Source: Hydrogenophaga sp. NFH-34 (lineage in GTDB: Bacteria > Pseudomonadota > Gammaproteobacteria > Burkholderiales > Burkholderiaceae_C). From it: 64,000 nt of DNA. The DNA is taken from NCBI RefSeq assembly GCF_021401345.1, contig NZ_JACBGE010000003.1, positions 124,001 through 188,000 of the forward strand. Direction: 5' to 3'. This document shows, piece after piece, positions 1-64,000 of the stretch; positions within the stretch are counted from its first letter, which is position 1; the number at the start of each line of letters is the position of its first letter. The notes under the pieces were generated by a model. The model had not been told where the DNA came from. It searched no databases and was given only the letters and a program-made list of their open reading frames with translations. Position numbers and translations under genes: made by a program.

Positions 1-1065
1 CTCGCCGATGTCCAGCTCGTTCCAGGATTCGTGCTTGGCGCACACGGTGGCCGGACCGTAGACCTCGGTCAGGCCATAGACGTGCGTGAGGTCGAACCCC
101 ATCTGTTCCATGCCCTCGATCATCGAGGCCGGCGGCGCGGCGCCGGCCACCATGGCCTTGATGCCGGCAGGCAGGCCCGCCTTCATGGTCGCCGGGGCGT
201 TGACCAGCAAGCCCTGCACGATGGGGGCCCCGCAGTAGTGGGTCACCCCGTGCTCGCGCATCAGGTCGAAGATCGCCTGCGCTTCGACACGGCGCAGGCA
301 CACGTTCACCCCGGCGCGGGCCGCAACGGTCCAGGGAAAGCACCAGCCGTTGCAGTGGAACATGGGCAGCGTCCACAGGTAGACCGCGTGCTTGGGCATG
401 TCCCATTCGAGGATGTTGCTGATGGCGTTCACCGCCGCGCCGCGGTGGTGGTAGACCACGCCCTTGGGGTTGCCGGTGGTGCCGCTGGTGTAGTTGAGGG
501 CGATGGCATCCCACTCGTCGGCCGGCCAGGCCCAGTCGAAGGCCGGATCGCCGCCGGCCAGGAAGGCTTCGTAGGTGGTACTGCCCACGGGCTGGGTATC
601 ACCGGTGAACAACGCATCTTTCACGTCGATCACCAGCAGCGGCGTGGCCGACTGGCGCAGCGGCAGCGCCTTGGCCAGGGTGCCGGCGAATTCCGGATCG
701 ACGATCACTGCCTTGGCCTCGCCGTGGTCGAGCATGAAAGCAATCGCCTCCGGGTCCAGCCGGGTGTTCAGGGTATTGAGCACGGCCCCGGCCATGGGCA
801 CGCCGAAATGGGCCTCCACCATGGGCGGTGTGTTGGGCAGCATCACCGCCACCGTGTCGTTCTTGCCGATGCCGGCCTTGCGCAGGGCACTGGCCAACTG
901 GCGAGTACGGGCATAGGTCTGCGCCCAGGTCTGGCGCAGCGCGCCGTGCACGATGGCCAGCCGGTCGGGGTAGACCTCGGCGGAACGCTCGATGAAAGCC
1001 AGTGGGGTCAGCGGGGCGAAATTGGCCTCGTTGCGGGGAAGGTCCTGGTCGTAAATGCTCGTCAT
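1..1065 (-). CDS. Acyl-CoA synthetase, AMP-binding family (3' end outside window)
   Basis: This adenylate-forming ligase would activate a carboxylic acid to its CoA thioester using ATP. The 355 codons visible run from an ATG at 1065 to the window edge, so the C-terminal lid domain is missing from view. The P-loop-like motif SGTTGNPKGV lies near residues 194-203 and YGLTE near 330-334, both hallmarks of the ANL superfamily. The segment LPMFHCNGW is typical of medium/long-chain fatty acyl and related ligases. Substrate is not predictable. It is divergent from dnaG across a 53-bp gap. Confidence 0.9.
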   Translation of the reverse strand, partial: MTSIYDQDLPRNEANFAPLTPLAFIERSAEVYPDRLAIVHGALRQTWAQTYARTRQLASALRKAGIGKNDTVAVMLPNTPPMVEAHFGVPMAGAVLNTLNTRLDPEAIAFMLDHGEAKAVIVDPEFAGTLAKALPLRQSATPLLVIDVKDALFTGDTQPVGSTTYEAFLAGGDPAFDWAWPADEWDAIALNYTSGTTGNPKGVVYHHRGAAVNAISNILEWDMPKHAVYLWTLPMFHCNGWCFPWTVAARAGVNVCLRRVEAQAIFDLMREHGVTHYCGAPIVQGLLVNAPATMKAGLPAGIKAMVAGAAPPASMIEGMEQMGFDLTHVYGLTEVYGPATVCAKHESWNELDIGE

Positions 1066-1118
1066 GGGGGCTCCGTTGCGGTGCCGGCCTGCGGCCAGCG
1101 CATGCGAGAGAATAGCGC

Positions 1119-3095
1119 GTGGCCATCCCCCAGTCTTTCATCCAGGAGTTGCTCGCCCGCGTCGACGTGGTCGATGTGGTGGGACGCTACGTGCAGCTCA
1201 AGAAAGGCGGCGCCAACTTCATGGGCCTGTGCCCCTTCCACGGGGAAAAGTCGCCGTCGTTCAGCGTGAGCCCCAGCAAGCAGTTCTATCACTGCTTCGG
1301 TTGCGGTGCCAACGGCAACGCCATCGGCTTTCTGATGGAACACACGGGCATGAGCTTCATCGAAGCCGTCAAGGACCTTGCCCAGCAAGTGGGTCTGCAG
1401 GTACCCGAAGACGACGTGACCCCGCAGGAGCGCGAGCGCGCCGCCCAGCAGCGCCAGAAGCAGGCCACCCTGACCGACGTGCTGGAGAAAGCCGCCAAGG
1501 CCTATCAGAAGGACCTCAAGGATGCGCCCCGCGCCGTGGACTACCTCAAGGGCCGGGGCCTGACCGGCCAGGTCGCCAAGGCCTTCGGCCTGGGTTACGC
1601 CCCGGAAGGCTGGCGCCACCTGGCCGGGGTGTTTCCGGACTACAGCGAACCGTTGCTGGTCGAGTCGGGCCTGGTGATCGAGCACGAGGACGAAAAAGGC
1701 CAGGACGGTCAGGCCAAGCGCTACGACCGCTTCCGCGACCGCATCATGTTCCCGATCCGCAACGTCAAAGGCGATTGCATCGGCTTCGGCGGCCGCGTAC
1801 TCGACAAGGGCGAACCCAAATACCTGAACTCGCCCGAAACCCCGGTGTTCAGCAAGGGGCGCGAACTGTACGGCCTGTTCGAGGCCCGCACCGCCATCCG
1901 CCAGCACGGCTATGCCCTGGTGACCGAAGGTTACATGGACGTGGTGGCCCTGGCCCAACTGGGCTTTGCCAACGCGGTGGCCACGCTGGGCACGGCCTGC
2001 ACGCCCGACCATGTGCACAAGCTGTTCCGCTTCACCGACGCGGTGGTGTTCAGCTTCGACGGCGACGCCGCGGGCCGACGTGCCGCGCGCAAGGCGCTGG
2101 ACGCCGCCTTGCCGCTGGCGACCGACACGCGCAGCGTGAAGTTTCTGTTCCTGCCGCCCGAGCACGACCCGGACAGCTACATCCGTGCTCATGGTGCCGA
2201 CGCCTTCGCCCAGTTCGTGCAGGGCGCCACCCCGCTCTCGCGGTTCCTCGTGGACGCCGCCAGCGCCGACTGCGACCTCGGCAGCGCCGAGGGCCGTGCC
2301 CGGCTCGCCGCGCAGGCTCAGCCCCTGTGGTCAGCGCTGCCGGAAGGTGCTCTCAAACAGCAGTTGCTGGCCGAACTGGCCCGCGACATCGGCATCGGCA
2401 GCGCCGATCTGCACCAGATCTGGCTCAAACCCGGCCCGGGCCAGCGCCCTGCGCGGGCCCGTTCGGCAGACGCGGCCCACGCTCCGAACACCGCACCGGC
2501 CAACGCGGCCGCTGCGCCCCACACAGCCGGCCCATCGGGTGTGCCGGGCAGCACGGCGCGCGGCGGTTCGCCCGCCCGCCAGCCCTGGTCGGGCAGCGGT
2601 CGCAGTGGCAGCGGCAACTGGCGGCGCTCGCCACCGCCGCCACCGCGCATGCTCGGCCAGCAGCGGGCCAGCCGCAGCCGGGTCGACCGTGCCGTGGGCC
2701 TGCTGCTGGCCAATGCCGCAGCCTGGGACCGGCTGTCGGCCGACGACCACGCCATGCTGGCCCACCTGCCAGCGCCCCACGGCCCGGTGTTCGCCTGGCT
2801 GGAGGCGCAATTGCACGAACACGGCCCCCTGCCCTGGGCCGCCCTGCGCGAAGCCCTGCGCGGGGAGAGCTTCGAGGCCTACGTGTGCGCCGAAGTCGAA
2901 CAGGCGACCGTCGCCGCCGACAGTGAGGCCGAACTGCAGGAACTCGACGGCGTGATGAACCGGCTGCGCTGCGACGAGCTCGAGCGCGAAAGCCAGGCGC
3001 TGAGCGCCCGGGCGGCCCTGGATCCTGTAGCGCGCGAGCGACTGCGCGAGATCCACGAGCGCCTGCGCACCCTGAAAACGATCCCGTTGGTATAA
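1119..3095 (+). CDS. dnaG: DNA primase DnaG
   Basis: DnaG makes the RNA primers for chromosomal replication and works with the replicative helicase. The 658-residue length is normal for a betaproteobacterial primase. The N-terminal CHC2 zinc finger is intact (C38, H41, C59, C62). The TOPRIM catalytic core shows TEGYMD near residue 269 and DGD near residue 314. A low-complexity Ala/Pro/Arg-rich linker (about 440-510) precedes the C-terminal helicase-binding domain. The start is a GTG at 1119, chosen because MAIPQSFIQELLARVDVVDV is the usual family N-terminus. The rpoD -10 box overlaps its stop codon. No rpsU gene precedes it. Confidence 0.97.
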   Translation: MAIPQSFIQELLARVDVVDVVGRYVQLKKGGANFMGLCPFHGEKSPSFSVSPSKQFYHCFGCGANGNAIGFLMEHTGMSFIEAVKDLAQQVGLQVPEDDVTPQERERAAQQRQKQATLTDVLEKAAKAYQKDLKDAPRAVDYLKGRGLTGQVAKAFGLGYAPEGWRHLAGVFPDYSEPLLVESGLVIEHEDEKGQDGQAKRYDRFRDRIMFPIRNVKGDCIGFGGRVLDKGEPKYLNSPETPVFSKGRELYGLFEARTAIRQHGYALVTEGYMDVVALAQLGFANAVATLGTACTPDHVHKLFRFTDAVVFSFDGDAAGRRAARKALDAALPLATDTRSVKFLFLPPEHDPDSYIRAHGADAFAQFVQGATPLSRFLVDAASADCDLGSAEGRARLAAQAQPLWSALPEGALKQQLLAELARDIGIGSADLHQIWLKPGPGQRPARARSADAAHAPNTAPANAAAAPHTAGPSGVPGSTARGGSPARQPWSGSGRSGSGNWRRSPPPPPRMLGQQRASRSRVDRAVGLLLANAAAWDRLSADDHAMLAHLPAPHGPVFAWLEAQLHEHGPLPWAALREALRGESFEAYVCAEVEQATVAADSEAELQELDGVMNRLRCDELERESQALSARAALDPVARERLREIHERLRTLKTIPLV

Positions 3096-3096
3096 T
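3068..3096 (+). promoter_or_regulatory. Candidate rpoD promoter overlapping the dnaG stop codon
   Basis: A perfect -10 hexamer TATAAT occupies 3091-3096 and contains the TAA stop of dnaG (3093-3095). The -35 position at 17-bp spacing (3068-3073, CACCCT) is poor, so an activator or an alternative -35 may be involved. It would give rpoD a 5' leader of about 290 bases. Confidence 0.45.
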
Positions 3097-3395
3097 TGAG
3101 GGCTTTTGCACCGCAAGCGCGACAGCAGCACCTCCGGCACCGGCCCGACCCCAGCACAGGGGCCACGTGGACTCACATGATCCCGGCCACCTCAGCGCCC
3201 GCCACGGGCCTGACGGACACCCCGCAAGGACTGCACACCAAATGTTCGCCCACCAGCTTGCAGGCCCGCCCCTGACCGGCCCAGGGTGGGCATCGTGCCC
3301 GACAAGAACCCCCGGAAAGCACCGCCTGCGGTGAATTTCTGGCGTTTTTGTGTGTCTCAGCCGGTTACCTTCCTGCCGTTTTTTTTGAGGTTCTC

Positions 3396-5723
<2,328 letters not shown>

Positions 5724-5753
5724 TCTGACTTCAGCGTTTCGCTTCGACATGGC

Positions 5754-5779
5754 GGGGACCTTCGGGTCCCCGTTTTTTT
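5754..5779 (+). terminator. Rho-independent terminator of rpoD
   Basis: A stem GGGGACC/GGTCCCC with a 4-nt loop is followed by GTTTTTTT. It lies 30 bases after the rpoD stop and is a textbook intrinsic terminator on the plus strand. Confidence 0.9.
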
Positions 5780-6081
5780 GCTCTGCAGGTTTCGTTCAGA
5801 GGCATCGGGCGGCAGCGGGAGCACCCGGCACCTGCCTCCGCGAATGTCCCCCGGCGGCCTGCGGCCGCCTCCTCCTTTATTTCGCTGCGGCAGGCACCGG
5901 ATACTCCCGCCGCAGTGGCGTGTGGGCTCCCGACCGCCGGCTTGCCCACACCGCCCGAAATGCCGTGAGTGTCGGGTGTCCGACGCAGCGAAATAAAGGA
6001 GGAGGCTTGGGCGCAGCCCAAGCCGGGGGACATTCGCGGAGTCGGATACCCGGCGATCACGGCAACGCCCACACGCCGGCA
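5780..6081. other. Intergenic region between rpoD and the LigB-like gene
   Basis: This gap between convergent transcripts holds the structured inverted-repeat element described separately at 5837-6040. Short frames here on both strands are non-coding by-products of the repeat. No gene is supported. Confidence 0.7.
5837..6040. repeat. Inverted pair of structured REP-like repeats
   Basis: Two copies of one element face each other. The left copy (5837-5889) and right copy (5984-6040) share perfectly complementary outer arms of 19 bases (5837-5855 with 6022-6040) and inner arms of 23 bases (5867-5889 with 5984-6006). Each copy has its own small hairpin in the middle: GGCC-TGC-GGCC on the left and TTGGGC-GCA-GCCCAA on the right. 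The hairpin sequences differ while pairing is kept, which suggests that structure is conserved. A diverged relative with GTCCCCCG and CTCCTCCTT blocks lies at 38251-38284. Confidence 0.8.
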
Positions 6082-6118
6082 CACAAAAAACAAGAAGGGA
6101 GCCAAAGGCTCCCTTCTT
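6082..6118 (-). terminator. Terminator of the LigB-like/LigA-like operon
   Basis: A perfect 12-bp stem (6092-6103 with 6107-6118, loop AAA) is followed on the minus strand by GTTTTTTGT. It lies 26 bases after the stop of the extradiol dioxygenase gene. Confidence 0.9.
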
Positions 6119-6144
6119 GACACGCGCCAGGCGCCGAAAAGCCG

Positions 6145-6993
6145 TCAGACCGTCTCCAGCGCCAGCACACCCGTGGCCGTGTTGGAAATCGGGATGTGGT
6201 AGTTGCTGTGCACCTTGCGCACACCGGCCCCACCCGCGGTCAGCGCTGCACGCATGGCCAGCCACATCAGCAGTTCCACCCCCTGCGTGCCCGCCTTCTC
6301 GACCAGCTCCAGATCGGTGAACTGCGTCGCCCACTCCGGATTCGTTTCCATGCTCTGCAGAAACTGCAGATCAAACGCCTTGTTGATGAATCCGGCGCGC
6401 TCGCCTTCCAGTTGGTGCGACAGGCCGCCCGTGGCCATCACCGCCACCTTCTTGTCGCTCTGCCAGTTCACGATCGCTTCCCCCACGGCCTTGCCCAGCT
6501 TGTAGACGCGCTTGGCCGTCGGCAGCGGGAACTGCACCGTGTTGATGCTGATGGGCACGATCTGCACCGGCGCCACCTCGTGGTCGGGCCAGAACAGCTT
6601 GAACGGCAGCGTGCAGGCGTGGTCCACCAGCATTTCCTGGCAGGTCACGATGTCGAACTCCTTGGCGATCAGCTCATTGATCAGGTGCCACGACAGATCC
6701 TGGCAACCCGGGATCGGCGGCAGCGTGGGTATGCCCCAGCCCTCGTCGGCATTGCTGTAGGTGGCTGCGGCCCCCACCGCGAAGGTCGGCATCTTGTCGA
6801 GGAAGAAGTTCAGCCCATGGTCGTTGTAGAACACCACGACCACGTCGGGCTGGACCTGGCCCAGCCATTGGTGGATGGGCGGAAAGCCGTCGAAGAAGGG
6901 CTTCCAGTAAGGCTCGTTCTGCTTGCCCTTGTGGATGGCGCCGCCGATGGCGGGGATGTGCGATGTGGCCAGGCCACCGATGAGTTGTGCCAT
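6145..6993 (-). CDS. LigB-type extradiol ring-cleavage dioxygenase, catalytic subunit (second copy)
   Basis: This is a class III (LigB superfamily) extradiol dioxygenase subunit that would cleave a catecholic acid with non-heme Fe(II). The 282-residue protein keeps the N-terminal TSHIPAIG motif with metal ligand His12, the YNDH motif near residue 60, and the late VELLMW segment holding the Glu ligand. It is a paralogue of PmdB at 35043. The LigA-like small-subunit gene lies just upstream on the same strand (18-bp gap), so the two form an alpha-beta enzyme. Protocatechuate, gallate or a methoxylated analogue are possible substrates; sequence alone cannot choose. Confidence 0.88.
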   Translation of the reverse strand: MAQLIGGLATSHIPAIGGAIHKGKQNEPYWKPFFDGFPPIHQWLGQVQPDVVVVFYNDHGLNFFLDKMPTFAVGAAATYSNADEGWGIPTLPPIPGCQDLSWHLINELIAKEFDIVTCQEMLVDHACTLPFKLFWPDHEVAPVQIVPISINTVQFPLPTAKRVYKLGKAVGEAIVNWQSDKKVAVMATGGLSHQLEGERAGFINKAFDLQFLQSMETNPEWATQFTDLELVEKAGTQGVELLMWLAMRAALTAGGAGVRKVHSNYHIPISNTATGVLALETV

Positions 6994-7011
6994 GTCAGTC
7001 TTCCTTGCGAA

Positions 7012-7356
7012 TCAGCATTGCTCGTTGGCCGCAACCAGCTTGGCCTTGAATTGGTCTTTGGTCATGCCCGTCTGCTGGGCACCGATGTCCTGCATGTCCA
7101 GCCCGAAGATGCCGGCGAACTTGGCCAGGTAGTAGGCATTGCCGCCCGCAGCCAGCAGCGCCAGCACCTGCTTGGATCGGATCGCCTCGGCCTGCTGCGC
7201 GTTGAGACCGTATTGCTGCATGTAGGCCTCGGGATCGGCCACGAAGGCATCGCGGTTGGCCTGGTGGTTGAAGGAAAAACACATCTTGTTCAGGGCGTAG
7301 CCCTTCTGCGCGACGTCGCCGTCGAACGGGGTGGTGCCGGGGATGGTCTGGCTCAC
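7012..7356 (-). CDS. LigA-type extradiol dioxygenase small subunit (second copy)
   Basis: The 114-residue protein is a LigA-family small subunit that closes the active site of LigB-type dioxygenases. Family features include GYALNKMCFSF and GGNAYYLAKF, matching GYWLNQFCMSL and GGNIYFLAKI in PmdA. The start is a GTG at 7356 preceded at good spacing by GGAGG; reading further upstream runs into the divergent LysR promoter. It lacks the long C-terminal tail of PmdA. It lies upstream of the catalytic subunit and is divergent from a LysR gene. Confidence 0.87.
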   Translation of the reverse strand: MSQTIPGTTPFDGDVAQKGYALNKMCFSFNHQANRDAFVADPEAYMQQYGLNAQQAEAIRSKQVLALLAAGGNAYYLAKFAGIFGLDMQDIGAQQTGMTKDQFKAKLVAANEQC

Positions 7357-7431
7357 GAATGCCTCCTGCGTGGGATGGAATGGGCGGAAATCTGGGGCGA
7401 GTATTCCGCCGGAATTGCCAAAGATAAACAG

Positions 7432-7448
7432 ATCAATGATCATTTGAT
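7432..7448. promoter_or_regulatory. Candidate LysR operator in the divergent ligAB-like/lysR promoter
   Basis: The sequence ATCAA-N7-TTGAT is an interrupted palindrome lying just before the LysR start codon. Its position in the 94-bp divergent gap fits autoregulation and control of the dioxygenase genes. This is an inference from position and symmetry. Confidence 0.4.
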
Positions 7449-7450
7449 AC

Positions 7451-8383
7451 ATGAATGATTTCGATTGGTCAGATTTGGACGCACGCCTGCTGCAGTTGCT
7501 GGTGGCGGTGATCGACGCGGGCAGCATCACCCGGGCGGCACAGGCGCTGGGCGTCACGCAATCGGCGGTCAGCCACCAGCTGGACAAGCTGCGCGCCATC
7601 ACGGGCGACCCACTGTTCGTCAAAAGCGGGCGCGGCATCGTGGCCACCGCGCGTGCGCTGGCGTTGTCCGAGCGCGCCCGCGAACTGCTGCGCCAGTTGC
7701 AGGGGTTCGCCCACGCCGGCGCCTTCGAGCCGGGACGCTGGCGCGCCACGGTGACCATCGCGGCCAACGACTTCCAGCGCGACGTGCTGCTGCCAGCGCT
7801 GGCCACCACCCTGCGCAGCGAGGCCCCCGGCGTGGCGCTGCGGATCATCCCGTCGGACATTCCCAGCCTGGAGATGCTGCGCGACGGGGCCTGCGATCTG
7901 GCGATCAGCCCCCGCCCGCCCGAGGGCAGCGACATCGTGCAAAAGCGCCTGTTCGAAGACCGCTACCGCGTGTTCTACGACCCGGCCGTGCGCGACGCGC
8001 CGCAGTCGCTGGCGGAGTGGCTGGCGGCCGACCATGTGAGCGTGGTCTACGAGCCCCGGCGCCTGCTCGATCTGGACCACACGCTGCTGGCTCGGGGCGT
8101 TCAGCGCCGCTTCGCGGTCATGGTGCCGGGTTTCGCCGGGGTGCCCGCCTTCCTGCGTGGCAGCCCGTTGCTGGCCGCAGCCCCGGGTTTGATGGCCCGG
8201 GGTCTGCTGCGCGATTTCGCCAGCGTCGCCATGCCGCTGCCCTGCCCGGGCCTGCCGATGTACCTGATCTGGCACCGCCGGCACCAGCAGGACGACGCGC
8301 ACCGCTGGTTGCGCGCGCGCATCGAATCCGTGGTCGATGGCGTCTTCCCCGCCACAACCGCAGAGGAAGCCCCTGGAATTTAA
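7451..8383 (+). CDS. LysR-family transcriptional regulator
   Basis: The 310-residue protein has an N-terminal winged helix-turn-helix (residues ~10-70, with GSITRAAQALGVTQSAVSHQLDKL) and a LysR substrate-binding domain. The divergent arrangement with the LigAB-like dioxygenase genes suggests it activates them in response to the ring-cleavage substrate or a related aromatic acid. ATG 7451 is used; the gene begins three bases after the candidate operator, consistent with autoregulation. Confidence 0.92.
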   Translation: MNDFDWSDLDARLLQLLVAVIDAGSITRAAQALGVTQSAVSHQLDKLRAITGDPLFVKSGRGIVATARALALSERARELLRQLQGFAHAGAFEPGRWRATVTIAANDFQRDVLLPALATTLRSEAPGVALRIIPSDIPSLEMLRDGACDLAISPRPPEGSDIVQKRLFEDRYRVFYDPAVRDAPQSLAEWLAADHVSVVYEPRRLLDLDHTLLARGVQRRFAVMVPGFAGVPAFLRGSPLLAAAPGLMARGLLRDFASVAMPLPCPGLPMYLIWHRRHQQDDAHRWLRARIESVVDGVFPATTAEEAPGI

Positions 8384-8398
8384 GCTTCGCTTCCTAGA

Positions 8399-9400
8399 AT
8401 GGTGAGAGCTTCGACGTCCATTCGCATGAGTTTGCCCACCGCCCCCCCTCTTCCGCCGGTACCGCTGGCGCGGCGTCTGGCTCATGGGCTGGCGCTGACG
8501 CTGCTGGCGCTGGCGAGCGCGTATTTCGTCTACCAGCTCTGGACCAACCTTCACCACCTGCCGGATATCGACTGGAGCGGTGCCACGCTGGCTGTGCTGC
8601 TGGCCTCGGTGCTGGGCACGCTGCTCACCGTGGCCCTGATCGCGCTCATGTGGCAGTGCCTGCTGCGCGACCAGGGGGTGCATCTGGGTTACCGCCAGGC
8701 CCTGCGCATCGTGGCCATTTCGCAGTTCGGCAAATACCTCCCGGGCAACATCGGCCACTACACCGGCCGCGCCCTGCTGGCCGCCAAAGAAGGCGTTCCC
8801 ACCGGCAAGACCGTGACCACCATGGCCGTGGAGGTGGTGTGGACCCTGGCGATCAGCTCGGCATTCACCGTGGTGGCGCTGCTGCTGTACGTGGACGACC
8901 TGCACGAAGGCCTGGTCGACAACACCCACCCCGGCTACCTGGCGCTGCTGGGTGGCCTGATGCTGTTTGCGCCCTTTTTCGGGGTGCACCTGCTCAACGC
9001 CGTGGCCCCGGGCCTCAGCCGCAAGCTGGGCAAGGGCGACCTGGTGGCCGCGCCACGCCTGGGCACGGCGTTGTTCGTCTCCGCGCTGATGATGCTGTGT
9101 TTTGCCATCCTCGGCTCGGTGCTCTGGCTGCAGGCCACCGTGGTGTTCGGCCACCCCGAGGTGGACTGGCTGCAACTGACGCTGCTGTTCACCCTGGCCT
9201 GGACCGCCGGCTACATCGTGCCCGGGGCGCCCGGTGGCCTGGGCGTGCGCGAAGCCGTCATGCTCAAGCTGCTGGCGCCGCAACTGGGCATTTCGGTCGT
9301 GCTGGGCCTGAGCCTGGTGATGCGGCTGAGCTCCATGGGCGGCGACGCGCTGGCCTTCGCACTGGGCTGGCTCGACCAGCGTGCCCAGCGCACCCCCTGA
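8399..9400 (+). CDS. Flippase-like integral membrane protein (LPG synthase TM/UPF0104 family)
   Basis: The protein has about eight hydrophobic segments and the family motifs FGKYLPGNIGHY (near residues 110-121) and PGAPGGLGVREA (near 275-286). Members are the membrane domain of lysylphosphatidylglycerol synthases or stand-alone lipid flippase-like proteins. No synthase domain is attached here. The start is uncertain: ATG 8399 or ATG 8426. A TAGAAT box at 8395-8400 would favour the later one. The next gene starts 20 bases downstream, so the two are probably co-transcribed. Confidence 0.8.
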   Translation: MVRASTSIRMSLPTAPPLPPVPLARRLAHGLALTLLALASAYFVYQLWTNLHHLPDIDWSGATLAVLLASVLGTLLTVALIALMWQCLLRDQGVHLGYRQALRIVAISQFGKYLPGNIGHYTGRALLAAKEGVPTGKTVTTMAVEVVWTLAISSAFTVVALLLYVDDLHEGLVDNTHPGYLALLGGLMLFAPFFGVHLLNAVAPGLSRKLGKGDLVAAPRLGTALFVSALMMLCFAILGSVLWLQATVVFGHPEVDWLQLTLLFTLAWTAGYIVPGAPGGLGVREAVMLKLLAPQLGISVVLGLSLVMRLSSMGGDALAFALGWLDQRAQRTP

Positions 9401-9419
9401 GACCCCCACCCTCCCTGCC

Positions 9420-10685
9420 ATGAAACGTCTGTCGTCGTTGCGCCGTCGCGCACTCATCGGGGTGCTGCTGCTCGGCGGTGCCCTGGCCGGTTTCCTCATG
9501 GGCCTGCGTTCGGCCACCCAGAAGGACTTCGCCTACTACGGCATCAAGGAGCTGAAAATCGCCGCGGTGCACCAGTGGGTGACCCTGCGCGAAAAACTCA
9601 GTGGCGGTGCCCCGCAAGGCCAGGCGCTCCAGTCCGACGAGATCAAGGTCTTCACCGCCAACGACTTTTCGCTCGAACTGCTGCACCTGCCCGCGTACGG
9701 CAGCACCGAAAAGACCGCCGGCTTCATCGACGAGGGCGGCGCCCTGCCGGTGAAGATTGAGCAGAACGATGTGGACGTGCACTGGGCACGCTGGCAACTG
9801 GGCAGCGTGATCACCGACGCCAAGCCCTCCACCTTCCGCGGCGGCGGCATCAAGCAGGTGTTCCGCTACCAGGGCCAGACGCTGGCGCTGGTGTCCATGC
9901 AGGCGTTGCCCGAGGGCTGCCGCTTCGCGTCGCTGGTGAACGTGACGGCACGGCGCGAGGTGTTCCGTGCGCCCTGCCTGCCACCGGTGGACGAGATCGA
10001 TTTCAGCGCCATCGGCGGCGGCTGGGTGGCCGACGAAGGTGGCATCCTCATGAGCCTGGGCACGCCGTCGGACGACCTGCGCATCGCCGGCCTGGCACAG
10101 GACCCGGCCTCGCCCTACGGCAAGGTGCTGTTTTTCCCTGATGCCCAGCTGCGCGGTGAAGGCCCGGCGCGCGAGACCTTCGTGGTGCATTCCAGCGGCC
10201 ACCGCAACCCGCAGGGCCTGGTGCGCGTGGGCGGTGCGCTCTACGCCACCGACCACGGCCCCAAGGGCGGCGACGAGATCAACCTGCTGCAGCGTGGTCA
10301 CAACTACGGCTGGCCGCTGTATTCGCTCGGCTCCACCTACCAGGGCCAGCCGCACGAACCCGTGGGCGATCCGGCGCGGTTCGACGAGCCGCTGTTTTCG
10401 TTCATTCCGGCCGTCGCGCCCAGCGACATCCTGGCCTGCCCGAGCGCACTGGCCGAGCGCTACGCGCCCTTGCAGTGCGTGCTCATCACGTCCTTGCGCG
10501 GCATGTCGCTGTCCGTCGGCCTGATCGATGACCAGCACCGCGTGGTGTCGCTCGAACGCCTCAGCGTCGACATGCGTCTGCGCGAATTCGTGGCCCTGCC
10601 CGGGGAGCGGCTGGGCGTCTCCACCGACGGCTACGGCGTGTTCGAGATCAAGCTGGCCGACGTGGCCCGCCGTCCGGCGTCATGA
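9420..10685 (+). CDS. PQQ-dependent sugar dehydrogenase-like beta-propeller protein
   Basis: The 421-residue protein begins with a positively charged segment and a hydrophobic stretch, a signal peptide or membrane anchor. It then shows the glucose/sorbosone dehydrogenase propeller, with SSGHRNPQGL, ATDHGPKGGDEINLL and NYGWPLY. These are conserved in soluble PQQ aldose dehydrogenases. It probably acts in the periplasm, but neither substrate nor PQQ use is proven. ATG 9420 is preferred over an upstream in-frame start that overlaps the previous gene. Its last 38 bases overlap the convergent AraC gene. Confidence 0.82.
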   Translation: MKRLSSLRRRALIGVLLLGGALAGFLMGLRSATQKDFAYYGIKELKIAAVHQWVTLREKLSGGAPQGQALQSDEIKVFTANDFSLELLHLPAYGSTEKTAGFIDEGGALPVKIEQNDVDVHWARWQLGSVITDAKPSTFRGGGIKQVFRYQGQTLALVSMQALPEGCRFASLVNVTARREVFRAPCLPPVDEIDFSAIGGGWVADEGGILMSLGTPSDDLRIAGLAQDPASPYGKVLFFPDAQLRGEGPARETFVVHSSGHRNPQGLVRVGGALYATDHGPKGGDEINLLQRGHNYGWPLYSLGSTYQGQPHEPVGDPARFDEPLFSFIPAVAPSDILACPSALAERYAPLQCVLITSLRGMSLSVGLIDDQHRVVSLERLSVDMRLREFVALPGERLGVSTDGYGVFEIKLADVARRPAS

Positions 10686-11661
10686 CCCCCGGGGCGGCGC
10701 CCTCGGGTGCCGGCTCGGCCTGCACCCGGCCTTCGGCGTGCGCCCGCCGCCATTGCTGGGGACTGGCCCCGGTACGCCGCCTGAAGAAGCGCGAAAAGTA
10801 GGCCGGGTCTTCGAAGCCCAGCTCCAGCGCCAGGCTGGCCGCCGGCGCGGCCACGTAGATCAGGCGCCGGCAGGCCTCGCGCGTCAACCGCTCGTGCACC
10901 AGTTCCAGCGCCGTGCAGCCGCGCTCACCACGCACCAGCCGGTTCAGCCGCTGGGTGGACAACCCCAGCCGCGAGGCATATCGCTCCATGGGCCAGTGGG
11001 CCAGAAAGTGCTGCTCGACCAGCAGCAAAAAGCGCGTGAACAGCGCGCGGTGGGCCCGCGATTCACCGCCCTCGCGCTGCCCCTGGTCGCTGGCACGGGC
11101 CAGGCGCCAGACCACCGCACGCGCCAGCCAGCGCAGCACCGGCGCGTCCGCCGCACCCGGCAGCGCGAACTCTGCCGACAGCTCCGCCAGTTGCACGTTC
11201 AGCCGCTGCGCCTCGCCGTCGTCTTCGGAAAAGTGCAAGACACCCGGCGCCATGAACAGCGACCGGAAAGCCGCACCGATGCCTTCGAACTCGCCTTCCA
11301 CCAGAAACCGCGCGCTGAGCGTGAGCACCCGCCCCTGGGTTTCGGGCTCGAACCGGAAGCCGTGCACCACGCCCGGTGGCACCACGATGGCTGCGGGCCC
11401 CTGCACCCGGGCCCGCCATTCGTCCAGCATCACCTCGGCCTCACCCGCGCCGATCCACAGAATCTGGTACAGCCCCTGGTGCACATGGGCATCGATTTCC
11501 CAGTGGTAAAGCCGGCTGCGCGACTGGACTTCCTCGATATGCAGCAGCTCTTCACCCGGCCGCGCCGCTTCGCCGTACAGCGCAAAACGGGGAATGGCCG
11601 CTACCGGCCGGCGGGTGGCTGTCGAGGATGGGCGGCGGGATGCGGTGGCTGCCATCGGCAT
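10648..11661 (-). CDS. AraC-family regulator (PobC/HpaA-like)
   Basis: The protein has an N-terminal cupin-like sensor (SRLYHWEIDAHVHQGLYQIL) and a C-terminal double helix-turn-helix typical of AraC/XylS regulators (about residues 225-320, with LALELGFEDPAYFSRFFRRR). The N-terminus resembles AraC proteins that respond to 4-hydroxybenzoate or 4-hydroxyphenylacetate. It is divergent from the P450 gene and is likely its activator. ATG 11661 is used; an upstream TTG is less likely and ATG 11655 is also possible. Its 3' end overlaps the sugar dehydrogenase-like gene by 38 bp. Confidence 0.87.
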   Translation of the reverse strand: MPMAATASRRPSSTATRRPVAAIPRFALYGEAARPGEELLHIEEVQSRSRLYHWEIDAHVHQGLYQILWIGAGEAEVMLDEWRARVQGPAAIVVPPGVVHGFRFEPETQGRVLTLSARFLVEGEFEGIGAAFRSLFMAPGVLHFSEDDGEAQRLNVQLAELSAEFALPGAADAPVLRWLARAVVWRLARASDQGQREGGESRAHRALFTRFLLLVEQHFLAHWPMERYASRLGLSTQRLNRLVRGERGCTALELVHERLTREACRRLIYVAAPAASLALELGFEDPAYFSRFFRRRTGASPQQWRRAHAEGRVQAEPAPEGAAPGVMTPDGGPRRPA

Positions 11662-11766
11662 TATCTTGATCAAAAAGTACCCAGATTATCCCTGCTTTGT
11701 GCAGTGTCTTGAAGTGATCCGAACCCTACAGTTCAGGCTCCCGATCCACCCCACAGGAGACAAGAC

Positions 11767-12954
11767 ATGGGCCTTGGCAGCTTCCATTTCGATCCCTATT
11801 CACCGGCCATCGACGCCGATCCCTTCCCCACCTACCAGCGTCTGCGCGACGAATTCCCCTGCTACTGGAGCGAGGAAGCCCAGATGTGGGTGCTCTCGCG
11901 CTACAGCGACATCGTCACCGCCGGCCAGGACTGGCAGACCTATTCCAGCGCCAGCGGCAACCTGATGACCGAACTGCCCGGGCGCGCCGGCGCCACGCTG
12001 GGCAGCTCCGACCCACCGAAGCACGACCGCCTGCGCGGCCTGATCCAGCACGCGTTCATGAAGCGCAACCTGCTGGCGCTGGAAGAGCCCATTCGCGCCG
12101 TGGCGCAAGAGGTGTTCGGCCAGCTCCAGGGCATTGACGAATTCGACTTCAAGGACGTGTCCTCGCAGTTCACCGTCAAGGTGCTGATGGCCGCGCTCGG
12201 CCTGCCCATGGGCGCCGACGCCCTGGTGCCCGAGCAGGAGGTGCGCGACAACGCGGTGCTGATGGTGCAGAGCGACGCCCGCACCCGCGCCAAGGGCCCC
12301 GAGCACATCGCCGCCTACAACTGGATGCAGGAATACGCGAGCAAGGTCATCGCCATGCGCCGCGCCGAGCCCAAGAACGACCTCATCAGCCACTTCGCGC
12401 TGGCCGAGATCGACGGCGACCGACTGGACGACCGCGAGGTGCTGCTGACCACCACCACGCTGATCATGGCCGGCGTCGAGTCCCTGGGCGGCTTCATGAT
12501 GATGATGGCCTACAACCTCGCCACCTACGCCGAGGCCCGCCGCGCCGTGGTCGCCAACCCGGCCCTGCTGCCCGACGCGGTGGAAGAAAGCCTGCGTTTC
12601 AACACCTCGGCCCAGCGCTTCCGCCGCCGCCTGATGAAGGACGTGACCCTGCACGGCCAGACCATGAAGGAAGGCGATTTCGTCTGCCTGGCCTACGGCT
12701 CGGGCAACCGCGACGAACGCCAGTACCCGAACCCCGACGTCTACGACATCGCCCGCAAGCCGCGCGGCCACCTGGGCTTCGGTGGCGGTGTGCACGCCTG
12801 CCTGGGCACGGCCATCGCGCGCCTGGCGGTGAAGATCGCCTTCGAAGAATTCCACAAGGTCGTGCCCGACTACACCCGCGTGGCCGACCAGTTGCCCTGG
12901 ATGCCCTCGTCCACCTTCCGCAGCCCGCTGGTGCTGCAGCTCAAGGTGCAGTAA
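11767..12954 (+). CDS. Cytochrome P450 (bacterial class I)
   Basis: This soluble 395-residue P450 would hydroxylate or O-demethylate a small molecule. The heme loop FGGGVHACLG (338-347) holds the proximal Cys345. The I-helix motif is AGVES (235-239), so the usual acid-Thr pair is Glu238-Ser239. CAGGAGA is a good ribosome site before ATG 11767. Ferredoxin and reductase genes follow on the same strand, giving a complete three-component system. The adjacent PobC-like regulator suggests an aromatic acid such as a methoxybenzoate as substrate; this is inference. Confidence 0.93.
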   Translation: MGLGSFHFDPYSPAIDADPFPTYQRLRDEFPCYWSEEAQMWVLSRYSDIVTAGQDWQTYSSASGNLMTELPGRAGATLGSSDPPKHDRLRGLIQHAFMKRNLLALEEPIRAVAQEVFGQLQGIDEFDFKDVSSQFTVKVLMAALGLPMGADALVPEQEVRDNAVLMVQSDARTRAKGPEHIAAYNWMQEYASKVIAMRRAEPKNDLISHFALAEIDGDRLDDREVLLTTTTLIMAGVESLGGFMMMMAYNLATYAEARRAVVANPALLPDAVEESLRFNTSAQRFRRRLMKDVTLHGQTMKEGDFVCLAYGSGNRDERQYPNPDVYDIARKPRGHLGFGGGVHACLGTAIARLAVKIAFEEFHKVVPDYTRVADQLPWMPSSTFRSPLVLQLKVQ

Positions 12955-12981
12955 GCCCCCCGCCCCTGCCCCCGTTCTCCT

Positions 12982-13012
12982 GCTGCCGCCGGCCCCGCCG
13001 CCGGCAGCTTTT
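12982..13012 (+). terminator. Possible attenuator between the P450 and ferredoxin genes
   Basis: A 7-bp stem GCTGCCG/CGGCAGC is followed by TTTT. It may lower transcription of the redox partners relative to the P450. A separate perfect palindrome GACCTC-T-GAGGTC at 13013-13025 follows it. Functional relevance is unproven. Confidence 0.35.
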
Positions 13013-13038
13013 GACCTCTGAGGTCCTTAGGTCCCACC

Positions 13039-13362
13039 ATGGCAAACATCACTTTCATCGAAGCCAGCGGCCAGTCCACCACCCTGAACCTGCCCGACGG
13101 CTGGAGCCTGATGCAAGGCGCCACGGCCAACGGCGTCGAAGGCATCATCGGCGAATGCGGCGGATCCTGCGCCTGCGCCACCTGCCACTGCTATGTGGAC
13201 GACTTCCTCGCCAGCGTGCTGCCCGCCCCCGCGCAAGGCGAGCTGGACATGCTGGACAACGTGACCGCCGAGCGCCGCCCGAACAGCCGGCTGGCCTGCC
13301 AGATCAAGGCCAGCGCCGCGCTCGAAGGCGGTGTGGTCACCCTGCCCGAGTGCCAGGAATGA
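13039..13362 (+). CDS. [2Fe-2S] ferredoxin, adrenodoxin/putidaredoxin type
   Basis: The 107-residue protein carries electrons from the reductase to the P450. Cluster ligands are C40, C46, C49 and C87 in the order C-x5-C-x2-C...C, as in putidaredoxin. An extra Cys at position 44 and Cys51 also lie in the loop. Its stop overlaps the start of the reductase gene (ATGA), so the two are translationally coupled. Confidence 0.93.
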   Translation: MANITFIEASGQSTTLNLPDGWSLMQGATANGVEGIIGECGGSCACATCHCYVDDFLASVLPAPAQGELDMLDNVTAERRPNSRLACQIKASAALEGGVVTLPECQE

Positions 13363-14606
13363 CGGCCGCAGCGAGCACCCCGGGCGTGGTCATCGTCGGC
13401 GCCGGCCAAGCCGGCCTGCAGACGGCCGAGGCCCTGCGCAGCGGCGGCTTTGAAGGCCCCATCACCCTGCTGGGCGACGAACCCCACGGCCCCTACCACC
13501 GCCCGCCGCTGTCCAAAGCCTGGCTGGCCGGAGAGATGGACGCGGCCCAACTCGTGATGCGCGCGCCCGAGATGCTGGCGAAAAAAGGCATCGAACTGCG
13601 CACCGACGCCGCCGTGCAAGCCATCGACCGCGCCAAAAAAACCGTGCAACTGGCCGATGGCAGCCGCCTGCCCTACAGCGGCCTGGTGCTGGCCACCGGC
13701 GCCACCCCGCGTGCCCTGCCGCTGCCCGGTGCCGACGCGGCGGGTGTGCTGCCGCTGCGTTCGCGCGCGGACGCCAGCGCCATCGCCGAACGCATGGCCG
13801 GGTGTGTGGAGAAGAACCTGCCCGTGGTGGTCATCGGTGGCGGCTTCATCGGCCTGGAAGTGGCGGCCACTGCACGCAAGAAAGGGGCGCGGGTGACCGT
13901 GCTCGAAGCCGCCCCGCGCCTGCTGGGCCGAGTGCTGGCGCCGGTGCTCAGCGACTGGTATGCCGAACTGCACCGCAGCCACGGCGTTGAGCTGGTCTTT
14001 GGCACGCAGATCGCGGCCATCGACACCGATGCGAACGGCGTGCGCGGCGTAAAGCTGGCCGACGGCCAGGTGCTGCCCGCCGGGCTGGTCGTGGTCGGCA
14101 TTGGCGTCAGCGCCAACGACGCGCTGGCGCTGCAGGCGGGGCTCGCCTGCGACCGCGGTATCGTGGTCGACGCCTGCGGCCGCACCAGCGATCCGCACAT
14201 CGTCGCGGCCGGCGACTGCACGGCACGGCGTCTGCCCGACGGCACCTTGCTGCGCCTGGAATCGGTGCAGAACGCCACCGAACAGGGCAAGAGCGCGGCG
14301 GCGGCCCTGCTCGGGCAGGACCGCCCCTTCACCGCCACCCCCTGGTTCTGGAGCGACCAGTACGACCGCAAGCTGCAGATGGCGGGCCTGTCCACCGGCG
14401 CCGACCGCTGGGCCGTGCGCGGCGACATGGCCGCCGGCACCGGCTTCAGCGTCTACCACTTCAAGGACGGCCGCCTGATCGCGGTCGACAGCGTCAATGC
14501 CGCCAAAGACCATCTGCAGGCGCGCAAGCTGCTGGATGCGGGGGTATCGCCCAGCACCGAACAGGCGGCCGATGGGGGGGTTGATCTGGGCAGTCTGCTG
14601 AAGTAA
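13359..14606 (+). CDS. FAD-dependent ferredoxin reductase (rhodocoxin/putidaredoxin reductase type)
   Basis: The 415-residue flavoprotein transfers electrons from NAD(P)H to the ferredoxin. It has an N-terminal FAD motif GAGQAGLQTAE, a second Rossmann motif GGGFIGLEVAA for the nicotinamide cofactor, and VAAGDCTA where FAD ribityl contacts are made. The C-terminal reductase domain follows (SVQNATEQGKSAA and onward). The ATG overlaps the ferredoxin stop. The gene converges with hsdM downstream. Confidence 0.93.
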   Translation: MTAAASTPGVVIVGAGQAGLQTAEALRSGGFEGPITLLGDEPHGPYHRPPLSKAWLAGEMDAAQLVMRAPEMLAKKGIELRTDAAVQAIDRAKKTVQLADGSRLPYSGLVLATGATPRALPLPGADAAGVLPLRSRADASAIAERMAGCVEKNLPVVVIGGGFIGLEVAATARKKGARVTVLEAAPRLLGRVLAPVLSDWYAELHRSHGVELVFGTQIAAIDTDANGVRGVKLADGQVLPAGLVVVGIGVSANDALALQAGLACDRGIVVDACGRTSDPHIVAAGDCTARRLPDGTLLRLESVQNATEQGKSAAAALLGQDRPFTATPWFWSDQYDRKLQMAGLSTGADRWAVRGDMAAGTGFSVYHFKDGRLIAVDSVNAAKDHLQARKLLDAGVSPSTEQAADGGVDLGSLLK

Positions 14607-14642
14607 CGCGGCCTGGGTGGCTTCGCAGCCCAGCACGAGGTC

Positions 14643-16139
14643 TCAGTCGGCTGTGACCCCGGCACCCGCAAGATCGCCCGCGATCAGCTTGAACTGCTCC
14701 AGCGCCGCCTGCAGGTCTTCCACGATCTCCTGCGCAATCACTTCCGGCGCGGGCAGGTTGTCGCTGTCGGCCAGCGACTCGTCCTTGAGCCAGAAGATGT
14801 CCAGGCTGGCCTTGTCGCGCGCCACCAACTCGTCGTAGCCATACACGCGCCAGCGGCCATCCGGGTTTTCGGTGGACCAGGTGGCCTGGCGCAGGTGCCG
14901 TTGACCCACCTTGTACAAGTCAACAAACTCGTCCAGATGTTCGCGCCTGAGCGGATTCGTCTTCAGCGTGAAGTGCTGGTTCGTGCGCAGGTCGTAGATC
15001 CACAGCTGCTTCGTCCACGGCGTTTCGCTGGCCGGCTTCTTGTCGAAGAACAGCACATTGGCCTTCACGCCCTGCGCATAGAACAAACCCGTGGGCAGGC
15101 GCAACAGGGTGTGCAGATCGCACTCGTGCAGCAGCTTGCGGCGAATCGTCTCGCCCGCCCCGCCTTCGAACAGCACGTTGTCCGGCAGCACCACAGCCGC
15201 TCGGCCGTGGGTGGCCAGCAGCGTCTTGATGTGCTGCACAAAGTTCAGCTGCTTGTTGCTGGTGGTGGCCCAGAAATCGTCGCGCTCAATGATGTCCTTT
15301 TCGGTGCTGGTACGGCCGTCTTCGCCCACGATCACGGTGCTGCTCTTCTTGCCGAACGGCGGGTTGGCCAGCACCACGTCGTAACGCTCGCCGGGGTCTG
15401 AGCCCAGCGCGTCGCCCACCACCACCGGCACCGACTTTTCAGAGCCGATGCCGTGCAGCATCAGGTTCATGGCGCAGACCCGCGCCGTGGCCTGCACCAG
15501 TTCGTAACCGGTGAAGGCCTTTTCCTTCAGGTGCTTGAGCTGGTCGCGCGTCAGGTTCTTGTGCTCACGGGTAATGTGGTTGTGCGCCGTGAACAGAAAG
15601 CCGCCCGTGCCGCAGGCCGGGTCGCAAATCGTCTCGCCCGGTTGCGGCGCAATGCAGTCCACCATGGCCTGGATCAGCGCGCGCGGTGTGAAGTACTGAC
15701 CCGCGCCGCTCTTCGTGTCCTGCGCATTGCGCTCCAGCAGGCCTTCGTAGGCATCGCCCTTCACGTCCGCGCCCAGGATGGTCCAGGTCTCGGTGTCGAT
15801 CAGGTCCGCCACCACGCGGCGCAGCTTGGCCGGGTCCTGGAACTTGTTCTGCGCCTTCGCAAAAATCAGCCCCAGCGTGCCGCGCTCCATGCCCAGCCGC
15901 TCCAGCGTGTGGCGGTAGTGGTCGAACAGGCTGTCGCCGTCGCGCTTGAGCAGCTCGGGCCAGCCATAGGCCGGCGGCACGATGCTGGGCTGGTTGTACG
16001 GCGGCTGGCAGCGCTCGTCGGCCATCTTCAGGAACAGCAGGTAAGTCAGCTGCTCCACATAGTCGCCATAGCTCATGCCGTCGTCGCGCAGCACGTTGCA
16101 GTAGTTCCAGAGTTTCTGGACAAGGGTGTGGGTGTTCAT
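14643..16139 (-). CDS. hsdM: Type I restriction-modification system methyltransferase subunit HsdM
   Basis: This N6-adenine methyltransferase subunit protects host DNA and joins HsdS and HsdR in the restriction complex. The 498-residue protein has an N-terminal coiled-coil HsdM_N domain, the AdoMet motif DPACGTGGFL and the catalytic NPPF motif. ATG 16139 gives the family N-terminus MNTHTLVQKLWNYCNVLRDD. It is the last gene of the minus-strand defence block and starts five bases from the stop of the nucleotidyltransferase gene. It is separated from hsdS and hsdR by about 5 kb of accessory genes, which is unusual. Confidence 0.95.
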   Translation of the reverse strand: MNTHTLVQKLWNYCNVLRDDGMSYGDYVEQLTYLLFLKMADERCQPPYNQPSIVPPAYGWPELLKRDGDSLFDHYRHTLERLGMERGTLGLIFAKAQNKFQDPAKLRRVVADLIDTETWTILGADVKGDAYEGLLERNAQDTKSGAGQYFTPRALIQAMVDCIAPQPGETICDPACGTGGFLFTAHNHITREHKNLTRDQLKHLKEKAFTGYELVQATARVCAMNLMLHGIGSEKSVPVVVGDALGSDPGERYDVVLANPPFGKKSSTVIVGEDGRTSTEKDIIERDDFWATTSNKQLNFVQHIKTLLATHGRAAVVLPDNVLFEGGAGETIRRKLLHECDLHTLLRLPTGLFYAQGVKANVLFFDKKPASETPWTKQLWIYDLRTNQHFTLKTNPLRREHLDEFVDLYKVGQRHLRQATWSTENPDGRWRVYGYDELVARDKASLDIFWLKDESLADSDNLPAPEVIAQEIVEDLQAALEQFKLIAGDLAGAGVTAD

Positions 16140-16144
16140 TGTGT

Positions 16145-16825
16145 TTAGAGTTTGGCGATTTCGGTGAACCGCTGCAGGACCAGACCGGCGCGTGTGCTCT
16201 GCGCGACGATGCCCGGCAACGTGTTGGAAAAGTCGGTGTGATTCAACACCGACTGAAACTGATCGGCGACAAAGCGGCGCACCTCGCCAGGCGCTGCGGC
16301 CAGTTCTGCCAGCAACTCCTCCCGCCCATCCACCACGGTGATGATGTCTTCCAGGTCGTGGCTCAACAGAATGTCGCCATTTCCGCGGTCGTTGAAGGCC
16401 TCCAGCTTGGTGGCCACAAAGTAGGGAGCCGACAGATGCCTGAGCGTCAAACCCGTGGGCAGCGTGGCGACCTGTGCCGCCGCATAGCCAGGCTGGTACC
16501 ACCGATTGGCAAACCCCAGCACCTTCTCATCCAGCGGCACCAGATCCAGCTGCATCCGGTTCCAGAACCAACGAAACGGTGGCGTGTTGTCGGCCATGGT
16601 CTGCTGGAAGCCACGGGCCATCAACTGATCGGCCAGCGCGTGATAGGCGACCAAAGACGTCACCTCCACGATGGCATCGACATCTTCGGTGGCGCGCGCG
16701 TCAGCAACCAACGGCCGCGAAATCAGCAAGCCGGTGGCACAGCCGCCCACAAACACCACCTGCTCACATAGCGGCCCCATGGCGTGGGCCATGCCAGATA
16801 GCAATTCAAGGTTGGGGTCAGCCAT
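16145..16825 (-). CDS. Nucleotidyltransferase, AbiEii-like toxin candidate
   Basis: The 226-residue protein has the minimal nucleotidyltransferase signature: VGGCATGLL near residue 25, then RATEDVDAIV with the paired metal-binding aspartates. AbiEii-type enzymes are the toxins of type IV-like toxin-antitoxin systems and transfer nucleotides to RNA. It overlaps the upstream winged-helix gene by 8 bp, the classic antitoxin-then-toxin order. It sits directly before hsdM. Toxicity is inferred from family and layout, not shown. Confidence 0.75.
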   Translation of the reverse strand: MADPNLELLSGMAHAMGPLCEQVVFVGGCATGLLISRPLVADARATEDVDAIVEVTSLVAYHALADQLMARGFQQTMADNTPPFRWFWNRMQLDLVPLDEKVLGFANRWYQPGYAAAQVATLPTGLTLRHLSAPYFVATKLEAFNDRGNGDILLSHDLEDIITVVDGREELLAELAAAPGEVRRFVADQFQSVLNHTDFSNTLPGIVAQSTRAGLVLQRFTEIAKL

Positions 16826-17477
16826 GCATGGGCCTTTCTTCGGGCTTGGGGCCGTCCGGGTAGATCAGCAGCGGCAGCCGCTTGAGCGCCATTCCGCGCT
16901 CCCGGGCGCGGCCCACGCGCAGGGCATCAAACAGGGCCAGCATCTCGTACAACTTGGCATCCTGCATGGCCGCGAACGGCGCACTGGGGTGCAAAGGCTC
17001 CAACCCCTGCCCGCGCGCAGTGCCATTGGGGTGCGGCCACACCCAGTCTTCAGAGCCGGGCGCAAACACGCCCGCAAACGCTGGCGCGCTGTGGCTCGTG
17101 GGCACACCCACCGCCACCGGCAACCGATCTGCGGCAAAGGCGTACTTGGCCCCGTGCACCGCAAACTCCGCCAGGTTGCGGCTGTTCACCCGCGCCGGGT
17201 TGTCCGCCCCGCTGGCCTCACCGGCGGCAGCACGGCGCGGCTTGGCACGCACCCGGTAGATCGACGGCGACTCTTGAACGCCTGGAACACTGGCAGGCGG
17301 TGGCGCCAGCAACGCAGCGTCCACCAGCAAACCTGCCTGTATGCCGCGCTTCACCGCGGCATGCGCCTCCGACGCGCTCAGCCCCAGCTCCTGCGCCAGG
17401 CGCGCATACGTCCAGCGCTGATCACCCCAAGCCACCAGCTTGAGGGCCACGAGAAAGTCCTGGGGTTTGAGTTGCAT
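16818..17477 (-). CDS. Winged-helix protein, AbiEi-like antitoxin/regulator candidate
   Basis: The 219-residue protein has an N-terminal winged helix-turn-helix (about residues 5-60, WTYARLAQELGLSASEAHAAV) and a long variable middle and C-terminal part without a recognised family. It overlaps the nucleotidyltransferase gene by 8 bp. Its start codon lies three bases from a perfect inverted repeat that covers the predicted transcription start, so autoregulation is likely. It would be the antitoxin and repressor of the pair. Confidence 0.65.
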   Translation of the reverse strand: MQLKPQDFLVALKLVAWGDQRWTYARLAQELGLSASEAHAAVKRGIQAGLLVDAALLAPPPASVPGVQESPSIYRVRAKPRRAAAGEASGADNPARVNSRNLAEFAVHGAKYAFAADRLPVAVGVPTSHSAPAFAGVFAPGSEDWVWPHPNGTARGQGLEPLHPSAPFAAMQDAKLYEMLALFDALRVGRARERGMALKRLPLLIYPDGPKPEERPMHG

Positions 17478-17479
17478 TT

Positions 17480-17536
17480 ATTCAATATTCGCGATTTGCG
17501 AATATTGAATATATCAAGGTACATACGAATCGGCAA
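17480..17536 (-). promoter_or_regulatory. Promoter and perfect 13-bp inverted-repeat operator of the wHTH/nucleotidyltransferase pair
   Basis: On the minus strand TTGCCG (17531-17536) and TATATT (17508-17513) are spaced by 17 bp, a good sigma-70 promoter. A perfect inverted repeat (17480-17492 with 17498-17510, loop of 5) starts at the -10 box and runs to three bases from the ATG. Binding of a dimer here would block transcription, as expected for an autoregulated toxin-antitoxin operon. Confidence 0.7.
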
Positions 17537-17554
17537 CGGGTTTGTTTCAACCCG

Positions 17555-18475
17555 TCAGGGATACAGCACCAGATCACCCACCACCTGGATGACCTTGGCC
17601 TCTTCCAGCTGGCGCGACAGCGCATCCGCCTGCTCCAGGGTGGCTCCCTGCCCAACGATGGATGTCAGGTGACGAAGCAGCTTGGACAGTTTGGTCGGCC
17701 GGTTCTTGCCCATCTTGGACAACGAAGCCTTGGCGCGCGCCAGCACTTTGTCTGCTGAGGCTGCCTTTACCGGCGCCTTTGGTGCGGCCGCCTTCGACGC
17801 AGGCTTGGCAGCCGGCGCACTGCTCACCGCCGTTGACTTTTGGGCAGGAGCCTTCTTGGGAGCTGCCTTCTTTGCAGCCGTCTTCTTCGCAGGGACCGCC
17901 TTGGCCGGAACCTGCTTTGCCGCCGCCTTTTTGGCCGCCACCTTTTTGGCAACGTTCTTCTTCGTTGCTGGCGTTGCTGGCGTTGCTGGCGCAGGCGTTT
18001 TCGCAGCCACCTTCTTGGCAGGTGGCTTCTTCGCCGCGGCCTTCTTGGCCGGCACAGGCGCCGCCAAAGGCTTCTCCAACGAAACCGCTTTCCTGGCAGC
18101 GGCAACCTTCTTCGCTGCAGGCTTCTCCTTCCCCTTGAAGCCAACCCGGGAAGCTTCGAGGCCCTGGCTCTTGGCATGGTCCAGCATCGAGTCATAGCCT
18201 TGGTCGTTGGACACCACCAGCAGCCGGGGCTCGGTCCGCTTGGCCGCCAGGTAGCCCAGATAGAACGTCAGGTGAAAGTCCAAGGCGTTCTTGCCCTTGC
18301 CGGAATGCGGCACCAGCGTCACTCGTGCGTCGTCGCCCTTGACCTTGGCGGCCCGCTTGGCCAGCGTTGGGCCATGGAACAGCCAGACGTCTTTCAATTC
18401 AGGCGCCAGCGCAATCAGATCGTCCATGGTGGGTTGGACATTCTCGAAATCCACCAGCACATGCAGCTCGCTCAT
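17555..18475 (-). CDS. PIN/NYN-like nuclease domain protein with Lys/Ala-rich linker
   Basis: Residues ~1-115 form a PIN/NYN-like fold with acidic motifs VDFEN near residues 8-12 and VSNDQGYD near 90-97, typical of metal-dependent ribonucleases. The next ~130 residues are repeats of AKK and PAKK, like histone H1 tails, which should bind nucleic acid. A short conserved C-terminal region (about 245-305) follows. ATG 18475 is preferred because GGAGG lies at correct spacing. It lies in the defence block between the GIY-YIG gene and the toxin-antitoxin-like pair. RNA cleavage is inferred. Confidence 0.72.
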   Translation of the reverse strand: MSELHVLVDFENVQPTMDDLIALAPELKDVWLFHGPTLAKRAAKVKGDDARVTLVPHSGKGKNALDFHLTFYLGYLAAKRTEPRLLVVSNDQGYDSMLDHAKSQGLEASRVGFKGKEKPAAKKVAAARKAVSLEKPLAAPVPAKKAAAKKPPAKKVAAKTPAPATPATPATKKNVAKKVAAKKAAAKQVPAKAVPAKKTAAKKAAPKKAPAQKSTAVSSAPAAKPASKAAAPKAPVKAASADKVLARAKASLSKMGKNRPTKLSKLLRHLTSIVGQGATLEQADALSRQLEEAKVIQVVGDLVLYP

Positions 18476-18496
18476 CACAACTCCTCCCTGTAATGA

Positions 18497-19381
18497 CTAA
18501 ACGGACTGGGTTGCCTCCGCCTCTTGCAGCGCCTTCAGCGTCCGCCCCTGCGCGTCTTTCCACTCGATGCGCCCGTTCGCGCTGCGGCCCAGCACCACGG
18601 CAGCGGCCGTGCTGGGTGAGCTGAAGCTGTAGTCCTGCGTGAAGTGGTACAGGCCGGCCTCCAGCGTCAGCACGCCGTTGGCGATCAGCTCCTGCCGCAC
18701 GTCGTACATGCCCCGCACGTGCTGCGCCATCGACGGCACCGACTCGGCCACCGCCTGCGAACCGGCCTTGACCACAAAACCCTGGCTCGCCTCGTAACCC
18801 GTGGCCAACACGCCCTTGCCCTTGCAGGTGAGCACCGGGCTGGCCTTGGCCGTGGGGGCCGGCGCCTGCTCAAACGCATGCACCCCCAGCACCGGCAGCA
18901 TGCCCAGCATGTGGGCCAGAAACACCTCCATGTCGGCCCGGTCGGCCTCGCTCAGGCTGGGTTCCGCGGGCTGGTTGGCGTTGTCCAGCGGCATGCGCTT
19001 GGCCGCGCGGGCCAGCGCGATCAGCCGCGCCTCCAGAAACTGCACATGCGCCTTGTTCAGCTGCCCGGCCGTGGCCGTGGTGAAGCCGATGGCGCGGGTC
19101 CAGAAATCCTTCTGCGCGTAGTGGCTCTCCAGCCGGGGGCGGATGGGGTCGCCCTCACCCACGTAAAGCATCTCGCCCTCGCCGTCCGGCCGCGGCCCCA
19201 GCAGCAGGTAGACACCCGTTTGCGCCAGCTCCGGCCGCGCCTTCACCTGCGGCAGCAGCGCCCGAGGAAACACCAGCGCCTTGCCAATCCAGTTGGACTT
19301 CTCGACGATGCGCAGGCCGTCGGGGTCGCCGTCGGCGACGAAGATGCGGAGGGAGAAAGGGGTCATGGTGCGGGCGTTCAC
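18497..19381 (-). CDS. GIY-YIG nuclease-family protein with DUF4357 domain
   Basis: The GIY-YIG core spans about residues 55-125 (GVYLL, MLYVGEG, then the conserved Arg and the Glu in LEARLI). A DUF4357 domain with SPSTAAAVVLGRSANG lies near the C-terminus. Such proteins are frequent passengers of type I restriction loci. GTG 19381 overlaps the upstream stop as GTGA, giving translational coupling; ATG 19366 is an alternative. Whether it cuts DNA here is unknown. Confidence 0.82.
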   Translation of the reverse strand: MNARTMTPFSLRIFVADGDPDGLRIVEKSNWIGKALVFPRALLPQVKARPELAQTGVYLLLGPRPDGEGEMLYVGEGDPIRPRLESHYAQKDFWTRAIGFTTATAGQLNKAHVQFLEARLIALARAAKRMPLDNANQPAEPSLSEADRADMEVFLAHMLGMLPVLGVHAFEQAPAPTAKASPVLTCKGKGVLATGYEASQGFVVKAGSQAVAESVPSMAQHVRGMYDVRQELIANGVLTLEAGLYHFTQDYSFSSPSTAAAVVLGRSANGRIEWKDAQGRTLKALQEAEATQSV

Positions 19382-21261
19382 GGCTGGCCTGACTTCACGG
19401 TGCGATACGCCTGATCGGGCCGGTTGCGAACTTCCGGGTGGCGCAACTCCAACAACCCCTCTCGCACCATCGCAGTGAGAAAGCGGGACTGCAACTTTTC
19501 CGCATCGCGATCCACCAACGCCGCCAGTTCAGAGGCGGCCAGCCAGCGCCCCACACAGAGCTTCAAGACGATGGCTTTGAGTTGATCCCTGGGCAAATTC
19601 TTGTTCTTGCGGGCAGGCTCGGCGAGTGGCAGCAGCGCTTGAACCTCGGGCGAGAGTCCTGCCAGGCGACCCGGTTGGGGGGAGTTCGGAGTCGATTGGG
19701 GGGAGTCCCCGGCCCATTGGGGGGAGTCTTGGGGGGAGTTTCCCGCCAAATGAGGGGAGTCCCCGTCCGATTGGGGGGAGTCCTCCGCCACCCGGTAGCT
19801 GGCCCACCGGCGCTGGTTCTGCTGGGTCAGCAGACCGTCACGCACCAGCCCCTGCAACACGGCGGTGATGTCTTTCGAATGCTCCCCGGTGATTTCCTGC
19901 ATGCGGCCATTGGTCACGCTGCCTTCCACCTGCGCCGTCACCACCGCCTGCACCGCCGTCTTGTCCAACCGTGCAAACCGGTCGCCAAACCGCTGGCGCA
20001 GCGCCTTTTCCACCTCGTCCGGAATCAGGCTGACCATGGGCAGCACCAGCTTCACGCGGTCCGGCTGCAAGAACTCTTCCAGCCGAGGCGAACGCCAGTG
20101 TTGCGACCGCCAGCCGGCGCGGATCTTGTCCATCCCCGACCCGGCCTTGTCGCCACCGCCCATGAGCTGAAACATCAGTTGCAGGCTCTTGTTGCGGCAC
20201 TCGCTCACACCACCCTGCAGCAGTTGCACCCGCGACACCAGCAGCGAACCCGGGTTGGACAGCTCGATGCGATCCAGATAGCGCTCGATCACCACCCCGC
20301 CCTGGCCCCGGTGGTCCGCATGCACCAGGGCATTGACCACCGCCTCACGCAAAGCTTCGTGCACAGCCGAGTCGTCCTTGCGGTACAGCTCCCGGTCCAA
20401 CTGAAACGGCATCTTCAAGTCGCCCGACAGGCGCTGCATCACCCGCAGGTAGAACTGGAACAGGTTGTTTTCCCAGGTGCCGTCGGGCACCACGCGGTCC
20501 GTCCAGCGCACGGCCGGGTCGTCGGACAAACGCTCGCGGTAGTCCACATGGAACCCCGGCAAAGCCTCCCGCAAGGCCTCGAACCGGCCGAACATCAGCA
20601 GGCCGGCCACCGTGGCACCCTCCAGACCCGTGGCGCGGTCGCGGCGCAGGGCACTCAGCTTGGTTAGCAGCGCGGCATCGTCCAGCAACAGCCAGGGGTG
20701 GTCCGGCGCACGGGACGCGAAACGGTTGCGGTACTGCTTGACCGTCTCCGGATCAAAGTCTGCCTGGCCGAAATGCTCCACGATCTGCGAATCGGCCGGC
20801 GTGTCCGACTGGTCGGCCAGCATGCGGCGCACCTCGTCGTCCGAGCAGCGGTAGTCGCCCTCGTCCGCCCGGCGAAAGGTGCCATTCATGGGGTTGGGCC
20901 CCACAAACACCGGGCGCTGCAAGCGCGAAGCGCGCGGCACGTTCACCACCACAAACTGGCGCCCCTCGTCGTCCACCGTGCGCACATCGTCGTCGCGCAA
21001 CAGGTTGGCGCTGATCTTGTTGCGGTCGTTCAGCTGCGCCCACAGCACCGTGCGCAACTGCGCCGCGTCGGGCACGCCCTCCCACACCAGACCGGCCGGC
21101 TTCTCGGCCACCCCCAGCACGATGGTGCCGCCCTGCGTGTTGGCGAACGCGGAATACGACTCCCAGAAACTGCCCGGCAACCCGCCCCGCGCCGACTTGA
21201 ACTCGGTGTCGATGCCCTCGGTGCTGGACTGAAGGGAGGAGAACAGATCAAGTTGGCGCAT
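19378..21261 (-). CDS. AlbA_2/Schlafen-like putative DNA-binding protein with HATPase domain
   Basis: The 627-residue protein has an N-terminal AlbA_2 (Schlafen-like) domain with TEFKSARGG and FANTQGGTIVLGV. A RecG-type C-terminal ATPase-like domain follows, with EALREAVVNALVHADHRGQG. Two winged-helix-like segments lie further on, split by a linker of DSPQ repeats (about residues 490-535). Members occur next to type I restriction genes and some act as regulators or nucleases. The start ATG 21261 follows GGGAGGAG. The repeat linker comes from GGGGGGAGT-type DNA repeats at 19676-19790. Confidence 0.82.
   Translation of the reverse strand: MRQLDLFSSLQSSTEGIDTEFKSARGGLPGSFWESYSAFANTQGGTIVLGVAEKPAGLVWEGVPDAAQLRTVLWAQLNDRNKISANLLRDDDVRTVDDEGRQFVVVNVPRASRLQRPVFVGPNPMNGTFRRADEGDYRCSDDEVRRMLADQSDTPADSQIVEHFGQADFDPETVKQYRNRFASRAPDHPWLLLDDAALLTKLSALRRDRATGLEGATVAGLLMFGRFEALREALPGFHVDYRERLSDDPAVRWTDRVVPDGTWENNLFQFYLRVMQRLSGDLKMPFQLDRELYRKDDSAVHEALREAVVNALVHADHRGQGGVVIERYLDRIELSNPGSLLVSRVQLLQGGVSECRNKSLQLMFQLMGGGDKAGSGMDKIRAGWRSQHWRSPRLEEFLQPDRVKLVLPMVSLIPDEVEKALRQRFGDRFARLDKTAVQAVVTAQVEGSVTNGRMQEITGEHSKDITAVLQGLVRDGLLTQQNQRRWASYRVAEDSPQSDGDSPHLAGNSPQDSPQWAGDSPQSTPNSPQPGRLAGLSPEVQALLPLAEPARKNKNLPRDQLKAIVLKLCVGRWLAASELAALVDRDAEKLQSRFLTAMVREGLLELRHPEVRNRPDQAYRTVKSGQP
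19676..19790. repeat. In-frame degenerate repeats encoding DSPQ units
   Basis: At least six copies of a core TTGGGGGGAGT, with spacers of varied length, encode DSPQ, NSPQ and DSPH peptides inside the AlbA_2 protein. The reading frame is kept. It is a probable site of repeat-length variation. Confidence 0.75.
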
Positions 21262-21329
21262 GGTCGTTCAAAGCAACTAAGTCACCCGTGGCGGCGAGGG
21301 GGACGCAAAGGGCGAAAGCTGTGCTCACC

Positions 21330-23369
21330 TTACTCATCAAAAAAATCTTTGGTCAGGACATCGGCAGCCGTTCCTCGGGTAGGTTTCCCGAAACCAGTAG
21401 GTTCCAGCCTAAGTTCGACTATTCGCCTCCGCATGGCACTGATCTCCTGAACAGTGAATCGCCTCTTGCTTTCATGCCAGTGTTCATGCAGTTCCTCCAC
21501 GAGGGCCTCATCTGAAATCGGGCGACGCAACAGCAAGAGGTCATTCCAGGCGGCGTACACCGTTGCCAGCAACTCACAGTCATCGGTGGACCAGGTCCGC
21601 AAAGACTGGCAAACGTAATCGACCGCATTGAGCTGATCGCCCGTGATCGCACTCAGATGATTCTTGTAGTCATCGGCGAGCGTGAGCCGCTCATAGGTGT
21701 AGCCTGCGCCTTCCGGTCGATTGCCCCGCTCTCGTGACCGCTCCCGAAACCACCGCAATTGATCCAATCGTTTCAGAACACCCTGGAGTCTTTCAAGGTC
21801 TGCCGGTCCAGCCCGCAGGCGCGCGTATTCGTCATTGCTCGCTTCGACGCGTGCGTAATGGGTTGACAGGAACAACAGCTTCTGAAGTTTGACCCGCCCG
21901 AAGGTGGCTGCTTCGCAGTTCTGCGCGATGACTCGGGCAGCGATGACGACGGACGCAGCCTCCTGAGCACGGGCCGTTCTAGCCACAACCGAGTTGCTTG
22001 CATCGAACCGGTCACTTTCCGAAAACGCACTTTGGAGAACCGACTGTCGTAAGGCTTGAGCGCGCAGGAGGTTGGCATTGACCTCGGCTTCGACTTCGCG
22101 GATGACGGACAGGCGGCGGTCGACTTCGGCGAAGATGCGCGCCTGCTCTGCCTTCGGTGGCACTGCAACAGCTGCAAGCCTCACGTCCTCCAAGTTGAGC
22201 GTCTTGCGCGCCACCTCATGAGACTTTTCGGTCATTTCGAGGATTTTTGCGGGGTTTCGAAACCAAACCTCCACCCAATGTGGATCGACCAGATCGTTGA
22301 TCGGCAAGACTCCCACCGCACGTGCGACATTTCCGCCCGCCAAGTTTGCAGGGACAACGGCAGTCCGTCCAATTGCCCCAACCAAGGTCAACAGGACTTC
22401 CCCACCAGACAGCTTGGTTCGCGGGTAGGCACCCGCAATCTCCGGGTGAATTCTCTTCATCTCGATGGAATTAACTACGCCATCGTTGATGTCACCCACC
22501 CGTACAAACGGAATACCTTCTAAGAGGTCATCACCAGGCTGCAAAACGCCATACGCGCACGGCCGATTTCCCGGATTCAGTTGTTCAACAGTTGCCCACG
22601 CCCAACCTTCCGGCAGTTCCTTTCGGTCACCAGGCTGAGGTCCAGTTGGCGTTATGTAAGCGCCCTTTTTTTGCCACTGAAGCATGCGCGCGTCGAGGAT
22701 GCGTTGCAGGAGTTGGTCGCCAGTCTCATAGCCGCGCCCTTCGCGGCGGGCGAGGCTGGCTTCGGTTTCGACTAGGCGACCTTCGACGGCGGCTTTGAGG
22801 ACAGTGGCTTTGTAGCGTTTGAGGTTGGCCTTGACGCGCTGGAGGTTGGCGACGGCTTCGTCGAGGCGGGAGAACTGTTTGTCGATCTCGGCAACGATGC
22901 GGCGCTGTTCGTCCAAGTCCACCAAGGGCAACTCAGCGTCAGCCAGAAACGCCGTGGGCACACGGCGCAGCCCCACGGCGCCAGTCATGTGGCGTGCAGC
23001 CTCTTTGCGGAAAGACTCGGACGAAACGAAGTGGTACAGGTACTTGGCGTCTACGCGCTCGGAGGGGCGCAGCACGTGGAATTCCGACGAGCCGAAACCG
23101 ACACCGTTCTGGAGGCCACGGGCCACGGCCATCTTGCCGTTCTCCATGCAAGGCGTGACCTTGGCAAACAGCACATCGCCCTCGCGGAACGGGGTGTAGC
23201 CCTTCTTCACTTCGCCAAAAGGGCGTGTGGTCGAAGCGTCGATCTGGCCGTCCGCAGCGCCGACCGCCGCCATGGGAACGAACGAGACCTGCGCGTCGTC
23301 TGCCAGGGATGTCTTGTCGAAACGCGGGTTGATCTGCGCAACGTCGCTCAGCCGGACCATCTCCCTCAC
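21330..23369 (-). CDS. hsdS: Type I restriction specificity subunit HsdS with a C-terminal extra domain
   Basis: HsdS gives the R-M complex its DNA target. Two target-recognition regions are visible (about residues 1-150 and 240-390), each followed by a helical spacer ending near DEQRRIVAEIDKQF and KAEQARIFAEVDRRL. The protein is 679 residues, while usual HsdS has about 400-470. The excess (about 475-679) begins with GRVKLQKLLFL, a motif like the start of Panacea/DUF4065 domains, and is otherwise unrecognised. GTG 23369 overlaps the hsdR stop; ATG 23360 is an alternative. Confidence 0.9.
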   Translation of the reverse strand: MREMVRLSDVAQINPRFDKTSLADDAQVSFVPMAAVGAADGQIDASTTRPFGEVKKGYTPFREGDVLFAKVTPCMENGKMAVARGLQNGVGFGSSEFHVLRPSERVDAKYLYHFVSSESFRKEAARHMTGAVGLRRVPTAFLADAELPLVDLDEQRRIVAEIDKQFSRLDEAVANLQRVKANLKRYKATVLKAAVEGRLVETEASLARREGRGYETGDQLLQRILDARMLQWQKKGAYITPTGPQPGDRKELPEGWAWATVEQLNPGNRPCAYGVLQPGDDLLEGIPFVRVGDINDGVVNSIEMKRIHPEIAGAYPRTKLSGGEVLLTLVGAIGRTAVVPANLAGGNVARAVGVLPINDLVDPHWVEVWFRNPAKILEMTEKSHEVARKTLNLEDVRLAAVAVPPKAEQARIFAEVDRRLSVIREVEAEVNANLLRAQALRQSVLQSAFSESDRFDASNSVVARTARAQEAASVVIAARVIAQNCEAATFGRVKLQKLLFLSTHYARVEASNDEYARLRAGPADLERLQGVLKRLDQLRWFRERSRERGNRPEGAGYTYERLTLADDYKNHLSAITGDQLNAVDYVCQSLRTWSTDDCELLATVYAAWNDLLLLRRPISDEALVEELHEHWHESKRRFTVQEISAMRRRIVELRLEPTGFGKPTRGTAADVLTKDFFDE

Positions 23370-26257
23370 GCCACCAACTCCCGGTTCAGCTCATCCATCA
23401 CCTGCGGCAACTGTTCGCCAAACAGCTGGTGCACGCGGCCCAGGCCGCCTTGCTGGCTGAAGGGCGCGTAGTCGAAGTCTTCCAGTTCAATGCCGAGGTT
23501 GGCGGCGATGTGGTCGCGGATCATTTCCAGCCAGTGGAGTTGTTCGGGGGTGAAGGGGTCTGGATTCCCGCCTTCGCGGGAATGACGGACTGGGTCCGAT
23601 GGGGAATGATGGACTGGGTCCGGTGGGGAATCACGGACGGGGTCCTGTGAGGAGTGACGGGCATGGGCATCGCGGGCCTGGGCGAGCCATGCATTGAAGT
23701 TGGCCTGCACCCGTTCGGGGTAGGGCACGAGTTCGTTGTCTTGCTGCATGGCAAAGCGCACCAGGCTGACGATGTCGGTCAGCAGCCGCTTCTGGTTGCT
23801 CCCTTTGACCTTGCCTTTTTGCAGCGCGGCGTAGGCCTGCCAGAGGGCGCTTTCGTCGATGAGGTGCGGCGGGGCGTGCAGCGCGTCGGCCAGGGCCTTG
23901 ATGTCTTCAAACCGCAGGGGCGCGCGCACCGGGCGGTTGTAGAGGATTTGCAGTGCGGTGATTTCGTCTTTGTGCTGCTGGATGAAGGCTTCGAAGCTTT
24001 GCACCAGCTGCTGGGCGCGGTCGCTGGCTGCTTCGGCAAAGCCGGCGTGCAGCAGCGCGTCTTGCGTGACGGTGTCGATGATCAGGTCGGCCTTCTGCTT
24101 GAGCTTGAGGATGAGTTCGCGCAGCGCGGGGTTGGCCAGGGGTTCGGTGGCGTGTTGCAGCGCCACTTCGGCCTGCTGGGGCGGCGTGTCTTCGTCGCGC
24201 GCGGTTTCCAGCGCCTGCACCAGGCCGCGGGCGATGTCGCGCAAGCTGTGGCCCCCGCTGGCCTCCATCACCCGGGCCTGGTCGGCCTCGCTCACGTCGC
24301 GGTCCAGCCGGGTCAGGCGCACGGCCACGCTGCTGATGACCTCGTCCTCCACATTGCCGAGGGCCACGGCCTGCAGCAGCTTGTCCAACGGCACGGCCTT
24401 TTTGCTGTCCATGGGGCGGCTGTCGGTCTTGTCGCGTTCGCAGACGCCCACGCAATCGACGATGACGAAGTGGTCTTTGCGCACGTGGTCGCCGGGGTTG
24501 ACGCTGCGCAGGTCGTCGTCCCGGCACACGCGCACGCCGCGGCCTTTCATCTGTTCAAAGAAGCTGCGGCTTTTGACGCTGCGCATGAACATGACGATTT
24601 CCACCGGCTTGATGTCGGTGCCGGTGGCGATCATGTCCACCGTGACGGCCACGCGCGGGTAGTAGCTGGTGCGGAAGTCCTTGATGAGCTGTTCGGGGTT
24701 GGCGCCTCCACCCTGTGCACTGCGGTAGGTGATCTTCTGCGCGAATTCGTTGCCGCGGCCAAATTCCTCGCGCAGGATTTCGACGATCTTTTCGGCGTGG
24801 TTGTCGTCTTTGGCAAAGACCAGGGTTTTGGGCACCTCGCTGCGCAGGGGAAACAGGTCTGATTGCCAGCGGTCGCGCAGGGTGCGGACGACGGTGCGGA
24901 TCTGGTCGGGCGTCTGTACGGCGCGGTCCAGCTCTTCGGGGCGGTATTCAAAGTCGTCGTCGAGCTGCCAGGCGGTCTTGCGGCGGGTGGCTTTGTCTTG
25001 CGTTTCCAGCCAGTAGCCTTTGTCCACCTTGGCGCCTTGCTCGGTCACTTCGGTCTGGATGCGGTAGACGTCGTAGTTGACGTTGACGCCGTCGGCCACG
25101 GCCTGGGCGTGGCCGTATTCCATGACCAGGTTCTGGTTGAAGAAGCCGAAGGTCTGTTTGTTGGGCGTGGCGGTCAGGCCAATCAGGTAGGCGTCAAAGT
25201 ACTCCAGCACCTGGCGCCACAGGTTGTAGATGCTGCGGTGGGCTTCGTCGGTGATGACGATGTCGAAGCTCTCGATGGGGATGGCCGGGTTGTAGCCAAT
25301 GGGTTCGGGGTCTTTGAACAGGGCTTCGGCGCCTTCGGTGCTTTCTTCGTCGGCCTCATCGGGCAGGTCTTTGCCCTTGAGCAGGCTGAACATGCGCTGG
25401 ATGGTGCAGATGACCACGCGGGCGTTCTTGTCGAGCTGGTTGCCCTGCAGGTGCTGGACGATGAACTCTTCGCCGAACTTGTAGGCGTTGTGCGGGCTGG
25501 CGTAGGCGTCAAATTCCTTCTTGGTCTGGCGGGCCAAGTTGCCCCGGTCCACCAGAAACAGCACGCGCCGCGCGCCGCCGAACTTGATGAGCCGGTAGAT
25601 GGCACTGATGGCGGTGAAGGTCTTGCCGCTGCCGGTGGCCATCTGGATGAGGGCGCGCGGCTTGTTGGCAGCCAGGCTCGCCTCCAGATTCGTGATGGCC
25701 TGTATCTGCGCCGGCCAGAGCTTGAAGTGGGCGCCGCCCTGCCCCCATTCGGTGACCAGCGGGGGGCGCTGTTGCAGGCGGGCCAGGAAGGTGGGGGCTT
25801 CGTTGATGTCGCCCGTGTTGCTGGCCGTAGGTGGCGACAGGTAGGCGAGCCATTGCACCAGCAGTTCGGGCCGGAAAAAGGCGAACACCGGGCGGGCGCG
25901 GGGCAACGGGTCCAGCCCGTTGGTGAAGCGGGTTTCGACCCCGGTGGACTCGAACACGAAGGGCAGCGGGCGCCGCCACGCGGGCAGGCTGGCCGGCAGG
26001 CCCTGGGCGTAGCGGGCGCTTTGCACTTCCACACCGCTGAGGGTGGCGCCTTCTTTCTTGGCTTCGATGACGCCGCAGGCCTTGCCGTTGACGTAGAGCA
26101 GGTAGTCGGCAAAGCCGTGGCCGGGGTTGAGGGGGAATTCGCGGATGGCGATGCCGGTGGCCGCGCGGAGGTTGGCGCTGGCCACATCGCAAACGTGCCA
26201 GCCGGCTGCGGTGAGCAGCGCGTCGATGGTCTGGCGGGCGCGTGCCTCGGGCGTCAT
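23366..26257 (-). CDS. hsdR: Type I restriction endonuclease subunit HsdR
   Basis: HsdR translocates and cuts unmodified DNA. The 963-residue protein has an N-terminal PD-(D/E)xK nuclease (D51, E65 and K67 in GFADYLL and VIEAKK), a Walker A motif MATGSGKT near residues 206-213 and DEAH near 336. Helicase domain 2 follows, with MKGRGVRVC. It appears intact. Near residues 870-900 a short repeat array and a REP-like palindrome are inserted in frame, giving RHSREGGNPD-type peptide. It is the first gene of the minus-strand defence block and shares GTGA with hsdS. Confidence 0.95.
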   Translation of the reverse strand: MTPEARARQTIDALLTAAGWHVCDVASANLRAATGIAIREFPLNPGHGFADYLLYVNGKACGVIEAKKEGATLSGVEVQSARYAQGLPASLPAWRRPLPFVFESTGVETRFTNGLDPLPRARPVFAFFRPELLVQWLAYLSPPTASNTGDINEAPTFLARLQQRPPLVTEWGQGGAHFKLWPAQIQAITNLEASLAANKPRALIQMATGSGKTFTAISAIYRLIKFGGARRVLFLVDRGNLARQTKKEFDAYASPHNAYKFGEEFIVQHLQGNQLDKNARVVICTIQRMFSLLKGKDLPDEADEESTEGAEALFKDPEPIGYNPAIPIESFDIVITDEAHRSIYNLWRQVLEYFDAYLIGLTATPNKQTFGFFNQNLVMEYGHAQAVADGVNVNYDVYRIQTEVTEQGAKVDKGYWLETQDKATRRKTAWQLDDDFEYRPEELDRAVQTPDQIRTVVRTLRDRWQSDLFPLRSEVPKTLVFAKDDNHAEKIVEILREEFGRGNEFAQKITYRSAQGGGANPEQLIKDFRTSYYPRVAVTVDMIATGTDIKPVEIVMFMRSVKSRSFFEQMKGRGVRVCRDDDLRSVNPGDHVRKDHFVIVDCVGVCERDKTDSRPMDSKKAVPLDKLLQAVALGNVEDEVISSVAVRLTRLDRDVSEADQARVMEASGGHSLRDIARGLVQALETARDEDTPPQQAEVALQHATEPLANPALRELILKLKQKADLIIDTVTQDALLHAGFAEAASDRAQQLVQSFEAFIQQHKDEITALQILYNRPVRAPLRFEDIKALADALHAPPHLIDESALWQAYAALQKGKVKGSNQKRLLTDIVSLVRFAMQQDNELVPYPERVQANFNAWLAQARDAHARHSSQDPVRDSPPDPVHHSPSDPVRHSREGGNPDPFTPEQLHWLEMIRDHIAANLGIELEDFDYAPFSQQGGLGRVHQLFGEQLPQVMDELNRELVA
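23562..23660. repeat. REP-like palindrome plus 24-bp tandem repeats inside hsdR
   Basis: The sequence begins with the palindrome ATTCCCGCC-TTCGCGGGAAT and continues with about three degenerate 24-bp units built on GGGAATGA and GGACTGGGTCC. All are a multiple of three and stay in the hsdR frame. The palindrome is of the same kind as the one at 36384-36443. Confidence 0.75.
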
Positions 26258-26327
26258 GTGTCTGGGGGTGTCGTTGTTTCCTCTTGTTGCATTCTAGGGG
26301 CGGGGCGCGCGATGTCGGCGGCCCGCG

Positions 26328-27704
26328 TCAAGCCTGCCGCAGCGTCACCGTCACCACCAGTCCCGGCCCAGCGTTGCGTGCCGACAGCACGCCGCCGTGG
26401 GCCTGCGCCACCAGGCGGCACAGGTACAGGCCCAGCCCCACGCCGCCGGCAGCGCGGGTGCGCGCACTGTCGGGGCGGTAGAACGCCTGCGCCAGGTGGG
26501 CCAGTTGCTCTTCGGGCACGCCGGGGCCGTGGTCGCGCACTTCCAGCGTGACCGTCCCGCCATCGGCCGAGAGGGTCACGGTCGGCGATTCGGTGGCGTC
26601 GGCGCCGTGGCGCAACGCGTTGTCGATCAGGTTGCGCAGCAGCAGGCGCACCCGCGACGGGTCCACCGACACGGGGGGCATGCCTGCCGGGGCGCTCACC
26701 GCCACCCGTGCTGCCCCGGGGTGGCGGGCTTTCAGGTCTTCAATGACCTGCGCGGCCAGCGCCGGCAGGTCGGTGGGCGCACGCTGCAGCGCGGCATGGT
26801 CGCCCGACAGGCGCTCGCTCTCCAGCAGGTCGCTGATCAGCGTGGCCATTTCCTGCAGGTCGCGCAGCAGGGCCTTGCGCTGCGGGTCCACGTCGTCGCT
26901 TTCCGGCAGCAGTTCGGCGTTGAGGCGCGCCCGCGTGAGCGGGCTGCGCAGTTCGTGGCTGATCGCGAGCAGCAGCGCGCGCTTGGCTTCCAGCATCTGG
27001 TGGATGTCCTGACCCATGGTGTTGATGGTCAGCGCCAGCTCGCCCAGCTCGTCCGGGCCGTGGATGCAGCGCTCGGGAATCGGCTGGCTGAAGTCGCCCC
27101 GGCCGAACCGCTGTGCGCCTTCGCCGATGGCGTCCAGCGGCTTGAGCAGGCGCCGGACGTACAGCCAGGCCAGCAGGGTCAGCACCAGCAGCGAGACCAG
27201 GGCGTAGCCGATCATGCGCGGCTTGCGTTCGAACGCCTCGCCGTTGATGCCGAAGGTGAGCACGTGGCCGTCGGCCGTGGTGCGCTGAAGGACCTGCTGC
27301 CAGTCGATACCGCGGTCGCCCTGGCGCCCGCGCGATGCGGCCCCATGATCGACCTTGTCCTGCAGCCAGTCGGGCGGGGTCTGGTTCGGGTGCGACGACC
27401 AGTTGACCGTGGGCCCCTGGATGGTGACGGTCAGCGGCAGCCGCCCGATGATGGCCTGGGCCCGCTCGATGCTCGGGGTACCGCTGGCACCGGTGCATTC
27501 GCGCGTGAGCTGGTCGACATAGTCCATCAGCAAGGGGCGTGCGGCGTCGCGCCAGCCGACCGAGAAGGCCTTCTGGGCACCGGTGACGAAGATGAAGGTC
27601 ATGGCCGTCGCGAGCAGCAGGAACACCAGCACCATGCGCAGCTTGATCGAATGCGCAACACGGTGCTTGGCGCGCCGCCAGGCCGAGGGCTGCCGGCGGC
27701 TCAT
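26328..27704 (-). CDS. Sensor histidine kinase, CpxA/EnvZ-like
   Basis: The 458-residue kinase has two membrane segments (about residues 22-44 and 168-188) flanking a periplasmic sensor of about 120 residues. A HAMP domain follows, then the phospho-acceptor box AISHELRSPLTR and the ATPase with NLIDNALRH, DHGPGVP and GGVGLGLYL. It pairs with the upstream response regulator, whose stop overlaps its start (ATGA). The Spy/CpxP-like gene at the head of the operon suggests sensing of envelope stress or metals. Confidence 0.93.
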   Translation of the reverse strand: MSRRQPSAWRRAKHRVAHSIKLRMVLVFLLLATAMTFIFVTGAQKAFSVGWRDAARPLLMDYVDQLTRECTGASGTPSIERAQAIIGRLPLTVTIQGPTVNWSSHPNQTPPDWLQDKVDHGAASRGRQGDRGIDWQQVLQRTTADGHVLTFGINGEAFERKPRMIGYALVSLLVLTLLAWLYVRRLLKPLDAIGEGAQRFGRGDFSQPIPERCIHGPDELGELALTINTMGQDIHQMLEAKRALLLAISHELRSPLTRARLNAELLPESDDVDPQRKALLRDLQEMATLISDLLESERLSGDHAALQRAPTDLPALAAQVIEDLKARHPGAARVAVSAPAGMPPVSVDPSRVRLLLRNLIDNALRHGADATESPTVTLSADGGTVTLEVRDHGPGVPEEQLAHLAQAFYRPDSARTRAAGGVGLGLYLCRLVAQAHGGVLSARNAGPGLVVTVTLRQA

Positions 27705-28402
27705 GCGCCCTCCCGCCGCAAGGCCAGCGAATAGCCGGCGTTGCGCAGGGTCTTGATGCAGTCCAGCGGCTCCAGCTTGCGGCGCAGGCGGCTGACCACG
27801 ATGTCGACCGCGCGGGTGTAGAGGTCGGCCTCGTGGCCGCGCAACTGGTTGAGGATGTCGTCGCGGCTGAAGACCTTGCCGGGCTCACGCGCCAGCATCA
27901 GCAGCAGTTCGTATTCGGTGCCGGTCAGTTCGACCTCGCCGTCCAGGCGGCGCACGCTGCGGCGCGCGGTGTCGATTTCCAGCCCGTCAAAGCGCAGCGT
28001 GGGCGCGGCGCTCAGCACCGCGGCGTGGCCGTTGCCTGCCGGCTTGAGGCGCCGCAACACGGTCTGCAGGCGCGCGACCAGTTCGCGCGGCTCGAACGGT
28101 TTGGGCAGGTAGTCGTCGGCCCCCAGTTCCAGGCCGACGATGCGGTCCATCACCTCGCCGCGCGCGGTCAGCATCACCACCGGGATGTCGCTTTCCTTGC
28201 GGATGGTGCGGCACAGCTCGAAACCGTCCATTTCCGGCAGCATCACGTCCAGGATGGCGGCGTCGAAACCACCGGCCCGCAACAGGGCCAAGCCGGCGCT
28301 CGGCCGGGTGGCGTGCACCAGTTGCAGCTCGAAACGCTGGAAGTAGGTCGCCAGCGGCGGGCCGAGGTTTTCGTCGTCGTCGATCAGCAGGATGCGGTTC
28401 AT
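27701..28402 (-). CDS. OmpR/CpxR-type response regulator
   Basis: The 233-residue regulator has a receiver domain with acidic pocket DDDE near the N-terminus, phospho-acceptor Asp in AILDVMLPEMDG, and Lys in YLPKPFEPRE. A C-terminal winged helix with VDIVVSRLRRKL follows. ATG 28402 (MNRILLIDDDE) is the family start. The upstream small gene ends five bases away. It is predicted to control the envelope-stress operon that contains it. Confidence 0.94.
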   Translation of the reverse strand: MNRILLIDDDENLGPPLATYFQRFELQLVHATRPSAGLALLRAGGFDAAILDVMLPEMDGFELCRTIRKESDIPVVMLTARGEVMDRIVGLELGADDYLPKPFEPRELVARLQTVLRRLKPAGNGHAAVLSAAPTLRFDGLEIDTARRSVRRLDGEVELTGTEYELLLMLAREPGKVFSRDDILNQLRGHEADLYTRAVDIVVSRLRRKLEPLDCIKTLRNAGYSLALRREGA

Positions 28403-28406
28403 CGGC

Positions 28407-28697
28407 TCATTCTGACAGGGCGCGGTGGCGTGCAATCAAGCGGCGAAGCCGGGCTTTGTCACCCCGCGCGAGGGCGTCGAAGCGGTCGCCCACGGACAGC
28501 AGCGCGGGCAACAGCGGCGCCGCCGCCACCGGCTGGCGCTGCGACAGGCGGGCCCAGAGCGCCAGGGCGTATTCGCGGTCGAACTGCGGCCCCCAGAACA
28601 GGGTCAGCAGCTCGGCGTGCGGGTCGTCGGCGTCGGCCAGCAGGGCCGCCGTGTGCGGGCGGGCCTGCCGGGCGATCGCGTGGATGGCGTCAGCCAC
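28407..28697 (-). CDS. Hypothetical 96-residue protein in a two-component operon
   Basis: The function is not recognised. The protein is soluble, Ala/Leu/Arg-rich and predicted to be helical, without a signal peptide or cysteine. It starts at a GTG, overlaps the upstream Spy-like gene by 8 bp and ends five bases before the response regulator start, so it is translated as part of the operon. It could be an accessory factor for the two-component system. Confidence 0.65.
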   Translation of the reverse strand: MADAIHAIARQARPHTAALLADADDPHAELLTLFWGPQFDREYALALWARLSQRQPVAAAPLLPALLSVGDRFDALARGDKARLRRLIARHRALSE

Positions 28698-29160
28698 GGC
28701 CCCACCAGCGGTGGCCGCGCTTCTCCAGGCGCTCGCGCACCTGTTTCTGCTGCTCGGGGTTGAGGCTGTCGTAGAAGTCGCCGAAGGCGGCCAGCACCTT
28801 CGGGCCGTTGGCCTGCGCGGCCTGCAGCTTCTGGTCGAGCAGTTGCTGGGCCCGGCTGCGGTCGAAGCGGTCGCCTGCGATCAGGGCCTGCAGGTCGGCA
28901 CGCGGGTTGACCGAATCGCCCCGCATCAGCTTGCGCGAAGCGATCACCTCGTCGGCCAGCGCAGCGAGCTTGGTTTTCTGCTCGGCGTTGAGATCGAGCT
29001 TGCCGCTGATCCTGTCGACCACCTTGCCACGCACCTCGGTGATGCGCTCGTCGCTCCAGCCTCGGCTGTGTTCGCCACGCGCGCCACAGGCGGTCAGTCC
29101 GCCGAGCACGACGGTTGCGGCGGCCAGGCCGGTAAGGCTGCGTCTGGTCCAGGTTCTCAT
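28690..29160 (-). CDS. Spy/CpxP-like (LTXXQ motif) lipoprotein
   Basis: The 156-residue protein has a lipoprotein signal with lipobox LTAC (Cys near residue 25). It is mostly helical and carries two LTxxQ-like motifs, LDLNAEQ and SLNPEQQ. In the Cpx system such periplasmic proteins act as chaperones and feedback inhibitors of the sensor kinase. It is the first gene of the minus-strand operon with a good AAGGAG ribosome site. Confidence 0.85.
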   Translation of the reverse strand: MRTWTRRSLTGLAAATVVLGGLTACGARGEHSRGWSDERITEVRGKVVDRISGKLDLNAEQKTKLAALADEVIASRKLMRGDSVNPRADLQALIAGDRFDRSRAQQLLDQKLQAAQANGPKVLAAFGDFYDSLNPEQQKQVRERLEKRGHRWWGRG

Positions 29161-29266
29161 GACGGTGCTCCTTCGGGGAAGGTGTTGAACATGGCCTTCA
29201 TGGTGCCGGCGCCGGCCGCTGCCGGGGTGTCGAAACCGTCGCGGTTTTTTTCGCTTTGTTTCAGGT

Positions 29267-29314
29267 GTGCCGTCACGCCGCTTTCATCCGGCTGTCGTGG
29301 CGGTGTCACGGCAC
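29267..29314. promoter_or_regulatory. Imperfect palindrome in the divergent Spy-like/phytase-like promoter
   Basis: Arms at 29267-29281 and 29300-29314 match at 13 of 15 positions around an 18-nt spacer. They lie in the 221-bp divergent gap. It may be an operator for the two-component regulator or another regulator; symmetry and position are the only evidence. Confidence 0.35.
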
Positions 29315-29381
29315 GCCGCCATGCTGCGCGCCTGTGCGGTTTTCCCCCGCCCACATCCGATCCACTTTCGACACCACCACC

Positions 29382-30728
29382 ATGCGCCCCACCTTCCGGC
29401 TCCTGCCTGCCCTGCTGCTGATCGCCTTCCACGGCGCCCACGCCCAGACCGCCTATCCCGCCACCCTGGCAGGCCACGCCATCCTGCCGGCCAAGACCTT
29501 CATTCCTGCGCCCAAAGACGCCCCGGCCGACCTGAAGGTCAGCGGCAAGTTCACCACCGGCCAGCGCGTTGACGCGGTCGGTTCGGTGGAAGGCAAGTCG
29601 GCCGGTCGCCCCACCGGCGTCTCGCTGCCGTTCCAGGGTCAGCCGGTGCAGGGCCACTCGGGCATCAAGCGCATGCCCGACGGCAGCTTCTGGCTGCTGA
29701 CCGACAACGGCGCCGGCTCCAAGGCCAACTCGCCCGATTTCGCGCTGTTCCTCAACCGCTACGCGGTGGACTTCAAGGGCGGCCAGTTCAAGCGGCTGGA
29801 AACCGTGCTCCTGCACGACCCCGACAAGAAGCTGCCGTTCCGCATCGTCCACGAAGGCACCAAACAGCGCTACCTGACCGGCGCCGACCTGGACCTGGAG
29901 AGCTTCCAGTTTGCCGGCGGCGCCCTGTGGATCGGCGAAGAGTTCGGGCCCTTCCTGATCAAGGCCGACCTCCAGGGCAAGGTGCTGGCCGTGTTCGAAA
30001 CCCAGGTCGACGGCAAGGCGGTGCGCTCGCCCGACCACCCGGCCGTGACCACGCCCGGCGCCCCGGGCGGTGAGGTGAAGTTCCAGGTGCGCCGCTCCAA
30101 GGGCTACGAGGGCATGGCGGCTTCGCCCGATGGCAGCAAGCTCTACGCCATGCTCGAAGGCGCGCTCTACGACGACGCCGCCAAAGGCTTCGAAACCCAG
30201 GACGGCAAGCAGTACCTGCGCGTGCTGGAGTTCGACGTGAAGACCGAGCAATGGACCGGCCGGCACTGGAAATACGTGCTGGAAGCCAACCACCTCGCCA
30301 TCGGCGACTTCAACATGATCAGCCCGACCGAGGGCCTGGTCATCGAGCGCGACAACGGCGAAGGCACGGCCGACCTGGCCTGCCCCGAAGGCCAGAAGCG
30401 CCCCGACTGCTTCCACGACCTGGCGAAGTTCAAGCGCGTGGTGAAGGTGGAGCTGAGCGAGGCCAACGTGAACGGCCCGCTGCGCAAGATCGCCTACATC
30501 GACCTGATGAACATCGCCGATCCGAACAAACTCTCGAAGAAGCCGCTGACCAACGGCGTGTTCACCTTCCCCTTCTTCACCATCGAGAACGTCGACCGCG
30601 TCGATGCGACGCACATCGTCGTTGGCAACGACAACAACCTGCCGTTCTCCAGCAGCCGCTCGCCCAACCAGGCGGACGACAACGAGCTGGTGCTGCTGGA
30701 AGTGGGCGACTTCCTTCAGGCACGCTGA
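29382..30728 (+). CDS. Esterase-like activity of phytase family protein (secreted)
   Basis: The 448-residue protein has a Sec signal peptide (about residues 1-21, cleavage after AHA). It belongs to the phytase-esterase-like beta-propeller family, with SGIKRMPDGSFWLLTDNG, EEFGPFL and GYEGMA. Members are periplasmic or extracellular and poorly characterised. ATG 29382 is preferred to an upstream in-frame start that gives no signal peptide. Its substrate is unknown. selD follows on the same strand 96 bases downstream. Confidence 0.82.
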   Translation: MRPTFRLLPALLLIAFHGAHAQTAYPATLAGHAILPAKTFIPAPKDAPADLKVSGKFTTGQRVDAVGSVEGKSAGRPTGVSLPFQGQPVQGHSGIKRMPDGSFWLLTDNGAGSKANSPDFALFLNRYAVDFKGGQFKRLETVLLHDPDKKLPFRIVHEGTKQRYLTGADLDLESFQFAGGALWIGEEFGPFLIKADLQGKVLAVFETQVDGKAVRSPDHPAVTTPGAPGGEVKFQVRRSKGYEGMAASPDGSKLYAMLEGALYDDAAKGFETQDGKQYLRVLEFDVKTEQWTGRHWKYVLEANHLAIGDFNMISPTEGLVIERDNGEGTADLACPEGQKRPDCFHDLAKFKRVVKVELSEANVNGPLRKIAYIDLMNIADPNKLSKKPLTNGVFTFPFFTIENVDRVDATHIVVGNDNNLPFSSSRSPNQADDNELVLLEVGDFLQAR

Positions 30729-30824
30729 AGCACCTGCGGTGGCCAGGGCCTGCGGCGGCCCGGCCACCCGCTCGCCGGCGGTGTTGCTACAGTGACGGCT
30801 TCGCCACCGCAGCCCCCGCCGACC

Positions 30825-31868
30825 ATGAGCAACGCCCCCGCCGCCATCCGCCTCACCCAGTACAGCCACGGGGCCGGCTGCGGCTGCAAGATCAGCCCCC
30901 AGGTGCTCGACGTCATCCTCGCCGGCAGCGGTGCGCAGCACCTGGACCCGCGCCTGTGGGTGGGCAACGCCTCGCGCGACGATGCCGCCGTCTACGCGCT
31001 GGACGACGAGCGGGGCGTGGTCTCCACCACCGATTTCTTCATGCCCATCGTCGACGATCCGTTCGACTTCGGGCGCATCGCGGCCACCAACGCCATCAGC
31101 GACATCTACGCCATGGGCGCCGACCCGCTGGTGGCGATCGCCATCCTCGGCTGGCCGATCAACGTGCTGCCGCCCGAGGTGGCGCGCGAAGTGGTGCGCG
31201 GCGGCCGTGCCGTCTGCGACGACGCGGGCATTCCCCTCGCGGGAGGGCACTCCATCGACGCCCCCGAACCGATCTTCGGCCTGGCCGTCACCGGCGTGGT
31301 CGACAAACGCCACATCAAGCGCAACGACACCGCCCGCGCCGGCAGCCGGCTCTACCTCACCAAACCGCTGGGCATCGGCATCCTGACCACCGCCGAAAAG
31401 CAGAGCAAGCTGCGCCCCGAGGACGTGGGCGTCGCCCGCGACTGGATGTGCACCCTCAACCGCCCCGGCCGCGCCTTCGGGCGCCTGGCCGGCGTGCAGG
31501 CCATGACCGACGTGACCGGGTTTGGCCTGCTCGGCCACCTGGTCGAGATGGCCGAAGGCAGCGGTCTCACCGCCGTGCTCGACGACGACGCCGTGCCGCG
31601 CCTGCCGGGCATCGACCACTACCTCACGCTGGGCACCGTGCCCGGCGGCACGCAGCGCAACTTCGACAGCTACGGCCACAAGGTCGCGCCGATCACCCCA
31701 CTGCAAAAGCAGTTGCTGTGCGACCCGCAGACCAGCGGCGGCCTGCTGGTGGCCGTCAGCCCGGACGGTGAAGCCGAGTTCCTGGTCACCGCGCGCGCCG
31801 CCGGCCTTGAACTGGCGCCCATCGGTCACCTGACCGAGCGACAGACCCACTGCGTCCAGGTGCGCTGA
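30825..31868 (+). CDS. selD: Selenide, water dikinase SelD
   Basis: SelD makes selenophosphate from selenide and ATP for selenocysteine and selenouridine synthesis. The active-site motif GAGCGCK includes Cys19 and Lys22, so the catalytic residue is Cys, not selenocysteine. The glycine-rich AIRS-type fold motifs ([36 protein letters not shown]) are present. ATG 30825 is used. Its stop overlaps the next ATG (TGATG). Confidence 0.96.
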
Positions 31869-32968
31869 TGGGCCCGGGCACCGCGCTCGAAACCGCCGAC
31901 TGCCACCGACTGTTCCTGCAAGGCCTGCCGCTGGCCGATGTGCGTGCCCCGGTGGAATTTGCCCAAGGCGCGTTTCCCGGCGCGGTCAACCTGCCGTTGA
32001 TGAACGACGCCGAGCGCCATGCGGTCGGCTTGTGTTTCCGCCAGCACGGCCAGCAAGCCGCCATCGCGCTCGGCCACCGGCTGGTGGCCGGCCCGGTGAA
32101 GGCCGAGCGCATTGCCGCCTGGGCCGCTTTCGCCCAGGCCCACCCCGACGGTTTCCTGTACTGTTTTCGCGGCGGTCTGCGCTCGCACATCGCCCAGCAG
32201 TGGCTGGCCGAAGCCGGTGTGCGCTACCCGCTGATCACCGGCGGCTACAAGGCGCTGCGCCAGACACTGATCCAGACCCTGGAAGCGGCCGCGACCGGGT
32301 GCGGCCTGACGGTGCTGGGCGGCATGACCGGCACCGGCAAGACCGACCTGCTGAACCAGCTGGCGCACGGCATCGACCTGGAAGGCCATGCACACCACCG
32401 CGGTTCCAGCTTCGGCGCGCACCCTCAGGGCCAGCCCACGCAGATCGATTTCGAGAACCGCCTGGCCATCGACCTGCTGCGCAAGCGCGCCGCCGGCATG
32501 GAACACTTTGTGTGGGAAGACGAAGGCCGCCACATCGGGCGCTGCGCGGTGCCGCCCACGCTGCGCGACCGGCTCGCCGCCGCCCCGCTGGTGTGGCTGG
32601 AAGCCCCGTTCGAAGCCCGCGTCGACCGCATCCTGCGCGACTACGTGGTCGGCCAGCAAACCGCGTTGGCGATGCAGCACGGCCCCGAGCAGGCGTTGGC
32701 CTTGCTGTCGGTCCACCTGCTGCAAAGCCTGGACAAGACCGCCAAACGGCTGGGCGGCGAACGGCATCGGCGCATCCGCTCCTGCCTGCAGGATGCCCTG
32801 GTGCAGCACCAGGCCGGCGATGTGCAGGCGCACCGCGCCTGGATCGCGGCGCTGCTGCAGGAATACTACGACCCGATGTACCGCTTCCAGCGCCAGCAGC
32901 AGGCCGGGCGCATCGTGTTCACCGGCGACGCCACCAGCGTGCTGGACTGGCTGCGTCGGCGCGGGTGA
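31868..32968 (+). CDS. selU: tRNA 2-selenouridine synthase (SelU/MnmH)
   Basis: The enzyme exchanges sulfur for selenium at wobble uridine-34 of tRNA for Lys, Glu and Gln using selenophosphate. The N-terminal rhodanese domain has catalytic Cys99 in YCFRGGLRS. The C-terminal P-loop domain has GGMTGTGKT near residues 151-159. The 366-residue length fits the family. It is coupled to selD by a one-base overlap. selA and selB are not in the window, so selenocysteine use cannot be judged. Confidence 0.95.
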   Translation: MGPGTALETADCHRLFLQGLPLADVRAPVEFAQGAFPGAVNLPLMNDAERHAVGLCFRQHGQQAAIALGHRLVAGPVKAERIAAWAAFAQAHPDGFLYCFRGGLRSHIAQQWLAEAGVRYPLITGGYKALRQTLIQTLEAAATGCGLTVLGGMTGTGKTDLLNQLAHGIDLEGHAHHRGSSFGAHPQGQPTQIDFENRLAIDLLRKRAAGMEHFVWEDEGRHIGRCAVPPTLRDRLAAAPLVWLEAPFEARVDRILRDYVVGQQTALAMQHGPEQALALLSVHLLQSLDKTAKRLGGERHRRIRSCLQDALVQHQAGDVQAHRAWIAALLQEYYDPMYRFQRQQQAGRIVFTGDATSVLDWLRRRG

Positions 32969-32978
32969 GCGCCGGTCC

Positions 32979-33977
32979 TCAGAACACCTCGGTATCGACC
33001 TCGGTGTTGGCCTGCGCGGTGTAGCGGTTGCCGTGCACCGTGCGGGTGTGGATCAGCGCGTCCAGCCGCGCCAGCACGTCGGCCGACAGCCGCACATCGG
33101 CTGCCCCCAGGTCGTCGAGCAGATGCGCCACGCTGGTGGTGCCGGGAATCGGCAGGATGTGCTCGCCCTGGTGCAGCAGCCAGGCGATCGCCAGTTGCGC
33201 CGGCGAGCAACCCACTTCGTGCGCGATGGCCAGGTAAGGCGGCAGCAGCTCGGCATTGCGGGCGTAGTTTTCGGGCGAGAAGCGCGGCATGGCGCGGCGG
33301 ATGTCCTTGGGGTCGAAGGCCGTCACGTCCATCGGGCCGCACAGGAAGCCGCGCGCCACCGGACTGAACGCCACAAAGCTCGTCCCCAGTTCGCGGCAGG
33401 CCTGCAACACCGCGATCTCGGGGTTGCGCGTCCAGAGCGAATACTCCGTCTGCACCGCCGCGATGGGATGCACCGCATGGGCCTTGCGCAGCGTGCCGGC
33501 CGACACCTCGCTCAGGCCGATGCTGCGGATCTTGCCCTCGCGCACCAGCTCGGCCAGCGCGCCCACGCTGTCTTCGATGGGCACCTGCTTGTCCCAGCGG
33601 TGCAGGTAGTAGAGGTCGATCACGTCGGTCTGCAGGCGGCGCAGGGCGGCCTCGCAAGTGGCCTTGATCGTGTCGGGGCGGCCGTCGATCACGCGCACCT
33701 TCACGCCCTGCTCGTTGGGCACACCGGTCATGCCGCACTTGCTGGCCAGCGTGAACTTCGCGCGGTGCTTCGACAGGACCTTGCCCACCAGCGTCTCGCT
33801 GGTGCCAAAGCCGTAGAGCGCGGCGGTGTCGAAGTGCGTCACGCCCGCGTCCAGCGCCGCCAGCAGCACGCGCTCGGCCTGCTGTTCGGAAACGGGCGCA
33901 CCGTAGGCGTGGCAGATGTTCATGCAGCCCAGGCCGATGGCGCTGACGCTGAAGGGGCCGAGTTGGCGTTGTTGCAT
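32979..33977 (-). CDS. Aldo/keto reductase
   Basis: The 332-residue NADPH-dependent reductase has the catalytic tetrad Asp50, Tyr55, Lys80 and His126 (FDTAALYG, ASKCG, YYLHRWD). ATG 33977 follows AGGAG at good spacing; an upstream in-frame start is not supported. It lies downstream of pmdC on the same strand with a 99-bp gap and may be co-transcribed with the pmd operon. Its aldehyde substrate is unknown. Confidence 0.9.
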   Translation of the reverse strand: MQQRQLGPFSVSAIGLGCMNICHAYGAPVSEQQAERVLLAALDAGVTHFDTAALYGFGTSETLVGKVLSKHRAKFTLASKCGMTGVPNEQGVKVRVIDGRPDTIKATCEAALRRLQTDVIDLYYLHRWDKQVPIEDSVGALAELVREGKIRSIGLSEVSAGTLRKAHAVHPIAAVQTEYSLWTRNPEIAVLQACRELGTSFVAFSPVARGFLCGPMDVTAFDPKDIRRAMPRFSPENYARNAELLPPYLAIAHEVGCSPAQLAIAWLLHQGEHILPIPGTTSVAHLLDDLGAADVRLSADVLARLDALIHTRTVHGNRYTAQANTEVDTEVF

Positions 33978-34076
33978 GGGGACACTCCTGAATGAAAACG
34001 GCTCCAGCCGCAAAGGATGGAGCCGTCGATGCCAAAGGCGGATCGAAGGGCCGGGGCCCGGATTGCGCAGACGGGC

Positions 34077-35027
34077 TCAGCCGCCGAGCTGCTGCTCCAG
34101 CTGGTGCAGCACCTGGTAGCAGGGCAGCACCTGGGCCACGCTGCTGTTGGGCTCGCGGCCTTCGCGGATGGCGGCAAAGAACTCGCGGTCCTGCAGTTCG
34201 ATGCCGTTCATCGACACGTCGACCTTGCTCACGTCGATCTGTTCTTCCTTGCCGTTGAACAGGTCGTCGTAACGCGCGATGTAGGTCGCGGTGTCACCGA
34301 TGTAGCGGAAGAAGGTGCCGAGCGGGCCGTCGTTGTTGAAGGACAGGCTCAGCGTGCAGATGGCGCCGTTGGCGGCCTGCAGCTGGATGCTCATGTCCAT
34401 GGCGATGCCCAGATCCTTGTGGATCGGGCCCTGCACGGCATTGGCCTTCACGATCGGGCTGCCAGCCTGGTAGGCGAACAGGTCCACGGTGTGGGCAGCG
34501 TGGTGCCACAGCAGGTGGTCGGTCCAGCTGCGGGGCTGGCCCAGCGCGTTCATGTTGGTGCGGCGGAAGAAGTAGGTCTGCACATCCATCTGCTGGATAT
34601 TGAACTCACCGGCCGTGATCTTCTTGTGCACGAACTGGTGGCTGGGGTTGAAGCGGCGGGTGTGGCCCACCATCGCCACCTTGCCGACCTGCTTCTGCAG
34701 GGCCAGCACTTCCTCGCCTTCCTTGAGCACGTCGCACAGGGGAATCTCCACCTGCACATGCTTGCCGGCCTGCAGGCAGGCCTTGGTCTGGGCAGCGTGC
34801 ATCTGCGTGGGCGTGCACAGGATGACCGCATCCAGCTCCTCGATGGCCAGGCTGTCGGCCAGGTCGGTGGTGACGTGCCGGATGCCGTACTTGTCGGCCA
34901 CTTCCTGCGTCTTGGCCAGGTCACGGCCGATGACCGAGATCACCTCGACGTCGGGAATGTTCTTGATACCGTCCAGGTGCTTGATGCCGAAGGCGCCGGC
35001 GCCGGCGAGTGCGACTTTGATGGTCAT
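34077..35027 (-). CDS. pmdC: 4-carboxy-2-hydroxymuconate-6-semialdehyde dehydrogenase PmdC
   Basis: PmdC oxidises the protocatechuate cleavage product with NADP to 2-pyrone-4,6-dicarboxylate. The 316-residue protein is of the Gfo/Idh/MocA fold, with the Rossmann motif GAGAFG near the N-terminus and the EIPLCD segment near residue 98 where family members have EKP. It lies at the end of the pmdEFDABC order known from Comamonas and follows pmdB with a 15-bp gap. Length and context match LigC/PmdC. Confidence 0.92.
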   Translation of the reverse strand: MTIKVALAGAGAFGIKHLDGIKNIPDVEVISVIGRDLAKTQEVADKYGIRHVTTDLADSLAIEELDAVILCTPTQMHAAQTKACLQAGKHVQVEIPLCDVLKEGEEVLALQKQVGKVAMVGHTRRFNPSHQFVHKKITAGEFNIQQMDVQTYFFRRTNMNALGQPRSWTDHLLWHHAAHTVDLFAYQAGSPIVKANAVQGPIHKDLGIAMDMSIQLQAANGAICTLSLSFNNDGPLGTFFRYIGDTATYIARYDDLFNGKEEQIDVSKVDVSMNGIELQDREFFAAIREGREPNSSVAQVLPCYQVLHQLEQQLGG

Positions 35028-35042
35028 GGTGTGTTCCTCGGG

Positions 35043-36361
<1,319 letters not shown>

Positions 36362-36383
36362 GGGTTTCCTTTACGGTGACGGT

Positions 36384-36443
36384 CATGCCCGCGAAAGCGG
36401 GAATCCAGACGGGGACGAATGGATGCCCGCTTTCACGGGCATG
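36384..36443. repeat. REP-like inverted repeat between pmdD and pmdA
   Basis: Arms CATGCCCGCGAAAGCGGG (36384-36401) and its reverse complement with one mismatch (36426-36443) flank 24 bases. This is the widespread GCGAAAGCGGGAATCC kind of repeat. It could form an RNA hairpin separating pmdD from pmdA. Confidence 0.85.
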
Positions 36444-36450
36444 ACGAAAC

Positions 36451-37386
36451 TTACGCGGACTCTTCAGGCCAGTAGAGACGCATCGGGTTGTCCACCAGCA
36501 GCTTCTGCTGCAGTTCTGCCGTCGGTGCGATCTGCGGGATGAAGTCCACCAGCAGGCCGTCGTCGGGCATGTGGTCCTTGAGGTTCGGGTGCGGCCAGTC
36601 GGTGCCCCAGAGCACGCGATCCGGAAATTCTTCGACCACCTTGCGCGCGAACGGCACCACGTCCTGGTAGGCGGCCTGCTCGCCGTTGAGGGCTTTGGGT
36701 CCGGTGACGGACAGGCGTTCCGGGCAGCTCACCTTGCTCCAGACGTTCGGATGCTCGCGCATGAACTTCAGGAACAGCTGAAACTCCGGCCCGTCGATGG
36801 GCTTGCTCACGTCGGGGCGGCCCATGTGGTCCACCACCACCGTGGTCGGCAGGCTGGTGAAGAAGTCCCACAGCTCGGGCAGGTCCACCGCCTCGAAGTA
36901 GATCACCACATGCCAGCCGAGCTTGGCGATGCGACCGGCGATCTCCATCAGCTCGTCCTTGGGCGTGAAGTCGACGAGGCGCTTGACGAAGTTGAAGCGC
37001 ACGCCGCGCACGCCGGCGGCATGCAGGGCCTGCAGTTCCTCGTCGGTCACCGAGCGCTTGACCGTGGCCACGCCACGCGCCTTGCCGCCGCTGGAGAGGC
37101 AGGCGTCGACCATGGCGCGGTTGTCGGCACCGTGGCAGGTGGCCTGCACCACCACGTTGCGCGCAAAACCCAGGTGGTCGCGCAGCGCGTACAGCTCGTG
37201 CTTGCTGGCGTCACAGGGCGTGTACTTGCGCTCGGGGGCGTAGGGGAATTCGGCCCCCGGGCCGAACACGTGGCAGTGCGCGTCGACGGCGCCTGCGGGC
37301 AGCTTGAACGAGGGCTTGGTCGGACCGGTGTACCAGTCGAGCCAGCCGGCGGTTTTGGTGAAGTCACCGGAAACAGGTTTGCTCAT
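36451..37386 (-). CDS. pmdD: 2-pyrone-4,6-dicarboxylate hydrolase PmdD
   Basis: This amidohydrolase opens 2-pyrone-4,6-dicarboxylate to 4-oxalomesaconate. The 311-residue protein has the metal-binding start VDAHCHVFGPG and later VVDHMGRPD and LWGTDWPHPN, all typical of LigI. It sits between pmdF and pmdA as in Comamonas. It is bordered by strong inverted repeats on both sides. Confidence 0.94.
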   Translation of the reverse strand: MSKPVSGDFTKTAGWLDWYTGPTKPSFKLPAGAVDAHCHVFGPGAEFPYAPERKYTPCDASKHELYALRDHLGFARNVVVQATCHGADNRAMVDACLSSGGKARGVATVKRSVTDEELQALHAAGVRGVRFNFVKRLVDFTPKDELMEIAGRIAKLGWHVVIYFEAVDLPELWDFFTSLPTTVVVDHMGRPDVSKPIDGPEFQLFLKFMREHPNVWSKVSCPERLSVTGPKALNGEQAAYQDVVPFARKVVEEFPDRVLWGTDWPHPNLKDHMPDDGLLVDFIPQIAPTAELQQKLLVDNPMRLYWPEESA

Positions 37387-37426
37387 GTCTCAACCTTGGT
37401 TGTGGTTACGCCAACGAGGCGGTGAT

Positions 37427-37489
37427 GCCGGAAGCCAGCGGGGCGATTTGCTGGCGCGAAGCGACTGATGAGCCCCGCTGGCTTCCGGC
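37427..37489. repeat. Perfect 18-bp inverted repeat between pmdF and pmdD
   Basis: GCCGGAAGCCAGCGGGGC (37427-37444) pairs perfectly with 37472-37489 across 27 bases. It would form a stable hairpin in the pmd transcript. There is no T-tract, so an RNA-stability or processing element is more likely than a terminator. Confidence 0.85.
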
Positions 37490-37517
37490 GTCGCCGCCGG
37501 GGCCAGCCGGAGAAAAA

Positions 37518-38201
37518 TCAGTCGATGTAGCGCAGGCCAGCCGCAGCCAGCGGCTCGCGCATCTTGTACATGTCCAGACCCAGCACGCCCGAAGCCAGCT
37601 TCTCGCGCTTCTCGCCTTCGAAGCTCTCGCGCTTCTGGGCCGCAGCGAGCGTCTCGACCGCCCGGGCGGCGGGCACGCAGACCACGCCGTCGTCGTCGGC
37701 CACGATCACGTCACCCGGCGTCACATAGGCGCCAGCGCAGACGATGGGAATGTTCACCGAGCCCAGCGTCGCCTTGATCGTGCCCTTGGACGAGATGTAG
37801 CGGCTCCAGACCGGGAAGTTCATCTCCTTGAGCGTCTTCACGTCGCGCACACCGGCTTCGATGATCAGCGCCCGCGCACCACGCGCCTGGAAACTGGTGG
37901 CCAGCAGATCGCCGAAATAGCCGTCGCTGCACTCGGCCGTGACCGTGGCGACGACGATGTCTCCCGGCTGGATCTGCTCGGCCGCCACGTGCATCATCCA
38001 GTTGTCGCCCGGTTGCAGAAGCACCGTGACGGCGGTGCCCGACACCTGCACACCGGTCTGGATCGGCCGCATGTAGGGCTTCATCAAGCCAACGCGGCCC
38101 ATGGCTTCATGCACCGTGGCAGAACCGAGCGCGGCCAGCGCCTCGGCGGTCGCGCGGTCGGCGCGCTGGATGTGGCGGTAAACGACACCGAGTTCGTACA
38201 T
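37518..38201 (-). CDS. pmdF: 4-carboxy-4-hydroxy-2-oxoadipate aldolase PmdF
   Basis: PmdF cleaves the final intermediate to pyruvate and oxaloacetate. The 227-residue protein belongs to the RraA-like/HMG aldolase family, with [33 protein letters not shown] and [12 protein letters not shown] 38201 ([15 protein letters not shown]) is the family start; an upstream in-frame start lies in the repeat. It follows pmdE. Confidence 0.94.
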
Positions 38202-38227
38202 GTTTGTATCTCCTTGACTGAGCGGCC

Positions 38228-38311
38228 TGCGGTGCGCGTGCGTTTTGCTTCGTGTCCCCCGCCCGCTTCGCGGACTCCTCCTTGACCTACGCAAAACGCA
38301 CACCCACCGCA
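38228..38311. repeat. Structured repeat between pmdE and pmdF
   Basis: Imperfect 21-bp arms (38228-38248 and 38291-38311, 19 matches) enclose a core with GTCCCCCG, a CCGC-TTC-GCGG hairpin and CTCCTCCTT. The core has the same block order as the element next to rpoD (5837-5889), so both belong to one repeat family. Confidence 0.75.
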
Positions 38312-38334
38312 TGCCTTGTGGGTGTGCCTACAAA

Positions 38335-39381
38335 TTACCTGCCTTGGGATTTCAGGCGGGCGTCCAGGCGCGGGAACACGCGGCGCACGTTGCCTTCGTA
38401 CACCTGGTAGCGCTGGGCGTCGCTCAGATTGCCGGTGGCCTGCACGTAGCGCTTGGTGTCGTCGTAGTAGCTGCCGGTCTCCGGGTCGATGCCACGCACG
38501 GCGCCGATCATTTCGGAGGCGAAAAGGATGTTGTCGACCGGGATCACCTTGGTCAGCAGGTCGATGCCCGGCTGGTGGTACACGCAGGTGTCGAAGAAGA
38601 TGTTCTTGAGCAGGTGTTCGCTCAACAACGGCTTCTTCATCTCCTGCGCCAGACCGCGGTAACGGCCCCAGTGGTAGGGCGCGGCGCCACCGCCGTGGGG
38701 GATGATGAAGCGCAGCGTCGGGAAGTCCTTGAACAGGTCGCCCTGGATGAGCTGCATGATGGCCGTGGTGTCGGCGTTGATGTAGTGCGCGCCCGTGGTG
38801 TGGAAGCACGCATTGCAGCTGGTGCTCACGTGGATCATGGCCGGCACGTCGTACTCGACCATCTTTTCATAGATGGGGTACCAGTGGCGGTCGGTCAGCG
38901 GCGGGTTGGTCCAGTGGCCGCCCGAAGGATCGGGGTTGAGGTTGATGCCGACGTTGCCGTATTCCTTGATGCATTTCTCCATCTCGGGAATGCAGGTGGC
39001 AGGGTCGACGCCCGGGCTCTGCGGCAGCATGGCCACTGGCACGAAATTGTCGGGGAACAACTGGCTCACGCGGTAGCACAGCTCGTTGCAGATGGCGGCC
39101 CAGGTGCTGGACACGTTGAAATCGCCGATGTGGTGGGCCATGAAGCTGGCGCGCGGCGAGAACAGGGTGATGTCGGAGCCGCGCTCCTTCATGAGCCGCA
39201 ACTGGTTGGCCTCGATGGACTCGCGCAGTTCGTCGTCGCTGATCTTCAGATCGCTGACCTTGGGCATGGCGGCCGGGTCCTTGATCCCGGCAATCTGCTG
39301 GTTGCGCCAGTTTTCCAGCGCCTTGGGGGCCGTCGTGTAGTGGCCGTGGCAATCGATGATCAGGGGTTGTGACTGACTCAT
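38335..39381 (-). CDS. pmdE: 4-oxalomesaconate hydratase PmdE
   Basis: PmdE hydrates 4-oxalomesaconate to 4-carboxy-4-hydroxy-2-oxoadipate. The 348-residue amidohydrolase-fold protein has the metal motif IIDCHGHY at its N-terminus and FIIPHGGGAAPYHWGRY. It is the first gene of the pmdEFDABC operon, transcribed away from a LysR gene across 131 bp. Confidence 0.94.
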   Translation of the reverse strand: MSQSQPLIIDCHGHYTTAPKALENWRNQQIAGIKDPAAMPKVSDLKISDDELRESIEANQLRLMKERGSDITLFSPRASFMAHHIGDFNVSSTWAAICNELCYRVSQLFPDNFVPVAMLPQSPGVDPATCIPEMEKCIKEYGNVGINLNPDPSGGHWTNPPLTDRHWYPIYEKMVEYDVPAMIHVSTSCNACFHTTGAHYINADTTAIMQLIQGDLFKDFPTLRFIIPHGGGAAPYHWGRYRGLAQEMKKPLLSEHLLKNIFFDTCVYHQPGIDLLTKVIPVDNILFASEMIGAVRGIDPETGSYYDDTKRYVQATGNLSDAQRYQVYEGNVRRVFPRLDARLKSQGR

Positions 39382-39460
39382 GGTGGCTCCTCTTGAAGCC
39401 TCGGATTGTGGCCGGCACGACCAAAGGAACCAACCGTGTTCACCCGCTATCAGCTAGAAC

Positions 39461-39474
39461 AGATGTTTATATCT
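39461..39474. promoter_or_regulatory. Candidate LysR operator in the pmdE/pmdR gap
   Basis: AGAT-N6-ATCT (39461-39474) is an interrupted palindrome in the AT-rich part of the divergent gap. Position suggests binding by the adjacent LysR regulator. Not experimentally supported here. Confidence 0.4.
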
Positions 39475-39512
39475 ATGATGCAGTTATTCGCGAGCAGCCT
39501 GAGGCGGTGGTC

Positions 39513-40421
39513 ATGGACCTGAAACAACTCGAATACTTCGTCCGCGTGGCCGAGTTGGGCAGCTTCACCCGGGCGGCGGTGGCCCTGAACGTGGCCCAGC
39601 CCGCTTTGTCGCGCCAGATCCGGCTGCTGGAAGTGGAGCTGCGGCAGAACCTGCTGCTGCGCAACGGCCGCGGCGCCACCCCCACCGACGCCGGCAAGCT
39701 GCTGCTGGCCCACGGACGCGGCATCCTGCACCAGGTCGAACGCGCCAAGGAAGAACTCGGCCGGGTGCGCGGTGCGCTGGCGGGCCATGTGGCCATCGGC
39801 CTGCCCCCGAGCCTGGCGCGGGTGCTCACCGTGCCGCTGACCCGCCTGTTCCGCGAACAGCTGCCCGAAGCCAGCCTGTCCATCACCGAAGGCCTGTCGG
39901 CCACCATGCAGGAATGGCTGATCACCGGGCGGCTGGATCTGGCCGTTCTCTACAACGCCCAGCCCGTGCCCGAAATCGAGATCGCGCCGCTGCTGGACGA
40001 GGAAATCTGGCTGGTGCAGCCGCGCCCGCCCGGCCTGGCCGAGGACCCGCCGCCGCCGCCGCTGCCGCTGGCCGAGGTGGCCCGCCTGCCGCTGGTGATT
40101 CCCAGCCGACCGAACGCGCTGCGCATGCACGTCGAAACCGAGATGGCGGCCATCGGCTGCCGCCCTCAGGTGAGCCTGGAAATCGACGGCGTCTCGGCCA
40201 TCCTGGATCTGGTGGCCGAGGGCATGGGCGCTGCGCTGCTGTCGGCCAACGCCGTGGCCAGCTCGATCCGGCCTTCGGCCTACCGGCTGCGCCGCATCGA
40301 TCCGCCGCTGCGCACCCGCCTGAGCCTGGCCACCAGTTCACAACGGCCGGCCACGCTGACGCAGGAAGCGGCACAGCGCCTGATCCATGAAGCCCTGGCC
40401 CGCCTGGGCCAGGCCGCCTAG
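39513..40421 (+). CDS. LysR-family regulator of the pmd operon
   Basis: The 302-residue protein has the LysR helix-turn-helix (SFTRAAVALNVAQPALSRQI, residues ~19-38) and a substrate-binding domain. It is of the CbbR/nitrogen-assimilation-like group that starts MDLKQLEYFVRVAELGSF. ATG 39513 gives that start and follows GAGG; longer in-frame starts overlap pmdE. It is divergent from pmdE and probably activates the operon in response to protocatechuate or an intermediate. The AEC transporter gene converges seven bases downstream. Confidence 0.93.
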   Translation: MDLKQLEYFVRVAELGSFTRAAVALNVAQPALSRQIRLLEVELRQNLLLRNGRGATPTDAGKLLLAHGRGILHQVERAKEELGRVRGALAGHVAIGLPPSLARVLTVPLTRLFREQLPEASLSITEGLSATMQEWLITGRLDLAVLYNAQPVPEIEIAPLLDEEIWLVQPRPPGLAEDPPPPPLPLAEVARLPLVIPSRPNALRMHVETEMAAIGCRPQVSLEIDGVSAILDLVAEGMGAALLSANAVASSIRPSAYRLRRIDPPLRTRLSLATSSQRPATLTQEAAQRLIHEALARLGQAA

Positions 40422-40428
40422 AACCGGC

Positions 40429-41388
40429 TCAGCCCAGCCAGCCGCTGCCGTGCTGCAGCAGCCACAACAATCCACTGAGCGAGAAGAAGGCGGCCAGCGT
40501 CGTGACCAGCAGCGCCGCCGAAGCCAGCCCGGCGTGGCCGTGGCGCTGCGCCAGGATGGCGTAGATGCCAAACATCGGCAGCGCGCAGGTCAGCACCAAG
40601 GCCTGGCGCAGCGCGGGGTCCGCCACCGGCACCACCCACCACAGCAGGCCCAGCATCAGCAGCGGGTGCAGCACCAGCTTGCCCAGGGCAATCCCGACGA
40701 TCTGACCGCCCGTGCCGGATGGCGCCTTGAGCCCCACCAGGCTGCCGCCGATGACGAACAGCGACAGCGCGCCACTGGCCTGGGCGAACAGGGTGACGGT
40801 GCGCGACAGCGCCGAAGGCAGTGCCAACCCTGCGAGCGAAACGAGTGTGCCCGCCACGATGGCGATGATCATCGGATTGCGCAGCACCCCCTTGAGCGCC
40901 TGCGCCACCGAACGGCGCCAGTCGCCCTGGCCATCACCATCCAGATCTGTCAGCGCCAGCAGCAAGGGAATGATCAGCAGGTTTTCGACCACCATGTTCA
41001 GCGCCAGGCTCACGCCCGCCGTGGAGGCGCCGAGGGTCAGCAGCGCCACCGGGTAGCCGACGAAACCGCTGTTCGGGCATGTCATGCCCATGGCCACCGT
41101 GCCGGCGAGGCTCATGCTGCTGCGCTGCCCGAAACGCATCCAGACGAACCCGATGGTCAGCACCGCCAGGTTGGCCAGCGTGTAGGCCAGCAGGTAGGGG
41201 CCGTTGAAGATTTCGGCCACGGTGCGCTGGGACAGCGCGTTGAACAGCAGCGCTGGCAGCGCCAGGTTGATCACGAACTTGCCGAACACCCGCATGTCGG
41301 CAGGCGCAAACAGGCCGGCACGGGTGGTCGCGTAGCCCGCCAGGATGCACAGGTAGATCGGGCCGGTGATGGCCAGGATATCGAGCAT
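40429..41388 (-). CDS. AEC-family (auxin efflux carrier-like) transporter
   Basis: The 319-residue membrane protein has about ten hydrophobic segments in two five-segment halves, as in AEC carriers that move organic anions such as malate or malonate. Motifs include NSGFVGYPVALL and ALPMFGIYAILAQRHGHAG. It is the last gene of the unit tctC-like, DUF1932 dehydrogenase, AEC. Export or import of an aromatic or dicarboxylic acid is plausible. Confidence 0.88.
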   Translation of the reverse strand: MLDILAITGPIYLCILAGYATTRAGLFAPADMRVFGKFVINLALPALLFNALSQRTVAEIFNGPYLLAYTLANLAVLTIGFVWMRFGQRSSMSLAGTVAMGMTCPNSGFVGYPVALLTLGASTAGVSLALNMVVENLLIIPLLLALTDLDGDGQGDWRRSVAQALKGVLRNPMIIAIVAGTLVSLAGLALPSALSRTVTLFAQASGALSLFVIGGSLVGLKAPSGTGGQIVGIALGKLVLHPLLMLGLLWWVVPVADPALRQALVLTCALPMFGIYAILAQRHGHAGLASAALLVTTLAAFFSLSGLLWLLQHGSGWLG

Positions 41389-41402
41389 GATCGGTCAGCC
41401 CC

Positions 41403-42308
41403 TCAGTCGGCCGACCCTGCCGGGCGCGCCGCCAGCAGGGCATCGGCGTAGGCCTGCCAGGGCGGGTTCGGCCCCAGGTCGGCGAAGTGCCCGGCCTGGG
41501 CCTGTCCGGCCATCCAGTCGTGTTTGTCCGCAATGGCCGATGCCATGAACGGCTCGAAGCCCGCTTCGCACACGGTGTTGGCCGCTTCGCGCATCTCCTC
41601 GGCACGCCGGCGGCCGTGCTGCGCCACCCGGCTGAAGAAGTAGGCGCCCTGCTTCGTCCAGTCGATGCCGGGAAAGGTCTCCTGCAGCGTGGCGATCATG
41701 GCGTCTTCGACCCCGTACTGGCGGGCGGCGGTGTAGCTCTCGATGACCAGCGCCTCCAGGCCTTTGATCATCACGCTGCGGCACATCTTGGTGGCCGACG
41801 CCACGCCCAGGCGCTCGCTGGTCACCCGCGTATCCATGCCCAGCCGGGCCAGCACCGGTTGCAAGCCCGGCGCGTGCGCCCCACCCAGCAGCATGGGCAC
41901 GCGGATGCCATAAGGCGGTACCGAGGTCATGACCCCAGCCTCCACATAGCGCCCACCTGCCGCATCGATGAGGGCGGCCGCCTGTTGCTTGGTACCCGGC
42001 GACGCGGAGTTCAGGTCCAGGAAGTGGCAGCCGGGACGGATGTGCGGCGCCACCGCCTGCGCGACGGCCAGCGTGCTCGACGCCGTGACGGCCGAAATCA
42101 GCAGATCCGCCTGCGCGCACAACTCGGCCACGCTGCCACAAGCGTGCACGCCGGCCGATGCGGCGTGTGCCAGCGCTTCACCGGACGACGCGGGCTCGGC
42201 GAACTTGAGGTCCCAGGCCCCGGTCCAGGCCACCCCGTCGCGCAGGCCGGCCGAGAACACGCGCCCGACCTCGCCATAGCCGATCAGGCCCAGGCGCAGA
42301 CTGTCCAT
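41403..42308 (-). CDS. NAD(P)-dependent oxidoreductase with DUF1932 domain
   Basis: The 301-residue protein has a Rossmann NAD-binding domain (GLIGYGEVGRVFS), the beta-hydroxyacid dehydrogenase-like KMCRSVMIKGLEAL segment with the catalytic-position Lys, and a C-terminal DUF1932 domain. Such proteins occur in aromatic catabolic clusters but their reactions are mostly unknown. ATG 42308 follows GGGGAG; an upstream in-frame start is unlikely. It lies 14 bp before the AEC gene. Confidence 0.82.
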   Translation of the reverse strand: MDSLRLGLIGYGEVGRVFSAGLRDGVAWTGAWDLKFAEPASSGEALAHAASAGVHACGSVAELCAQADLLISAVTASSTLAVAQAVAPHIRPGCHFLDLNSASPGTKQQAAALIDAAGGRYVEAGVMTSVPPYGIRVPMLLGGAHAPGLQPVLARLGMDTRVTSERLGVASATKMCRSVMIKGLEALVIESYTAARQYGVEDAMIATLQETFPGIDWTKQGAYFFSRVAQHGRRRAEEMREAANTVCEAGFEPFMASAIADKHDWMAGQAQAGHFADLGPNPPWQAYADALLAARPAGSAD

Positions 42309-42385
42309 GGTCAAACTCCCCAAAGTGCAGTGCACCGGCCGGACGCGGGATGGCGCCTGGCCGGTGGTAGGTGGTCAGTCGGGTG

Positions 42386-43372
42386 TCACTGCTTCGGAAT
42401 GCCCGAGCGCTCGATGACCGCGCCCCAGCGGCGGATGTCGGCGGCCAGCAGTTCGGCGGCCTGCTCCGGCGTGCCGCCGGCCGGGTCGATATTGAGGTTG
42501 CGCAGCTTCTGTTGCACCTCGGGATTGGCCAGCGCGGCGTTGATGTCCTTGTTGAGACGCTCGATCACGGCACGTGGCGTTTTCGCCGGTGCGGCAAAGG
42601 CGTTCCACGACGAGGCCACAAACCCCTTGACGCCCTGCTCTTCGGCCGTCGGCACATCGGGCAGCGCGGTCGAACGCTTCTTGCCCGTGACCGCCAGCGC
42701 GCGGAACGCCCCCGACTTGATGTGGGTGAGCGCGGGCGCGAGGATTTCGACCCCGGCGTCGACCTGCTTGCCGCGCAGTGCGCCGATGAGCGCGGGCGTG
42801 CCGTTGAAGGGCACCACCTGCACGTTCATGTCAGCGCTGGACTTGAACAGCTCGGCCGCCAGGTGCTGGGTGCTGCCGATGTTGATGCTGCCGAGATTGA
42901 GTTTGTCCGGGTGTGCCTTGGCATAGCCCACCAGTTCGCCCAGAGTCTTGAAAGGCGACTCGGCCGGCACCAGGACCGCGATGTCGAAGGTGCCCAGAAT
43001 CGCGACCGGGGTGAAGTCGCGCACCGTGTCGTACGGCAGGGTCTTGAACAGGCCCGCCGTGACGGCCGTGCCGTTGGACATGAGGAACAGGGTATGGCCA
43101 TCGGGCTCGGCGCGCGCGACCGTCTCGGCAGCCACCACGCCACCGGCGCCCGGCCGGTTGTCGATGGTGACCGGCTGGCCCAGCGACTTGCTCAGTTCGG
43201 CCGCGACGATGCGCGCCGTCAGGTCACCCACGCCGCCAGCGCCGAACGGCACCACCACCCGCAGAGGTTTGGTCGGAAAGGCCTGGGCCCAGGTGGCCGG
43301 CGCGACGAGCACGCCCGGCAGCACCAGGGCGGCGGCCAGCAGTTGGCGACGAACGGAACGGAAAGAAGTCAT
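42386..43372 (-). CDS. Bug/TctC-family periplasmic substrate-binding protein
   Basis: The 328-residue protein has a signal peptide (cleavage near ATWAQA) and the TctC motifs KPLRVVVPFGAGG, VTIDNRPGAGG and GSINIGS. These proteins bind carboxylates for tripartite tricarboxylate transporters. No tctA or tctB is present in the window, so it may serve a distant transporter or act as a sensor partner. ATG 43372 follows AGGAGA. A terminator at 43418-43446 separates it from the TRAP genes. Confidence 0.9.
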   Translation of the reverse strand: MTSFRSVRRQLLAAALVLPGVLVAPATWAQAFPTKPLRVVVPFGAGGVGDLTARIVAAELSKSLGQPVTIDNRPGAGGVVAAETVARAEPDGHTLFLMSNGTAVTAGLFKTLPYDTVRDFTPVAILGTFDIAVLVPAESPFKTLGELVGYAKAHPDKLNLGSINIGSTQHLAAELFKSSADMNVQVVPFNGTPALIGALRGKQVDAGVEILAPALTHIKSGAFRALAVTGKKRSTALPDVPTAEEQGVKGFVASSWNAFAAPAKTPRAVIERLNKDINAALANPEVQQKLRNLNIDPAGGTPEQAAELLAADIRRWGAVIERSGIPKQ

Positions 43373-43417
43373 GCTTTGTCTCCTGTGGAAAGGCTGCTGG
43401 CCATGTTGCGGGGCCAC

Positions 43418-43446
43418 GAAAAAGGCCCGCGATCGTTCGCGGGCCT
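43418..43446 (-). terminator. Terminator of the TRAP dctQM unit
   Basis: A perfect 10-bp stem (43423-43432 with 43437-43446, loop of 4) is followed by TTTTT on the minus strand. It lies 25 bases after the dctM stop. Confidence 0.9.
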
Positions 43447-43471
43447 GCTGTCTGTCATGCGCGCAGGCCCA

Positions 43472-44788
43472 TCACAGGCGCAGCACGAACAGGGTGATCG
43501 ACGGGAAGAGCACCAGGATCGCCGTGCGCACCATGTCGCTGACCACGAAGGGCATGACGGCCCGGTAGGTGTGTGTGATGGGGACGTCCTTGGCCATGGA
43601 GTTGATCACGAACAGGTTCATCCCCACCGGTGGCGTGATGAGCCCGACCTCCACCACGATGAGCACCAGGATGCCGAACCAGATCGCCAGCTCTTCCGGC
43701 GGCAGGCCGAAATCGAGGTGGGAGATGATCGGGTAGAACACCGGAATGGTCAGCAGGATCATGGACAGGGAGTCCATGAAGCAGCCCAGGATGATGTAGA
43801 GCACCAGAATCGCCACCAGCACCAGCAACGGGCTCAGCCCCCAGCCGGCCACCGTGGTGGCCGCTTCCTGCGGCAGCTGGGACAGCGCCAGGAAGGTGTT
43901 GTAGACACCGGCCCCCAGCACGATCATGTAGATCATCCCGGAAGCGATCGCGGTGCCAATCACCGCCCCGAGCAGGGTCTTGCGGTTCAGGCCGCCACCC
44001 GCCCAGGCCGCAATGCCGGTGCTGAAAGCGCCGATGGCCGCGCCTTCGGTCGGCGTGAAGATGCCGGTGTAAATACCGCCGACCACCACCAGGAAGATGA
44101 CGATCACGGGCCAGGTGCGGACCGTGGCGGCGATGCGCTCTTTCATCGGCAGCGGCTTCATCGTGCCCATTTCTTCGGGCTTCCACCGCGCATAAATGGC
44201 AATCACGATCATGTAGCCAATCGCCGCCAGGATGCCGGGCACGAAGGCGGCCAGGAACAGCTTGGCGATGTTCTGCTCGGTCAGGATGGCGTAGATCACC
44301 AGCACCACCGACGGCGGAATCAGAATGCCCAGCGTCCCCCCGGCCGCCAGGCAGGCGGTGGAGATGCCCCCGGCATAGCCGGCGCGCTTGAGTTCGGGCA
44401 GGGCCACCTGCCCCATCGTGGCCGCCGTGGCCAGCGAGGAACCGCAGATCGCGCCAAAGCCGGCACAGGCGCCCACGGCCGCCATGGCCACGCCGCCTTT
44501 GCGGTGACCGATCCAGGCTTCCGCCGCCTTGAACAGCGCCTGCGACAAGCCGCCCAGTGCGGCAAACTGCCCCATCAGCAGGAACAGCGGGATGACCGAC
44601 AGGTTGTAGTTGGCGAAGGTGGTGAACGTGACCTGCTTGAACTGATTCAGTAGCGGATCGATGCTGCCGTAGACCATCCACGCGCCGCCCACGCCGCACA
44701 GCAGCATGGACAGACCGATCGGTACGCGGATGAAGATCAGCAGCAGCATGATCGGGAAAGACCACAGGGCCATCTCGATGGTGCTCAT
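43472..44788 (-). CDS. dctM: TRAP transporter large permease, DctM family
   Basis: The 438-residue protein has about 12 membrane segments and TRAP-M motifs such as GFGAICGSSLATAATMG and PPSVVLVIYAI. It moves the substrate with a sodium gradient and works with DctQ and a DctP binding protein. It follows dctQ by 37 bp. The nearby DctP paralogues suggest a carboxylate or aromatic acid substrate. Confidence 0.94.
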   Translation of the reverse strand: MSTIEMALWSFPIMLLLIFIRVPIGLSMLLCGVGGAWMVYGSIDPLLNQFKQVTFTTFANYNLSVIPLFLLMGQFAALGGLSQALFKAAEAWIGHRKGGVAMAAVGACAGFGAICGSSLATAATMGQVALPELKRAGYAGGISTACLAAGGTLGILIPPSVVLVIYAILTEQNIAKLFLAAFVPGILAAIGYMIVIAIYARWKPEEMGTMKPLPMKERIAATVRTWPVIVIFLVVVGGIYTGIFTPTEGAAIGAFSTGIAAWAGGGLNRKTLLGAVIGTAIASGMIYMIVLGAGVYNTFLALSQLPQEAATTVAGWGLSPLLVLVAILVLYIILGCFMDSLSMILLTIPVFYPIISHLDFGLPPEELAIWFGILVLIVVEVGLITPPVGMNLFVINSMAKDVPITHTYRAVMPFVVSDMVRTAILVLFPSITLFVLRL

Positions 44789-44825
44789 GTCTCGGATTCC
44801 TTAGGTTTCTTGTTGTGGTTGTGGA

Positions 44826-45365
44826 TCAATGAGCCACCTGGCTCTCGGAATCCCAGCCCTTGGGCTCGGAGGCCAGGCCCAGCTGCACCAGCGTCTTGGC
44901 CGCGTAGCAGAGACAGCCGATCACGGCGCCAACCATGCACAGGGCATAGGCCCACCAGATCGGCATCTGCAGGATGAACGTGGTTTCCAGGTATTCCTTC
45001 TTCTCCAGCATGCCGTCCCAGAGCTTCCAGGTCAGCACCAGCCAGATCGCGAGCATCAGCAGATCGCTGACGATCACCACCGAGCGCTGCGCCCACTTGG
45101 GCATGTGCATGTAGAGCAGATCCACCGTGGCGTGCCCACCGCGCAGATAGCACAGGGGCAGGAAGAAAAAGACCGCCACACCGACCCCGACTTCCACCAG
45201 TTCGAAGTCGCCCGGCACGGGCCCGAGGCCCAGCCCGATCAGGGCCCGCCCCGCCACGCTGGCCACCACCATCAGGGTCAGCACCAGCAGCACCACGCCG
45301 CCCGCAATCGCGGTCCAGCTCGCAAGTCGATATATCCAGCCAATCATCCTCGGGTCCTTTGTCAT
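44826..45365 (-). CDS. dctQ: TRAP transporter small permease, DctQ family
   Basis: The 179-residue protein has four hydrophobic segments, as usual for DctQ, and a central FELVEVGVGVAVFFFLPLCY segment. It assembles with DctM. ATG 45365 is given, but ATG 45347 has a better ribosome site (AAGGA) and is possible. An AT-rich region with a TTGGTT-N3-AACCAA palindrome precedes it. Confidence 0.9.
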   Translation of the reverse strand: MTKDPRMIGWIYRLASWTAIAGGVVLLVLTLMVVASVAGRALIGLGLGPVPGDFELVEVGVGVAVFFFLPLCYLRGGHATVDLLYMHMPKWAQRSVVIVSDLLMLAIWLVLTWKLWDGMLEKKEYLETTFILQMPIWWAYALCMVGAVIGCLCYAAKTLVQLGLASEPKGWDSESQVAH

Positions 45366-45508
45366 GTGGCAGGTGAGCCTGCCTGCTTTGCATTGTCTCT
45401 CAACGGGGCACTGACAGGCTTAAGGAACAGGGCCGGTCAGAATTTCATATACATGAATGAGTTTACCAATGGAGAATACTCACCTCCACCGCAAAAACCC
45501 CAATAGTT

Positions 45509-45523
45509 TTGGTTCATAACCAA
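45509..45523. promoter_or_regulatory. Palindrome upstream of dctQ
   Basis: TTGGTT-CAT-AACCAA is a perfect 6-bp inverted repeat in the 238-bp region before dctQ. It lies about 145 bp from the start codon and may be an operator. No matching regulator is obvious. Confidence 0.4.
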
Positions 45524-45562
45524 TTGCAGGCACCCTGGCGATGCGACGCCGGCGGAACAGAC

Positions 45563-45589
45563 GATGGCCTGCACGCGGTGCAGGCCATC
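45563..45589 (-). terminator. Hairpin after the first DctP gene
   Basis: A perfect 12-bp stem (45563-45574 with 45578-45589, loop GCG) lies 15 bases after the DctP stop. There is no T-tract, so it may protect or process RNA rather than terminate. Confidence 0.55.
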
Positions 45590-45603
45590 GGTTCGGGGTG
45601 CGA

Positions 45604-46641
45604 TCAGGCGTGCTGGGCGATCGCGGCACGCGCCTCGGCCACCAGCTTGGCACCATCGATGCCCTTGGCCTTGACTTCCTTGATCCAGTCGGATTCCACC
45701 GCCGAAGCGGTCCGGCGCCAGCGCTGCGTTTCGGCCGCATCAAGCGCCACGATGCGGTTGCCGGCCTTCGTGGCCAGTTCCAGGCCGATCTTGTCGCCCT
45801 CGTCCATGGCTTTGCCAAAGAGCGCGGCCGCTTCGATGCCGGCGTTGGCGTCGATGACCTTCTTCAGATCATCGGGCAGCTTTTCGTAGGAACCGCGGTT
45901 CATCACGAAGGCAAAGGTCTGCGTGAACAGGCCGTCCTTGCCGGCAAAGCTGGTGTGGTTCTTGACCAGCTCGGTGATCTTGATGGAGGGCGCCACTTCC
46001 CAGGGAATGGTGGCACCGTCGATCACCCCCTTGGACAGGGCTTCGGTCACGGCCGGCACGGGCAGACCAACCGGCGTCGCGCCGAGTTTGACCAGCATGT
46101 TGTTGATGATGCGCGAGCCCCCGCGGATCTTCATGCCGCGCAGGCTTTCCAGACCGGCAATCGGCTGCTTGGTGTGGAACAGGCCGGGGCCGTGCGTGTG
46201 CGCGGCCAGCAGCTTGACGCTGCGGAACTCGTCGGCAGCGTTCTTTTCGATGTAGGCGTGGAAGGCCCGGGAAGACGACTCCGCACCCCCGCACATGAAG
46301 GGCAACTCGAACACTTCGGCCTTGTTGAAACGGCCCGGGGTGTAGCCGAGCACGGTCCACGCCAGATCCACCACACCGTCCTTGGCCTGGTCGAACAGCT
46401 GCGGCGGCGTGCCGCCCATCTGCATGGCGTGGAAAAGCTGGATCTTGAGACGGCCACCCGACTCGGCTTCCACCTTGCGCGCCCAGGGCACGAGGGCACG
46501 CGAAGGAATCGGCGCCTGCGGCGGCAGGAACTGGTGCAGGCGCAGCGTGACCGTCTGCTGGGCAGCGACGGTACCCGATGCCACGGAAGCGGCGGTAGCG
46601 CCCAGCGTCAGCAGGGCGTGGCGACGGTTCATGGAAGGCAT
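45604..46641 (-). CDS. TRAP substrate-binding protein DctP, paralogue 1
   Basis: The 345-residue periplasmic protein has a Tat/Sec-like signal (MNRRHALLTLGATAAS). The DctP core has RGMKIRGGSRIINNML and AVTEALSKGVIDGATIPWEV, where the Arg binds the substrate carboxylate. ATG 46641 follows GGAG. It is one of three tandem copies that share most of their sequence. A CTATAACAAT motif (46721-46730) lies upstream. Confidence 0.92.
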   Translation of the reverse strand: MPSMNRRHALLTLGATAASVASGTVAAQQTVTLRLHQFLPPQAPIPSRALVPWARKVEAESGGRLKIQLFHAMQMGGTPPQLFDQAKDGVVDLAWTVLGYTPGRFNKAEVFELPFMCGGAESSSRAFHAYIEKNAADEFRSVKLLAAHTHGPGLFHTKQPIAGLESLRGMKIRGGSRIINNMLVKLGATPVGLPVPAVTEALSKGVIDGATIPWEVAPSIKITELVKNHTSFAGKDGLFTQTFAFVMNRGSYEKLPDDLKKVIDANAGIEAAALFGKAMDEGDKIGLELATKAGNRIVALDAAETQRWRRTASAVESDWIKEVKAKGIDGAKLVAEARAAIAQHA

Positions 46642-46720
46642 GTTCTGGAACTCCAATGGAAAAACGGGCAGACTGTGCCCGCCCAGCCCCCGACTGCCCA
46701 GTGCCCGCCGACACTTTCAG

Positions 46721-46730
46721 CTATAACAAT
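46721..46730 (-). promoter_or_regulatory. Conserved ATTGTTATAG motif upstream of DctP paralogue 1
   Basis: On the minus strand the decamer ATTGTTATAG lies about 80 bp before the start. The identical decamer is found upstream of DctP paralogue 3. It could be part of a -10 element or a regulator site. Confidence 0.4.
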
Positions 46731-46850
46731 TGAGCATAAAACAACGCCTCCGATGCGCTGCATCAGGCCCGGCGCCCGGGCCAGCGTGGCTGCCGGGCAG
46801 CGAACGTGGGCGGCGAGACCCCACCCATCTCATGTCACCGACGCGACAGA

Positions 46851-47891
46851 TCAACCCGACTGCTGGGCGATGAGTGCCCGCGCCTCGGCCACGAGCTTGG
46901 CGCCGTCCAGCCCCTTGCCACGGACTTCGTTGATCCAGTCGGTCTCCACCGTGGCAGCGGTGCGACGCCAGCGCTGGGTCTCGGCCACATCCAGCGCCAC
47001 GATCTGGTTACCGGCCTTGACCGCCAGTTCGCGCCCGACGCGGTCCCCGTCGTCCATCGCCTTGCCGAACAGCGCTGCGGCAGCGACACCCGAATGGGCG
47101 TCGATGACCTTTTTCAGGTCGGCAGGCAGGCGCTCGTAAGCAGCGCGGTTCATCGAGAAGGCAAAGGTCTGCGTGTACAGCCCTTCCTTGCCCGCGAAGG
47201 TGGTGTGGTTCTTCACCAGTTCGGTGACCTTCAGCGACGGTGTGACCTCCCAAGGAATCGTCGTTCCGTCGATCACGCCCTTGGACAGCGCTTCGGTCAC
47301 CGCAGGCACCGGCATGCCCACCGGCGTCGCCCCCAGCTTGGTCAGCATGTTGTTGATGATGCGCGAGCCACCCCGGATCTTCATGCCGCGCAGGCTCTCC
47401 AGACCGGTCACCGGCTGCTTGGTGTGGAACAGCCCCGGACCGTGGGTGTGCACGCAGATCAGCTTGACGTCCTTGAATTCGTCAGGCGCGAACTTCTCCA
47501 CATACATCTGCAGGGCCTTGGACGACTGCTCGGCCGAACCGCTCATGAACGGCAGCTCGAACACCTCGGTCTTCGGAAAGCGGCCCGGCGTGTAGCCCAG
47601 CACCGTCCAGGTCAGGTCGACCACCCCGTCCTTGGCCTGATCGAACAGTTGCGGTGGCGCACCCCCCAGCTGCATCGCATGAAACAGCTGGATCTTGAGT
47701 CGGCCGCCGGACTCGGCTTCCACCTTCTGGGCCCAGGGCACGATGGCCCGCGCAGGAATGGTCGCCTGCGGGGGCAGCATCTGGTGCAACCGCAAGGTGG
47801 TGCCGGCCTGGGCCATCGCGCCGGCAGGCAGTGCACCAGCGGCCCAGGCGCCCAGCGCACCCAGGGCGGTCCGTCGTTTCATCACCGTCAT
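46851..47891 (-). CDS. TRAP substrate-binding protein DctP, paralogue 2
   Basis: The 346-residue protein has a signal peptide (cleavage near GAMAQA) and the same DctP core with RGMKIRGGSRIINNML and EALSKGVIDGTTIPWEV. ATG 47891 follows AAGGAG; longer in-frame starts lie in the upstream leader. It is closest in sequence and layout to paralogues 1 and 3. Confidence 0.92.
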   Translation of the reverse strand: MTVMKRRTALGALGAWAAGALPAGAMAQAGTTLRLHQMLPPQATIPARAIVPWAQKVEAESGGRLKIQLFHAMQLGGAPPQLFDQAKDGVVDLTWTVLGYTPGRFPKTEVFELPFMSGSAEQSSKALQMYVEKFAPDEFKDVKLICVHTHGPGLFHTKQPVTGLESLRGMKIRGGSRIINNMLTKLGATPVGMPVPAVTEALSKGVIDGTTIPWEVTPSLKVTELVKNHTTFAGKEGLYTQTFAFSMNRAAYERLPADLKKVIDAHSGVAAAALFGKAMDDGDRVGRELAVKAGNQIVALDVAETQRWRRTAATVETDWINEVRGKGLDGAKLVAEARALIAQQSG

Positions 47892-48011
47892 CTCTGTCTC
47901 CTTGAAGAATACCGGGCAGAGGACCCACGCTCTGCCAGGGCAGCCTGCACTGTAAACACCCTGACGGACTTGCGCTCGCCCGCAAGGGGGGCGCTCAGGG
48001 TAATCCATAGG

Positions 48012-48036
48012 CAACAAAAAGCCGCCCGCAGGCGGC
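48012..48036 (-). terminator. Terminator after DctP paralogue 3
   Basis: Stem GCCGCC/GGCGGC (48021-48036) is followed by TTTTTGTTG on the minus strand, 27 bases after the stop. It separates paralogue 3 from paralogue 2. Confidence 0.85.
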
Positions 48037-48062
48037 TCTCTGTCACCCGGTGGACAGGCGCC

Positions 48063-49094
48063 TTATTTGGCGTACTTGTCCATGAGTGCGCGGGCTTCCG
48101 AAGCGAGCTTGGCGCCGTCGATGCCCTTGCCCTTGACTTCGTTGATCCAGTCGGACTCGACCGACGAAGCGGTGCGCTTCCAGCGCTGGACTTCGGCCAC
48201 GTCGAGTTCGGTGATCTTGTTGCCGCCCTTGATCGCAAGGTCACGCCCCACCTTGTCGCCCTCGTCCATGGCCTTGCCGAAATCGGCCGCCAGGCTCATG
48301 CCCGAGTTGTTGTCGATGACCTTCTTCAGATCGGCCGGCAGCTTGCTGTAAGCCGCCTTGTTCATCGACAACGCAAAGGTCGTCACGTACAGGCCATTGC
48401 CGCCGGCGAACGTGGTGTGGTTCTTGACCAGCTCGTTCACCTTCAGGGACGGCCCCACTTCCCAGGGGATCGTGGTGCCGTCGAGCACGCCCTTGGACAG
48501 CGCTTCGGTCACAGCCGGCACGGGCATGCCCACGGGCGTGGCACCCAGCTTGACCAGCATGTTGTTCACGATGCGCGTTCCGCCGCGGATCTTCATGCCA
48601 CGCAGGCTTTCCAGGCCGGTGATCGGCTGCTTGGTGTGGAACAGACCGGGCCCGTGGGTGTGCACGGTCAGCAGGTGCACATCCTTGAATTCATCCTGTG
48701 CGTAGGCCTGCACATAGGCCCAGAGCGCCTTGGAAGAGGCTTCGGAAGACAGGCCGGTGATGAACGGCAGCTCGAACACCTCGGTCTTCATGAACCGCCC
48801 CGGTGTGTAGCCCAGCACAGTCCAGGTGATGTCGGCAACGCCATCGCGTGCCTGGTCGAACAGTTGCGGCGGCGTTCCCCCCAGCTGCATGGCACTGAAC
48901 ATCTGGATCTTGATGCGGCCGTTCGATTCGGCTTCGATCTTCTTGATCCAGGGGGTGATGGCCTTGGCCGGAATGGTGGCTTGCGGCGGCAGGAACTGGT
49001 GCAAACGCAGGGTCACTTCCTGCGCCCAGCCACTCACGCACGCGGTGGCCGTCAAGGCAAGAACGCCAAGCTGGCGCTTCATGTTGGCAATCAC
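48063..49094 (-). CDS. TRAP substrate-binding protein DctP, paralogue 3
   Basis: The 343-residue protein has a signal peptide ending near SGWAQ and the DctP core with RGMKIRGGTRIVNNML and EALSKGVLDGTTIPWEV. GTG 49094 is chosen because AGGAG is six bases upstream; ATG 49082 is in frame. It is the first gene of the TRAP region. Confidence 0.92.
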   Translation of the reverse strand: MIANMKRQLGVLALTATACVSGWAQEVTLRLHQFLPPQATIPAKAITPWIKKIEAESNGRIKIQMFSAMQLGGTPPQLFDQARDGVADITWTVLGYTPGRFMKTEVFELPFITGLSSEASSKALWAYVQAYAQDEFKDVHLLTVHTHGPGLFHTKQPITGLESLRGMKIRGGTRIVNNMLVKLGATPVGMPVPAVTEALSKGVLDGTTIPWEVGPSLKVNELVKNHTTFAGGNGLYVTTFALSMNKAAYSKLPADLKKVIDNNSGMSLAADFGKAMDEGDKVGRDLAIKGGNKITELDVAEVQRWKRTASSVESDWINEVKGKGIDGAKLASEARALMDKYAK

Positions 49095-49176
49095 TGAAAT
49101 CTCCTGAAACGTTGCTGAGGGATCCTGCGGCCGTGCCCGGATGGCAGAGCCTTGCAGATCGGTATTTAGTTATTCT

Positions 49177-49186
49177 CTATAACAAT
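49177..49186 (-). promoter_or_regulatory. Conserved ATTGTTATAG motif upstream of DctP paralogue 3
   Basis: The decamer is identical to that before DctP paralogue 1 and lies about 85 bp upstream of the start, embedded in AT-rich sequence. It is a candidate promoter element or regulator site. Confidence 0.4.
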
Positions 49187-49450
49187 CAAACAAAGTTGAC
49201 CAGTGTTTACCCTGAGTTTCGACACACCGCGACCCGGACACACCTGCCCCCAACCAGGCACCGCTGCAGGGGGTGGCGCTACGTTTTCTCACAGGGAAGC
49301 CGTGTGGGCGCACTGTCGGTAGCGCGCAGGGCAGCCTGCCTCAGAACAACTCAGAACAAGAACGATCTGCCACAGCTCAAAGTCCCCGCAGACCAACGCC
49401 CGCGGCGGTAGGCGCTCTGCCCCATTCGTGCGCAGGAACGCCCGGACAGG

Positions 49451-49495
49451 CAAAAGCCTCCCGCGCGGCCAGGGCGACCTGAGTTGCGCGGGAGG
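49451..49495 (-). terminator. Terminator of the Rieske/CoA operon
   Basis: A perfect 10-bp stem (49457-49466 with 49486-49495, 19-nt loop) is followed by CTTTTG on the minus strand. It lies 14 bases after the hemerythrin stop. Confidence 0.65.
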
Positions 49496-49508
49496 AGGGA
49501 TGGGTGGG

Positions 49509-49970
49509 TTACCCGAGCGCCGCGCGGCGCTTGAGCACAACAGGCTTGCCGCCAAGCCGATGCCGGCTCACCCAATGCGCCAGCGCGGAGTCGAGGTGCT
49601 GGGTGTGCGCCGGAAACCAGGCCCCCAGCTCCCGCGCCAGCGCGCGCACCAGCGGCCGGTTGCCGTCTGCCAGCCGCTGTCGAACCTCCAGCACCGAGCT
49701 CATGACGGCCGCGTGTTCATCCAGATGGCATTGCCGGGGCGGAAAGTCGGTGCGGCGCATCATCTCGGCCTCGGCCTCGAAATGCGCCGTCAGGTGGGCG
49801 ATGAAACGATCGAACACCGTGGCCAACTGTGCGTCTTCAGCCGCCAGCAGTTGCCCCAGCAGCGTCGCACATTCCTGATGGCAGGCGTCCATGCCGTCAT
49901 GGCCGAGCAACCAGTCGTCGGTCCATTGCAGGGCGGGCGCCAGGCCAGCAGTTTCGGCCAGTGCGCTCAT
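49509..49970 (-). CDS. Bacteriohemerythrin-like O2-binding protein
   Basis: The 153-residue protein has the hemerythrin di-iron pattern: His in LLGHDGMDACHQE, HLTAHFEAEAEMM, CHLDEHAAVM and WFPAHTQHLD. It would bind O2 reversibly or sense it. ATG 49970 overlaps the upstream racemase stop (ATGA), so it is translationally coupled to the catabolic operon that starts with an oxygenase. This placement suggests oxygen delivery or sensing for the pathway. Confidence 0.88.
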   Translation of the reverse strand: MSALAETAGLAPALQWTDDWLLGHDGMDACHQECATLLGQLLAAEDAQLATVFDRFIAHLTAHFEAEAEMMRRTDFPPRQCHLDEHAAVMSSVLEVRQRLADGNRPLVRALARELGAWFPAHTQHLDSALAHWVSRHRLGGKPVVLKRRAALG

Positions 49971-51100
49971 GCGGTATGCCCTCCCGCCGAAACGCTGGCA
50001 CCCCACGCCGCCAGCACCGCCGCCATGGCGGTGGCTTCGGTCGGTGCGGCCCCCTGCACCCGGGAGGCCGTGCGCGAAAAGCGGGGCGCCGGTGCCGGCT
50101 GACGCACGCCGTCAATGTCGATCACCGCCTGCCGGGCCCTCTGGTGGGGATGCGCCTGTGCCTCGGACAACGACAGCACCGGCGTGACGCACGCATCCGT
50201 GTGTTCAAACCTGGTGGTCCATTCGTCGCGTGTGCGCTGCCGAAACGCCGCTTCCATCGCGGATCGCATGGCGGGCCAGCGGGCACGGTCGTTCTGGGCG
50301 TCTTTGAAGCCGTCGTCGAGGCCCAGGCCCTCCACCAGCAAGGCAAAAAAAGGCGGTTCGATCGGCCCCACGCACACATGGCGTGCATCCGCAGTCTCGT
50401 ACACCCCGTAAAAGGGCGCCCCGCCGTCCAACAGGTTGTTGCCCCTCGCCTCGGTAAACTGCCCCCGGGCAGAGGCGGCGAAGAACTGCGTCATCAGCGA
50501 CAGGGTACCATCGGTGATGGCCGCATCCACCACCTGTCCCACGCCGGAGCGCTGGCGCTCCAGCAAGGCGGCCAGCACGCCCACCACCAGGTACAGGCTG
50601 CCACCACCATAGTCACCGACCAGGTTGAGCGGCGGGACGGGCGCGCCGCCCCGGGGACCGATGGCATGCAGGGCACCACTCAGTCCGATGTAGTTGATGT
50701 CGTGCCCGGCACGCTGCGACAGGGGGCCGTCCTGCCCCCACCCGGTCATGCGCGCATAGACCAGCCCGGGATGGGTGTCCTGGAAAACCTCGGGTCCCAG
50801 GCCCAGGCGCTCCATCACGCCCGGACGAAAGCCCTCCACCAGCACGTCGGCGCTCTGCACCAGGGAAACGACCTGCTCGCGCTGGATCGCCTCCTTCAGG
50901 TCGGCCTGCACCACGCGGCGTCCACGGCCCGCAATGTGGCGCGGGCCGGCCAGCCGCTGGCCCGGACGGTCTACCGTCACCACGTCGGCGCCCATGTCCG
51001 ACAGCAGCATGCAGGCAAAAGGTGCGGGCCCGAGACCGGCAAACTCCACCACACGCACCCCCTGCAAAGGGCCTCCTGCCGCTTGGCGGGTTTCTTTCAT
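49967..51100 (-). CDS. Alpha-methylacyl-CoA racemase-like CoA-transferase family protein
   Basis: The 377-residue family III protein resembles AMACR more than a CoA-transferase. The racemase catalytic positions are present as His133 in GHDINYIGLSG and Asp163 in VGDYGGGS. It would interconvert 2R- and 2S-methylacyl-CoA esters, a step needed before beta-oxidation of branched chains. ATG 51100 overlaps the upstream stop (ATGA). It is part of the tightly coupled minus-strand operon. Confidence 0.82.
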   Translation of the reverse strand: MKETRQAAGGPLQGVRVVEFAGLGPAPFACMLLSDMGADVVTVDRPGQRLAGPRHIAGRGRRVVQADLKEAIQREQVVSLVQSADVLVEGFRPGVMERLGLGPEVFQDTHPGLVYARMTGWGQDGPLSQRAGHDINYIGLSGALHAIGPRGGAPVPPLNLVGDYGGGSLYLVVGVLAALLERQRSGVGQVVDAAITDGTLSLMTQFFAASARGQFTEARGNNLLDGGAPFYGVYETADARHVCVGPIEPPFFALLVEGLGLDDGFKDAQNDRARWPAMRSAMEAAFRQRTRDEWTTRFEHTDACVTPVLSLSEAQAHPHQRARQAVIDIDGVRQPAPAPRFSRTASRVQGAAPTEATAMAAVLAAWGASVSAGGHTA

Positions 51101-52824
51101 GAGTGAGTTCTTTCTGTGTCCGCACCCGTTTCGGTGGCGGTTGGCCGGCTCGCCGCAGCGTGTGTCGCCGCGCGATAGCCGAAGGTGATCGCGGGCCCCA
51201 GCGTGATCCCCGGCCCCGGATAGGTGCCACGCATCACGGAAGCCATGTCGTTGCCCACCGCATACAGGCCTGCGATGGGTTGTTCTTCCGCGTTCAGCAC
51301 CCGCCCATGCGCGTCGCACGACAGGCCGGTGCTGCTGGCGGCATCGGCCTGCCAGATCGCCAGGGCGCAGAACGGTCCGTCCTGGATGGGGGCCAGGCAG
51401 GGGTTGGGGCCATGTGCTGCGTCGCCGTTGAAGCGGTTCAGCACGGACCTGCCTTTGCCCCAGTCGGTATCGGTGCCATTGCGAGCCAGCGCGTTGAACC
51501 GCTCCACGGTCGCGCGCAGCGTGGCGGCCGGGATGCCCATCTGCGCGGCCAGCCCGTCCAGCGTCTCGGCAGACAGCAGGTACCCCTGCTCGCGGTAGCG
51601 TCTCAGCCGGCGGGTGCCCGGCGGAATGACGCCCAGCCCATAGCGCTGCACGAACCGCGCGTCGCACACAAGGTGGGCCGGGGCACCGGGACCTGGCGGT
51701 TGGCGCCACAGCGCTTCGGCGAAGTGGTGGTAGGAATCCGCCTCGTTGGTGAAGCGATCCCCGGCCCGGTTGACGGCAATGAGACCCGGTTTGGCGCGGT
51801 CGAGATACAGGTGCGGAAAGAGGCGATGGCCGCCATCGGCGGTCGGCACCCGCGAAACCGGCTGCCAGAAGTAACCCCCTTCGTGCGCATCGATGTGGGC
51901 CCCGAGGGATGCGGCGCTGCGCACCCCTTCTCCCAGGTTGGCAGGCGCCACAAGGGAAGGCGAAACGCCCGCTTCGCTCGGGCCGAACTGGCGGCGCCAG
52001 GCTTCGTCACGTCCAAGCCCCCCACAGGCCAGCACCACCCCGCAACGGGCCGTCAGCGACAGCGGCCCCTCATCGGTCAGCAACTCCACGCCCACCACGC
52101 GCCCCTCGACCTGACGCAGCGCCTGCATCCGGCTGCGATAGAGCACCGGGACACCGGCCTCCTGCAGGCTGGCCAGGAACCGTGCCACCAGCGCATTGCC
52201 CATCACCAGCCGCGTGCCCCGGGAATGTGTCAGGCGGTCGACTGCATGGCGGGTCACGAGTTTGGCGACATGCAGAAAATGCCGCCAGTGCCGGTACCGA
52301 CCGATGAGGGCCTGCACATCGGCCTTGCCCACCATCATGCCGCCCAGCACCATGAAGTCGGGCAACGGCGGGCGCACCCGGCGAAAGTCATCACCGAGCA
52401 GGCGGCCGTCATAAGGCACCGCCGCCACGGCCCGCCCTTCGGTGGCGGCCCCCTCGCTGATCAGGTAGTCGGGATGCAGACCGGCCGCAGCGAAGCGCAC
52501 CTGTGTGTGCCGCGCCAGAAAATCCACCGCGTCCGCGGCGCTCTCCAGAAAGGCCGCCCGCAGCCCCCGCGGATCGTGCGCCCCGATCACGGCATCCAGA
52601 TAGGTGCGCGCCCGAGCCACCGAGTCTGCCGTCCCCAGCGCCTGGGACGCCCGGTTGCCCGGCACCCACAGCGTGCCGGCGGAAAACGCCGTCGTGCCGC
52701 CGGCGAAATCGGAGGCCTCGCACAACAGGACATCCAGCCCCCGGTGCGCGGCACACAGGGCGGTGGCCATGCCACCCGCCCCCGCGCCCACCACGATCAG
52801 GTCGTAGGCCGACTTGCTCGCCAT
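51097..52824 (-). CDS. FAD-dependent dehydrogenase, 3-ketosteroid-delta1-dehydrogenase-like
   Basis: The 575-residue flavoprotein has the FAD motif GAGAGGMATAL at the N-terminus and the KstD-type C-terminal sequence YPGPGITLGPAITFGY. The family dehydrogenates ketosteroids or fumarate/succinate-like compounds. The substrate here is unknown; KstD-like relatives occur in many catabolic clusters. It is three bases from the DUF35 gene and overlaps the racemase gene. Confidence 0.85.
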   Translation of the reverse strand: MASKSAYDLIVVGAGAGGMATALCAAHRGLDVLLCEASDFAGGTTAFSAGTLWVPGNRASQALGTADSVARARTYLDAVIGAHDPRGLRAAFLESAADAVDFLARHTQVRFAAAGLHPDYLISEGAATEGRAVAAVPYDGRLLGDDFRRVRPPLPDFMVLGGMMVGKADVQALIGRYRHWRHFLHVAKLVTRHAVDRLTHSRGTRLVMGNALVARFLASLQEAGVPVLYRSRMQALRQVEGRVVGVELLTDEGPLSLTARCGVVLACGGLGRDEAWRRQFGPSEAGVSPSLVAPANLGEGVRSAASLGAHIDAHEGGYFWQPVSRVPTADGGHRLFPHLYLDRAKPGLIAVNRAGDRFTNEADSYHHFAEALWRQPPGPGAPAHLVCDARFVQRYGLGVIPPGTRRLRRYREQGYLLSAETLDGLAAQMGIPAATLRATVERFNALARNGTDTDWGKGRSVLNRFNGDAAHGPNPCLAPIQDGPFCALAIWQADAASSTGLSCDAHGRVLNAEEQPIAGLYAVGNDMASVMRGTYPGPGITLGPAITFGYRAATHAAASRPTATETGADTERTHS

Positions 52825-52826
52825 GG

Positions 52827-53288
52827 TCAGGCCGCTTTCCAGTGCAACAGGCTGTAGACGGGAAACGCCTGCCGATGGTGTTCGTAAACCCCCTCGACCT
52901 GCGCGCCGATCACCACCTCCTGCAAGGGATCGCCCAGCAGATTGCCCACCATGCGCACATGGCCGACATGGGGCAACTCCACCAGCACCGCCAGATAGGG
53001 ACCGTGGTCACGAAGCGCGGTGTGCGCCGGGTGCCACACCCGCTCCCAGCTGTAGATGCGCCCCTTTGGCGGCACCTCGTTCCAGCCCAGGTCGAAGCTG
53101 TGGCAACGGTGACACAACCATTCAGGCCCATGCTGCCAGGTACCGCAATGCGTGCAACGCTGCACCAAAAGACGTTCTTCGGTCAGACCCTGCCAGAACG
53201 GGGCCGACAGGCCGTCCGGCTCCGCGACCGGAATGGGCAAACCTTCGGGCAGGTAGAAAGGGGACGGGGTTTCAGCTTGCGGATTCAC
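52827..53288 (-). CDS. DUF35 OB-fold protein with rubredoxin-like zinc ribbon
   Basis: The 153-residue protein has a zinc ribbon (CTHCGTWQHGPEWLCHRC, about residues 45-62) and an OB-fold. Such proteins are partners of thiolase-fold enzymes and enable substrate binding, as with the ChsH2 DUF35 domain and aldolase Ltp2. GTG 53288 overlaps the thiolase stop (GTGA) and follows AGGAG. Direct complex formation with the thiolase-like protein is likely. Confidence 0.85.
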   Translation of the reverse strand: MNPQAETPSPFYLPEGLPIPVAEPDGLSAPFWQGLTEERLLVQRCTHCGTWQHGPEWLCHRCHSFDLGWNEVPPKGRIYSWERVWHPAHTALRDHGPYLAVLVELPHVGHVRMVGNLLGDPLQEVVIGAQVEGVYEHHRQAFPVYSLLHWKAA

Positions 53289-54466
53289 AACACACTCTCC
53301 TGGCCCAGCAGCAGGCTGCTGACCGGTGACACCATGGGACCGCCGATCACCAGCGCCACCTGGTTGCGCACGGCCTGGCTCGTGGACGTTCCCCGGACTT
53401 GGCGCACGGCTTCCAGCACGAGCTCAAAACCGTGCATGTAGCACTCCGCCAGGTTGCCGCCACTGGTGTTCAGCGGCAAGCGGCCATGCGGGGCCAGCAG
53501 GTTGTCGAGTTGCAGCACCTCGTTGGCCTCCTCCGCCTCGAAAAGCCCATGCTCGATCAGGGCCATGAGCACGCCCCCTGTGAAGTTCTCGTAGCTCTGC
53601 ACCACGCCGACTTCCGACGGCGCAACCTGGGCCATCGCAAACAGGTCGGGCGCGACGGTCTTGAAACTGGCGCTCGCGTAGTCCGGTGCGTTGTGGGGGT
53701 GCGCACCAGCCCGGTAGCCGGACCCGGATGCGGCGCCGAGCAGATAGGCGGGCGTCTGCCGCGCATCCCTCGCCCGCTCAGCCTGCACCATCACCACCGC
53801 GGCGGCCCCGTCGTTTTCCATGCAGCAGTCGTACAGATGCAAGGGTTCGACGATCCAGCGGGATTCGTCATAGGTCTTCGTGTCCAGCGGGCGGCCGTGC
53901 ATCACCGCGCGCGGGTTGGCCTGCGCATGGTGGTAGGACGCCATGGCAATGGCACGCAGCGCCGACTGCCCGATGCCATGATCGTGCATGAAGCGGCGAA
54001 TGCGCATGGCAAAACGTTGCGGGGGAGCCAGCACCCCGTAGGGCATCAGGTAGGCACGCTCCCCCGATATCTGCTCGATGCCGGTCGTGCGACCGAACCG
54101 ACCGTATTGCCCCTGGGCCAGCGAACGGAAGGCCACCACACATTCGGCCATGCCCGACTCGATCGCGGCCGCACCGTTGGCCACGGCGGCACAGCAGCCC
54201 CCACCGCCACCGCCCCACTGCATCGTGGCCGACCGCAGCCGCCTGATCCCCAGGGCCGCCGCCAGCCGGGTGGCATCGCTGCGGTCGTCGCTGAACGAAG
54301 CAAACCCGTCGATGTCCCTGGGATGGATACCCGCGTCTTCGCAGGCGGCCAGAATCGCCTTCACCGCCAGCTTGAATTCGGCATCGGGTGAGCGGCCATG
54401 CTTGTAGTACGCCGTCTCGCCGATACCGACGATCGCCACCCGCCCCCGCAAACTCCGAGGGCTCAT
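53285..54466 (-). CDS. Thiolase-fold (SCP2/Ltp2-like) protein
   Basis: The 393-residue protein has the lipid-transfer/thiolase signatures RVAIVGIGETAYYKHGRSP, YGVLAPPQRFAM and NTSGGNLAECYMHGFE. It is of the group that often lacks thiolytic activity and instead acts as a retro-aldolase with DUF35. The coupled DUF35 gene supports that. Catalytic residues were not assigned. It overlaps the CoA-transferase by four bases. Confidence 0.82.
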   Translation of the reverse strand: MSPRSLRGRVAIVGIGETAYYKHGRSPDAEFKLAVKAILAACEDAGIHPRDIDGFASFSDDRSDATRLAAALGIRRLRSATMQWGGGGGGCCAAVANGAAAIESGMAECVVAFRSLAQGQYGRFGRTTGIEQISGERAYLMPYGVLAPPQRFAMRIRRFMHDHGIGQSALRAIAMASYHHAQANPRAVMHGRPLDTKTYDESRWIVEPLHLYDCCMENDGAAAVVMVQAERARDARQTPAYLLGAASGSGYRAGAHPHNAPDYASASFKTVAPDLFAMAQVAPSEVGVVQSYENFTGGVLMALIEHGLFEAEEANEVLQLDNLLAPHGRLPLNTSGGNLAECYMHGFELVLEAVRQVRGTSTSQAVRNQVALVIGGPMVSPVSSLLLGQESVL

Positions 54467-55740
54467 GCTGCGGCCACCGGATGCTGGGGACCGAAAGCAC
54501 CTTCGGCGGCCAGCGCCTCGATGTCGTCCGCGCTTCGGCCCAGCAACGCGGCCAGCACCTCGTGCGTGTGCTGACCCACCCGGGGCGCGGCCTGCGGGTC
54601 GGCCAGAGGCGTACCGCTGTACCGGATCGGCGAGGCCACGTTGGGCAGCCAGCCTTGATCGGGATGGGGAATGCGGGTGACCAGTTCGCGCTCACGCGCC
54701 TCGGGCGATCGAATCGCCTCGCCCACGGTCCGGACCTCGCCGCAGGGCACGCCCGCACTGCGCATCCGCTGTTGCCAGTACACCCAGGGCTGCTGTTCAA
54801 AGGCCGCCTGCAAGCGTTCGAACAGCTCGTCCCGGCAAGCCGTGCGGCCTTTGCCGGAGGCGAACCGGGGATCGGCCGCCACCTCGGGCTGCCCCACGAC
54901 CTGCGCCATCAGGCGCTGGAAGATCTTGTTGTTGCCGCAGTTGATGTAGAAAGAACGGTCCTGCGCCCTGAATACCCCCGAGGGGCAGGTGTCGGGGCTC
55001 GTGTTGCCATGCCGCTGCGGTTCGGCACCGCTGAACAAGTGCTGCAAGGTGGCGTACCCGGTCATCAGCACCGCGGTGTCAAACAGCGCCACCTCGATGG
55101 CCTGTCCTTCGCCCGTGTGCGTCCGGGCGTACAACGCGCCCAGTATCGCGTTGGCGGCCATCATGGCGGTGCTGATGTCCATCACCGGCGAGAGCGCCCG
55201 GACACCTTCGCGGTCGGCATAACCGTTCATGGACACGAAACCGCTTTCAGCCTGCGCCACCGGGTCGAAGCCCAGCCGGTCCTTGAAAGCGCCGGTCCGG
55301 CCATACGCCGAGACGGAGCAGTAGATCAGCCGGGGATTGAGGCGCCGGCACGCCTCGTAGTCCAGGCCGAACCGATCCATGACCCCGGTTGAAAAATTCT
55401 CGACCACGATGTCGGCACCGGCCACCAGTTCGCGGGCAATCCGCAGACCCGCCTCGCTCTTGAGGTCGAGCGCAATGCTGCGCTTGTTGCGGTTGCTCCA
55501 GACGAAGGGCGCACCGGCCTCCAGCGCAGGCGCCACCGGCGGGTACTGCCGAAAATCGTCCCCTTTGCCCGGTGCCTCGATTTTGATGACGTCCGCCCCC
55601 ATGTCGCCCAGGATCATGGTCGCGAAGGGGCCGGCGATGAAGTGGGTGAAATCGACAATCCGGACCCCTTCCAGCGCCTTGGGGCGGTTGGCGGGACGGG
55701 GCTGGTGCGGGGGCAGGTCTGCTTCAATGCCAGGATTCAT
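54463..55740 (-). CDS. Family III (CaiB/BaiF-like) CoA-transferase
   Basis: The 425-residue protein would load CoA onto a carboxylic acid from a donor. The catalytic Asp is likely D188 in VMDISTA, by analogy with formyl-CoA transferase. N-terminal GVRIVDFTHFIAGPFATMILGDMGADVIKIE is typical. ATG 55740 gives the family N-terminus. It follows the Bug protein gene by 35 bp and starts the coupled block of CoA-ester genes. Confidence 0.87.
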   Translation of the reverse strand: MNPGIEADLPPHQPRPANRPKALEGVRIVDFTHFIAGPFATMILGDMGADVIKIEAPGKGDDFRQYPPVAPALEAGAPFVWSNRNKRSIALDLKSEAGLRIARELVAGADIVVENFSTGVMDRFGLDYEACRRLNPRLIYCSVSAYGRTGAFKDRLGFDPVAQAESGFVSMNGYADREGVRALSPVMDISTAMMAANAILGALYARTHTGEGQAIEVALFDTAVLMTGYATLQHLFSGAEPQRHGNTSPDTCPSGVFRAQDRSFYINCGNNKIFQRLMAQVVGQPEVAADPRFASGKGRTACRDELFERLQAAFEQQPWVYWQQRMRSAGVPCGEVRTVGEAIRSPEARERELVTRIPHPDQGWLPNVASPIRYSGTPLADPQAAPRVGQHTHEVLAALLGRSADDIEALAAEGAFGPQHPVAAA

Positions 55741-55775
55741 GGTTGGCTGCGCGGGATGGTTGCCGAAAGAAGCGG

Positions 55776-56744
55776 TCACAGTTCGATCTTGTGTTTGACG
55801 ACGATAGGTCGCCACTGCTCGAGTTCTGCGCGGATGATCTGCGTCAGCTCCTGGGGCGTGCTGCCCTTGGGCTCGACGTGCCGGCTCACAAAGAACTGGC
55901 GGACATCGGGCCGGCTGAGCGCCTGCGCCACCGCCGCATTCAGCCGCGCCACGATGGCATCGGGGGTGCCCTTGGGGGCCAGAAGCCCGAACCATGCACT
56001 GGTCTGGAAGCCCGGCACGTCCTTCGCAACCGTGGGCAAGCCCTCTACCACGGGTGTCGGCTGCGCCGTTCCCACGGCCAGGTACTTCACCCGCCCGGTG
56101 GCCAGCATCGCACCACCGTCAAGCCCGGTGACAAACGCAGCCTGGATCTCGCCACCCAGAAAGGCGGTGAGCATGGGGGCGCCGCCCTTGTAGGGAATGT
56201 GCTGCAACTGCACACCGGCCAGTTCGTTGAAGTACTCGCCGGTGAGGTGCGACAGCGACCCCGGGCCCACCGAGCCATAGTTGAACTTGCCGGGATTGGC
56301 GCGTGCCAGCGCCAGGAACTCTTTGACGTTGTTGGCCGGGGTGTTCGAGGGCACAGCCAGCATCATCGGGGTGATGGCCACTGTGGAAATCGGTTTCAGA
56401 TCGGTCAGAACGTCGTACGGCAGCTTGCGCATCAGCGACCCCACGGCATTCGGTCCGGTGTTGCCGAACACCAGGGTGTAGCCATCCGGCTCCGCGCGCA
56501 CCACCGCTTCGGTACCGATGGCGCCACCGGCGCCGGCGCGGTTGTCGATGATCACCGGCTGGCCCAGGATCTCGCTCAACGGCTGCTGGATCACGCGCGC
56601 CATCTGATCGGTCGAACCCCCAGCGGCATACGGCACAACGACCTTGATGGGCCGCGCGGGATAGGTCTGCGCCAGTGCAGAAGCGGTCAGGCCCAGAACC
56701 CCGGCCGCGAGCAGCCAGGTACGAACGAGGGTTTTCTTGATCAT
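55776..56744 (-). CDS. Bug/TctC-family periplasmic substrate-binding protein
   Basis: The 322-residue protein has a signal peptide (cleavage near ASALAQ) and motifs RPIKVVVPYAAGG, VIIDNRAGAGG and FNYGSVGPG. It probably captures the carboxylic substrate of this cluster in the periplasm. No TctAB pair is nearby. ATG 56744 follows AGGAGA. Confidence 0.9.
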   Translation of the reverse strand: MIKKTLVRTWLLAAGVLGLTASALAQTYPARPIKVVVPYAAGGSTDQMARVIQQPLSEILGQPVIIDNRAGAGGAIGTEAVVRAEPDGYTLVFGNTGPNAVGSLMRKLPYDVLTDLKPISTVAITPMMLAVPSNTPANNVKEFLALARANPGKFNYGSVGPGSLSHLTGEYFNELAGVQLQHIPYKGGAPMLTAFLGGEIQAAFVTGLDGGAMLATGRVKYLAVGTAQPTPVVEGLPTVAKDVPGFQTSAWFGLLAPKGTPDAIVARLNAAVAQALSRPDVRQFFVSRHVEPKGSTPQELTQIIRAELEQWRPIVVKHKIEL

Positions 56745-56793
56745 GGTTGTCTCCTTTTGTGTGGTGAAGATGGCGGCTGAGGGCCGCCATCGC

Positions 56794-58113
56794 TCAGGGG
56801 GCGTAGCCGAAATCCTTGCCGACTTCGGCCTTCATGTGCTCAGCCCCTTCCTGGGTCCAGTCCGCGCCCGCCGGAATCGTCAGCGACACCGCGCGCAGCA
56901 TGAACAGATCGGGATTGGTGGACGACGGTGGGCGAGTGCCTTCGTGAAGCAGCTTCCGGCTCGCGTCGAGCAGCATCCGGCGCGTGCGTGCAATGCCGGT
57001 GTCGCTCAGGCCGAGGTGTTCTTTCGAACGGTCGTAGATGGTGGCAACGCCCGACTGGCATGCAGCGTCCTGAACCCACAGCCCGGGCAGGCCCGAGTTG
57101 TATTTGTCGACCTGCAACTGGTAGCTGAACTGGTAGGCATTCCCGCGGTTGAACACGCTCCAGTAGGTGTGATAGGGATCCATGGGCGAACGCTTTTCGA
57201 ACGATGCCTCCGAGGCATGCCCGGTTTCGCGCCCGCCATAGCCCTCCCGGAACACCTTCCGCGTCTTCTCGTATAACGGCTGTGCCGGGGTGTACGAGAA
57301 CATCAGACACAGCGTGTGATGGTCGTCGATCGGCACCCACGCATGCCCCGAAAGATCGGGGTATTGGGCCTGGGGCGGCACGAACGTCCAGAACGGCAGC
57401 AGGAACTGGTTGACACGCACGTAGTTCTTGTCGTCCCCCACCTTGCGGCGGGCACCGATGCTCAGACCCGCGGCGTGTTGCACGCATTCGAAACTGGGCG
57501 CCAGATCCTGCGCCTGCTTCCATTGATTGATCGTGCCACCCACATCCACGCGGCCGTGCAGGATGGCGGCATGGGCTGAATCGATCTCGCCTTCAAGCGC
57601 CTGCAGCCAGTTGCACTCCTGCACGCGCATCGTCAGGGCCACCTGGTTTTCCGGCACCAGATTCCACTCGATGTTGGGCAAGGGTGGCAGGTTTTCGGTG
57701 TCGCCGCCCATGTATGTCCAGAGCACACCATTGCGCTCCTGCACCGGATAGGCCTTGATCTTCACGCGCGCCAGCATCGGCGAGTTGGCGGGCTCTGCGG
57801 GCATCTCGGTGCAGGCACCGCTCACGTCGAACTTCCATCCGTGATAGACGCACCGGATACCGTCCTGCTCGTTGCGCGCAAAGGCCATCGGCGATCCGCG
57901 GTGCGGGCACGCATGGTCCACCAGGCCGACCCGCCCGCTGCTGTCGCGGTACGCAATAAGGTCCTCGCCCAGCAGGCGCACACGGTACGGCTGGCCGTCT
58001 TCGGCGACGTCACGGGACAACAGGAAGGGGATCCAGAACTGGCGCATCAACTGCCCCATTTCCGTACCAGGCCCCACCCGTGTGATTCGCTGGTTGTCTT
58101 CTTGGCTCAGCAT
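56794..58113 (-). CDS. Rieske non-heme iron oxygenase alpha subunit, phthalate dioxygenase-like
   Basis: The 439-residue oxygenase has the Rieske ligands C69, H71, C88 and H91. The mononuclear iron facial triad is H181, H186 and an Asp later; D178 bridges the centres (motif D-x2-H-x4-H). It is like the homotrimeric phthalate 4,5-dioxygenase/vanillate demethylase type without a beta subunit. The reductase gene is divergent. It is the first gene of the minus-strand operon, preceded by AGGAGAG and an AATGGT-N3-ACCATT operator. Confidence 0.92.
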   Translation of the reverse strand: MLSQEDNQRITRVGPGTEMGQLMRQFWIPFLLSRDVAEDGQPYRVRLLGEDLIAYRDSSGRVGLVDHACPHRGSPMAFARNEQDGIRCVYHGWKFDVSGACTEMPAEPANSPMLARVKIKAYPVQERNGVLWTYMGGDTENLPPLPNIEWNLVPENQVALTMRVQECNWLQALEGEIDSAHAAILHGRVDVGGTINQWKQAQDLAPSFECVQHAAGLSIGARRKVGDDKNYVRVNQFLLPFWTFVPPQAQYPDLSGHAWVPIDDHHTLCLMFSYTPAQPLYEKTRKVFREGYGGRETGHASEASFEKRSPMDPYHTYWSVFNRGNAYQFSYQLQVDKYNSGLPGLWVQDAACQSGVATIYDRSKEHLGLSDTGIARTRRMLLDASRKLLHEGTRPPSSTNPDLFMLRAVSLTIPAGADWTQEGAEHMKAEVGKDFGYAP

Positions 58114-58122
58114 TTTCTCTCC

Positions 58123-58140
58123 TATAATGGTTCAACCATT
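58123..58140. promoter_or_regulatory. GntR-type operator in the oxygenase/reductase divergent promoter
   Basis: AATGGT-TCA-ACCATT (58126-58140) is a perfect palindrome fitting the TGGT-N3-ACCA consensus of FadR/VanR-type GntR regulators. A perfect TATAAT -10 (58123-58128, plus strand) overlaps it, so binding would block the reductase promoter. The oxygenase start is 12 bases away on the other strand. The same palindrome lies upstream of the aldehyde dehydrogenase gene. Confidence 0.75.
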
Positions 58141-58244
58141 GAGTTAATGTACCCGATTTCACCCCTCAGGACCTAGTGGTTTCCACGAATGCGCGAGCAA
58201 CGTGCTCAGGCTTTCCCGGACACCCCCACCCAGTGCCTCCACTC

Positions 58245-59198
58245 ATGCCTCAAGAAACCTTCACCCTGCAGATTCGCCAGATCCGGCTGGAGACTGATGA
58301 CGTGCTGTCCTTTGAGCTGGCCAGCCCCACGCAGGACCCGCTGCCGGTCGCACCGGCAGGCGCTCACCTGGAGCTTCATCTCCCTGGCGCGCTACAGCGC
58401 AGCTACTCTTTGCTGGATGAGGGGCTCGGCGGTTGCTACCGCATCGCCGTCAAGCGCGAACCCCAGAGCCGTGGCGGTTCCGCGTGGTTACACAGTCAGG
58501 CCCGCGTGGGACAGACGCTGCAAGCCCAGGCCCCGCGCAACGATTTCGCACTGAACGAGCACGCGCCGGAGTCCATCCTGATCGCCGGCGGGATCGGTAT
58601 CACGCCCTTGCTGGCCATGGCTCGGCGCCTCAACAGACTGGGACACCGCTGGTCGCTCCACTACGCCGCCCCCAGCCCCGACCGCATGGCCTATCGGGAT
58701 TGCCTGCAGGCACTGGCCGCCGACGGCCACGGCAGCCTGCACACCTACTGCAGCAGCGAGGACAGGCGCCTGGACATCGCCGCCGTGGTGCGCGCATCCG
58801 GTCCGCAAGCACACCTCTATTGCTGCGGACCCGCCGGCCTCATCGACGACTTCATCACCGCAACCCAGGACCGTCCACCCGAACGCGTCCACTACGAGCG
58901 CTTTGCCGCCCGCCACGCTGCCTCCACAGAGGGGGGCTACGAAGCCTTGCTGGCCCGTTCGGGCAAGACCGTGAAGGTGAGCGCAGGCAGGACCCTCCTG
59001 GACGCGATCCTCGATGCCGGCGTCGACATCCCCTACGCCTGCTCGCAGGGCGTCTGCGGAACCTGCCGCACGCGCGTGATTTCCGGCACCCCGGACCATC
59101 GGGACGAATGCCTGACGGAAGCCGAAAGGCAGAGCAACGAAGCCATCATCCCCTGTTGCTCGGGCGCGCTTTCCAGCTCGCTGGTGCTCGATCTCTGA
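58245..59198 (+). CDS. Oxygenase reductase (VanB/phthalate dioxygenase reductase type)
   Basis: The 317-residue protein has FMN- and NAD-binding domains (RSYSLL; IAGGIGITPLLAM) and a C-terminal [2Fe-2S] plant-type domain with ACSQGVCGTC. It is the electron donor for the divergent Rieske oxygenase. ATG 58245 is used; an upstream in-frame start at 58176 adds an unlike N-terminus. The gene ends six bases from the convergent GntR gene. Confidence 0.92.
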   Translation: MPQETFTLQIRQIRLETDDVLSFELASPTQDPLPVAPAGAHLELHLPGALQRSYSLLDEGLGGCYRIAVKREPQSRGGSAWLHSQARVGQTLQAQAPRNDFALNEHAPESILIAGGIGITPLLAMARRLNRLGHRWSLHYAAPSPDRMAYRDCLQALAADGHGSLHTYCSSEDRRLDIAAVVRASGPQAHLYCCGPAGLIDDFITATQDRPPERVHYERFAARHAASTEGGYEALLARSGKTVKVSAGRTLLDAILDAGVDIPYACSQGVCGTCRTRVISGTPDHRDECLTEAERQSNEAIIPCCSGALSSSLVLDL

Positions 59199-59204
59199 GC
59201 CGTT

Positions 59205-59939
59205 TCAGCCCGCCTGCATCGACTGCCTGGCCGTCCACTGCGCCAGGTACTGATCGTGCAGGCGCACCAGCGCCTTGGTCATTTCCTTCGTGGCAGCTTC
59301 GGCGTCCCGCGCCCGCAGGTGCTTGAGGAGCCTGCGGCGCGAGGGCAGTATGAATGAGTTCTCGCTCGGGCCGATCTGCTGGATGAACTCGGCCAGCACG
59401 CTCATGACACCTTGGATCGTGCTCTCGATGATCGGGTTCCGGGTCAGTCCGGCCAACACCAGATGGAACTCCCGGTTGAGTCGCGCCCGTTCATCAAAAT
59501 TGCCAGCCGCATCGGCTCGGGCCGTGGCATCCACATTGGCCTGCAACTGATCGATGTCCTCATCGCTCGCGATTTCGCAGACGATGCCCACGATCATCCG
59601 GCTCAACCAGATGCGCGCGTCCGTCAATTGTTTGGGCGTGATCGCGCCAAGGTGGTACAGATCGCGCATGCTCTTCGCGATCGTGGCCGCGTCGCCATGC
59701 CGGACAAAGGCCCCGCCATGGGCGCCTTTGCGCAGCTCGATCAGCTTGGCCTGTTCCAGCGCCCTGAGAGCCTCGCGCAAGGTATTGCGGCTCACATTGA
59801 AGCGTTGTGAAAGATCCCTCTCGGCAGGCAGCTTGTCGCCGGGGCGCAATCTTCCCTGGGCGATCTGATCGCGGATCTGCGCCTCGATCTCGTCTGCGGC
59901 CCGCAGCGAAGAGATGGCTTCAAAATCTGGCTGACCCAA
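59205..59939 (-). CDS. GntR-family regulator, FadR subfamily (regulator 1)
   Basis: The 244-residue protein has an N-terminal winged helix (RLRPGDKLPAERDLSQRFNVSRNTLREAL) and a helical FCD effector domain. It is a paralogue of regulator 2, which is divergent across about 90 bp. FadR-type proteins bind TGGT-N3-ACCA-like palindromes, and two such sites occur in this cluster. It is likely a repressor that responds to a pathway acid or CoA ester. Confidence 0.9.
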   Translation of the reverse strand: MGQPDFEAISSLRAADEIEAQIRDQIAQGRLRPGDKLPAERDLSQRFNVSRNTLREALRALEQAKLIELRKGAHGGAFVRHGDAATIAKSMRDLYHLGAITPKQLTDARIWLSRMIVGIVCEIASDEDIDQLQANVDATARADAAGNFDERARLNREFHLVLAGLTRNPIIESTIQGVMSVLAEFIQQIGPSENSFILPSRRRLLKHLRARDAEAATKEMTKALVRLHDQYLAQWTARQSMQAG

Positions 59940-60025
59940 TGCACGCCTCCCGCAGATGCCTGTTTGTCACACTTGCCACAACCGGCCCGCATTTTATGTT
60001 CGCCAGCCTGTCCAGGCGGGCCTGC

Positions 60026-60808
60026 ATGCCATACTGCTCGGCGATTTTTTCTACCCAGACCCAGAGCCCCTCCGTGGACGCCAACGTGCTCGACTTTCAA
60101 CCCATCCAGCCCGTTCGGACTTTCGAGGCCGTGGAACAACGCATCCGAGAGCAGATTGCCAGCGGGCGCCTGCGGCCCGGCGACAAGCTCCCTTCAGAGC
60201 GCGAGTTGGCGGAGCAACTGCGTGTTGGCCGCAACACGGTGCGGGAGGCGCTTCGCAGCCTCGAAAACGCTGGTGTCCTCAGCCTGACGAGAGGCGTCAA
60301 AGGCGGCGCCTTCATCCGCGAAGGCAGCAATCTGCGCATCACCCAGGCCGTGACCGATCTGGTCGCACTGGGATCGGTCTCGCTCGACGATCTGACGGAA
60401 CTGCGCATCCACCTGCTCGATGCGGTGGTCCGCCTGGCCTGCGAACGTGCCACCCCCCAACAAATCGCCGAACTCGACGCCGTTGTCCAGAGCACCAAGG
60501 ATGCCAACGATGCGGCCTCCGAGGGCAAACGTCTCGATGCCGCCCTGGAGTTTTACAGGTTGCTGGCGGCCGCCACGCAGAACAGGGCTTTCGCCATGAT
60601 GGTCGCGTCCATTGGTGAGACCGTGGTCCGCCTGCTTGGCACCATCAGCTACCCGCCGGAAAAGCTGTTCCAGGCCCGATGCCGCTTCATGGTGCATTTC
60701 CAGGCACGCGATGCCGATGCCGCCTGCAAAGAGCTGAACGCGCTCCTCGTTGCCCTGCGCGACCACGCCAAACGCGTCAGCCGCAAGCCGCGCCGCCAGG
60801 CCGTCTGA
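60026..60808 (+). CDS. GntR-family regulator, FadR subfamily (regulator 2)
   Basis: The protein (about 260 residues) has the same winged helix (RLRPGDKLPSERELAEQLRVGRNTVREAL) followed by an FCD domain. The start is uncertain: ATG 60026 has an AGGCGG ribosome site, while GTG 60074 gives an N-terminus like that of regulator 1. It lies between the reductase and aldehyde dehydrogenase genes, each controlled by a matching operator. Confidence 0.88.
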   Translation: MPYCSAIFSTQTQSPSVDANVLDFQPIQPVRTFEAVEQRIREQIASGRLRPGDKLPSERELAEQLRVGRNTVREALRSLENAGVLSLTRGVKGGAFIREGSNLRITQAVTDLVALGSVSLDDLTELRIHLLDAVVRLACERATPQQIAELDAVVQSTKDANDAASEGKRLDAALEFYRLLAAATQNRAFAMMVASIGETVVRLLGTISYPPEKLFQARCRFMVHFQARDADAACKELNALLVALRDHAKRVSRKPRRQAV

Positions 60809-60888
60809 CCCGCACTCGCCCGACATCCCGCTCGCGCCGGTCGGGCCACACAAGGGTTAACCCTCGATTTACCGGCACAAACCTCTTT

Positions 60889-60906
60889 TAAAATGGTAGA
60901 ACCATT
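60889..60906. promoter_or_regulatory. GntR-type operator and -10 box upstream of the aldehyde dehydrogenase
   Basis: AATGGT-AGA-ACCATT (60892-60906) has the same arms as the site at 58126-58140, with only the three spacer bases changed. A TAAAAT hexamer (60889-60894) overlaps it and could be a -10 box. The start codon is 80 bases downstream. Confidence 0.75.
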
Positions 60907-60985
60907 GGATATTTCTGATGTTCAATCAATTCAAGCCGGCACTGCCGCCGTTTGCCTGGTCGTTCCCCATTTGCTGCGAGGTTCC

Positions 60986-62485
60986 ATGTCCCAACCTTCC
61001 CACCCACCGCTCCTGCCCCATCCGTATCTCGACGGCACCGTCAAGCACCTGCTCATTGACGGACAGCACGTTCCCGCGCTATCGGGCCGCACCTTCGCCA
61101 CCCTCAACCCCGCCACCGGCGACATCAACGCCCACGTCGCCGAAGCCGGTGCCGAAGACATCGACCGGGCGGTGGCAGCAGCACGCAAGGCGTTTGAACA
61201 AGGTCCGTGGAGCCGGTTCACCCCCTTTGACCGCCAGGCGGTCCTGCTCAAACTGGCCGATCTGCTCGACCGCCATTTCGATGAGCTGGCCACCCTAGAC
61301 TCCCTCGACATGGGCGCCCCCATCAGCGCCACCACGACACGCCGTCGACGCGGCATCGGGCTTCTGCGCTACTACGCCGGGCTCGCCACCGCCATTCACG
61401 GGCAGACCATCGGCAACTCCCAGCCCGGAGACATCTTCACCTACACCTTGAAGGAGCCTGTCGGGGTGGTGGCCGCCATCAACCCGTGGAACGGCCCACT
61501 GGGCATGGCCATCTGGAAGATTGCCCCCGCCCTGGCCACCGGGTGCACGGTGGTTCTCAAACCGGCCGAGCAGGCACCACTGTCCCCGATGCGGTTTGGT
61601 GAGCTCTGCCTCGAAGCCGGCATTCCGCCCGGCGTCGTGAACATCGTTCCAGGCCTGGGCGCCGCCGGTGCCGCACTGGCCGCCCACCCGGGTGTGGACA
61701 AGGTAGCCTTCACCGGCTCGACCGAGGTGGGCCAGCACATCGTTCGTGCATCGGCTGGCAACCTCAAGCGCGTCTCGCTCGAACTCGGTGGCAAGTCACC
61801 CAACATCGTCTTCGCCGATGCCGATCTGGATGCCGCCGTTCCCGGTGCTGCCATGGCGGTGTTTGCCAATTCGGGGCAGATCTGCAGCGCTGGAACACGG
61901 CTGTTTGTCGAACGCCGGATTCACGACGAGTTCGTCGAGCGCGTGGCGCAGTTTGCCAAGCGTCTGCGCGTGGGAAACCCTCTGGATCCACAAACCCAGC
62001 TCGGTCCGCTGGTCAGCGAAGAGCAGCTGTCGCGTGTCGTGAGCTACATGGAGATCGGCCGCTCGGAAGGCGCCACCGCCCATGCGGGCGGCGAACGGCT
62101 CCAGGGGGCCGGCCTGGAACGGGGGTACTTCGTGGCACCCACTGTCTTCGCAGACGTGCGAGACGAGATGAAGATCGCGGCAGAGGAAATTTTCGGTCCC
62201 GTGATCTCGGTGCTTCCTTTCGACACCACCGAAGAGGCCATCGAGCGCGGCAACAACACGCCCTATGGCCTCGGCGCGGGGGTGTGGACGCGCGACACGA
62301 ACAAGGTGCAGCAAGTCACCCGCGGTCTGCGCAGCGGCTCCGTCTGGGTCAATTGCTACGGTCCCATGGATCCGGCCGTTCCGTTCGGCGGCTACAAGAT
62401 GAGTGGCTATGGCCGGGAGTCCGGTACGGAGCACATCGAGGAGTTTCTCCAGACCAAGGCGGTTTGGTTCAAGGGCCGGGGTTGA
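60986..62485 (+). CDS. Aldehyde dehydrogenase, NAD(P)-dependent
   Basis: The 499-residue enzyme has catalytic Cys300 in FANSGQICSAGTR and general base Glu266 in LELGGKSPN, with the cofactor motif FTGSTEVGQ. ATG 60986 follows GAGG; the upstream in-frame ATG lies inside the operator. It is the first plus-strand gene after the operator and probably oxidises an aldehyde released by the pathway, which may come from the GMC oxidoreductase or the thiolase-like aldolase. Confidence 0.93.
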   Translation: MSQPSHPPLLPHPYLDGTVKHLLIDGQHVPALSGRTFATLNPATGDINAHVAEAGAEDIDRAVAAARKAFEQGPWSRFTPFDRQAVLLKLADLLDRHFDELATLDSLDMGAPISATTTRRRRGIGLLRYYAGLATAIHGQTIGNSQPGDIFTYTLKEPVGVVAAINPWNGPLGMAIWKIAPALATGCTVVLKPAEQAPLSPMRFGELCLEAGIPPGVVNIVPGLGAAGAALAAHPGVDKVAFTGSTEVGQHIVRASAGNLKRVSLELGGKSPNIVFADADLDAAVPGAAMAVFANSGQICSAGTRLFVERRIHDEFVERVAQFAKRLRVGNPLDPQTQLGPLVSEEQLSRVVSYMEIGRSEGATAHAGGERLQGAGLERGYFVAPTVFADVRDEMKIAAEEIFGPVISVLPFDTTEEAIERGNNTPYGLGAGVWTRDTNKVQQVTRGLRSGSVWVNCYGPMDPAVPFGGYKMSGYGRESGTEHIEEFLQTKAVWFKGRG

Positions 62486-62494
62486 TCCCGTGGC

Positions 62495-64000
62495 ATGCGC
62501 ATGACCCAGCAATCTCTCTCATTCGACTACATCGTGGTGGGCGCCGGCGCAGCCGGCTGTGTGCTCGCCAACCGCCTGTCTCAGGACCCGCAGGTCCGCG
62601 TTGCGCTGATCGAAGCGGGTCCGTCGGACCGGCGATTTCCTCTGAACTGGAAGACCGCCATCCCGATTGGCAACGTCTTCCTGTTGCCCCACGCCAGGTA
62701 CAACTGGCAGTACAGTTTTCAAGGCGGGGCCGGTGTCGGCCACCGACAAATTCCCTGCCCGCGGGGCAAGCTGTTTGGCGGCTGCACGTCGGTGAACGGC
62801 ACCGTCTACATCCGCGGCCACCGCAACGACTACGACCGCTGGCTCGCCGAAGGCAACGACGGCTGGGGCTTTGACGACGTGCTGCCCTACTTTCTCCGGC
62901 ACGAAAACCGGTCTCAGGGTGCATCCCCATGGCACGCTCGGGGGGGTGAACTCGATGTGCAACCGCTGAAAGACCCCCACCGCCTCTCGCACGCTTTTGT
63001 CGAAGCCGCCTGCGAAGCCGGGCACGCTCGCAACGACGACTTCAATGGTGCGATCCAAGATGGCTTCGGCCTCTTCGAGCTCAACCAGCGGAACTCCGTC
63101 CGCCTCAGCAGTTCACGGGCGTTCTTGCACCCTGCATTGTCGCGCCCCAATCTTCATGTCTTCGACCAGTCGACCGCACACCGTGTGCTCTTCGTCGGCA
63201 ACCGTGCCGTGGGTGTCTCCATCCACCGCCACGGGCAGACGCTCGATCTGCGTGCCAGCGAAGAGGTCGTGCTTTCCGGCGGAGCGATCAATTCACCACA
63301 ACTGCTCATGCTATCGGGCGTCGGCGATGCACCCGCCCTGGCGCAGCATGGCATTCCCGTCGTGCACGACCTTCCGGGCGTCGGCCGCAATCTCCAGGAC
63401 CACCCCAGCGCTTCCATCGCGCTGACCAACCCCTCCGCCGAGTCCTATGCATTGACGTGGCGCACCGCTCCCCGTGCCATCGCCGCGCCTTGGCGCTATC
63501 TGCTCGGCGGCAAGGGCATGCTGGCGTCCAATGCCGCGGAAGCCGGGGGGTTCATCCGCACCGACGAGGGCCTGGCCGAACCCGACATCCAGTACACGCT
63601 CATGGTGGGCCTCAAGGAGAGCGCCCGCACATTGCCGCGTCGCCACGGATTCATGTGCCACGTCAGTCTCCTGCGGCCATCCACACGCGGGCAGGTTCGC
63701 CTGCAATCGGCCCTCCCCAACGAGAAGCCCCTCATCGAGCCGGCGTTCCTCGAAGATCCGCGCGACGTGGCCACCCTGATCAAAGGAATGCGCGAGGCGC
63801 GACGCATTCTCGGCATGCCCGCCATCGCCGGGTATATCGGCCAGGAACTGACCCCTGGCGATGCTGCCCTCTCCGACGAAGCCCTCGAAGCCTATATCCG
63901 CAACTCGGTATCCACCATCTACCACCCTGTCGGCACTTGCAAGATGGGCCCCGCAAGCGATCCGATGGCGGTGGTCGATGCCACATTGAAAGTGCACGGC
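62495..64000 (+). CDS. GMC-family FAD-dependent alcohol oxidoreductase (3' end outside window)
   Basis: About 500 codons are visible. The N-terminus has the FAD motif VVGAGAAGCVLANRL, and GMC signatures GKLFGGCTSVNGTVYIRG and SGGAINSPQLLMLSGVG follow. The C-terminal His motif (TIYHPVGTCKMG) is present near the edge. It resembles choline or alcohol dehydrogenases and would make an aldehyde for the upstream dehydrogenase. The start is ATG 62495 or ATG 62501. Confidence 0.92.
   Translation, partial: MRMTQQSLSFDYIVVGAGAAGCVLANRLSQDPQVRVALIEAGPSDRRFPLNWKTAIPIGNVFLLPHARYNWQYSFQGGAGVGHRQIPCPRGKLFGGCTSVNGTVYIRGHRNDYDRWLAEGNDGWGFDDVLPYFLRHENRSQGASPWHARGGELDVQPLKDPHRLSHAFVEAACEAGHARNDDFNGAIQDGFGLFELNQRNSVRLSSSRAFLHPALSRPNLHVFDQSTAHRVLFVGNRAVGVSIHRHGQTLDLRASEEVVLSGGAINSPQLLMLSGVGDAPALAQHGIPVVHDLPGVGRNLQDHPSASIALTNPSAESYALTWRTAPRAIAAPWRYLLGGKGMLASNAAEAGGFIRTDEGLAEPDIQYTLMVGLKESARTLPRRHGFMCHVSLLRPSTRGQVRLQSALPNEKPLIEPAFLEDPRDVATLIKGMREARRILGMPAIAGYIGQELTPGDAALSDEALEAYIRNSVSTIYHPVGTCKMGPASDPMAVVDATLKVHG

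Follow-up and report, generated by a model that had tools for sequence, protein, structure and literature searches.

A toxin-antitoxin-like gene pair with a putative operator of its own adjoins hsdM in the cargo slot of a type I restriction lineage

The embedding of defence genes in type I restriction loci is, as such, prior art, and guilt-by-embedding (reportedly Payne 2024) is said to be an established search principle. PrrC, RloF, TgvAB and DarTG2 are the examples provided by the available parts of the respective publications (PMC12707154, PMC11411939, PMC12255303), and PIN-GNAT-EVE proteins occur near type I operons according to the available part of a further one (PMC7641849). In the type I locus on VPI-2 of Vibrio cholerae a two-gene defence module, TgvAB, likewise lies within the hsd operon. 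As far as the excerpted source goes, it differs in being GmrSD-type and modification-dependent and in residing between hsdR and hsdS like RloF (PMC11411939), whereas the pair described in this work adjoins hsdM, is toxin-antitoxin-like and possesses a putative operator of its own. The RptR-RMS-DarTG2 island of E. coli E2348/69 likewise harbours a toxin-antitoxin module inside a type I locus and is also counted as alike in that a small repressor, RptR, binds to repeats at the island promoter and hsdM is up in infection. On the other hand, the excerpt describes RptR as the first gene, separate from the toxin-antitoxin module, and DarTG2 as placed between hsdS and hsdR (PMC12255303). In the locus studied here the putative antitoxin itself would repress, and only the hsdM end would be controlled.

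With regard to the pair itself, the AbiEi-AbiEii type IV system likewise consists, in the accessible text, of a winged-helix regulator and a nucleotidyltransferase encoded in an autoregulated operon (PMC7725324). Here, by comparison, the winged-helix (wHTH) protein has no Pfam match to the AbiEi family and the nucleotidyltransferase (NTase) reaches 18.9 bits against AbiEii, below the Pfam cut-off of 22.5. MenAT of M. tuberculosis has the NTase toxin superfamily in common with the pair, as indicated by a weak profile match to MenT1 (8AN4, E 0.002), but the pair has a different antitoxin. Direct profile matches were obtained with PDC-M21A, PDC-M21B and PDC-S14, all of which have the status of candidates only in PADLOC. 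While at least three papers name PDC-S14, PDC-M21 finds no mention among the literature matches listed, nor do these matches, with bioRxiv outside their scope, include a paper on a wHTH-NTase pair adjoining hsdM. Measured against the literature matches listed, an hsdR-hsdS-slot-hsdM lineage in which toxin-antitoxin (TA)-type genes are preferred beside hsdM looks new, as do relict hsdM ends and an antitoxin-like operator with probable control over hsdM.

Layout of the locus in strain NFH-34

The window, i.e. the complete stretch of 64,000 nucleotides analysed, carries eight genes on its minus strand (26257..14643) in the order hsdR, hsdS, AlbA_2/HATPase, GIY-YIG-DUF4357, PIN7, wHTH, NTase and hsdM (Table 1). 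A first-pass annotation had proposed this order on a single strand, a type I locus interrupted by defence-type genes and a TA-like pair, and an origin of all parts from known families. These proposals are borne out by the translations of the open reading frames and by Pfam and PADLOC families, the pair and the GIY-DUF4357 protein being already catalogued as PADLOC candidates. All three type I genes are present with intact motifs (Pfam; motifs read in the translations), which in HsdR comprise EAKK, Walker A (SGKT) and DEAH. The GIY-YIG label of the DUF4357 protein has no counterpart among its Pfam matches and rests on a motif recognized by eye and on PDC-S14 (E 9.6e-105). The HC2 match of the PIN7 protein is sub-threshold in Pfam, as are the only HTH matches of the wHTH protein. 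The PDC-M21A and PDC-M21B matches are adjacent (E 2.5e-34 and 3.8e-69, respectively). Searches for RNA families and tRNAs found none.

Table 1. Features of the type I locus, in window coordinates
Feature	Position	Strand	Evidence
hsdR, type I restriction subunit, 963 aa	23366..26257	-	Pfam EcoEI_R_C, ResIII, HSDR_N
hsdS, specificity subunit	21330..23369	-	Pfam Methylase_S; PADLOC Specificity_I
AlbA_2/Schlafen-type protein with HATPase_c_4, 627 aa, cargo	19378..21261	-	Pfam SLFN_AlbA_2, HATPase_c_4
GIY-YIG-like nuclease with DUF4357, 294 aa from GTG, cargo	18497..19381	-	Pfam DUF4357; PADLOC candidate PDC-S14
PIN7 protein, 307 aa, Lys/Ala-rich histone-H1-like tail, cargo	17555..18478	-	Pfam PIN7, E 2.5e-24
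wHTH (winged helix), 219 aa, putative antitoxin and autorepressor	16818..17477	-	PADLOC PDC-M21A
NTase (nucleotidyltransferase), 226 aa, putative AbiEii/MenT-superfamily toxin	16145..16825	-	PADLOC PDC-M21B
hsdM, N6-adenine methyltransferase subunit, 498 aa	14643..16139	-	Pfam N6_Mtase, HsdM_N
Sigma-70-like promoter, predicted for wHTH-NTase-hsdM, TTGCCG-17-TATATT	17508..17536	-	consensus scan
31-bp palindrome, putative operator of the wHTH protein	17480..17510	none	conservation and covariation in relatives
Sigma-70-like promoter 5' of hsdR, CCGACA-16-TAGAAT	26291..26318	-	consensus match only

Overlaps had originally been claimed for three gene junctions. The one between wHTH and NTase (8 nt, 16818-16825) is firm because the NTase start is conserved, whereas those between hsdR and hsdS (23366-23369) and between AlbA_2 and GIY (19378-19381) hinge on GTG starts and are not firm: ATG alternatives are located 3 (hsdS) and 5 codons (GIY) further in, and from these the genes would be separated by 5 and 11 nt, respectively. 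HsdS comprises 679 amino acids from the GTG and 676 from the ATG, and its database copy (P0122) with 676 amino acids matches the ATG start. The gene for the methyltransferase starts with the ATG at 16139, 5 nt past the NTase stop; a longer frame beginning with a GTG at 16502 would extend into the NTase gene. Inspection by eye revealed no Shine-Dalgarno-like sequence 5' of the wHTH or the hsdM start. HsdS ends in an uncharacterised domain of 230 amino acids (residues 450-679) to which no Pfam family matched; this part is found in 37 proteins including the own record, 36 of them with a precomputed PF01420 match. The domain and the 31-bp palindrome are features that go beyond the first-pass annotation.

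The pair looks like a type IV-like TA system of the AbiEii/MenT superfamily, with toxicity and target as predictions. In the NTase, the catalytic residues of the Polbeta type (G27, G28, D48, D50 and D94) are invariant in 35 of 35 aligned sequences, and the matching profiles include 5UVD (E 1.5e-4) besides 8AN4, which is MenT1, an enzyme adding cytidines onto tRNA acceptor ends according to the available text (PMC10435456). Relatives of the NTase occur in 114 plasmid records; among the 30 listed, ten are annotated as AbiEii/AbiGii toxin family and the remaining ones as hypothetical or not at all.

Promoter, palindrome and transcription of hsdM

A scan for sigma-70-like promoters alone proves nothing, because it returned 2 such sites in 12.3 kb versus 1.4 expected. 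The TTGC-like element about 17 nt before TATATT or TACATT does, by eye, recur upstream in near relatives, and the palindrome, a 13-bp inverted repeat with a 5-bp spacer that ends 2 bp before the wHTH ATG, shares 3 bp with the TATATT. The suggestion of a separate internal promoter for the pair plus hsdM thus gains support from the sequence in the form of a promoter-like site overlapping a conserved palindrome. Since the scan of the block returned no sigma-70-like promoter besides this one and one 5' of hsdR, hsdM probably shares a transcript with wHTH and NTase.

With up to two mismatches allowed, the palindrome is found once in the 5,176,243 bases of the own genome and its reversed control not at all. 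In 1.75 Mb from 113 loci, the strict palindrome occurs at 32 places, all of them 20-120 bp 5' of a wHTH gene, versus no place for three control patterns in the same 1.75 Mb. A core version precedes 65 of 89 wHTH genes as compared with 2 of 52 hsdM, 0 of 38 hsdR, 0 of 35 hsdS, 0 of 87 NTase, 0 of 14 GIY, 0 of 13 AlbA and 1 of 19 PCC genes; some of the 24 wHTH genes without it have other palindromes. A second copy of the operator 5' of hsdR, which would have established a joint circuit, was considered and rejected on the basis of the single genomic position and the hsdR count. A dyad test performed locus by locus is weaker (p<=0.01 in 36 and p<=0.05 in 47 of 88 loci). The two arms covary: among the unconstrained triplets of 26 distinct strict sites, 55 of 78 cells are paired, a value reached by none of 10,000 shuffles (mean 38.9, sd 3.7), while slid controls gave 48 (with an offset of two bases), 9, 11 and 24 of 78. 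Furthermore, the class of the recognition helix fits the operator type in 74 of 84 loci (0 of 5,000 permutations), a figure from which kinship is not removed and for which 9 of 93 loci without an assigned type were left out and types B-D were defined after viewing the sequences. Helix SxSExH goes with the ATTC-type operator in 46 of 47 cases and SxFExH with the TGCAT-type in 9 of 9, while AxSAVH is mixed (9 and 6). Taken as sequence evidence, these data are good support for binding of the wHTH protein to its own palindrome, the putative operator, which would hence imply autoregulation as in AbiE.

We consider it rather probable that the locus is built around a cargo slot of an hsdR-hsdS-cargo-hsdM lineage, in which an AbiE-like autorepressed TA pair governs the hsdM transcript. 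The wHTH protein would act as antitoxin and autorepressor, its dimer sitting on the palindrome at the -10 region of the wHTH promoter, and the NTase would be the toxin, which by analogy with MenT probably modifies RNA at tRNA 3' ends. The methyltransferase gene, situated just past the NTase stop, would be read off the wHTH-NTase transcript, while hsdR and hsdS would be expressed from a separate promoter of their own. Whenever the repressor is titrated or absent, be it upon entry into a naive cell or during infection, the supply of methyltransferase would go up.

The cargo slot and the gene next to hsdM

Of 150 genomes from the family, 26 encode a relative of HsdM (E<=1e-100), as do 39 of 399 from the order (E<=1e-150), the own genome counted in both cases. 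The stretches retrieved (20 + 12 + 18) are a subset of these matches, and some of the 12 were chosen for other genes. The order hsdR-hsdS-cargo-hsdM with differing cargo is present in all 34 sampled loci with recognised hsdR, hsdS and hsdM. These comprise 20 of 20 hsdM-anchored loci from the family at >=57% identity, window included (window, L105-L108, L110-L114, L116-L123, L134, L136), and 14 of 14 from the order sample of 18 loci (L139-L147, L149-L152, L154). L104, L109, L115 and L135, with hsdR and/or hsdS out of view or undetected, stand outside the count. The three loci at 46-47% hsdM identity (L131-L133) all have the order hsdR-hsdM-hsdS. A search for empty sites found the flanking genes close together in 0 of 19 relatives searched.

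Other slots contain AlbA_2, Fic, DUF1016-like, GmrSD (L054), SMODS (L103) and DUF4365 (L083) genes and, as labelled by eye, HipA-like genes with a DUF3037-like one as well as a DUF3800-like gene (L136). AlbA_2 relatives reside in the slots of L107, L108 and L083 and PIN7 in those of L024, L078 and L107. The AlbA_2, GIY-DUF4357 and PIN7 genes can be viewed as exchangeable defence-type cargo with a presumed role in defence. A specific association of PIN7 with restriction-modification was rejected: the domain is encoded in 18 of 150 family genomes (E<=1e-8) and adjoins the hsdM lineage only in G000 and G042.

The position directly before hsdM does not look as though it varied at random. At >=65% hsdM identity, a TA-type gene or its regulator is nearest 5' of hsdM in 24 of 30 loci, i.e. 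the window, L104-L114 from the family search and L137-L154 from the order search, with some labels given by eye and L115 as well as the contig-edge or 5'-truncated G382, G480, G533, G204 and G349 left out. A wHTH-NTase pair occupies this place in eight of them (window, L107, L112, L142, L145, L148, L150, L151; in L148 only the NTase is in view), wHTH-Fic in one (L104) and wHTH alone in another (L114). Four have AbiEi-AbiEii, which is true AbiE by Pfam in L106, L109 and L140 and identified by profile in L143. Three have HTH-MNT by Pfam (L113, L137, L147), presumably with a HEPN partner that was not located in L137. PIN (L105 with PIN_3 by Pfam, L110 by eye, L141 below the Pfam cut-off) and Fic (L146 by profile, L149 and L153 by a profile labelled by eye) account for three each and RES (L111, Pfam) for one. 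The other six loci have AlbA_2 (L108), DUF1016-like (L138), AAA_17 (L139), AAA_13 (L144), Mrr_cat (L152) and HerA-like (L154) genes. In the 57-62% lineage (11 loci: L116-L123, L134-L136) there are other genes in this place, namely AlbA_2 in five, Fic in three, DUF1016-like in two and DUF3800-like in one, with a transposase-like ORF between AlbA_2 and hsdM in L116; the habit of placing TA pairs here therefore belongs to the nearer hsdM lineage.

Such a preference for one position argues against a merely tolerated landing site without regulatory meaning, at which hsdM would be read from the hsdR promoter or from its own. So do the distance of the last cassette from hsdM, at most about 25 bp in 19 of the 30 loci and ranging to about 400 bp in the others, and the presence of just one further promoter-like site in the block, before hsdR. 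The great diversity of the cargo, from GmrSD and SMODS to Fic, DUF1016-like, AlbA_2 and DUF3800-like genes, and the occurrence of the palindrome before pairs without hsdM (e.g. L029, L030, L058) would nevertheless suit a passive hotspot, which we regard as a possible, if somewhat unlikely, explanation.

Judged by its gene neighbourhoods, the wHTH-NTase pair is a cassette in its own right. At E<=0.001 the databases contain 4,207 relatives of the NTase family, which is represented in 18 of 150 family genomes, three times in weak or fragmentary form. In the best 80 of 550 matches, selected by NTase, every one of the 80 loci has wHTH immediately before NTase; directly 3' of the pair, the hsdM lineage follows in 19 of them (a remnant in one further, L034), other type I genes follow in three (L080, L087, L102), and no type I gene is recognised in 57, five of which have no called gene there at all. 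The pair therefore does not need hsdM. In one locus (L096) it is located on the 3' side of hsdM. In L104, where a wHTH of the same type again stands behind the palindrome pattern, a Fic protein takes the place of the NTase. Seemingly decayed hsd genes with a surviving pair or a piece of it were observed in L043, L046, L056 and L125.

These neighbourhoods bear on a guard function after the model of PrrC, an anticodon nuclease in a type IC locus that, in the available part of the source, is activated when T4 Stp inhibits EcoPrrI (PMC12707154). By analogy, the NTase pair would monitor the type I enzyme and be freed when a phage inhibits the complex, and the frequency of TA-type genes beside hsdM would agree with this. 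A guard would be tied to one restriction-modification complex, but the hsdM lineage follows only those 19 of 80 pairs and the 57 have no recognised type I gene directly downstream. Moreover, comparison of identity matrices for 21 loci (Mantel) shows that the pair tracks hsdM weakly (wHTH rho 0.43, 2 of 2,000; NTase rho 0.27, 47 of 2,000), whereas wHTH and NTase track each other (rho 0.75, 0 of 2,000), and in L083 hsdM is 95% identical, yet the pair only 46-48%. We hold such a guard to be improbable. A single layered anti-phage system of all eight genes, as first proposed, is rejected as most improbable: the nearest relative, L024, retains hsdR, hsdS, GIY, PIN7, wHTH, NTase and hsdM but is without AlbA_2, and in the search for the same gene order in related genomes the hsdR-hsdS-slot-hsdM frame recurs with swapped cargo, the full set of eight being found in no other locus examined.

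Relict hsdM ends and their possible origin

In the 65 loci where hsdM is preceded by 800 bp or more of sequence, as much as 8 kb of the upstream region was screened for relicts of the gene, with pieces of the own hsdM as queries. The 5' 500 nt yielded 17 matches in nine loci. L079 (a self match plus 35 bp, hsdM at the contig start), L065 (26 bp in another, distant hsdM) and L110 (22 bp) were set aside, leaving relict 5' pieces in six of the 65 loci (L082, L138, L146, L149, L151, L153). They cover hsdM nt 1-471 with 78-97% identity and lie 1.0-3.7 kb 5' of the main copy; L138 and L146 have two relicts each, and that of L151 is 44 bp at 82%. The middle part of hsdM gave seven matches in four loci (110 bp in the distant hsdM of L065, the self match of L079, 30 bp in L153 and four of 24-60 bp inside hsdR of L149) and the 3' part four in two loci (17-22 bp in L027; self and 35 bp in L079). 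The same upstream search found no relict 5' end in the window itself.

The simplest reading of the relict ends, which we take as a hint, would be recombination at the hsdM 5' end and capture of cassettes there. A mosaic test of capture was negative: between the window and L083, whose pairs differ, the initial 300 nt of hsdM are 90% identical and the later blocks 89-91%, and the 5' end is lower by at least 8 points in 0 of 33 hsdM pairs with at least 88% identity elsewhere. Synonymous conservation in codons 1-25 of hsdM is 0.76 as compared with 0.49-0.66, and 0.417 in codons 1-25 of hsdR; it was dismissed as support for capture, many of the same codons being present, by eye, in the cargo-free outgroups L131 and L132.

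In a more far-reaching reading, which we consider doubtful, the hsdM 5' end would serve as the capture point for TA cassettes. A donor fragment consisting of the cassette and an hsdM 5' end would recombine, leaving the old 5' piece behind as a relict and placing hsdM under an autorepressed promoter. In a naive cell this promoter would be free of repressor and cause a burst of HsdM before restriction sets in, i.e. a zygotic induction of methylation, and the toxin would punish loss of the cassette. If this were true, about six TA-type families, unrelated to one another, would have arrived at the same use by convergence.

The arrangement bears on two open questions, namely by what means a type I system gets into a new host without self-restriction and for what reason restriction genes and toxin-antitoxin modules are found clustered. 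A TA autorepressor appears to own the promoter of a methyltransferase gene, which makes the link between toxin-antitoxin systems and restriction directly testable, and the relict hsdM ends point to a possible way in which such cassettes are gathered.

Coding-sequence features of the restriction locus

Synonymous conservation is unusually high over the first 25 codons of hsdM, where the value at 4-fold sites is 0.76 as against 0.49-0.66 for the rest of the gene; the corresponding value for codons 1-25 of hsdR is 0.417. By eye, this conservation is also visible in the cargo-free R-M-S outgroup loci L131 and L132.

HsdS carries an uncharacterised fused C-terminal domain (residues 450-679), for which a Pfam search gave no match. 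In a search limited to proteins of similar length the domain was present in 37 proteins, own record counted, and 36 of these have a precomputed PF01420 match. Tandem repeats lie in the AlbA_2 gene and in hsdR, and the genome encodes two hsdM homologues besides the window copy.

Coordinates of features in the window, the same genome (G000) and relatives' loci
Feature	Location	Coordinates	Detail
hsdM codons 1-25	window	16139-16065	
HsdS C-terminal domain	window	21333-22022	
AlbA_2 tandem repeat	window	19654-19803	unit ~21 nt, encodes Asp-Ser-Pro-Gln-like linker
hsdR tandem repeat	window	23578-23649	unit 24 nt
hsdM homologue	G000 C7	13691-15160	44%
hsdM homologue	G000 C30	19330-20505	38%
hsdS-hsdM slot	L103	6406-8129	SMODS CD-NTase and adjoining protein with sub-threshold membrane-family match
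hsdS-hsdM slot	L054	7116-9044	GmrSD-type gene

Gene order and palindrome copies in relatives

In L096 the wHTH-NTase pair, a putative toxin-antitoxin cassette, sits 3' of hsdM and the slot between hsdS and hsdM is occupied by an ORF labelled GHKL-like by eye. Copies of the core palindrome, the putative wHTH operator, lie 161-174 bp 5' of wHTH in L067, L083 and L086, and in L106 such a site, with no recognised wHTH gene, precedes an AbiE pair.

A PCC-domain gene near wHTH-NTase pairs

A PCC-domain gene, located either 5' or 3' of the pair, is found nearby in L026, L027, L029, L030, L031, L036, L037, L041, L044, L047 and L058 (the L026 and L029 genes were assigned to PF03479 with Pfam, the others by profile), and fragments of it occur in further loci. 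It is possible that this gene represents an integration site or a third partner of the pair.
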